From positions 1 to 33,202 of the forward strand of contig JAGXHE010000182.1 of the NCBI GenBank assembly GCA_024636445.1: a stretch of 33,202 nt of DNA. The letters are read 5' to 3'. Every line of letters begins with the position of its first letter. Positions within the stretch are counted from its first letter, which is position 1. Below are positions 1-33,202 of this stretch, in pieces. The stretch is from Sulfitobacter sp. GTDB lineage: Bacteria > Pseudomonadota > Alphaproteobacteria > Rhodobacterales > Rhodobacteraceae. Under the pieces are notes generated by a model. That model saw nothing but the letters and a program-made list of their open reading frames with translations. It did no database searches and was not told the origin of the DNA. The position numbers and the translations under genes are program-made.

Positions 1-1004
1 TCCATCACGGTCTTTTCGGCAGCCTCCCATGACACCGGCTTGGGGTCTTCCAGCGGCAGCGGCGCGTTGCGGTCCCAGACCTGCATGCGGTCCAGCCCAA
101 GCCATTTGCGCTTGAGCTCGTAATAGCGGTGGCTGAGTTTGGGATATGCGTTCACCACGGCGGTGCGCAGTGCCTCGACCACTTCGGGTTCCACATGGTT
201 ACTCAGGTGCCGACCCGTCTGCGCTGTGGGCATGCCCCGCCAGCGGTCCATGATCTCCTTTTCCTTCACTTGCGTGTTGTGCACGCGCGCGAAGGTCTTG
301 ATGTTCTTGCCGAACACGTCCGCCAGCTCTTCGGCCGCAGCCTGACGTGTTTCACGGTCGGGATCGGTCAGCAGGTTCAGCGTGCCCTCAATGGTCAGAT
401 CGTCGCCCTGTACGTTGAACTCCAGCCCGGCGATGGTCTCGTCGAACATCCGCTCCCAGGCATCGCCGACCACGCTTAGATCGTGCAGGAATTTCTCCAT
501 CTCGTCGGACAGCTGATAAGGCTTCATCGCGCGGATGCGGTCGAACACGGGCTCGTAGCGGGCCAGATCGGCGTTCTGGTGCATCAGTTTCGACAGGTGG
601 TCGTCGTCCAGGCGGTTCAGTTCCAGCGTGAAGAACACCAGCGGCGTGGTAAAGTTGGTGATCTTTTCCTGCACGTCCGACATGAACTTGGCACGCCCGC
701 CGTCGGTGGTCCGCTGGTAGTACCGCAGACCGGCATAGGACATGATGCGCCCCGCGATCTGGTTGATCTTTTCCTGACGCAGGATGCAGTCCAGCAACCC
801 TTCGGCGTCCAGAGCGGCCAGATTGTTCTCGAAATCGTGGGCAAAGCTGGCGCAGGCCTCTTCCAGCCAGTCCAGATCGCGTTTCAGCTCTGGCGCATCT
901 TCGCCTGTGTAGAGATCGTCAAGGTTCCACTCGGGCAGGTTGCCCAACGGCTTGTCGCCGCTACTGGCATTGGCGTCTTGGACAGGAAAGGGAAGCTGGA
1001 ACAT
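1..1004 (-). CDS. pepF: Oligoendopeptidase F family (M3) metallopeptidase, N-terminal part; 3' end truncated by the window edge
   Basis: Minus-strand frame from ATG at 1004 reads MFQLPFPVQDANASSGDKPLGNLPEWNLDDLYTGEDAPELKRDLDWLEEACASFAHDFE..., typical of the PepF/M3 N-terminus; open to base 1. Confidence 0.8.
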   Translation of the reverse strand, partial: MFQLPFPVQDANASSGDKPLGNLPEWNLDDLYTGEDAPELKRDLDWLEEACASFAHDFENNLAALDAEGLLDCILRQEKINQIAGRIMSYAGLRYYQRTTDGGRAKFMSDVQEKITNFTTPLVFFTLELNRLDDDHLSKLMHQNADLARYEPVFDRIRAMKPYQLSDEMEKFLHDLSVVGDAWERMFDETIAGLEFNVQGDDLTIEGTLNLLTDPDRETRQAAAEELADVFGKNIKTFARVHNTQVKEKEIMDRWRGMPTAQTGRHLSNHVEPEVVEALRTAVVNAYPKLSHRYYELKRKWLGLDRMQVWDRNAPLPLEDPKPVSWEAAEKTVM

Positions 1005-1064
1005 TCGTGAAACCTCTTTTTTGTGTTCGCCCATAGGTATGTGCGCGCATGGCCAAGGGCAAGG

Positions 1065-2657
1065 CTAGCCGTAGACGCGGAGCATTTCGTTTAAATCGTC
1101 CAGAGTATTCGCCTCTTGCACCGGTTTGTCCTCGCGCCAGCGCAGCATCCGAGGAAAGCGCAGTGCGACACCGGATTTGTGTCGCGGGCTGGCCTGAATG
1201 CCCTCGAAGGCGATCTCGAAGACGTGGTGCGGGGTGACCTGACGGACGGGGCCAAAGCGTTGCTGGGTGTTCTTCTTGACCCAGGAGGTGATCTTGCGAA
1301 ATTCGACGTCCGTCAGGCCGGAATAGGCCTTGGTAAACGGCACCAGATCGTTGCCGTTCCAGACCGCAAAGGTAAAGTCCGTGAACAGGTTTGCCCGCCT
1401 GCCCGCGCCGGATTGGGCATAGATCATCACCGCGTCGATGGTCAGCGGGTCCAGCTTCCATTTCCACCAGTCACCCTTTTTACGCCCCGCCAGATAGGGG
1501 CTGGCAGCGCGCTTTAGCATCAGCCCTTCAGCCTGGACATCGCGGGCGGTGGCGCGCAATGCGTGCAGCTGTGCCCAGTCGTCAAAGGCGATCTTGGGTG
1601 ACTGGATCACCGGCGTATCGGGGGGCAGATTGACGGTCAACTTCTCCAGCCGCGCGCGGCGCTCAGACAGGGGCAGGTGGCGGATATCCTTCCCGCCATC
1701 TTCCAGCAGGTCGTAGGCATATAAGATCACCGGCGCCTCGCTTAGCAGCTTCTTCGGCACCGTCTTGCGCCCGATCCGCTTTTGCAGGGCGTTGAACGAT
1801 TGTGGTGCGCCGTCCCCCCAAGCCAGCAGTTCACCGTCCAGCACCGTGCCGTCGGGCAGGAAATCGACGGCGCGGGCAAGCTCGGGAAAGCGGTCGGTCA
1901 TCAGCTCTTCGCCCCGCGACCAGACAAGATGCTGACCACCGCGCAGGATCAATTGCCCGCGTATGCCGTCCCACTTCCACTCCGCCTGCCAATCACTTGG
2001 CGAGCCTAGGTTTTCCGGTGTGTCGTCCAGCCCGTAGGCGAGGTAAAACGGATAGGGCCGTGCGGCGTCGGCCTGTGGATCATCCGCCTCGATCAGCCGG
2101 TGCCAGGTGATGCTGTCGGGCTGCCAATTGCCCATCAGCCGGTGCGCCAGTTCGGCCTCGTCACGGTCGGTGGCACGGGCCAGCGCGCGGGTCATCAGCT
2201 TTTGACTGATCCCGACGCGGAAACCACCCGTAATCAGCTTGTTGAACAAGAAACGCTGGGTGTCGGGCAACTGGTCCCACGCGTCCAGAACGAAAGCCTT
2301 GCGCGCATCGTCGTTCACATCAGAAAGGCCGCGCAAGGCATTGATCCAGTGAGACAATCTCTGGTCAGTCCGCCGTGACGGCGGGGGCAGGACAAGGGCG
2401 ATGGTTTCCGCCAGATCGCCGACGATGGGATAGCTTTCCTCGAACAGCCACAGCGGGATATCCGCACGCTCGGCTGCCCACTCGCGCAGTTTGGTCGTTG
2501 TTACCGCGCGCTTGGGTCTGCGACCCGAAAACATGGCGATGGTCCAGACGCGGTCGGGCTCGGGGGCATCGACGAAATACTCAGCCAAAGCAGTGACTTT
2601 CGCGGTGGTCTTAGTGCTTTGGTCCAGCGCATTGAAGAGTGTGGCAAAGCGGTTCAT
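1065..2657 (-). CDS. ATP-dependent DNA ligase of the bacterial ligase/exonuclease (cisplatin damage response) type
   Basis: Adenylation motif EWKWDGIRGQ and later ligase motifs (DGELLAWGDG, EGLMLKR, KGDWWKWK); start ATG at 2657 overlaps the stop of the upstream exonuclease gene (ATGA). Confidence 0.9.
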   Translation of the reverse strand: MNRFATLFNALDQSTKTTAKVTALAEYFVDAPEPDRVWTIAMFSGRRPKRAVTTTKLREWAAERADIPLWLFEESYPIVGDLAETIALVLPPPSRRTDQRLSHWINALRGLSDVNDDARKAFVLDAWDQLPDTQRFLFNKLITGGFRVGISQKLMTRALARATDRDEAELAHRLMGNWQPDSITWHRLIEADDPQADAARPYPFYLAYGLDDTPENLGSPSDWQAEWKWDGIRGQLILRGGQHLVWSRGEELMTDRFPELARAVDFLPDGTVLDGELLAWGDGAPQSFNALQKRIGRKTVPKKLLSEAPVILYAYDLLEDGGKDIRHLPLSERRARLEKLTVNLPPDTPVIQSPKIAFDDWAQLHALRATARDVQAEGLMLKRAASPYLAGRKKGDWWKWKLDPLTIDAVMIYAQSGAGRRANLFTDFTFAVWNGNDLVPFTKAYSGLTDVEFRKITSWVKKNTQQRFGPVRQVTPHHVFEIAFEGIQASPRHKSGVALRFPRMLRWREDKPVQEANTLDDLNEMLRVYG

Positions 2658-3664
2658 GCGGCGTCTTCCTCTTCGCCGCCGAACTGCGTGGGGATAACCT
2701 GCGCATTCCAGCCTGCCGAATTCAGGTAGCGCGTGAAAATTTCCGTGTAACCATGAGTGACATATATATTTTCCGCGCCCGTCTGCTCGATCGCCCACAG
2801 CAGCCCGTTCCAGTCGGCGTGGTCGGAAATGACAAACCCCCGGTCCTGCGACCGCCGCCGCCTGATGCCGCGCAATGCCATCCAGCCAGAGGCGAATCCG
2901 GTCTGCCGCGAGCCAAATTTCGCCGCCCATTTGCTGTCGGTCGCCGAGGGCGGCGCCAGCAGCAGGGCACGCGGATGCGCCTTGGGATCAACCTCGGCGG
3001 TCGCGTGCACGGTCTCGGGCAGGCGCAGCCCCTGACCCCGCAGGATGGCGTTCGTGTTCTCGATGGCGGTGTGGCACAGGATCGGGCCGATGGCAGGGTC
3101 CAGCATCGACAAGAGCCGCTGCGCCTTGCCCAGGGCATAGGCGCCCAGCACTGCCGTCTGCCCCGCATCCGCACAGGCGGCCCACCATGCGTTCAGATCG
3201 GCGGCAACCTCGGCCTGCGGCTTCCAGCGGAACACCGGCAGGCCGAAGGTGCTTTCGGTGATGAAATGATGACACTTCACAGGCTCGAAAGCCGTCGAAA
3301 GCCCGTCGTCGACAACCTTGTAATCGCCAGAGGCCACCCAGACCTCGCCGCCGTGTTCCACGCGGATCTGCGCCGATCCCGGCACGTGTCCCGCGGGGTG
3401 GAACGACACCGACACGCCGCCGATATCGCGCACCTCGCCGTAGCGGATCGTCTCAAGGGGGATATCGCCCAGCCGGTGCCGCATCACCGGCGCGGCCAGA
3501 TCGGTGGCCAGATAGTGTCCCATGCCCCAACGCGCATGGTCTGCATGTCCGTGCGTGATCAGGGCACGGTCCACAGGCCGCCACGGATCGATATGGAAAT
3601 CGCCCCGTGCGCAGTAGATGCCGTGTTCGGTGAATGTCAGAAGCGGGTCAGCCATGCTTGCCAA
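2654..3664 (-). CDS. Ligase-associated DNA exonuclease, metallo-beta-lactamase fold
   Basis: ALITHGHADHARWG (HxHxDH motif) and ISDHADWNGLLWAIEQTGAENIYVTHGYTE near the C-terminus; coupled to the ligase gene. Confidence 0.88.
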   Translation of the reverse strand: MASMADPLLTFTEHGIYCARGDFHIDPWRPVDRALITHGHADHARWGMGHYLATDLAAPVMRHRLGDIPLETIRYGEVRDIGGVSVSFHPAGHVPGSAQIRVEHGGEVWVASGDYKVVDDGLSTAFEPVKCHHFITESTFGLPVFRWKPQAEVAADLNAWWAACADAGQTAVLGAYALGKAQRLLSMLDPAIGPILCHTAIENTNAILRGQGLRLPETVHATAEVDPKAHPRALLLAPPSATDSKWAAKFGSRQTGFASGWMALRGIRRRRSQDRGFVISDHADWNGLLWAIEQTGAENIYVTHGYTEIFTRYLNSAGWNAQVIPTQFGGEEEDAA

Positions 3665-3687
3665 CCTAGCACGCCGCGATAAGGTTC

Positions 3688-4629
3688 CTAGACCGCAGCA
3701 AGGAAGGTTTGCACCATCTGATCGAAGATCGGGCCGCGTTTGGCCGGTCCCTCCATCAGCACCTCATGCTCGCCGTTCTCGACCATGATCAGATCGCCCT
3801 TGGGCCACTTCTCCATGCGCTGGATCACACGGTCGGTGTGCACGATCCGCTCGTTGGTGCCCATGAAGGCGATGCAGGGCAGGTCAGGCGACGCCATCCG
3901 CGACAACGTTTGGGTTTCCAACAGCGCTTCGCGCAGCCAGGTGATGCTGGGCCCGCCAAGTGCCAGATCAGGGTGCGCGTTCAGCTGGTCCACCATCATG
4001 TCCCACATTTCGCGGTCGCGGGTCAGCAGGTTGTCCTCGAACGGGTCGGACATGACATAGGACGCCAGTTTGGTGCCGGGGGGCAGGCGGTGGCCTTGGC
4101 CCAAACGTGGCATGACCTGCGACAGCGTCCACGCCACGGGTCGCAGATGACCCGCAATGCGAATGCCCCACATCGGGCCGGTAAAGGCCGCGGCCTTGAC
4201 TGCAATGTCCCCGTAGAGCGATCGCAGACCGATGCAGCCGCCCATTGAATGACCCAGCAGGAACCACGGCTGCGGCAGCTCCATTTCGCGGGCCAAGGCG
4301 ACCATGCAGGCCACATCCTTCTGATAATCAAGGAAATCGAGCACATGTCCGGTGCGGACTTCGTCCAGCATCCGGTCGGCCAGCCCCTGACCACGCCAGT
4401 CGATGGTGACCGTGGCCAGCCCCCGCGCCGCCAATTCGCTGGCGGCAGGCGCGTATTTTTCGACATATTCGGTGCGCCCCGGGAACAGCAGAACGGTGCC
4501 TTTGGGCGCCTTGGCGTTCCAATGGGCGATCCGAACCCGCAACCCGTCCGACGTGGTGGCCCAATGGGCCTGCCCCCCCGGCGGACCGGGGCAGCGATCG
4601 AGGAACAAGGGTGCGGGTTCGAACGGCAT
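3688..4629 (-). CDS. Alpha/beta hydrolase (lysophospholipase/monoacylglycerol lipase-like)
   Basis: GHSMGG nucleophile elbow; VLLFPGRTEYVEKY, IDWRGQGLADR, catalytic His region ENGEHEVLME. Confidence 0.85.
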   Translation of the reverse strand: MPFEPAPLFLDRCPGPPGGQAHWATTSDGLRVRIAHWNAKAPKGTVLLFPGRTEYVEKYAPAASELAARGLATVTIDWRGQGLADRMLDEVRTGHVLDFLDYQKDVACMVALAREMELPQPWFLLGHSMGGCIGLRSLYGDIAVKAAAFTGPMWGIRIAGHLRPVAWTLSQVMPRLGQGHRLPPGTKLASYVMSDPFEDNLLTRDREMWDMMVDQLNAHPDLALGGPSITWLREALLETQTLSRMASPDLPCIAFMGTNERIVHTDRVIQRMEKWPKGDLIMVENGEHEVLMEGPAKRGPIFDQMVQTFLAAV

Positions 4630-4919
4630 CAGCTCAGAGCCGAGGCCAGTTTCATCGCCATGCCCATGTCGCCATCGACTTTCAGCTTGCCGGTCATGAA
4701 CGCGGATGTGGGGTTGGTGTCGCCGTTGATGATGCCCTGAAAGGTTTCCGCATCGGCGGTCAGCGTCACATCGGCCTCTTCGTCACCTGCGTGGGCGCCG
4801 TCGCTGTCGATCACGACCGATCCTTCGCCTTCGATGTCGAATTTAGCGGTGCCGGAAAAGTTCTGGCCCTGCATCTTTTCGTTCAGAACTTTTACCGCTT
4901 CTTGAACCACATCACTCAT
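4629..4919 (-). CDS. SCP2 sterol-binding domain protein
   Basis: Small ORF with FDIEGEGSVVIDSDGAH...ADVTLTADAETFQGIINGDTNPTSAFMTGKLKVDGDMGMAMKLASAL, typical of SCP2. Confidence 0.88.
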   Translation of the reverse strand: MSDVVQEAVKVLNEKMQGQNFSGTAKFDIEGEGSVVIDSDGAHAGDEEADVTLTADAETFQGIINGDTNPTSAFMTGKLKVDGDMGMAMKLASALS

Positions 4920-4995
4920 CTGTCATGCCCTTTTTGTCGATTGCTGCCGCCGAAGTCTGGATTTGCCCGGCCAAGCTGTTACATTCTCCGTTGTT

Positions 4996-5553
4996 ATGGG
5001 CATCAAACACATCCTTCGCTACCCTATCGTCGCGGCAATCTTGCTGACAGTGGGGAATACCTTACCTGCCGCAGCACAGGGGGATGTTCCCGCCTTACTG
5101 GAGCAGTTGCAGAGCGCCGAGCCGGGTCAGGCCGCGCAGATCGAGCGCGAGCTCGAGCGGACATGGGCGCAATCGGGATCGGTTGCGATGAACATGCTGT
5201 TGGAGCGCGGTCGCAAGTCCATGGAAGAGCAGGATTTCCCCACGGCCATCGACCATTTTACGGCGCTGACCGACCACGCGCCGACCTTTGCCGAAGGCTA
5301 CCATGCGCGCGCCATGGCCTATTACCAGTCGGGCCGTTACGGCCCCGCGCTGGATGATCTGTGGCAGGCGCTGGCGCTGAACCCCGACAACTACAATGCG
5401 ATCTTTGGTTTGGGGATGATGTTGCTTCAGTTTGAAGATACCGTCGGGGCCGGACAGGCATTTTCCCGCGTTCTTGAGTTGAATCCCGGACATGAAAGCG
5501 CAAAGGATGCGCTGAAGCGTCTTGAGGCGGACGGAATCGGCCGCTCGCTGTAA
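4996..5553 (+). CDS. Tetratricopeptide repeat protein with signal peptide
   Basis: MGIKHILRYPIVAAILLTVGNTLPAAAQ signal followed by TPR units (AEGYHARAMAYYQSGRYGPALDDLWQALALNPDNYNAIFGLG...). Confidence 0.8.
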   Translation: MGIKHILRYPIVAAILLTVGNTLPAAAQGDVPALLEQLQSAEPGQAAQIERELERTWAQSGSVAMNMLLERGRKSMEEQDFPTAIDHFTALTDHAPTFAEGYHARAMAYYQSGRYGPALDDLWQALALNPDNYNAIFGLGMMLLQFEDTVGAGQAFSRVLELNPGHESAKDALKRLEADGIGRSL

Positions 5554-5575
5554 GCTTGGATCGGGGATCGTAACC

Positions 5576-8539
5576 GTGGCACAAGACAGCCGCGTCGTGG
5601 CCGTATTGGGCCCGACGAACACGGGTAAAACCACCTATGCCATCGAACGGATGCTGGCCTATCGCACAGGCGTGATCGGCCTGCCGCTGCGTCTGCTTGC
5701 GCGCGAGGTCTACGACCGCGTCGTCGCCCTGCGCGGCCCGTCGGTGGTGGCACTGGTCACCGGCGAAGAACGTATCGTGCCGCCGCGCACGCAATACTGG
5801 ATCTGCACGGTCGAGGCGATGCCCGAGGGCATGGGCTGTGATTTCCTGGCCGTCGACGAAATCCAGCTCTGTGCCGATCCCGAGCGGGGCCATGTTTTCA
5901 CCGACCGGCTGCTGCGCGCACGCGGGCAGCACGAGACGCTGTTTCTGGGTGCAGCCACCATGCGCGGGCCGATCTCCGCACTGGTTCCGCATGTGCAGTG
6001 GATGTCGCGCGAGCGGATGTCCGATCTGACCTATGCGGGCGAGAAAAAGATCAGCCGGATGCGACCCCGTTCCGCCATCGTCGGCTTCTCGGTTGAAAAC
6101 GTCTATGCCATCGCTGAACTGCTCCGCCGTACCAAGGGCGGGGCGGCTGTGGTCATGGGCGCGCTCAGCCCACGCACCCGCAATGCGCAGGTCGAGATGT
6201 ACCAGTCGGGCGAGGTGGACTATCTGGTGGCGACCGATGCCATCGGCATGGGGCTGAATCTTGATGTGGATCACGTGGCCTTTTCCAGCCTGTCGAAATT
6301 CGATGGGCGGCGGATGCGCCCGCTGGCTCCGAACGAGCTGGCGCAGATCGCGGGGCGTGCGGGTCGCGGGCAGAAAAACGGCAGTTTCGGCGTCACCGGC
6401 GATGCGCCGCCGCTGGACCCCGGCGTGGCTCAGGCGATCATGGACCACCGGTTTACGCCGCTCACCAAACTGAACTGGCGCAACCACGCGCTCAAATTTG
6501 CAACAATCGATACGCTGATGCGCAGCCTCGAGGCGCCCCCCGACCACGAAGTGCTGGTGCGCGCCCGAGAATCGGATGATCTGAAAACCTTGCGCTCTCT
6601 GGCGCAGGTCGACGAGGTTTTTGCCCGCGCCAGTGACACGGCGTCGGTGAAATTACTGTGGGATGTCTGCAGGATACCCGATTTTCGCGGGATCAGCCAT
6701 CAAGAGCACGCCAGCCAGTGCGAGACGATTTTCAACTACCTCCACCAGGGCGGTGTGATCCCCGATGACTGGCTTTCTCGACAAATTCGCAGAATCGATC
6801 GAACCGATGGGGACATTGATGCGTTGTCTAAACGTCTTGCGTTCATACGAACGTGGACCTACGTGGCGCAGCGGCAGGGTTGGACAAGTGATCTTAGCCA
6901 TTGGCGCGATGAGACGCGGCATGTAGAAGACAGGCTGTCGGATGCGCTTCACAGCGCGCTGACGAAACGATTTGTAGATCGGCGCACCAGTGTACTGTTG
7001 CGGCGACTGGGCCAGAAGGAGGCCATTGTGGCCGATGTAAATGACGCCGGTGAGGTGACTGTCGAGGGTGAATTCGTGGGCAAGCTGGAAGGCTTCCGCT
7101 TCACTCAGGATAAGGGCGCGGGTGCCGCCGAAACAAAGACCATCAAGACGGCTGCCTTGCAGGCGCTTGCACCGCATTTCCACCTTCGGGCGGATCGTTT
7201 CTATAACGCTCCCGATACCGAGATCGACTATACCGAACAGGGCGGCCTCATGTGGGGCTCGACCGCTGTGGGCAAACTCGTGGCCGGGTCCGACCCGCTC
7301 AAACCGCAGGTCGAAGCATTCGTCGATGATGTTGCCGGTCAGGATGTGATCGACAAGGTCAAGCGCCGCTTGCAGCACTTTATTGACCGCAAGGTCGCCG
7401 CGCTGTTTGAACCCCTTTTGAACCTGTCGAAAGACGAGGCGCTGACCGGGCTTGCCCGCGGCTTTGCCTTCCAGATGGTCGAGAATTTCGGGGTAGTGCC
7501 GCGCGGCAAGGTCGCCGACGACGTCAAGTCGCTGGATCAGGAGGCGCGCGGGCCTCTGCGCAAACACGGCATCCGCTTTGGGCAGTTCACCATTTTCCTG
7601 CCGTTGCTGCTTAAACCCGCGCCGACCCGTCTGCGTCTGGTGTTGTGGTCGCTTTCCAAGGGCTTGGATGACTTTCCCGAAGCACCGCCTCCCGGTCTGG
7701 TCACCATCCCGGCACCCCTTGGTGCGCCCGAGGGGGCCGACACCATGGCGGGCTACCGTCTCGCAGGCACACGGGCGATCCGCATCGACATGCTGGAACG
7801 TCTGGCCGACATGCTGCGCGCGGAAGACAGCCGTGGCGGGTTCGAGGCCAAGGCGGATATGCTGTCGATCACCGGCATGACGCTCGAGCAGTTCGCCGAC
7901 CTGATGCAGGGTCTGGGCTACAAGGCCGAGATGGGCGAGCGTGAAAAGGTCAAGGCGGTAGATGCCGTCGTGACCACCGACGCAGGCCAGACTGTCGCCG
8001 ACGTGCCGGTAATGGACGCCGCCGAAGATGTTGTGCCGACGGCTGCGGTGGGTACGGAACCCGAAGCGGCTGCCGCCGACACCCCGGATGACATCCTGGA
8101 CGAAGTGGCCGCCATCGACGACGAAGGCATCGCCCCGATCGCCGAAGAACCGGTTGAAGCAGCCGAGGTCAGCGACCACATCCCCGAGGCCAGCGAAACC
8201 GAAGTACCGGTGGGCAAGGCCGCCGACGCCGAAGTGGCAGGTCCCGAGCTGGAGTCCTTCTATACCTTCACATGGGCACGCCCCGCACGCGGTGGCGGCA
8301 ACGCCCGTCAGGGCGGCGGACGTGCTGCTGGCAAGGGTCAAGGTCAGGGCCAAGGTCAAAATGAGGGCCGCAGCGAGGGCAGGGGCAAACCCCGTGGCAA
8401 ACAGGGCGGTGGCCCGCGCAAGGGTGGCAAACCGCAAGGTGGCCAGAACTTCAGCGCGCGCCCTCCCAAGCAGGAAAAGCCCATCGACCCGGACAATCCC
8501 TTTGCCGCAGCCCTGATGGGTCTGAAGGATAACAAATAA
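5576..8539 (+). CDS. SUV3-like superfamily 2 RNA/DNA helicase with long acidic linker and Gly/Arg/Gln-rich C-terminal tail
   Basis: Walker A GPTNTGKTTYA, motif II VDEIQLCADPERGHVFTDRLL, DAIGMGLNLDVDHVAFSSLSKFDG, QIAGRAGRG. Likely GTG start at 5576 (VAQDSRVVAVLGPTNTGKT); a TTG at 5522 is also in frame. Confidence 0.88.
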   Translation: MAQDSRVVAVLGPTNTGKTTYAIERMLAYRTGVIGLPLRLLAREVYDRVVALRGPSVVALVTGEERIVPPRTQYWICTVEAMPEGMGCDFLAVDEIQLCADPERGHVFTDRLLRARGQHETLFLGAATMRGPISALVPHVQWMSRERMSDLTYAGEKKISRMRPRSAIVGFSVENVYAIAELLRRTKGGAAVVMGALSPRTRNAQVEMYQSGEVDYLVATDAIGMGLNLDVDHVAFSSLSKFDGRRMRPLAPNELAQIAGRAGRGQKNGSFGVTGDAPPLDPGVAQAIMDHRFTPLTKLNWRNHALKFATIDTLMRSLEAPPDHEVLVRARESDDLKTLRSLAQVDEVFARASDTASVKLLWDVCRIPDFRGISHQEHASQCETIFNYLHQGGVIPDDWLSRQIRRIDRTDGDIDALSKRLAFIRTWTYVAQRQGWTSDLSHWRDETRHVEDRLSDALHSALTKRFVDRRTSVLLRRLGQKEAIVADVNDAGEVTVEGEFVGKLEGFRFTQDKGAGAAETKTIKTAALQALAPHFHLRADRFYNAPDTEIDYTEQGGLMWGSTAVGKLVAGSDPLKPQVEAFVDDVAGQDVIDKVKRRLQHFIDRKVAALFEPLLNLSKDEALTGLARGFAFQMVENFGVVPRGKVADDVKSLDQEARGPLRKHGIRFGQFTIFLPLLLKPAPTRLRLVLWSLSKGLDDFPEAPPPGLVTIPAPLGAPEGADTMAGYRLAGTRAIRIDMLERLADMLRAEDSRGGFEAKADMLSITGMTLEQFADLMQGLGYKAEMGEREKVKAVDAVVTTDAGQTVADVPVMDAAEDVVPTAAVGTEPEAAAADTPDDILDEVAAIDDEGIAPIAEEPVEAAEVSDHIPEASETEVPVGKAADAEVAGPELESFYTFTWARPARGGGNARQGGGRAAGKGQGQGQGQNEGRSEGRGKPRGKQGGGPRKGGKPQGGQNFSARPPKQEKPIDPDNPFAAALMGLKDNK

Positions 8540-8935
8540 GTGACCACAGCCGATGCGCCTGCCGGAAAATTACGGTTGGACAAATGGCTGTGGTTCGCCC
8601 GCTTCTTCAAAACCAGATCGCTGGCGGCCACACGCGTGGCTGCCGGTGATGTCCGCGTAAACGGCGACCGTGTGACCAAGCGCGCCACGAATATAGCACC
8701 CGGTGACACGCTGACCTTCGCCCAGGGCGACATCGTGCGTGTGATCCGTGTCTTGGGGATAGGCACACGGCGCGGTCCGGCCACCGAGGCGCAAGAACTC
8801 TATGATGATCTGACGCCACCACCGCCACCCCCCGAGGACAAACCGCCTGAAAATCCCGCCTACGAGGGAAAAGGTCGTCCGACAAAGCGCGATCGACGCA
8901 AAGCCGACCTTTCGCGGGCGCGACATCTTGAATGA
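8540..8935 (+). CDS. RNA-binding S4 domain protein (Hsp15-like)
   Basis: LRLDKWLWFARFFKTRSLAATRVAAGDVRVNGDRVTKRATNIAPGDTLTFAQGD; GTG start directly abuts the upstream stop. Confidence 0.88.
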   Translation: MTTADAPAGKLRLDKWLWFARFFKTRSLAATRVAAGDVRVNGDRVTKRATNIAPGDTLTFAQGDIVRVIRVLGIGTRRGPATEAQELYDDLTPPPPPPEDKPPENPAYEGKGRPTKRDRRKADLSRARHLE

Positions 8936-8987
8936 TCGCCTTGGCTCATTTAGCTAGGCGTCGAATTCGCAAACAAGGTTCACCCGC

Positions 8988-9326
8988 ATGACCTATATCG
9001 TCAACGACTCTTGCATCGCCTGCAAATACACCGACTGCGTCGAAGTTTGTCCCGTGGACTGCTTTTACGAAGGCGAAAACATGCTGGTGATCCATCCTGA
9101 CGAATGCATCGACTGCGGCGTCTGCGAACCCGAATGTCCTGCCGACGCGATCCGTCCCGACACCGAGCCGGATATGGAAAAATGGGTCGAGTTCAACCGC
9201 AAGTATTCCGAGCAATGGCCGGTGATCATCACCAAAAAAGATCCGCTGCCCGACGCAGAAGAGCGTGATGGCGAAGAAGGCAAGCTGGAGAAGTATTTCT
9301 CCGAGGCCCCCGGCGAGGGCGGATGA
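8988..9326 (+). CDS. fdxA: 7Fe-8S ferredoxin FdxA
   Basis: [55 protein letters not shown]: two ferredoxin Cys clusters. Confidence 0.96.
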
Positions 9327-9631
9327 GCGAATCACTTGGGAACGTTACGCCGTGTCCAAGGCTGCGATGATCTGAAAATCGCTCTATAAAGCTCTGAAAC
9401 GCTTTGGGAAACGTGTATTTGTCCCAAGGCGAACTTTCGCAGGGCGTGTTTTTGTGGTATAGTCATGACCATATGAAACGACAGATGCAGCATTCATCTA
9501 TGGTCCGGCAAAGGTCTGACCGTACAAACCCCTGATCCGATCCCGATTGCGGCAAGGCCCATAGCGGTCATGTCACGGTTGGTTTTTTGTGTCTGAACCC
9601 CAAATGCTGCTGCCTGTTTGCGAGGATAAAA

Positions 9632-10153
9632 ATGTCAAAATCCAAATCTCTTGATTTCCGCCCGAACGAATTTGTTGTCTACCCCGCCCACGGCGTTGGT
9701 CAGATCGTGTCGATCGAAGAGCAGGAAGTTGCAGGCATCTCTCTTGAGTTGTTCGTCATCTCGTTTGAAAAAGACAAGATGACCTTGCGGGTGCCGACCC
9801 ACAAGGCGACCGAAATCGGTATGCGCGCCCTGTCCAGCCCCGATGTCATCAACCTTGCGATGAAGACGCTCAAGGGCAAGGCCAAGGTCAAACGCGCCAT
9901 GTGGTCGCGTCGGGCTCAGGAATACGAGCAAAAGATCAACTCGGGCGACCTGATCGCGATTGCCGAAGTGGTCCGCGACCTGCACCGCACCGACGATCAG
10001 CGCGAGCAAAGCTATTCCGAGCGCCAGTTGTACGAGGCGGCGCTTGAGCGTCTGACACGCGAAGTGGCTGCCGTCAGCGGTGGCGACGAAATGGCCGCAT
10101 CGAAAGAAATAAATGATGTGCTGGTCAGCCGGGCTCCACCGGCTGCTGCATAA
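9632..10153 (+). CDS. CarD family transcriptional regulator
   Basis: FRPNEFVVYPAHGVGQIVSIEEQEVAGISLELFVISFEKDKMTLRVPTHKATEIGMRALS; start ATG 9632 preceded by GAGG. Confidence 0.95.
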   Translation: MSKSKSLDFRPNEFVVYPAHGVGQIVSIEEQEVAGISLELFVISFEKDKMTLRVPTHKATEIGMRALSSPDVINLAMKTLKGKAKVKRAMWSRRAQEYEQKINSGDLIAIAEVVRDLHRTDDQREQSYSERQLYEAALERLTREVAAVSGGDEMAASKEINDVLVSRAPPAAA

Positions 10154-10181
10154 ACGACGCCGCGTCTAACAGGGTGGCTAG

Positions 10182-10212
10182 GCCGCGTCCCTTAACGGGG
10201 GCGCGGTTTTTT
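10182..10212 (+). terminator. Rho-independent terminator after carD
   Basis: GCCGCGTCCCTTAACGGGGGCGCGGTTTTTT: GC-rich inverted repeat followed by T-run. Confidence 0.75.
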
Positions 10213-10238
10213 CTGTTCAGGCGGCCTCTGGGTGGGCG

Positions 10239-10988
10239 TCAGGGGATCAACGCCAGCAGGATCACCAGTTCGGCAACCTGCTGTGCGGCCCCCAGAATGT
10301 CCCCGGTCTGACCGCCGATCTTGGACTTCGCCAGCGCAGCCAGTCCGCCCACGGCCAGCGCCGCCAGCAACAGCGCCCAGATCACGCCAATTCCTGCGAA
10401 AAACAGCGCCAGCACCACCGCCAACGCCAGCGCCGCCAGAGCGACGCCTCGCTCAGGCCGTCCCACCTGATGCGACAGACCGCTGCGCCGCGCATGTGGC
10501 ATCAGCGCCATCAGCGCAGGCAACAGCCCGCGTGACAGCACCGCAGCCGCGATCATCGGGCCTGCGCCCACCGCCAGTGTCGCGCTCAGTGCCAGCCAGC
10601 GCAGCCCCACACCCAGGCCCAGTGCCAGCACGCCGTAGGTCCCGATATGGCTGTCTTTCATGATCTCAAGCCGCCGCGCGGCATCGTATCCGCCCCACAG
10701 CCCGTCAGCGGTATCGGCCAGCCCGTCCTCGTGCATCGCGCCGGTGGTCACGATCAGCGTGGCCAGCATCAATCCGGCGGTCACGGGCGTGGTCAGGCCC
10801 ATGGCCCCGCATATCCACCCGACCACAGCCGCAATCAGTGCCACCGCCAGCCCCGCCAGCGAAAAGGCCCATGACGCCTGCGCCTGACGGGCAAATGCCG
10901 TCTTTGGCGCATGGGGCAAGGGCAGTCGGGTCAGCAGCGCCAGTGCGACGATCACCTCCCAGCCGCGGCTGTTGTCGTCTTTCATCAT
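10239..10988 (-). CDS. cobS: Adenosylcobinamide-GDP ribazoletransferase
   Basis: [57 protein letters not shown]: CobS/CobV hallmark. Confidence 0.94.
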
Positions 10989-11073
10989 CGCGGTGCCTTT
11001 GCTGCGCTTGTTCTATGCGCGCCAACGGGTAAACAGGCCGCAACACCGAGGCAAGCAAAAGGATTTTGCAAAT

Positions 11074-12084
11074 ATGACACCGACATTCGAAACATTGGAC
11101 GAATTTGCAGAACTGATGCGCAACGCACCCGGCCCCGATACCAAGGCCGAGGCAGGAGCGACCGAACGCAACGGCCAGCTGACCAAACCTCCCGGCGCTC
11201 TGGGCCGTCTCGAAGATCTGGCAATCTGGTACGCCGCTTGGCGTGGCATGGCCCGTCCGGTGCTGAGCGCGCCGCAGATCGTGATCTTTGCGGGCAATCA
11301 CGGTGTCGCGGCGCGCGGCGTCTCGGCCTTTCCGCCCGAAGTGACGGCGCAGATGGTCGGCAACTTTCAGGCAGGCGGGGCCGCGATCAACCAGCTTGCC
11401 CGTACTTTCGGCGCACAGATGCGGGTTGAGGCGTTGGAGCTGGATCGCCCCACCGCTGATTTCACCACAGCCGAAGCCTTGGGTGCCGCCGATTGCGTCG
11501 CGGCATTGCGCACCGGCTGGGACGCGGTGAACCCTGCCGCCGATCTGCTGGTCGTAGGCGAGATGGGCATCGGCAATACCACTGCCGCAGCGGCCATTGC
11601 GGCAGCACTTTACGGAGGCGGCGCAGAGGCTTGGGTCGGACGTGGCACCGGTGTCGATGATGCGGGCCTTGCGATCAAACGCGATGTGGTCGCGGCGGGG
11701 CTCGCGCGCCACAAGGACGTGCGCGGCCTTGCGGCGCTGTCGGCCTTTGGCGGGCGCGAGATGGCGGCGATGGCGGGCGCCATGATGCGCGCGCGCTACG
11801 AGGGCATTCCGCTGATCCTCGACGGGTTTATCTGCTGTGCCGCGGCGGCGTGTTTAGAGACCGAAGTGCCCGGTGCGCTGGACCACGCGGTTGCAGGCCA
11901 CCAAGGCACGGAGGGCGGCCACGTGCGGCTGCTTGAGGAACTGGGCAAAGAGCCGTTGTTGCAACTGGGCCTGCGACTTGGCGAAGGCTCAGGGGCGGCA
12001 ATGGCCATCGGCGTGATGCAAGGGGCGGTGGCCTGCCTGAGCGGCATGGCGAGATTCGCCGAAGCAGGCGTGGCGGCAGGCTGA
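11074..12084 (+). CDS. cobT: Nicotinate-nucleotide--dimethylbenzimidazole phosphoribosyltransferase
   Basis: [73 protein letters not shown]: CobT/CobU family. Confidence 0.95.
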
Positions 12085-12085
12085 G

Positions 12086-12784
12086 ATGAACCGCTGGGCC
12101 GTCATCGCGATGTTGCCGTTGCTGGCGGCCCAGGGGCTGTGGGTGCGCGCGAAAGTGCCCGCCTTGCCCGAAGCAGATGGCCCGCGCGAGGGACAATTCG
12201 GCGCAGGCGATCCGCTGCGGGTGCTGATCGTCGGTGACAGCTCGGCGGCGGGTGTCGGCGTGGCGGTGCAGGATGACGCGCTGTCGGGGCGGTTGGCGAT
12301 GCGACTTGGCGGCGCGCGGGCGGTCACATGGCAACTGTTGGCGCGCAGCGGCGCGACCACCGCACAGACGCTTGCTGAACTGAAACGCGCCGAGCTGGGC
12401 CGCTTCGACGTAGCCGTGATCGCCTTGGGCGTGAACGACTGCAAGAACGGTGTGCCGCTGGCGCGCTGGCTGGAGCAGAGCCGCGCGCTCTATGATCTGC
12501 TGCCGGACCGCTGCGGGGTGCGGCTGATCTGCGCGTCAGCCCTGCCGCCGATGGGCGATCTGCCCGCCTTGCCACGCCCCTTGTCCACGGTACTGGCAGC
12601 ACGCGCGACCCTGTTCGATGCGGCGCTGATCGACATGGCGGCGCAGATGCCCGACCTGCGTCGCGTGCGCCCCGACATGGCGCTGGATGCACAGGTGATG
12701 GCTGCGGACGGGTTCCATCCCGGCCCGCTGGTCTATGCCGCCTGGGCCGAAGCGGTGGCCGCCGAGGTCGAGACGCTGCTCTAG
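12086..12784 (+). CDS. SGNH/GDSL hydrolase family protein
   Basis: LIVGDSSAAGVGV block I, ALGVNDCKNG, ADGFHPGPLVYAAWAEAVA (DxxH-type end); starts 1 nt after the cobT stop. Confidence 0.85.
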   Translation: MNRWAVIAMLPLLAAQGLWVRAKVPALPEADGPREGQFGAGDPLRVLIVGDSSAAGVGVAVQDDALSGRLAMRLGGARAVTWQLLARSGATTAQTLAELKRAELGRFDVAVIALGVNDCKNGVPLARWLEQSRALYDLLPDRCGVRLICASALPPMGDLPALPRPLSTVLAARATLFDAALIDMAAQMPDLRRVRPDMALDAQVMAADGFHPGPLVYAAWAEAVAAEVETLL

Positions 12785-12785
12785 C

Positions 12786-14645
12786 TCAGGCGCTTTTCTG
12801 ACCGGATTCGCGCGACAGCAGGGCGGTTTCCAGATCGCGTTGCAGTTCCTTGGCGCGGTCGACGTATTCCTGGTTCTGTTCGATTTTCACGCCGGGTTTC
12901 CACAGGCCCGCCAGTTCGCGCACCGTGTCGCGGTCATGGTGGTAGAACACCCGTTCGGCCTCCGCGGCCTCATATTCCGACAGGCCGACGTTCTCCAACA
13001 CATAGCGGCCCGCACGCAGCGAGCTGTCGAACATCTCGCGCACGATGTCGTTCGCCCCCGCCTGATACAGACGATAGGTGTGCGTCCGGTCGTAGGCCCG
13101 CGCGACGATATGCAGGTCGGGGCGCTGGGTGCGGGCATAGGCGGTCAGCTTGATGGCTGCCTCGGGATCGTCGAGTGCCACGACCAGAACGCGGGCGGTG
13201 TTGATGCCTGCGGCGGTCAGGATGTCGGGGCGGGTGGGGTCGCCCAGAAACCCTTTTACGCCAAAGCGGCGCATCAGCTGAATGGTTTCCATGTCGTGAT
13301 CCAGTACAACGGTGGTAAAGCCCGAGCCCTGAACCAGCCGGTTGACGATCTGGCCAAAACGGCCGATGCCCGCAATGATCACGGCGCCTTCTTCGTCGAT
13401 CTCGTCGGGTTCATGCTGCACGCCGCCGTCCTTCATCCGGCGGTTGATGACTTCGTACAGAATGAACAGCAGCGGGGTGATCAGCATCGACAGGGCAATG
13501 ACCAGCAACAGGGTTTCTGCGATGGCAACCGGCAGAATACCCTGACCGGCGGAGAAGGTCGCAATCACAAAGCCGAATTCGCCCGCCTGCGCCAGCGACA
13601 GCGCAAAAAGCCATCGGTCGCTGCTCTTGATGCGAAAGGCGATGGCCAGCACCCACAGGATCGCCCCCTTCAGCAAGATCACCAGCAGCGCCATCGACAG
13701 GATCGCGGGCGCGCTGTCAAAAAGCAGCGGAAAGTTGATGCCTGCCCCGACGGTGATGAAAAACAACCCCAGCAGCAGCCCCTTGAACGGTTCAAGGTCG
13801 GTTTCCAATTCGTGCCGGAACTCCGAGCTGGCCAGAACCACGCCGGCCAGAAATGCGCCCAGTGCAGGCGACAGGCCGACCAGCATCATCAGAAACGAAA
13901 TGCCGACCACGATCAGCAGTGCCAGCGCCGTATACATCTCGCGAAGTCGCGCGGAGTGGATAAAGCGGAACACGGGGCGCGTCAGAAAAACGCCCGCAAG
14001 GATCACCGCCGCCACGGCACCGATGGTCACCAGCGTAACACCCCAGGCGGGCAGCCCCTCGACAAGGCTCATGGTGCTGTGGTCGTCCGCGTTCGGGACA
14101 ATCGCACCGCTTTCGGACAGCTTCATCGGAATGGTGACCGCAAGCAAAGGCAGAAACGCCAGAATCGGGATCACCGCGATGTCCTGTGTCAGCAGTACGG
14201 AAAACACCGAACGTCCGCCGCTGGTCTGCATCAGCCCCTTTTCCGACAGGGTTTGCAGCACGATCGCGGTGGATGACAGTGCCAGCGTCAGACCGATGGC
14301 AAGTGCCACACCCCACGGCTGGCCATAGGCCATCGCGACGCCCATCAGCACGACGGTGGACAGTGTGACCTGCAAGCCGCCCAAGCCCAGCAGTTTGTGG
14401 CGCATGTCCCACAGGGCGCGCGGTTCCAGTTCCAGACCGATCAGGAACAGCATCATCACCACGCCAAATTCGGCAAAGTGTTGCAGGTCTTCGGTTTCCG
14501 ACCCGACAAGACTTAGAACCGGTCCGATCAATATACCAGCGGCCAGATAGCCCAGCACCGATCCCAGCCCAAGACGGGCGGCAATCGGTACGGCGACGAC
14601 AGCCGCCAAAAGGTAGATTGAGGCCTGGTAGAGAAAGCCTTCCAT
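12786..14645 (-). CDS. CPA2 family monovalent cation:proton antiporter with TrkA-N domain (KefB/KefC-like)
   Basis: LGSVLGYLAAGILIGP, FGVVMMLFLIGLELEPRALW, LALSSTAIVLQTL, VIIAGIGRFGQIVNRLV (Rossmann). Start MEGFLYQASIYLL at 14645. Confidence 0.92.
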   Translation of the reverse strand: MEGFLYQASIYLLAAVVAVPIAARLGLGSVLGYLAAGILIGPVLSLVGSETEDLQHFAEFGVVMMLFLIGLELEPRALWDMRHKLLGLGGLQVTLSTVVLMGVAMAYGQPWGVALAIGLTLALSSTAIVLQTLSEKGLMQTSGGRSVFSVLLTQDIAVIPILAFLPLLAVTIPMKLSESGAIVPNADDHSTMSLVEGLPAWGVTLVTIGAVAAVILAGVFLTRPVFRFIHSARLREMYTALALLIVVGISFLMMLVGLSPALGAFLAGVVLASSEFRHELETDLEPFKGLLLGLFFITVGAGINFPLLFDSAPAILSMALLVILLKGAILWVLAIAFRIKSSDRWLFALSLAQAGEFGFVIATFSAGQGILPVAIAETLLLVIALSMLITPLLFILYEVINRRMKDGGVQHEPDEIDEEGAVIIAGIGRFGQIVNRLVQGSGFTTVVLDHDMETIQLMRRFGVKGFLGDPTRPDILTAAGINTARVLVVALDDPEAAIKLTAYARTQRPDLHIVARAYDRTHTYRLYQAGANDIVREMFDSSLRAGRYVLENVGLSEYEAAEAERVFYHHDRDTVRELAGLWKPGVKIEQNQEYVDRAKELQRDLETALLSRESGQKSA

Positions 14646-14772
14646 TGGCACGCGCTCCTGCGATGGGTTTGCTGTGGGTTGGTCCCATACTGGCGGGGAT
14701 CGCAGCCGAGGACAACGCAATTGGCCGTATCGCGGTCTTTTCGATGCGTGCACTGCTGCGCAGCGCGCCAAG

Positions 14773-15228
14773 TCAGGTCGGCAAGGGGCCGTCGCGCTTT
14801 AACTGATCCATCACGATCTGGCTGTGCACCCGTGCCACCGCCGGATGCGGCAGCAGCACCTCATGGATCAATGCGTTCAGCGCGGGCAGATCGGCACAAA
14901 AGACCCGCAGCAGATAGTCGGCATCGCCCGTCATGGTCCAGGCACTGGTGATCTCGGGGCGGCTGTGCACGAGCCGTGCAAAACCCGCGGAATGATCCGG
15001 CCCGTGGGTGCCCAGATGCACTTGCACGAACCCCTGCACGTTCAGCCCCAGCTTGGCCGGGTTCAGCCGCGCGGTGTAGCTTTCGATATAGCCTGCCGTC
15101 TCAAGCCGTTGGCGACGTCGGCCGATCTGGCTTGAGGACAAATGCAGCGTATCGGCCAGTTCCTGTGCCGTGGCCTGACCGTTCTTTTGCAGCGCTTCCA
15201 AAAGGCGGGTATCGAGATCGTCCAGCAT
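14773..15228 (-). CDS. Lrp/AsnC family transcriptional regulator
   Basis: MLDDLDTRLLEALQKNGQATAQELADTLHLSSSQIGRRRQRLETAGYIESYTARLNPAKLG: Lrp HTH plus RAM domain; divergent from hppD. Confidence 0.92.
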   Translation of the reverse strand: MLDDLDTRLLEALQKNGQATAQELADTLHLSSSQIGRRRQRLETAGYIESYTARLNPAKLGLNVQGFVQVHLGTHGPDHSAGFARLVHSRPEITSAWTMTGDADYLLRVFCADLPALNALIHEVLLPHPAVARVHSQIVMDQLKRDGPLPT

Positions 15229-15378
15229 GGCGCACCTTTTCCGCATGTTTCAGCCATATGATGCGCGAAGCCCGCGAATATTGCCAGCTCCATGACCAAG
15301 AATGCGCAGAAACTGCACCGGATGCGGCGTATGTTACAGACAATCGAAGACCACCACCATATTCAGGAGGGTTGCCCC

Positions 15379-16482
15379 ATGGGTCCGTTCCCGCACGATG
15401 CACCGAAATCCAAGATCACCGCCGAAAACCCCGCTGGCACCGACGGGTTCGAATTCGTCGAATTCGCCAGCCCCGAGCCACAAGAACTGCGCGATCTGTT
15501 CACCCGCATGGGCTATGCACGGGTCGCCCAGCACAAGACGCAGGACGTCGAGCTGTGGCAGCAGGGCGATATCACCTATGTGCTGAACGCCGATGCCGAT
15601 AGCTATGCGGCCAAATTCGTCGAGGAACACGGGCCATGCGCGCCCTCGATGGGCTGGCGCGTGGTCGATGCGCAAAAGGCGTTCGATCATGCGGTCTCCA
15701 AGGGAGCAAAACCCTACGAAGGCGGTGGCAAGGTGATGGACGTGCCCGCGATCTACGGCATCGGAGACTCGCTGATCTATTTCGTCGACCAGTATTACGA
15801 CACCTCACCCTACAACGATGAGTTTAACTGGCTGGAGCAATCCAAACCACGCGGCGTCGGGTTCTTCTACCTCGATCACCTGACCCACAACGTCCACAAG
15901 GGCAACATGGACACATGGTTCAACTTCTACGGTGACCTGTTCAATTTCCGTGAAATCCGTTTCTTCGACATCGCGGGCAAATTCACCGGCCTGCTCAGCC
16001 GCGCGCTGACCTCGCCTTGCGGGCGTATCCGTATTCCGATCAACGAAGACCGGGGCGAGACCGGCCAGATCGTCGCCTATCTCAAGAAATACAAGGGCGA
16101 AGGCATCCAGCACATCGCCGTGGGCTCGGACAACATCTACAACAGCACCGATGCGATTGCCGAAAAAGGCGTCAAGTTCATGCCGGGCCCGCCGGACACC
16201 TATTACGAACTGTCGAAAACCCGTGTAGTCGATCATGATGAGCCGATTGACCGGATGAAGGCCCACGGCATCCTGATCGATGGCGAAGGCGTGGTCGACG
16301 GTGGCGAAACGCGCATCCTGTTACAGATTTTCTCGAAAACGGTGATCGGGCCGATATTCTTCGAGTTCATCCAGCGCAAAGGCGACGATGGCTTTGGCGA
16401 GGGCAACTTCAAGGCGCTGTTTGAGAGCATCGAAGCCGAGCAGATCGCCAATGGCGAACTTGAAGGTGCAGAGCAGAAGTAA
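15379..16482 (+). CDS. hppD: 4-hydroxyphenylpyruvate dioxygenase
   Basis: GFEFVEFASPEPQELRDLFTRMGYARVAQHKTQDVELWQQGDI...GRIRIPINEDRGETGQIVAYLKKYKGEGIQHIAVGS...FSKTVIGPIFFEFIQRKGDDGFGEGNFKALFESIE. AGGAGG at 15365-15370. Confidence 0.95.
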   Translation: MGPFPHDAPKSKITAENPAGTDGFEFVEFASPEPQELRDLFTRMGYARVAQHKTQDVELWQQGDITYVLNADADSYAAKFVEEHGPCAPSMGWRVVDAQKAFDHAVSKGAKPYEGGGKVMDVPAIYGIGDSLIYFVDQYYDTSPYNDEFNWLEQSKPRGVGFFYLDHLTHNVHKGNMDTWFNFYGDLFNFREIRFFDIAGKFTGLLSRALTSPCGRIRIPINEDRGETGQIVAYLKKYKGEGIQHIAVGSDNIYNSTDAIAEKGVKFMPGPPDTYYELSKTRVVDHDEPIDRMKAHGILIDGEGVVDGGETRILLQIFSKTVIGPIFFEFIQRKGDDGFGEGNFKALFESIEAEQIANGELEGAEQK

Positions 16483-16504
16483 GTTTCAGTTATGTGAAAA
16501 TAGC

Positions 16505-16534
16505 AAAGGCGGTCCCGCGCGGGGCCGCCTTTTG
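16505..16534 (+). terminator. Rho-independent (possibly bidirectional) terminator between convergent hppD and the PilP-like gene
   Basis: AAAGGCGGTCCCGCGCGGGGCCGCCTTTT inverted repeat. Confidence 0.75.
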
Positions 16535-16591
16535 TCATTGTGCAGACCCAATCGTGCAGTCCTGAGCCATTGTGACGGACAGACGCGGCAA

Positions 16592-19102
16592 TCAGCCCTG
16601 CGGCATCTTCAAGACCAGGTTGCGTCCGCCTTTTTGATAGAGCAGTTCGCTTTCGCCGATGGCCGACACGCGGCCTCCGTCGATGCTGTCACCGACCTGT
16701 ACCTTTTGATAGCGTCCGTTCGACAGCCGCACCAGCGCACGGCGTGACGAGGGTTTGCCATAGACGCCGATCAGATTGACCTTGCGCAGATTGATGGCCT
16801 TGCTGATCGTCGCCTCGCGTTGGACGCTGGTTTTTGACGGAATTCTGGGCGCTACCGTCACCGGTGCTGTGGTGGCCGGTGCAGGGGCCACGGCTGCGGT
16901 CTGGGTTTGCGCAGGCTCGGCCGCACGGGCACGCGCGACGGTACGGTCAAAGTTATTGGGCCGTACCGTCGGGCGGAACGACAATGTTGCGGCCTGCGCG
17001 GTCGGGACTTCGTCTTTTTCTTCTTCGATCTTGGCCACGGCAGGGCGCAGTTGCGGGCGCACTTCAGCCAGCTCGTTGCGGGTCCGGCCGCCCAGATTGG
17101 CCCGCTCAGTGGTCTCGATCAGATCGCCGGGGCGCGCACGTGGACGGGCGCGTGCCAGCCGGTCAAGCTCGGGGTTCACTTCGGGTGTTTCGGCAAACCG
17201 TGTGGGCGTCGGCGGCGGGACAACGGCGGGGCGGCCTGCATAAAGTGTCACGCCGTTGGGGGTCTCGGCACCTTCGGGCGTCGGGATAACGCGGCCTGCG
17301 CTGTCCAGCGCAAAACTGGTTCCCGCCGCTGCGGGCGAGGGCATGGCGACCAGGGCAATATCAGTGTCCAGCGCGGCAGGCGCGGGCAGGGCCACTGCAT
17401 CACGGGCGGGGCTGATTGGGTCGATAGATGCGGCATAGAGGTCTTCCAGCGGACCCACCTCCGCGGCTTGTGGCACTTCGGGGGCCAGCGGCCAGATGCC
17501 GGTGACCGCATAGCGCGCTTCGGCAGCCTGACGGATGCGTTCTGGGTCGTTTTCGGTGATGTCTACTGGCGCGGGCTGGGGCTCTGGCTGGGGCAGCGGG
17601 TCGCGCATGGCGTCCAGAACGGCGGCATCTTCATCACTGAGCGCGGGGTCGAAGCTGGCCACTTCCACATCCGCATCGTCTTGCGCATCCGCGCTGTCTT
17701 CGATCTCTTCGGGTTCGGGCAGGATTTCGGGCGGCGCTTCGACCACCACGGGATCTGCCGCACGACCAAAGAAACGCGCCAGACCTTCGTCCATGAAAAC
17801 CGATGCCCAAGCCGCGATACCGGCAAGAAATACCAGCAAGGCCGCAGTCAGTATCAACCCAAAAAACCGAGGCTTGCCGCCGACTTTTACCGGCTCCTTG
17901 CTGCGTGCGCCAAAGACCGTCATGCGCTGCGCTTCGTCTGCGGACGCGGTGGGCTGTGTCGGCGCAGAAGGCGCAGGGGTTGCGGCTGGATTGGTGCGTT
18001 TGGGCTTGCGGCGGCGACTCATGAAACCGGCGACGCTGGCCTTGGCAATCGCCATCGGGTTTTCGTCGCTGTCCGTATTGGGCTCGGGGTTGGCGGGCGG
18101 TGCCTCCGCTTGGGTGTCGGTTATCGCGTCGGATTGGTCTTTGGACCGTGGTGTGATTCGCGGCGCGCTGGACGGTGCCGAGCCGGCAACGACGGCGGGT
18201 GCTGAGCGCACAGGCGGCGTCTCTGCGCGATTGGCTCCACCAAGTGCGGGCGGATTTCTGTCAGACGTGCGGCGGGTGGAAAAACCGAAATCAGCCGGGG
18301 GCGGTGTGTCTGCCGCGTCACCCTTTTTGTCGGTCTCTTTGGTCTTGAGGTCTGCCTTCGGCGCTGGCGTTTCAGACTCCATTGCCGGGGCAGGGTCCAC
18401 TTTGGATGTGACTGCGGAAGCGTCTTCGTCGGATTTGGCTTCTGATTCTGGGTCTGGCTCTGCTTCCGGCTCGGGTGTTTCCACGACCGCAACCTGATCC
18501 TCAACCGCAACGGGCGTATCACCCGCAGTCGCAACCGGACCTTTCGGCGTCTTGATGTCGCCAATCACCACGACCGCGATTCCGTCTGGCGTTACGCTGT
18601 CGCCCTGCTCAAGCAGATCGGCGGCGTGGCTGGTCACCCCCAGAAACGGCTCGCCCAGAAATCCGGCCTCGCCGGGGATCGACACAAAACTGACCGGGTG
18701 AAACCGGTGCAGCATCGCGAACTCTTCCGCCTCGTTCAGCGTTTCACGGGCAACGGCGGCCACATGGGTCTGCGCCCCGTCGGCGCATATATCGACGCTC
18801 AGATCGTCCACCGCATAGGGCGTCGCCCCTTCGAGCGCTGCAAAGGCGGCGGACCAGCGGCCATCCTCATCCACATTGCCACTTTCGACGGTCAGATAGC
18901 GGATCTGCTCGTCTGGAATGATCAACTTGCTGCGCACACCGCGCGGCTCGAGATCAGAGGCTGTCTTGCGCAAGGCAGCCAGTTCTGCGGCCATGTCTTC
19001 TGCTGCCAGCGACACTTCGCCGACCACGCGCCAGCCACCCGCAGCGCGATGCAGCAGGCGAATGCCGTCAAAAGACAGGCTGAGCGCGAAATTCGGCTTC
19101 AT
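16592..19102 (-). CDS. Large single-pass membrane protein: N-terminal PilM/GspL-like domain, Pro/Ala/Glu-rich linkers, TM helix, C-terminal PilP/GspC-like domain
   Basis: N-term MKPNFALSLSFDGIRLLHR...RSKLIIPDEQIRYLTVES...AAFAALEGATPYAVDDLSVDI; TM FFGLILTAALLVFLAGIAAWASVFM; C-term INLRKVNLIGVYGKPSSRRALVRLSNGRYQKVQVGDSIDGGRVSAIGESELLYQKGGRNLVLKMP. Confidence 0.8.
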   Translation of the reverse strand: MKPNFALSLSFDGIRLLHRAAGGWRVVGEVSLAAEDMAAELAALRKTASDLEPRGVRSKLIIPDEQIRYLTVESGNVDEDGRWSAAFAALEGATPYAVDDLSVDICADGAQTHVAAVARETLNEAEEFAMLHRFHPVSFVSIPGEAGFLGEPFLGVTSHAADLLEQGDSVTPDGIAVVVIGDIKTPKGPVATAGDTPVAVEDQVAVVETPEPEAEPDPESEAKSDEDASAVTSKVDPAPAMESETPAPKADLKTKETDKKGDAADTPPPADFGFSTRRTSDRNPPALGGANRAETPPVRSAPAVVAGSAPSSAPRITPRSKDQSDAITDTQAEAPPANPEPNTDSDENPMAIAKASVAGFMSRRRKPKRTNPAATPAPSAPTQPTASADEAQRMTVFGARSKEPVKVGGKPRFFGLILTAALLVFLAGIAAWASVFMDEGLARFFGRAADPVVVEAPPEILPEPEEIEDSADAQDDADVEVASFDPALSDEDAAVLDAMRDPLPQPEPQPAPVDITENDPERIRQAAEARYAVTGIWPLAPEVPQAAEVGPLEDLYAASIDPISPARDAVALPAPAALDTDIALVAMPSPAAAGTSFALDSAGRVIPTPEGAETPNGVTLYAGRPAVVPPPTPTRFAETPEVNPELDRLARARPRARPGDLIETTERANLGGRTRNELAEVRPQLRPAVAKIEEEKDEVPTAQAATLSFRPTVRPNNFDRTVARARAAEPAQTQTAAVAPAPATTAPVTVAPRIPSKTSVQREATISKAINLRKVNLIGVYGKPSSRRALVRLSNGRYQKVQVGDSIDGGRVSAIGESELLYQKGGRNLVLKMPQG

Positions 19103-19287
19103 ATCATGCCCTTATCATTCAAACCGGAACGAGACACGCTGCCGGACGTTTGCTAGAGAATAGAACAGCCAGCCGCGCATGAAAAGGGAAACACCGAATG
19201 TCACTGGTCAATGCGCGGAGGACCACACATCTAGGGGGTGTGTACGCAAGATACACCAACATGACTAACGAAAGAGGAACTCGAGAA

Positions 19288-19998
19288 ATGCGCACAATGA
19301 TGATGGCCAGCGCACTGGCACTGGCGGCAATGACGGGCGGCGCACTGGCGCAACAGGCCAACGTGGCACCGCCGCAGATCGAAGTCACCGGTCAGGGCGA
19401 AGTGGCCGTGGCCCCCGACATGGCAGTGATCAGCCTCGGCGTTATGCACCGTGCCCCGCAGGCGCAGGATGCGGTCCGGGCCGTGAACGAAAAGATGGAT
19501 GCGATCCTGCAGCGTCTGACCGAACAGGGCGTCGATGCCGCTGACGTACAGACCAGCCAGCTGACGGTCGATGCCGATCGCGGCCAGCAAATGGGCGGGA
19601 TCAACGATGGCAACATGGAAGAAAAGCCGCTGCAGTTCATCGCCAACAATCAGGTTACCGTGCGGGTGCGCGATCTGGACGCTTTGGGCACTATTCTGGA
19701 TCTGGTGCTGCAAGACGGTGCCAACCAGATGTCGGGTCTGCGTTTTGACGTGCAGTCGCCCGCCCCACTGGAAGCGCAGGCGCGCGAGCGTGCCGTTCAG
19801 AACGCGGTAAAGCAGGCGCAGCAGCTGGCCGCAGCCGCAGGGGTCGAGTTGGGTCAGGTCCGCCGGATCACCGCTTTCAACAACGGTGGTGGGCCGAAGA
19901 TGATGGAAATGTCGCGCAGCAGCGACGGCGTCCCTGTCGCGTCGGGCGAAGTGACCGTTGAGGCTCAGGTATTGGTGATTTTCGACATCGCCGAATAA
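19288..19998 (+). CDS. SIMPL domain (DUF541) periplasmic protein
   Basis: Signal peptide MRTMMMASALALAAMTGGALAQQ, then IEVTGQGEVAVAPDMAVISLGV...FIANNQVTVRVRDLDALGTILDLVLQDGANQMSGLRFDV. Confidence 0.9.
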   Translation: MRTMMMASALALAAMTGGALAQQANVAPPQIEVTGQGEVAVAPDMAVISLGVMHRAPQAQDAVRAVNEKMDAILQRLTEQGVDAADVQTSQLTVDADRGQQMGGINDGNMEEKPLQFIANNQVTVRVRDLDALGTILDLVLQDGANQMSGLRFDVQSPAPLEAQARERAVQNAVKQAQQLAAAAGVELGQVRRITAFNNGGGPKMMEMSRSSDGVPVASGEVTVEAQVLVIFDIAE

Positions 19999-20052
19999 TC
20001 ATTCCGCTAAAAAGATTGATGCGGGCGGGGATCACCCCCGCCCGTTTCGCGT

Positions 20053-21345
20053 TCAGGCCGTCGCCTTGCTCAGCGCCTGATCCAGATCGGCGATCAGGTC
20101 ATCGGCGTTTTCGGTGCCGATGGACACACGCACGACCTCGGGGGCCGCACCCGCCGCGATCTGCTGGTCCTTGGTCAACTGGCGGTGCGTGGTCGATGCC
20201 GAATGGATGATCAGTGACCGCGTATCGCCCAGGTTCGCCACGTGGCTGAAGATTTCCAGCGCGTTCACCAGCTTGATGCAGGCGTCATAGCCACCCTTGA
20301 CCGCGAAGGTGAACAGACCGCCAGCCCCGCGCGGGCAGATCTTTTCGACCCTTGCGTTATAGGGCGAGGATTTCAGGCCAGCATAGGTGACGTAATCGAC
20401 ACGCGGATCGTTCTCCAGCCATTCGGCGATCTTCATCGCGTTCTCGACGTGGCGGTCCATGCGCAGCGACAGGGTTTCGGTGCCCATCAGCGTATAATGC
20501 GCTGCCTGCGGGTTCATCGTCATGCCCAGATCGCGCAGCCCGATGGCGATGCCGTGAAACGTGTAGGCCAGCGCGCCAAACGTCTCATGGAACTTCAGCC
20601 CGTGATAGGCAGGCTCGGGTGCGCTCAGCGACGGAAACTTGTCCGAGGCCGACCAGTCGAACTTGCCGCTGTCCACGACGCAGCCGCCGGTGACGGTGCC
20701 GTTGCCGGTCAGATATTTGGTGGTCGAATGCACCACCAGCGTCGCACCGTGCTCGATAGGGCGGCACAGGTACGGCGTGGCCGAGGTGTTGTCGACGATC
20801 ATCGGCACGCCAGCCTCATCCGCGATGGCGCTGATCGCGTCCAGATCGGTGATATAGCCGCCGGGGTTCGCGATCGCCTCGCAAAAGACCGCGCGCGTCT
20901 GGTCGTCGCAGGCTGCCTTGACCGCATCAAGATCGTCGAAATCGACGAATTTCGCGTTCCAGCCAAAGCGTTTGATCGTGTGGGTGAACTGGGTGACCGT
21001 GCCGCCATAAAGCCGTGTTGACACGACGACGTTGTTGCCCGGCATCATCAGCGGGAACAGCGCCATGATCTGTGCCGCGTGACCGGACGAGCAGCAAACG
21101 GCACCCACGCCACCCTCAAGCGTCGCGATGCGTTCTTGCAGAACGGCGACGGTGGGGTTGGTCAGCCGCGAATAGATGAAACCCACTTCTTGCAGGTTGA
21201 ACAGCGCCGCTGCGTGATCGGCATCGCGAAACACATAGGCCGTGGTCTGGTAGATCGGTGTCTGCCGCGCGCCCGTGGTGGGATCGGGGCGTGCGCCCGC
21301 GTGAATTTGCAGCGTGTCAAAGCCGTATGATGTTTCATCTGTCAT
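20053..21345 (-). CDS. metY: O-acetylhomoserine aminocarboxypropyltransferase / cysteine synthase family (PLP enzyme)
   Basis: FDTLQIHAGARPDPTTGARQTPIYQTTAYVFRDADHAAALFNLQEVGFIYSRLTNPTVAVLQERIATLEGG; VVHSTTKYLTGNGTVTGG PLP lysine region; GGAGGAGA upstream of ATG 21345. Confidence 0.92.
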   Translation of the reverse strand: MTDETSYGFDTLQIHAGARPDPTTGARQTPIYQTTAYVFRDADHAAALFNLQEVGFIYSRLTNPTVAVLQERIATLEGGVGAVCCSSGHAAQIMALFPLMMPGNNVVVSTRLYGGTVTQFTHTIKRFGWNAKFVDFDDLDAVKAACDDQTRAVFCEAIANPGGYITDLDAISAIADEAGVPMIVDNTSATPYLCRPIEHGATLVVHSTTKYLTGNGTVTGGCVVDSGKFDWSASDKFPSLSAPEPAYHGLKFHETFGALAYTFHGIAIGLRDLGMTMNPQAAHYTLMGTETLSLRMDRHVENAMKIAEWLENDPRVDYVTYAGLKSSPYNARVEKICPRGAGGLFTFAVKGGYDACIKLVNALEIFSHVANLGDTRSLIIHSASTTHRQLTKDQQIAAGAAPEVVRVSIGTENADDLIADLDQALSKATA

Positions 21346-21439
21346 GGCTGTCTCCTCCGAGGTTTCTGCGCACATCGGTACGGGATCGGAGGGAGGCGGG
21401 CAAGCGTGCGCGCGCATCCTCATGCGGGGAAAATCCCGC

Positions 21440-22441
21440 TCAGCGCATCCAGAAGCCTTCGGACTTGATCCGGTTGCGGATCGCCTGTTCGCGGCGGGGC
21501 AGGTTGTCTTGATCAAATAGCGCGCGCACCTTTTCGCCGCGCCCCTGATAGACCATGCGCTTGATCGGGTCGTAATTCTTCAGCACTTTTTTCAGCTTGT
21601 TGGGGGCCGCGACCTCTTCCAGCGTGGCGACCACCCGGTCGGCCTCGCGCGCATAGAGCAGCGGCAGCATCCGGTAATGGCAGCTGACCGTATCGTCCAG
21701 CAGACCCATGGGCAGCGTGTCGCGCCCGCCGCCTAGGCTGTGGATCACCAGCGGCAGGGCAATCTGGTCCAGCCAGGGGTCCATCTCCTGACAGCACAGC
21801 TCGACCGGGGTGTCGTCGCGGATCGCCAGCGCATATTCGCGGAACTTGTCGCCAAAGACACGCGGGCATTTGTAGAAGAAATAACCAGCGTTGAAGTAAA
21901 GATAACGGGCCCAGTATTCATCGGGCTCGGCCAAGTCCATGCTGGACGCGAAATCCAAGGAGAACTTGTCATAAAGCGATTTCCAGATGCCCGCATAGAC
22001 GGGGCCGTAAAGCTCCGGCTTGGGCCACGTGCCGGTGCGCCGCAGCGATGCCGAGGGGCGTTCGAAATCGAACGGCACCGATGTCAGATCGCCGGTGATC
22101 AGCGTATCGGTGTCGAAGAACACAAAAGGCGCACCTTCGGGCAGGGCGCTCAGCATCTCGATCTTGTTGCCATAGGGATAGGCCGCACCGAAATGCGCGC
22201 TGTGAAACGGCACGATCTCGGCGCCCAGCTCTTCCAAAGCTCCGCGCACGTCGGCTTTGAGGCGGGGATCGTTTGGCCACAATGGTCCGGGCTGCGGTTC
22301 GGCCACCATCAGCCGGCCTTTGAAATCGGGGCTATGATGCCGCAAGGAGGCCGCGAACAGGATCGCCTCATAGCCCAGACGACCGGATTGGCCGACGACC
22401 ACGACGTTGTAATCCGGTGTTTTTGCGGGTTTGCGTGCCAT
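21440..22441 (-). CDS. Hypothetical protein, glycosyltransferase-like (GT-A type DxD-like motif)
   Basis: Intact 333-aa ORF; GAPFVFFDTDTLITGDL resembles the nucleotide-sugar DxD region of GT8-like proteins; YLYFNAGYFFYKCPRVFGDKFREY. Confidence 0.6.
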   Translation of the reverse strand: MARKPAKTPDYNVVVVGQSGRLGYEAILFAASLRHHSPDFKGRLMVAEPQPGPLWPNDPRLKADVRGALEELGAEIVPFHSAHFGAAYPYGNKIEMLSALPEGAPFVFFDTDTLITGDLTSVPFDFERPSASLRRTGTWPKPELYGPVYAGIWKSLYDKFSLDFASSMDLAEPDEYWARYLYFNAGYFFYKCPRVFGDKFREYALAIRDDTPVELCCQEMDPWLDQIALPLVIHSLGGGRDTLPMGLLDDTVSCHYRMLPLLYAREADRVVATLEEVAAPNKLKKVLKNYDPIKRMVYQGRGEKVRALFDQDNLPRREQAIRNRIKSEGFWMR

Positions 22442-22606
22442 GCTCGTAACTGCCCCGATCTGATAGGTATTCTTTTACGACGACTATAGACAGGTTGTGT
22501 CAACGTCAAAAGGCGAGATTTGAAAGAGGGTTGGGCAAGTTGGATATTCTTTCGTCACTTGTCGGCGTGGTCGCGAACGGCTTGGGCGCCCCCGGTTCAA
22601 GGTGCC

Positions 22607-25600
22607 TCAGGTGCTGACGTAGCCCGCAACCACCTGCAACAGCTTGAACGCGGTGGTCGCGTCGTTTTCCACCACGGCCAAAAACTCCTCGACGCCGATG
22701 CGCAGGCAAAGCAGATCGGTTTTGGCCTGCATATCAAGCGCGCGCGGCTCGTTGCGGATCAGACCCAGCTCGCCCACCAGCGCGCCTGCGCCCACCGTGG
22801 TGATCAACTGCGCCGCCTTGTCCGCATGGGGCAGCCACAGATCCGCCTGACCCTCGAGGATCATATAGGCTCCATCCGCAGGCGGATCGTTCTTGTGAAA
22901 GACGTATTCGCCAGCCGGGCAGCGATACCAGCGCGCCCCGAAAGCCAGCAGCCGCAACTGTTTGCGCGATACGCCCGAAAACAGATCGGTCGACCCCAGC
23001 GCCTGCACCTTGCGCGCCAGATCGGCGCTGGTGGCACTGTCGTCCTTGGCCGATTGCGGGCCCGCACCGCCGACGATCCGACCGTCCAGCAGTTCCAGCT
23101 GCATGTCGAAGGCATCTGGGTGTTCAAAACTGGCGGCAATAAAAATCAGCGTGGTTTCGGGCAGCAACACGCGCAGGTTGGCAAACATCGCGTCCTGCGT
23201 CGCGGCATCGAAACTGGCCAGAACGTCTTCGAGGATCAGGATATCGGGCCGTTTGATCGCCGCACGGCTGACGGCGGCAGGTTCGGCGTAGAACGCGGGC
23301 AGATTGGCGCCCCCCAATGCAATCGGCACATCCAGGATCAGCCGCATCACCTCGCGGCCCATTCCGCTCAGCTGCATGACCTGCGCCACCTTGGCGCGCA
23401 CCTCGTCGCCCTTGGACCCGGCCCCGTTCGGGATCTTACCGAACAGCGCGTTTTCCAGCACGGTCAGACCGGCCACGATCTTGCCCACGCGGATCGGGGC
23501 AAAAGCCGCCCCCAGGCTGGCCTGCAACGCCTCGGCGTGCAGTCCGCGCATGTCCAGCACGCGCGCCTTGATCTCGTCGGGAAAACCCGCGCCAATCTGG
23601 TCAGAGGTGATCTGGAACGGCACCGTCAGCAGCAGCGCGGTGTCTTCGGTTGTAAGCGCGGTGCCCTCGCGCTGCCGCGACAGGATGGCGACGGCGGCCT
23701 CGTAGGTCTCGGCTTCGAGCGTGAGCTTGCGAAACAGCGGGTGATCGGTGCCGTCGATGCCAAAGATCTGGCGCAACAGGTCGATCACGTCACGGGTCAG
23801 CGCCAGCAGATCGCGGTCCAGCCCCAGCTTGGCCAGCAGTTTTAGAAATTCAGGCTGGCCTGCGATGAATTCTGGCGTCACCGGCTGGCGAGCCGTCGCG
23901 AACAACAGGTTTTCGGCGACGGGCAGGGCGGCGTTATAGGCATCCTCGCGGAAAATATCGGCGTAGCGGATCAGATCGGCCTCTTCCAGCGCTGCAGCCA
24001 CGTCGCCGCGCAGGTCCACCAGACGCTGCGCCAGTTCCGGCTGGCCGGTCGCGTCGATGCGTTGCTCGGTCGCGCGCCGGAACAGGGCGGCGCTGCTGCC
24101 CATGCCGTCGACCAGCGCCAGCCACCAGTCCAGCAGCGCGTCGTCGTCCTGCGTGCCCGACCGCGCAAGGTCCATCCAGGGCGCATCCAGCATGTCGGCA
24201 CTGTTGCCTGCACGCAGGGCTTCGGCCGCGAAATCGGCATCGCTGCCATCGCCGTGGGGCTGATGTTTCAGCGCCATCATGATGTTGTCGCCAAAGCTGC
24301 CCTGAAACATCACCGGACGCGACGTGGCATGGCCGATGCGGGCCGCGATCACGCCCTGATGCAGATCGTTCAACGCATGGTCACCCAGACGCACCCGCCC
24401 GCTGGTCGGCATCGTCTCGCGGGTCAATACCTGCGCCAGCGCGCGGCGGTCCTCGTCGCTGGGCGCCGTGATGGCAATACTGCGGCCCGCGGGCAGGGTG
24501 GCGGTGATATCCTCGAGCACCGCATTGCCATCACCGTCACGCACGGTCACCCCGTCCAGCACCACATCGCCGTCCAGATGCGGCAGGCTGTCGGGCTGGC
24601 CGTAGAACTTATCCTCGTCGATCATGCCTGTCGGCGCGAACCGCTCGGCGATGGTTTCCCAGCGCAGCTGCATGTCCTGCGACTGGTTGTAATAGTCCAG
24701 CAGCTCTTTCCACGGGCTCGACAGGTCTTTGTAGGCCGCCAGGGCGGCCACCAGCGCCCCAAGGCTGACCTGACCTTGGATGACCAGATAGCCACCGATC
24801 GAGAAGAAGAAGAACGGCGTCAGCTGGGTGATGAAGTTATTGAGAAACTTCATGAAGAATTTCTTCTGGTAGATGTCGAAGCGGATCTCGTAGAGCCGCC
24901 CCAGCCGGTCGGTGATCATCGCCATCCGAAACCGCCAGCCGCCGTTGACGCGCAAGGTAGCCGCCCCCGATGCACTCTCTCCGATCTCGGCGGCCAGCGC
25001 GCGCACTTGCACCACGCGTTTCTTGTTCAGCAGGTTGATCTGCTTTTGCAACTTGGGGATCAGCCAAGCCTGCAATGGGATCAGCGCACAGGCGGCAAGT
25101 CCAAAGGTCACGGACTGGGCGAACAGAAAGCCCAGGATCGTCAGCATCTGACCCGCCTGCAACACCGGCTGCGCCATCGCGTCGCCCATCAGCCCGCCCA
25201 TCGGTTCGCTTTCGGATGTGACCATGCTGACCAGCTCGCCCTGCGAGGTCCGCTCGAAATAAGGCTGCGGAAACCGCAGTATACGCGAAATCAGCCCATA
25301 GCGATAGCGCCGCAACAACCGTTCGGCCAGAACGCCCTTCATCGTGTTGATGCGCATCTTGAGCAGCCCGTGCAGGATCACCGCCAGCAAGAACAGCCCG
25401 CACAGGATCAGCAGGAAATGGATCTGCGAAAAGGTCGCACCATAGAACTCAACGGTGTCCGAAGGCGCTGCGATGGCGTCGTTGATGATCCGCTTGGGCA
25501 GTTCCAGCGTCAGATAAAGCATCGGAAACAGCGTCAGCGTGACCAGCAGCAGAATAAATTGATCACGCTTGGAATGCTTGAAGATAAAGCTGAAGATGCT

Positions 25601-25621
25601 GCGTTCTATCGGGCTGTCCAG
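22607..25621 (-). CDS. ABC transporter-like protein (TMD + highly divergent NBD) with C-terminal cyclic nucleotide-binding domain
   Basis: TM region SIFSFIFKHSKRDQFILLLVTLTLFPMLYLTLELPKRIINDAI...; NBD scaffold VVLDGVTVRDGDGNAVLEDITATLPAGRSIAIT...DILILEDVLASFD; C-term FSGVSRKQLRLLAFGARWYRCPAGEYVFHKNDPPADGAYMILEGQADLW...GALVGELGLIRNEPRALDMQAKTDLLCLRI. 5' end uncertain: ORF track starts at 25522, but homologous-looking sequence extends to a CTG at 25621. Confidence 0.82.
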   Translation of the reverse strand: MDSPIERSIFSFIFKHSKRDQFILLLVTLTLFPMLYLTLELPKRIINDAIAAPSDTVEFYGATFSQIHFLLILCGLFLLAVILHGLLKMRINTMKGVLAERLLRRYRYGLISRILRFPQPYFERTSQGELVSMVTSESEPMGGLMGDAMAQPVLQAGQMLTILGFLFAQSVTFGLAACALIPLQAWLIPKLQKQINLLNKKRVVQVRALAAEIGESASGAATLRVNGGWRFRMAMITDRLGRLYEIRFDIYQKKFFMKFLNNFITQLTPFFFFSIGGYLVIQGQVSLGALVAALAAYKDLSSPWKELLDYYNQSQDMQLRWETIAERFAPTGMIDEDKFYGQPDSLPHLDGDVVLDGVTVRDGDGNAVLEDITATLPAGRSIAITAPSDEDRRALAQVLTRETMPTSGRVRLGDHALNDLHQGVIAARIGHATSRPVMFQGSFGDNIMMALKHQPHGDGSDADFAAEALRAGNSADMLDAPWMDLARSGTQDDDALLDWWLALVDGMGSSAALFRRATEQRIDATGQPELAQRLVDLRGDVAAALEEADLIRYADIFREDAYNAALPVAENLLFATARQPVTPEFIAGQPEFLKLLAKLGLDRDLLALTRDVIDLLRQIFGIDGTDHPLFRKLTLEAETYEAAVAILSRQREGTALTTEDTALLLTVPFQITSDQIGAGFPDEIKARVLDMRGLHAEALQASLGAAFAPIRVGKIVAGLTVLENALFGKIPNGAGSKGDEVRAKVAQVMQLSGMGREVMRLILDVPIALGGANLPAFYAEPAAVSRAAIKRPDILILEDVLASFDAATQDAMFANLRVLLPETTLIFIAASFEHPDAFDMQLELLDGRIVGGAGPQSAKDDSATSADLARKVQALGSTDLFSGVSRKQLRLLAFGARWYRCPAGEYVFHKNDPPADGAYMILEGQADLWLPHADKAAQLITTVGAGALVGELGLIRNEPRALDMQAKTDLLCLRIGVEEFLAVVENDATTAFKLLQVVAGYVST

Positions 25622-25822
25622 ACGTGGTCATGGGCGCGGGGCCCGCCGTGGGCCTGCGCGGTACTGGCATCAACCTAGCAAGGCGTGCGCGCGTCCGGCA
25701 ATGCCTATTGCGTAAGGGCTGCGACGATTACGATCTTTGCGCGCGTGAGCGATGGACGAAGCGCAAACAACGCTCTAGGCTTTCTACATCCACAGAAGAA
25801 GTCCACAGGAGAAGACGGCCCT

Positions 25823-26209
25823 TTGACCGCCACCGCGACCACCTTGCTGATCCTGCTTTTTCTGCTTCAGATCAAGCACATGTTTGCCGATTACTTCTGG
25901 CAGACATCCCGGATGCTGTGTGACCGGGGCCGCTATGTGCACATGGGACGCGCGCAGCACGCAGGCCTTCATGCGCTGGGCTCGGCGCTGGCGTTTTTGA
26001 TCGTTGGGGCCCCGGTCCCGCTGGTGCTGGCGATCATATTTGCCGAGTGGGTCGCGCACTACCACATCGACTGGGCCAAGGGGCGCTGGTCCGACCGGAC
26101 CGGCGACACCCCCACAGACGCCGGCTACTGGCGCGCCATGGGCGTCGATCAGGCGCTGCACCAGCTGACCTATCTGGCAATGGTATGGGCCTGGGTCGGC
26201 TACGGCTGA
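25823..26209 (+). CDS. DUF3307 domain-containing membrane protein
   Basis: LLILLFLLQIKHMFADYFWQTSRMLCDRGRYVHMGRAQHAGLHALGSALAFLI; likely TTG start at 25823 with AGGAGAAG upstream. Confidence 0.8.
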   Translation: MTATATTLLILLFLLQIKHMFADYFWQTSRMLCDRGRYVHMGRAQHAGLHALGSALAFLIVGAPVPLVLAIIFAEWVAHYHIDWAKGRWSDRTGDTPTDAGYWRAMGVDQALHQLTYLAMVWAWVGYG

Positions 26210-26262
26210 ACGCCACGCGCGACCCTGCGGGTGCGCTCGTGGCTTGAATTATATAAGAAAAG

Positions 26263-26346
26263 TGGTGGGCGACCCTGGAATCGAACCAGGCGTGCGTCTC
26301 CGCGAGGGAGTTACAGTCCCCTGCCACACCTTGCGGCCTGTCGCCC
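26263..26346 (-). tRNA. tRNA-Tyr (GTA anticodon), CCA encoded
   Basis: Minus strand GGGCGACAGGCCGCAAGGTGTGGCAGGGGACTGTAACTCCCTCGCGGAGACGCACGCCTGGTTCGATTCCAGGGTCGCCCACCA; acceptor GGGCGAC/GTCGCCC, CTGTAA anticodon loop, T-arm GGTTCGATTCC, class II variable arm. Confidence 0.96.
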
Positions 26347-26496
26347 ACTTGGCCCATGCGCATTGCGCTGGGCGTGGGGGCGTGATTACAAGCGGTCCCA
26401 AAGGGCGTCAAGGCAGAATTTGGCCTTTTGCTCAGGTTCAGGCTCGGACGGTGACATTGTCTTCGTGCGGTGCGCATCTAAAGACGAGGTTCGGCG

Positions 26497-27282
26497 ATGA
26501 ATAAAGTGAAAAAACCCAAGTGGGTCGTGGCCAAGGAACAGGCCAAGAAGGTCGAGGCGGCCACCACCGTCTGGCTCTTTGGTCTACATGCGGTGCGCGA
26601 TGCGCTGTTGAACCCCAAGCGGGAAAAACTGCAGCTGATCGTGACACTGAACGCCCACAACAAACTGGCCGAAGCAATTGCCGAAGCCGGGATCGAACCT
26701 GAAATCGTCGATCCGCGAAACTTCAAGGCGCCGCTTGATCCGGGGTCGGTGCACCAGGGCGCCGCGATGGAGGTCAAGCCGCTGGAATGGGGCAGGCTGG
26801 CCGATGTTGCGATCGGTGCCGAAGTGCCGCGGGTGATTCTTCTGGACCGGGTGACCGACCCGCACAACGTCGGCGCGATCCTGCGCTCTGCCGAGGTGCT
26901 GGGCGCATCCGCCGTGATCGGAACGCGCCACCATTCCGCACCCGAAACCGGTGCGCTGGCCAAGACTGCCAGCGGCGCGCTGGAACGCCAGCCCTATCTG
27001 CGCGTGCGCAATCTGGCCGATGCGATCACCGAACTGCAAGGCATGGGCTATCTGGTGCTGGGGCTGGACGGCGACGCCGAACAGACCATCGAAGCCGCCG
27101 TCGCCGGGCGCACAAGCGAGCCTGTGGCGCTGGTTCTGGGGGCCGAGGGCCCCGGACTGCGCGAAAAGACCAAGGAGACCTGCGACGCGCTGGTACGTAT
27201 TGACGCAACCGGCGGTTTTGGCTCGCTCAACGTCTCGAACGCGGCTGCACTGGCCTTATATGCCACGAAGCCACGCGGTTGA
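26497..27282 (+). CDS. rlmB: 23S rRNA 2'-O-methyltransferase, TrmH/SpoU family (RlmB-like)
   Basis: VWLFGLHAVRDALLNPKREKLQLIVT, VILLDRVTDPHNVGAILRSAEVLGASAVI, ALVLGAEGPGLREKTKETCDALVRID...GSLNVSNAAALALY. Confidence 0.94.
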   Translation: MNKVKKPKWVVAKEQAKKVEAATTVWLFGLHAVRDALLNPKREKLQLIVTLNAHNKLAEAIAEAGIEPEIVDPRNFKAPLDPGSVHQGAAMEVKPLEWGRLADVAIGAEVPRVILLDRVTDPHNVGAILRSAEVLGASAVIGTRHHSAPETGALAKTASGALERQPYLRVRNLADAITELQGMGYLVLGLDGDAEQTIEAAVAGRTSEPVALVLGAEGPGLREKTKETCDALVRIDATGGFGSLNVSNAAALALYATKPRG

Positions 27283-27310
27283 GGGCGGGCAGTCAGGGTA
27301 GGGGCATTTC

Positions 27311-27607
27311 ATGGGGTATCCGACCAAGATCGCGACCTGCTGCTATTGCGGGACACGTGCCGCACTGGTCCTCGACCGCACGCGGCACGAGCTGACCTGC
27401 GCGCAATGCGGGGCACCGCTGCACAACCTCAAGATGCTGCGCACGGATCATCACAGAGGTGAGAGCAGTCCGGCAAGGCCGAGAACTGTGGTGAAGCAAA
27501 GGGTTTCGCATCCGGAAAAGCCGCGTAAAATCAAACGCAAGAAATCCTTCAGATTCAAATATCTGATCGAAGAGGTGTTTGATCTGGTCGAGGATATTCT
27601 GGACTAG
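27311..27607 (+). CDS. Small zinc-ribbon-like protein with basic C-terminal segment, function unknown
   Basis: CCYCGTRAALVLDRTRHELTCAQCGAPLHNLK (paired CxxC) then PRTVVKQRVSHPEKPRKIKRKKSFRFKYLIEEVFDLVEDILD. Confidence 0.72.
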   Translation: MGYPTKIATCCYCGTRAALVLDRTRHELTCAQCGAPLHNLKMLRTDHHRGESSPARPRTVVKQRVSHPEKPRKIKRKKSFRFKYLIEEVFDLVEDILD

Positions 27608-27710
27608 GCGGTGTCCAAACAGCTTTTTCGGCGAATTTCGGGCAAATTTTCAGGTTTCGTTCACACTATTGCGAGAGGGTCTTCATAACTCGAAAAATGA
27701 TATTATTCTG

Positions 27711-27810
27711 TGAGTTCAGGCAGCAGGTCTGGAACTCCTGATGCCCAAGCACTGTCCCTCGTTCCATACCTTGCGCCCCGGGCCCCCCAGGCCTCTGGGG
27801 CGCTTTTTTT
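27711..27810 (+). ncRNA. Candidate intergenic small RNA ending in a rho-independent terminator
   Basis: AT-rich promoter-like stretch (TGATATTATTCTG) followed by hairpin GAGTTC(27712-27717)...GAACTC(27732-27737) and a strong terminator; no convincing ORF. Confidence 0.4.
27773..27810 (+). terminator. Rho-independent terminator
   Basis: GCGCCCCGGGCCCCCCAGGCCTCTGGGGCGCTTTTTTT: GCGCCCC/GGGGCGC stem (or inner CCCCAG-GCCT-CTGGGG) followed by seven T. Confidence 0.82.
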
Positions 27811-27852
27811 ATCCCGCGAACAGGTGTAGAAGGCAGCGAACGGGGAGTGGTC

Positions 27853-28320
27853 ATGCATTATTCTGATAATCTGCTGAAAGACGTGTTGAAGCGCACCAAA
27901 GTGATCGCGGTGGTGGGCGTGTCGACCAATCCGGTGCGGCCCAGCCACTATGTCGCGCGCTACCTGTCGTTGCGCGGATACCGCGTGATCGGGGTAAATC
28001 CCGGTGCCGAAGGTCAGATGCTGTTCGGCCAGCGTATCGTGGCCAACCTGTCGGATATCGACGCGCCGGTGGATATGGTCGATATTTTTCGCAAGCCCGA
28101 AGCGGTGCCCGAGATCGTCGATGAGGCGCTCGAGGTCTTTGCCGGCCTGCGCACCGTCTGGATGCAGATCGGGGTCCAGCACGCCGAAGCGGCCGCCAAG
28201 GCCGAAGCGCGGGGGATCACGGTGATCCAGAACCGGTGCCCCAAGATCGAATACCAGCGGCTGTTCGGTGAATTGCGGATGGGTGGGTTCGCCACGGGGA
28301 TCATCAGTTCGAAGCTGTGA
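27853..28320 (+). CDS. CoA-binding domain protein (YccU-like)
   Basis: [91 protein letters not shown]. Confidence 0.9.
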
Positions 28321-28321
28321 T

Positions 28322-28383
28322 GTTTCTGGGGCTCTGCCCCGTCGCTGGCGCTCCTCCCCGGGATATTTTGAGCCAAAAGAAAG
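28322..28383. repeat. Candidate copy of a Rhodobacterales interspersed intergenic repeat with internal GGGGC-TCT-GCCCC palindrome
   Basis: GTTTCTGGGGCTCTGCCCCGTCGCTGGCGCTCCTCCCCGGGATATTTTGAGCCAAAAGAAA between convergent genes; resembles from memory a motif frequent between Roseobacter-group genes. Only one copy in this window. Confidence 0.5.
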
Positions 28384-28384
28384 C

Positions 28385-28690
28385 CTAGCGTGCGGCTTTT
28401 TCCGCGATGCCCGATTGGGATTGTCGGCGGCCAAGTTCCGCCAGCACGTCGTCGAACGACACGTCGCGGGAGGCGAGCATGACCAGCAGGTGATAGATCA
28501 CGTCTGCGGCCTCGGAGGTCAGCGCCGCCTTGTCGTCGCGGACGGCTTCGATGATGGCCTCGATGGCCTCTTCTCCGAATTTTTCGGCGCATTTCTCCGG
28601 GCCCTTGGCCAAAAGCTGGGCGGTCCAGCTGCTCGCGGGATCGGCGGATTTGCGGGCGAGAATCGTGGCGTAAAGATCGTTCAGGGTCAT
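28385..28690 (-). CDS. hisE: Phosphoribosyl-ATP diphosphatase
   Basis: [81 protein letters not shown]. Confidence 0.95.
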
Positions 28691-29448
28691 GTCAGTCTCA
28701 TGTTCAGGCCTGCGGCGGCCATATGCGCCTTTGCCTCGGCAATGGTATACGTGCCGAAGTGGAAGATCGACGCGGCCAGCACCGCCGAAGCGTGGCCTTC
28801 GCGCACGCCGTCGACCAGGTGGTCCAGGTTGCCTACACCGCCCGATGCGATGACGGGCACCGACACCGCATCGGCGATGGCGCGGGTCAGTGGCAGGTTG
28901 AAGCCCTGCTTGGTGCCGTCGCGGTCCATCGAGGTCAGCAAGATCTCACCGGCGCCCTTGGCGGCGGCTGTCATCGCAAATTCCACCGCGTCGATGCCCG
29001 TGGGTTTGCGCCCGCCGTGGGTGAAGATTTCCCAGCGGCCGGGCGCCACGGTCTTGACGTCGATGGCGCAGACGATGCACTGGCTGCCGAAACGGTCTGC
29101 GGCGCGGGCCAGCACGTCGGGGTCGGCCACGGCGGCGGAATTGAAGCTGACCTTGTCCGCGCCTGCCAGCAGCAGATCGCGCACATCTTCCGAGGTGCGC
29201 ACGCCGCCGCCTACCGTGAGCGGGATATAGCAGGCCTCGGCGGTGCGGCGGACCACGTCGAACATGGTGCCGCGATTCTCGTGGGTGGCGTGGATATCGA
29301 GAAAGCACAGCTCGTCGGCACCCGCGGCATCATAGGCGCGCGCGGCATCCACCGGATCGCCTGCGTCCACCAGATCGACGAAATTCACGCCCTTGACCAC
29401 GCGGCCATCGGCGACATCAAGACAGGGGATAATGCGGGTTTTAAGCAT
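28687..29448 (-). CDS. hisF: Imidazole glycerol phosphate synthase subunit HisF
   Basis: [55 protein letters not shown]...[18 protein letters not shown]. Confidence 0.97.
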
Positions 29449-29519
29449 GGGGTTGCTATAGGCGTGTGTGGGGGTTGGGGCAAGCCCGCGCAGCCCCCTT
29501 TGGGCAAACGCAAGCCCGC

Positions 29520-30242
29520 CTAGTCGCGCGCCAGAACCTTGAGCGCCTGCGCCAGATCAATCGCACCGTCATAGAGCGCGCGGCCCGAGATGGCGCCCGA
29601 GATGACGCCCGTGGCCTTGAGCGCGCGCAGATCGTCCAGCGACGACACGCCGCCCGAGGCGATCACCGGAATCGACACGGCGCGGGCCAGGTCGGCGGTG
29701 GCGTCCACGTTGGGCCCGCCCATCGCACCGTCGCGCATGATGTCGGTGTAGATGATCGCGGCCACGCCTGCGTCCTCGAACGATTTCGCAAGGTCGGTGA
29801 CCATCACGTCGGTCTCTTCGGCCCAGCCCTTGGTCGCCACGCGGCCATTGCGCGCGTCGATGCCCACGGCGACCTTGCCCGGAAAGGCACGCGCTGCTTC
29901 GCGCACCAGATCGGGGTTTTCCACCGCCACCGTGCCCAGAATGACGCGGGCAAGGCCTTTGTCCAGCCAGCTTTCGATGGTGGCCATGTCGCGGATACCG
30001 CCGCCCAGCTGGGCGGGGACGGGACAGGCCTTGAGGATCGCCTCGACGGGGGCCGCGTTGACCGGCTGCCCGGCAAAGGCACCGTTCAGATCGACCAGAT
30101 GCAGCCATGTGCATCCCGCATCGACAAAGGCACGCGCCTGGGCTGCGGGATCGTCGTTGAACACGGTCGATTGAGCCATGTCGCCGTGTACCAGACGCAC
30201 GGCTTGACCGTCTTTGAGATCAATGGCGGGATATAGGATCAT
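29520..30242 (-). CDS. hisA: Phosphoribosylformimino-5-aminoimidazole carboxamide ribotide isomerase HisA
   Basis: [58 protein letters not shown]...[15 protein letters not shown]; start at 30242, not 30560. Confidence 0.97.
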
Positions 30243-30371
30243 CGGGCGCACCTTTTTGTTTCGGAACGCTTTGGCACGGGTCCGCCGGATTTGCAACGCG
30301 ACCCTACGACAACCTTGCCAGATGCCGCGGCCCTGTATCAGGGTGAAGCGGCAAACAGGGAGGAGACCCGG

Positions 30372-30755
30372 ATGAAACGCTTTATTATTGCAGCTGCGAT
30401 GGGTGTAGCCATGGCAGGGTCGGTGCTGGCCGAACCGGTGCTGGGCACGTGGCAGACGCAAGTGGACGATGGCGCATATGCCTATGTCAAATTCGAGCCG
30501 TGTGGTGCGGCGCTGTGCGGGAGTGTTACGAGAACCTTTGACGGAAGCGGCGAAATTCAATCGTCGATTATCGGTAGAAATCTGGTTAGCAACATGAAAG
30601 CTGACGGTGGTGGCGCGTACAGCGGTGGTACGATTTGGCAGCCCTCCAAAGACAGGGAGTTCAAATCGAAGATGGAGCTTTCGGGCGATACGCTGAATGT
30701 GTCAGGCTGCTTTGGCCCGATCTGCAAGAAACAGACGTGGAGCCGCGTGGACTAG
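30372..30755 (+). CDS. DUF2147 domain secreted protein (copy 1)
   Basis: Signal peptide [20 protein letters not shown] then [40 protein letters not shown]...[20 protein letters not shown]. Confidence 0.85.
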
Positions 30756-30782
30756 GCGCAGCCAGATTTATCACTCTACCAG

Positions 30783-30811
30783 ATCCGGCCCCCTCGCGTG
30801 GCCGGATTTTT
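30783..30811 (+). terminator. Rho-independent terminator after DUF2147 copy 1
   Basis: ATCCGGCC-CCCTCGCGT-GGCCGGAT then TTTT: 8-bp perfect stem. Confidence 0.85.
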
Positions 30812-30987
30812 ATGCGGCGCGATGCCTCCGGCGGCAATCCGCACATGGGGCCGCAGCGCGTACCCGTTGTGCGGGAGACGTTTTGATTGTGAAGGCGATA
30901 GCTCTATATCGTTTAGCAAGCTCTGAAAGCTTGGCCCGATTCGGGCCCTCGCGGTTCAGGTCGGTATCTCCAAAAGGAGTTGTATTG

Positions 30988-31413
30988 ATGCTTGTTATTT
31001 CAAACACCTATTCCGACGCGTTCCAGCGTATCGGCCAGACGTTGCTGAGCGGAGCCTTGGTTTTGGCTCTGTGGACGTCGCTTGGACATGCGTCGCCGGT
31101 TGGCACCTGGCAAACCGAACCCGACAAGAGGGGGCAGACAGCCCATGTGGTGGCCGAGCCGTGCGGCGCGGGCGTTTGCGGCACGATGACCCGCGTGTTC
31201 GATCCCCAAGGCAATCAGATCGACCATCCCAACGTCGGCAAGCGCCTGTTCTGGAACATGGTTCCGAATGGCGATCAGTACGCAGGTCGGGCCTATGTGC
31301 CTGCCCTCGATATTGAAGTCGACGGGACAATCGAGCTTGACGGTGACACGATGAAAGTCGGCGGTTGCGCAGGGCCTGTGTGCCAAAGCCAGACCTGGCT
31401 TCGGATCGACTGA
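30988..31413 (+). CDS. DUF2147 domain secreted protein (copy 2)
   Basis: HASPVGTWQTEPDKRGQTAHVVAEPCGAGVCGTMTRVFDPQGN...MKVGGCAGPVCQSQTWLRID parallels copy 1; AAAGGAGT upstream of ATG 30988. Confidence 0.85.
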   Translation: MLVISNTYSDAFQRIGQTLLSGALVLALWTSLGHASPVGTWQTEPDKRGQTAHVVAEPCGAGVCGTMTRVFDPQGNQIDHPNVGKRLFWNMVPNGDQYAGRAYVPALDIEVDGTIELDGDTMKVGGCAGPVCQSQTWLRID

Positions 31414-31442
31414 GGTCCTAGTCAAGTCTTGTTCAGCCGCGC

Positions 31443-32081
31443 CTAAGGCTTCCAGTTCAGGAAGTTCGCGATCATCTGCAGGCCTGCGCGCTGGCTTTTC
31501 TCGGGATGGAACTGCATCCCCAGCATCGTGCCGGTGCCGATCACCGCCGTGACATCGCCGCCATAGTCCACATGCGCAAGACGCTGTGCCGGGTCAGTGA
31601 CCTCGAAATGATAGGAATGCACGAAATAGGCGTGATCACCCGTTTCGATGCCGTCGAACACCGGATGCGGCGCGTCCAGAACCAGATCGTTCCAGCCCAT
31701 GTGCGGCACCTTCAGCGCCGCATCGTTCGGAACGATCGGCACCACTTCGCCACCAATCCAGTCCAGCCCCGGCGTCGCGCGGTATTCACGCCCCAGACTG
31801 GCCATAAGCTGCATGCCGACGCAAATGCCCAGAAACGGACGCGCCTTGACCTCGACCGCTTCGCGCAGCGCGGCCAGCAGGCCCGAATGGCCGCTCAGCG
31901 CCTCCCAACAGGCGGGAAATGCGCCGTCACCGGGCAGCACGATGCGGTCGGCCTTGGCCACCACATCGGCGTCGGATGTCACGCAGACGGTGCCGCCGCC
32001 GGTTTCTGCCGCCATCCGCTCGAACGCCTTGTGGGCCGAGTGCAGGTTGCCGCTGTCGTAATCGATAATCGTTGTCAGCAC
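31443..32081 (-). CDS. hisH: Imidazole glycerol phosphate synthase subunit HisH (GTG start)
   Basis: VLTTIIDYDSGNLHSAHKAFERMA..., IVLPGDGAFPACWEAL, RPFLGICVGMQLMASLGRE glutaminase nucleophile, HSYHFEV, MQFHPEKSQRAGLQMIANFLNWKP. Starts just after the hisB stop. Confidence 0.95.
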   Translation of the reverse strand: MLTTIIDYDSGNLHSAHKAFERMAAETGGGTVCVTSDADVVAKADRIVLPGDGAFPACWEALSGHSGLLAALREAVEVKARPFLGICVGMQLMASLGREYRATPGLDWIGGEVVPIVPNDAALKVPHMGWNDLVLDAPHPVFDGIETGDHAYFVHSYHFEVTDPAQRLAHVDYGGDVTAVIGTGTMLGMQFHPEKSQRAGLQMIANFLNWKP

Positions 32082-32082
32082 G

Positions 32083-32670
32083 TTAAAGCGCACCTTTGGT
32101 CGAGGGAATATCATCGGCCTTGCGCGGATCGGTCTCGACCGCGAGGCGCAAGGCGCGGGCGACAGATTTGAACGTCGCTTCGACGATGTGGTGGCTGTTG
32201 ATGCCGTGCAGCATGTCGACATGCAGGGTAATGCCGCCTTGGGTGGCAAATGCGGTAAAGAACTCGCGCACCAGCTCGGTGTCGAAACTGCCGATCTGCG
32301 AGGTGGGCACCGTGACGTTCCACACCAGATAGGGCCGCGCCGACAGGTCCAGCGCCGTGCGCACCAGCGCGTCGTCCATCGGCAACAGGCAACTGCCGTA
32401 GCGCACGATGCCGCGCTTGTCGCCAAGCGCCTGCGCCAGCGCCTGACCCAGTGCGATGCCGGTATCCTCGACGGTGTGGTGGTCGTCGATGTGCAGATCG
32501 CCCTTGGCGCTGATCTTCATGTCGATCAGCGAATGGCGTGCCAACTGGTCCAGCATGTGGTCGAAGAACCCGATGCCGGTGTCGTTGTCATAGGTGCCGG
32601 TGCCATCGAGGTTGATGGTGACCGAAATGTCGGTTTCCGCCGTCTGACGGGTGATGGTAGCGCTGCGCAT
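32083..32670 (-). CDS. hisB: Imidazoleglycerol-phosphate dehydratase
   Basis: [77 protein letters not shown]. Confidence 0.97.
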
Positions 32671-32805
32671 CGGGGTGCCTCACATGACTGCGCCGCCCTT
32701 ATAGGCGCACGATCCGCGCAGGCCAAGAGCGCGGCAGGCAGGGATTGCGCAGCCCGGTGTATTTGTGCCAGCAATACCACCATAGCAATCGCCCCCGGAG
32801 GCCCC

Positions 32806-33045
32806 ATGTCCACATGCGTTTTCATCCAGATCCAGTGCAAGCCGGGAACGACCTACAAGGTGGCCAAGGAAATTGCGCTGCGCGAAATCCACTCAGAGCT
32901 TTATTCGACCAGTGGCCACTACGAGCTGATGATGAAGGCCTATATCCCCGAGGGCGAAGACGTGGGCAAGTACATCAACGATCACCTGCTGGACATCGAC
33001 GGCATCGAGCGGTCGCTGACGACGATGACGTTCAAGGCGTTTTAG
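32806..33045 (+). CDS. Stand-alone Lrp/AsnC ligand-binding (RAM) domain protein
   Basis: MSTCVFIQIQCKPGTTYKVAKEIALREIHSELYSTSGHYELMMKAYIPEGEDVGKYINDHLLDIDGIERSLTTMTFKAF: AsnC effector domain, no HTH. Confidence 0.85.
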   Translation: MSTCVFIQIQCKPGTTYKVAKEIALREIHSELYSTSGHYELMMKAYIPEGEDVGKYINDHLLDIDGIERSLTTMTFKAF

Positions 33046-33060
33046 CGCGCAGGTTCGCGC

Positions 33061-33090
33061 AGGCCGACGCTTCGCTGCGTCGGCCTTTTT
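33061..33090. terminator. Rho-independent terminator between the convergent RAM gene and xylA
   Basis: GGCCGACGC-TTCGCT-GCGTCGGCC-TTTTT: 9-bp perfect stem. Confidence 0.88.
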
Positions 33091-33096
33091 CAGGTC

Positions 33097-33202
33097 TCAA
33101 ACGTACCGGTTGACGATATTCTCCAGCTTTTCCTGCTGACCCGAGCGTGGCTCGGGGTTGATCCCACCGCCTGCGACCCGTCCCGCGATGGTCGCCAGAT
33201 CA
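33097..33202 (-). CDS. xylA: C-terminal end of xylose isomerase (truncated by the window edge)
   Basis: Minus strand ...[34 protein letters not shown], matching the SGxQExLENxVNxY ending of XylA. Confidence 0.7.

Follow-up and report, generated by a model that had tools for sequence, protein, structure and literature searches.

A GspL/PilM-like and a PilP/GspC-like domain joined in one predicted bitopic protein across the Rhodobacteraceae: a possible secretin-independent trans-envelope tether

Results

Domain layout of the 836-residue protein

We analysed a window of 33,202 nucleotides of a Sulfitobacter sp. contig, whose minus strand carries an open reading frame of 836 amino acids at 16592..19102, exactly as given in the initial annotation. 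The frame starts with ATG and ends with the stop codon at 16592-16594, and all features of the protein described here lie on the same strand. From its N-terminus, the protein consists of a GspL/PilM-like half-actin domain, a linker, a transmembrane (TM) helix, a periplasmic arm and a homology-region (HR) domain. This plan was constant in both of our alignments, one of the homologs of the first search and another of 76 sequences, taken from the window and from named genomes, and we found no Pfam or NCBIfam model that covers the architecture.

The N-terminal domain (residues 1-165, 18608..19102) is followed by a variable cytoplasmic linker (residues 166-385, 17948..18607) of low conservation. 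The alignment then shows the conserved juxtamembrane motif RMTVFGAR (residues 393-400, 17903..17926), after which GGKPR follows. Hydropathy predicted a single TM helix at residues 413-435 (17798..17866), close to the position 17793-17871 proposed earlier. The positive charge was higher on the N side of the helix than on the C side in 76/76 homologs, which fits an N-in/C-out topology. Beyond the helix, the predicted periplasmic tail is 367-518 residues long among the 76 homologs. It begins with an acidic Pro-rich linker (residues 441-520, 17543..17782); both this linker, described previously as Pro-rich, and the cytoplasmic one, described as Pro/Ala/Asp/Glu-rich, are Pro/Ala/Asp/Glu-rich by composition.

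The next block (residues 521-690, 17033..17542) is conserved and mostly non-globular, with the conserved stretches YAxTGIWxxAP, DAVALP and NERAxLGGLTRxELA, and matched no Pfam family in the profile search. We identified RPxxRP motifs at three fixed places, namely residues 653-658 (17129..17146; 72/76 homologs), 682-687 (17042..17059; 74/76) and 710-715 (16958..16975; 47/76). The motif occurred 2.54 times per protein, compared with 0.05 times in shuffled sequences. These repeats, lying in an extended periplasmic arm, are likely docking sites. The protein ends with the PilP/GspC-type HR beta domain (residues 755-836, 16595..16840). No PDZ domain was seen, a difference from GspC, and the domain search found no catalytic or kinase-like domain.

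The N-terminal domain resembles the first half of the GspL/PilM fold

AlphaFold2 modelled residues 1-190 from the 76-sequence alignment with a pLDDT of 94.2 and a pTM of 0.90. When this model was compared with the PDB by Foldseek, the first 14 matches were all GspL or PilM (E 7e-8 to 3e-5), with FtsA next. The matches included PulL (5tkw, 7.1e-8), PilM (5eoy, 2.3e-7) and GspL (4pht, 5.0e-7), and the GspL structures among them comprised PulL, EpsL and the Vibrio vulnificus GspL with GspE. Similarly, hhalign aligned the domain with GspL of a type II secretion system (T2SS) operon from genome G356 at E=6.5e-6, compared with 0.17 for an unrelated control. By sequence alone, the PDB gave unconvincing matches only (CENP-S, 0.05), and the fold was needed to place the domain. 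The window protein matched neither T2SSL (PF05134) nor PilM_2 (PF11104) of Pfam; sub-threshold T2SSL matches appeared in 3/76 homologs (best E 0.027) and PilM_2 in 1/76. Two other candidate relatives were rejected, since the scores of an R64-type PilO (L196, E 0.39) and of a protein with a PilN domain from a second T2SS operon (L197, E 0.25) were about that of the unrelated control.

The domain is about 165-180 residues long and its query-normalised TM-scores were 0.44-0.55, indicating an actin-type fold of which roughly the first half alone is present. Because the nucleotide-binding half would thus be missing, the domain is unlikely to be an ATPase, and from the model we infer no nucleotide binding.

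The C-terminal domain is of the PilP/GspC type

The core of the C-terminal beta domain was modelled by AlphaFold2 with a pLDDT of 93-96. Elsewhere in the periplasmic part the pLDDT varied, dropping below 50 in places and rising to about 95 in short helices, and the model had no overall fold (pTM 0.28). Plausible Foldseek matches of the HR domain were PilP (3jc8_Pa at 2.8e-4, 2y4y and 2lc4), the PulC HR (6hcg) and GspB, and its comparison with GspC 3oss gave a TM-score by target of 0.76 with an rmsd of 2.1. Sequence profiles agreed with the fold. The NCBIfam family pilP_fam (TIGR03021) was matched by 73/76 members (best 1.7e-8), the window protein itself scoring 21.8-24.8 bits, below the curated cut-off of 34.65 bits. 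Pfam PilP was matched by 63/76 members (best 2.3e-4), and PDB profiles matched the domain to GspC 7oio (E=0.003) and to PilP (0.027). By profile and structure searches, the ferredoxin-like domain of PilN/T2SSL, expected after the TM helix, was absent from residues 505-836.

The fold matches at each end bear out the earlier proposal that both ends of the PilMNOP or GspL-GspC relay sit in one polypeptide. The PilM/GspL and PilP/GspC folds foreseen there were both found, the actin-type fold in its first half only.

The gene is universal in the family and under purifying selection

We identified the gene by tblastn in 148/150 genomes of the order, all Rhodobacteraceae, representing 74/74 genera, and a profile search recovered it from the remaining two (G006 and G142), giving 150/150. 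Among 290 genomes drawn from across the class, only the 4 Rhodobacteraceae genomes contained the N-terminal domain, apart from one weak match in G356, and the fusion architecture was not seen in the 286 genomes of other alphaproteobacterial families. A search of 72,556 plasmids gave two partial matches only. Short homologs in G102 and G111 lie at contig ends and are not real short forms. The homolog in G127 is split into two overlapping frames of 272 and 732 aa (L118:5446-8257, minus strand), either through a genuine frameshift or through a fault of the assembly.

We compared the window protein with its three nearest relatives by pairwise dN/dS (Nei-Gojobori). The ratio was 0.05-0.10 in the N-terminal domain, 0.11-0.14 in the conserved middle block and 0.11-0.12 in the HR domain, and reached 0.32-0.41 in the first linker (residues 190-385). 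Purifying selection acts on the N-terminal domain, TM helix, middle block and HR domain. With homologs in every genome and values of 0.05-0.14 across its folded as well as its conserved parts, this conservation is far beyond chance.

A Cys/Met PLP enzyme gene lies upstream in all 60 loci with full flanks, hppD in 40/60, and a divergent SIMPL gene in 39/60; further neighbours are an AsnC regulator and the conserved antiporter and cobS/cobT genes. No pilus, Tad, T2SS or secretion genes belong to this conserved neighbourhood. Thus the label 'orphan' used in the initial annotation holds as far as adjacent pilus and secretion genes are concerned and fails if it means rare or isolated, the gene being a core gene of the family. 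The SIMPL protein was rejected as a dedicated partner, because its gene was not detected in the flanking sequence of the other 21/60 loci. The Cys/Met PLP enzyme, hppD, antiporter and cobS/cobT offer no functional lead. We also noted a 333-aa protein without a Pfam or NCBIfam match (window 21440-22441, minus strand), which stands beside the Cys/Met PLP enzyme in 55/60 loci at about 72% identity.

The gene is retained in genomes without a secretin or secretion ATPase

Profile searches of the window's genome (G000) found no secretin (PF00263) and no T2SSE-family ATPase (PF00437), with positive controls matched in both cases; the genome is estimated to be 100% complete, and draft assemblies could hide such a locus. 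An STN-type partner (PF07660) was likewise absent from this genome. Across the order, 145/150 genomes carry a secretin. The five that do not (G000, G022, G054, G055 and G139) belong to four genera and all keep the fusion gene, and four of them (G000, G022, G055 and G139) have no GspE/PilB-type ATPase (PF00437) either. The HR domain is clearly conserved in G139 and G055, and that of G022 scores like those of its secretin-bearing congeners. These genomes speak against reading the protein as a pilus or secretion component.

The three nearest relatives of the window species carry a secretin, which makes a recent loss probable in the window species, where selection has perhaps not yet relaxed; G022, G055 and G139 consequently carry more weight. 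These three genomes (loci at G022:C17, G055:C4 and G139:C23), apparently lacking any secretin and T2SSE ATPase, offer natural backgrounds for probing a secretin-independent function.

A second, free-standing HR protein

Roughly half of the 150 Rhodobacteraceae genomes gave two HR matches. A second, mini-HR protein of about 85-100 aa, with no evident signal peptide or TM helix, is encoded directly after purF in two distant genera and follows purF in the window's genome too. In the latter it lies at G000:C44:9672-9905 on the plus strand (inside L194:8376-8969, plus strand), and its frame ends in LRPRSRP, resembling the RPxxRP motif of the long protein. Further copies were located at L139:9588-10025 (minus strand), L140:8985-9362 (plus strand), L158, L159, L165, L172 and L176, and the gene order shared by the two distant genera is radA - purF - mini-HR - SDR - surE - pcm. 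The missing leader suggests cytosolic partners for this protein.

A split relative in a T2SS operon

The class-wide HR search gave weak matches in 13 genomes outside the Rhodobacteraceae. The loci that we opened were an annotated-type GspC beside a secretin (L197), an R64-like pilus operon with PAP_PilO (L196) and a T2SS operon (L193). In the last, from G356, the weak N-domain match and an HR match hit closely spaced genes of one operon, which encodes a secretin, prepilin peptidase, GspE, GspF, GspG, a pseudopilin, GspK, GspL (PilM_2+PilN), GspM and the HR protein. The hhalign E-values against these proteins were 6.5e-6 for the N-terminal domain with GspL and 3e-6 for the HR domain. GspL, GspM and the 177-aa HR protein follow in succession at L193:8463-10709, an order colinear with the fusion and the nearest split arrangement that we found.

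This trio may model the ancestral split arrangement. The fusion could have arisen by deletion, as judged from colinearity only: a T2SS operon with gspL and the HR gene in this colinear order would have lost the PilN-like part of gspL, together with gspM, from between the two ends, presumably at the base of the Rhodobacteraceae. No intermediate between the split operon and the fusion was found among the genomes searched.

Discussion

The two ends of the protein have well-described counterparts. In type IV pili and T2SS, a link of GspL to the ATPase has been shown and one of PilM is likely, PilM binds PilN, and the HR domains of PilP and GspC bind the N0 domain of the secretin (PMC4471445, PMC3169554). 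The N-terminal domain resembles GspL (PulL/EpsL) and PilM in the fold of its first ~165 residues and in its cytoplasmic position, and GspL also continues into a single TM helix; however, in the present protein about half of the actin-type fold is missing, no PilN/ferredoxin-like domain follows the helix, and the protein is kept without GspE/PilB. The HR domain, as in GspC and PilP, ends a long disordered periplasmic arm, a feature described for PilP (PMC4471445), but here it sits on a GspL-like protein, at the end of an arm of 367-518 residues with RPxxRP motifs, and persists without a secretin. R64-type/T4b PilP (TIGR03021) is close in that 73/76 members match its profile and one HR relative belongs to an R64-like operon that includes PAP_PilO, whereas the window protein falls below the curated cut-off and has no R64-type pilus genes adjacent. 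A precedent for fusing neighbouring proteins of the alignment subcomplex is the PilO-PilP gene fusion, e.g. Pseudomonas putida Q88CU9 (PMC3169554). That fusion joins two periplasmic partners within a pilus system, while the one described here joins the cytoplasmic and the outer-membrane-facing ends with no system needed. Our literature search turned up no description of this gene or of such a fusion. Fusions within the same subcomplex are thus known, and what is apparently new is an architecture made of known domains and put to a new use.

We give about an even chance to the explanation that the protein is an exapted, secretin- and ATPase-independent bitopic tether or scaffold across the envelope, built from parts of the T2SS platform. 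The half-actin domain would dock a cytosolic partner in the manner of GspL and PilM but bind no nucleotide. The arm, long and flexible, would span the periplasm and hold one or more periplasmic partners through the RPxxRP repeats and block 521-690, and the HR domain at its far end would dock a non-secretin outer-membrane or periplasmic protein, probably in the edge-strand mode of GspC and PilP. In this arrangement the ends are covalently joined with no ferredoxin-like middle proteins between them, and the pore and motor would be dispensable; these properties favour a tether or scaffold. A broader proposal, to which we lean somewhat less, is that the chimera fixed throughout the family would be a universal tether independent of secretin and motor with a core cellular role, accompanied by the leaderless HR protein beside purF.

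Counting against the tether is the secretin found in 145/150 genomes, and a secretin-linked role in most species is possible. The protein could accordingly be an accessory linker for the Tad (CpaC) or T2SS secretin of most Rhodobacteraceae, a linker which the few secretin-less genomes would simply not have lost yet, an account consistent with the known binding of GspC and PilP HR domains to secretin N0 (PMC3169554, PMC4471445) and with the secretins of the window's closest relatives. We consider it rather unlikely, because 5/5 secretin-less genomes in four genera keep the gene and 0/150 lack it, their HR domains are intact, the conserved neighbourhood holds no Tad or T2SS genes, and the window's genome has no STN-type domain. 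The earlier idea of a reduced alignment complex is disfavoured likewise, by the window's genome and three others that keep the gene with neither secretin nor GspE/PilB-type ATPase.

The other early suggestion, a repurposed signalling device, fares better in its first word than in its second: repurposing fits, but nothing points to signalling specifically, and a structural tether is preferred. Signalling from periplasm to cytoplasm, with the HR domain and RPxxRP motifs sensing the state of the envelope and the half-actin domain relaying it to a cytosolic protein, would agree with the bitopic topology and with a single TM helix preceded by the conserved RMTVFGAR-GGKPR motif. It is less probable still than a secretin accessory, since neither a catalytic or kinase-like domain nor the nucleotide-binding half was found, and the long cytoplasmic linker is so variable (dN/dS 0.32-0.41) that a rigid conformational relay is unlikely. 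That the gene is a functionless relic of a lost T2SS might be read from its T2SS-derived parts and from the surviving half of the GspL cytoplasmic fold; its presence in 150/150 genomes and the strong purifying selection on the N-terminal, TM, middle and HR parts make this highly improbable.

Textbook examples of co-option include the type IV filament machines, but the derivatives known to us have remained machines that keep their motor and pilins. In the present case nothing of the alignment complex is left but its two ends, united in a single protein that is retained by every genome examined of the Rhodobacteraceae, an abundant marine family. If the protein is a tether, it would provide a handle on how the cytoplasm, the wall and the outer membrane of these cells are connected, as well as a clean test for partners of HR and GspL-type domains beyond secretins and secretion ATPases.

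Follow-up and report, generated by a model that had tools for sequence, protein, structure and literature searches.

The window that we analyzed, a stretch of 33,202 nucleotides from Sulfitobacter sp., carries on its minus strand an open reading frame that covers positions 22607-25522 when called from its first ATG and that, when extended, reaches an ATA start at 25609-25607, which gives a minus-strand gene at 22607-25609 encoding 1000 residues. The gene belongs to a group of orthologs that we refer to as clade A, and its layout, together with that of its divergent neighbor, is as follows.

22607-25609, minus strand: gene of the clade A pseudo-ABC/cNMP protein, from ATA start to stop, 1000 residues
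24632-25609, minus strand: transmembrane domain (PF00664), residues 1-326
24269-24631, minus strand: first half of the pseudo-NBD, residues 327-447
23462-24268, minus strand: helical insertion, residues 448-716, with no PDB or NCBIfam match
23066-23461, minus strand: second half of the pseudo-NBD, residues 717-848
22610-23035, minus strand: cyclic nucleotide-binding (CNB) domain (PF00027), residues 859-1000
25685-26206, plus strand: DUF3307 membrane-protein gene, divergent from the clade A gene; the start of this open reading frame is probably placed too early

Pfam searches of the window protein returned ABC_membrane (PF00664, 3e-20) and cNMP_binding (PF00027, 6e-17), with no match to ABC_tran (PF00005) at E<=10; the protein of a related group, clade D, does match ABC_tran. 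The transmembrane domain is the best-conserved portion of the family. In a phmmer comparison with solved exporter structures, residues 41-418 and 728-818 (numbered from the ATG form) aligned with both NBD halves, so the scaffold is an NBD split by about 270 residues. Since the NBD aligns on either side of the insertion, canonical motifs are not concealed elsewhere in the protein; that a Walker A or signature sequence might lie at another position, a possibility raised in the preliminary description, is thereby ruled out. An AlphaFold2 monomer model built from 58 orthologs (mean pLDDT 80, pTM 0.68, parts of the membrane domain being of low confidence) has membrane helices of the exporter type and an NBD core; the insertion is helical throughout, and the CNB domain folds as a beta barrel. 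The best Foldseek matches of the model are ABC exporters, including TmrAB, PCAT1, and TM287/288. By fold and descent, the window protein belongs to the exporter superfamily. The preliminary description, made from the letters alone, had called it an ABC-exporter-like scaffold with apparently destroyed motifs and a C-terminal cNMP-binding domain, and both parts of this description agree with the profile matches, the split NBD alignment, the lack of canonical motifs, and the exporter fold and beta barrel of the model.

The positions at which the ATPase motifs would be expected read as follows in the window protein.

about 24422-24475, minus strand: pseudo-Walker A, AITAPSDEDRRALAQVLT (also read as AITAPSDEDRRALAQVL, at about 24475-24425), with Arg at the Lys position
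23276-23317, minus strand: pseudo-signature, LGGANLPAFYAEPA, with LPAFY where LSGGQ is expected
23204-23242, minus strand: pseudo-Walker B, ILILEDVLASFDA
23114-23149, minus strand: H-loop region, LIFIAASFEHPD, with the switch His missing (IFIAASFEHPD near 23146-23114)

Walker A GxxGxGK(S/T), LSGGQ, the Walker B Glu, and the H-loop His are all missing; by sequence the protein thus fails as a working ABC ATPase, and we classed it as a variant. Our motif census, based on an alignment of 134 relatives, extends this result well beyond the window. In the phylogenetic tree, clade D is separated from clades A, B, and C, and each of A and B forms one clade with a support of 100. The Walker A Lys is replaced by Arg in 89/89 clade A orthologs, 10/10 clade B paralogs, and both sequences of the basal clade C (2/2), and no clade A, B, or C sequence in the alignment has the signature Gln or the H-loop His. 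The degenerate motifs are thus kept in relatives from three clades, and the motif loss is not confined to one copy, which was the other outcome by which the preliminary description could have been refuted. One detail of the preliminary description does not hold across clade A: the ED that it read in place of DE after Walker B is not conserved, its first position being D in 56, E in 26, and N in 7 sequences and its second varying freely.

The missing motifs of the window copy could also be taken as the mark of a decaying pseudogene or of a copy-specific loss, a reading that we consider hardly credible, given that the frame is open and that about 100 relatives share the losses. Pairwise dN/dS lies between 0.02 and 0.17 in every clade A domain, pseudo-NBD included, far below 1; these values indicate that the dead state is maintained and not decaying, and together with the motif census they refute the pseudogene reading. 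Judged from this fixed pattern of residues, the ATPase is very probably dead, as the preliminary description had supposed.

Clade D, represented by 27 sequences from other Alphaproteobacteria, has a nearly canonical NBD: the Walker A Lys is retained in 20/27, the signature Gln in 25/27, the Walker B Glu in 16/27, and the H-loop His in 15/27. Its Walker A Ser/Thr is replaced by Asp/Glu in 26/27 and its Walker B Asp by Asn/Ser in 21/27, an exchange (e.g., L131-L154) that looks as if the magnesium ligand had shifted between the motifs. The full canonical set is found in no family member examined. These clade D residues, including the acidic and Asn/Ser exchange, favor an ATP-driven exporter that binds ATP and hydrolyzes it slowly by means of unorthodox residues, its cNMP domain being merely regulatory, and an Asp at the Walker B position, retained in many A and all but one B sequences, can be counted on the same side. 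We consider this alternative unlikely for the window protein, in which ABC_tran has no match and whose clade, like B and C, has lost Lys, signature, and His together and has residue R388 fixed.

Residues 448-716, about 270 in all, form an insertion between the Q-loop and the signature; the model shows it as almost entirely helical, and it is common to all clades, D included. This agrees with the large, mostly helical insertion of the preliminary description, there put at roughly 300 residues, and the similarity noted there between LPVAENLLFA and LTVLENALFG proves to be a real internal repeat, with one unit inside the insertion and one at its end.

23894-23953, minus strand: repeat unit FREDAYNAALPVAENLLFAT, inside the insertion
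23438-23500, minus strand: repeat unit APIRVGKIVAGLTVLENALFG, at the end of the insertion

With hhalign, the repeat gives 34% identity over 56 columns in clade D (E 1.4e-10) and E 2e-6 in clades A-C, E-values that come from direct pairwise comparison and serve as a guide only. The second repeat unit of the insertion matches the Q-loop/helical entry that follows, and from this resemblance part of the insertion probably arose by duplication within the NBD. We do not claim a triplication, in which the insertion would hold the signature subdomain three times over in complete form, since significant matching is limited to the second and third repeat units. Modeled alone, the segment gives a model of modest quality (pLDDT 74), and as a known domain it has no NCBIfam match, no convincing PDB sequence relative, and no Foldseek match at E<=0.001.

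The C-terminal domain retains the phosphate-binding cassette.

22730-22792, minus strand: phosphate-binding cassette VGELGLIRNEPRALDM, whose Gly, Glu, and Arg do not vary among 58 aligned proteins of clade A

Its pattern is GEL-x-L-I-R-x-E-P-R-A-L, and the invariant residues are Gly946, Glu947, and Arg956; in every clade B protein examined, Asp replaces the cassette Glu. Of 30 clade D loci, 24 have a cNMP open reading frame directly downstream as a separate gene, often after 4 bases, and 4 have it fused; the fusion in A, B, and C therefore joins genes that were formerly mostly adjacent. Class III cyclases recur in the neighborhoods. A dCache and HAMP class III cyclase adjoins the clade A gene in 15/80 loci from several genera (e.g., L045 5711-7435), and of 20 further genomes, 4 have its ortholog, always immediately upstream of A, and 16 do not; the genome and genus of the window lack it. 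A different cyclase type lies near clade D in five loci, including a Rhizobium leguminosarum plasmid cluster whose order is cyclase, Dpp-type ABC genes, three glycosyltransferases, clade D gene, and cNMP gene; an S. meliloti pSymB locus has a similar gene order, and many clade D loci also contain a cluster of glycosyltransferases, histidine phosphatase, and methyltransferase. These neighborhoods suggest a link from cyclase to cNMP domain in an envelope polymer or glycolipid pathway. The conserved cassette residues and the neighboring cyclases speak for the cyclic-nucleotide sensing proposed in the preliminary description, and cNMP binding by the clade A domain is, as judged from its residues, likely. 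It is important to consider that CNB domains can take other ligands, as the CNB domain of HetC binds ppGpp (PMC10986499).

The genome of the window also encodes paralog B, with 54% identity, and the A and B genes are not adjacent. When A or B was assigned by the best-scoring query in 151 genomes of the family, one per genus, 20 had both, 3 had A only, 1 had B only, and 127 had neither (Fisher p 9e-21, uncorrected for phylogeny, the counts being phylogenetically non-independent). Across the class, the family was found in 131/385 sampled genomes; outside Alphaproteobacteria, we do not accept any member, the single match outside the class among 299 phylum genomes consisting of the membrane domain alone. 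Relatives of the membrane domain without any NBD exist in the same family (L042 3771-5081, L043 4092-5402, L044 3059-4387, L015 1417-2484, and L016 1072-2337); by eye, those in L042-L044 adjoin a likely multicopper oxidase and other metal-handling genes.

A heterodimer of A with B is plausible, and we give it about an even chance. Many heterodimers have one degenerate site (PMC7756269), and two exporters of that kind, TmrAB and TM287/288, are among the top structural matches, which lends some weight to a regulatory half-transporter whose partner would be a canonical ABC half-exporter encoded separately, with one degenerate and one active site between them. This arrangement appears rather improbable here, somewhat more so than the ATP-driven exporter: among the loci examined, neither A nor B has a canonical half-exporter as a recurrent neighbor, and the co-occurring B, without Lys, signature, Glu, or His, does not supply the canonical site, so that both composite sites of an A-B pair would be dead.

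Other genes recur beside the family. The DUF3307 gene neighbors clade A in 69/81 loci, and this small membrane protein and the clade A gene likely share a promoter region. A CAAX-type membrane peptidase gene lies directly 3' of clade B in 6/8 loci (L176 12492-13376; L194 7086-7985), and in L194 it overlaps the end of the clade B gene. Within the window, neither of two neighboring minus-strand open reading frames, 21443-22441 (333 aa) and 16595-19102 (836 aa), matches Pfam at E<=0.001; by eye, the first resembles a glycosyltransferase.

At the 5' end of the clade A gene, ahead of the first ATG, lie two further features.

25607-25609, minus strand: proposed start codon ATA, with ATA/ATC in 87/90 orthologous loci
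25617-25619, minus strand: GGA, Shine-Dalgarno-like, with an SD-like triplet in 89/90 orthologous loci

In these 90 loci (the window, L001-L009, L045-L124, L126, and L128, two genomes being counted twice among the clade A loci as L008/L085 and L009/L088), the start codon is ATA in 60, ATC in 27, and ATG in 3, and never ATT, GTG, or TTG. It has changed at least 19 times on the tree, with AUA and AUC interchanging, and GG(G/A) stands 8-11 bases before it in nearly all loci. Paralog B has ATG at the first conserved residue in 9/9 loci, where clade A has ATA or ATC, and elsewhere in the gene the Ile codons are ATC in 75%, ATT in 22%, and ATA in 3%. Two other explanations were rejected. First, an upstream in-frame ATG, GTG, or TTG: between the preceding stop and the ATA/ATC there is none in 47/87 loci, and where present it is unconserved. 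Second, a 5' frameshift or missing base, given an out-of-frame ATG just upstream: the recurrence of the ATA/ATC start in 87/90 loci rules this out. Initiation in clade A would accordingly be placed by these alignments at ATA or ATC. The RefSeq clade A protein of Ruegeria TM1040, the one record checked, starts 17 codons downstream, so a conserved AUA/AUC start means that at least some database proteins are truncated, by 17 residues in this record. The infC gene (IF3) of six genomes of the same family (L208-L213) appears to begin with ATA (three) or ATC (three, the window genome included) when its start is assigned from the conserved N-terminus, and infC and the clade A gene may form part of an IF3-controlled gene set in the family. 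Examples of conserved AUA/AUU starts under modulation by IF3 exist elsewhere (PMC13009471), and Streptomyces sigR has a conserved GUC start (PMC5472188). The pattern in clade A suggests IF3-linked control of the translation of a membrane protein.

The reading that best accommodates these results overall, and to which we give roughly even credence, is a selection-maintained pseudo-ABC membrane protein that is switched by cNMP and not driven by ATP and that works with paralog B. Its exporter-type transmembrane domain would be retained; the NBD would no longer hydrolyze ATP, and probably no longer bind it normally, and would persist as a scaffold for coupling and dimerization, enlarged by the duplicated helical segment. 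The C-terminal domain would bind cyclic nucleotide, and this binding, instead of ATP, would switch the conformation of the membrane domain, which we take as the best single mechanism, still unproven. The most likely partner would be paralog B, which has neither ATP motifs nor the cassette Glu, either as a heterodimer or within one pathway. The ancestral setting was probably an envelope-polymer locus with cyclase and glycosyltransferases, and the AUA/AUC start may keep translation low or IF3-sensitive in the clade A lineage. For this reading speak the motif loss across the clades, the low dN/dS, the invariant cassette residues, the cNMP gene next to or fused with clade D, the cyclases in part of the neighborhoods, the co-occurrence of A and B and the single-clade status of each, the exporter fold of the model, and the relatives without an NBD. 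Against it count that pseudo-ATPases sometimes still bind ATP, the other ligands that CNB domains can take, the separate positions of the A and B genes, the lack of the HAMP cyclase ortholog in the genome and genus of the window, the non-independence of the co-occurrence counts, and the limited confidence of the monomer model. In its complete form, in which cNMP replaces ATP as the driver of the membrane domain, non-hydrolytically, with both halves, A and B, dead and sensing confined to A, at a dosage set by an IF3-sensitive AUA/AUC start, the proposal is tentative and less likely than not.

CFTR is an ABC-fold channel, and C-terminal CNB domains are familiar from other channels; an exporter fold with a fused cNMP domain could form a conduction pathway gated by cyclic nucleotides. 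The preliminary description had suggested such a channel, on which our data are silent, or a scaffold, which is conceivable; the AUA start, paralog B, and clade D with its separate cNMP gene do not figure in it. We hold the conduction pathway to be improbable, the least favored of the functional alternatives weighed here, since our analyses show no pore and the position of clade D beside glycosyltransferases better fits a lipid or polymer flippase than a channel.

Pseudokinases and pseudo-GTPases are well studied, and ABC exporters in which both likely halves are stripped of ATP motifs, under strong selection and with the cNMP sensor kept, are undescribed in the literature that we searched, where we likewise found no description of the window architecture, the rhizobial cluster, or a Rhodobacteraceae homolog, and no report of a conserved weak start in a membrane protein or in the clade A family. 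Ordered from clade D, which is nearly canonical, to the fully dead A and B, the clades form a natural series in which a change from an ATP-driven to a ligand-driven state can be tested directly. The conserved AUA/AUC start adds a surprise that is independent of this and easy to test.

Several known systems share parts of this arrangement. The infC AUU/AUA starts, the AUA of ccpN and AUU of cvfC1 in S. aureus, and the GUC of Streptomyces sigR are likewise weak starts with an SD-like sequence kept in orthologs, whereas clade A swaps AUA and AUC and never uses AUU. Crp/Fnr proteins, after which the separate cNMP gene beside clade D is named, share the CNB fold and the cassette G-E and R, as do PKA and CRP, but in clade A the domain is fused to a membrane protein; the one separate clade D protein analyzed (154 aa) has no DNA-binding domain match in Pfam. 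CNB domains joined to ABC-type membrane regions have been reported as CNB group 16 by Kannan et al. 2007 (PMC2246266), and HetC, which shares this union, has an N-terminal CNB domain and a C39 peptidase and depends on its ATPase (PMC10986499), while the CNB domain of clade A is C-terminal, no peptidase domain is present, and the ATPase motifs are absent. The review of degenerate exporters covers transporters that retain one active site (PMC7756269); the heterodimers TmrAB, TM287/288, and TAP resemble our case in their degenerate NBD and co-occurring paralogous half, but A and B both lack the catalytic motifs, and no canonical site would remain between them. Finally, the ABCB-like or type IV exporters (MsbA, TmrAB, TM287/288, and PCAT1) have the same six-helix membrane domain and NBD scaffold, as seen with PF00664, Foldseek, and phmmer; clade A, unlike them, is without the Walker A Lys, signature, catalytic Glu, and H-loop His and adds a repeat-bearing insertion of about 270 residues and a C-terminal cNMP domain.
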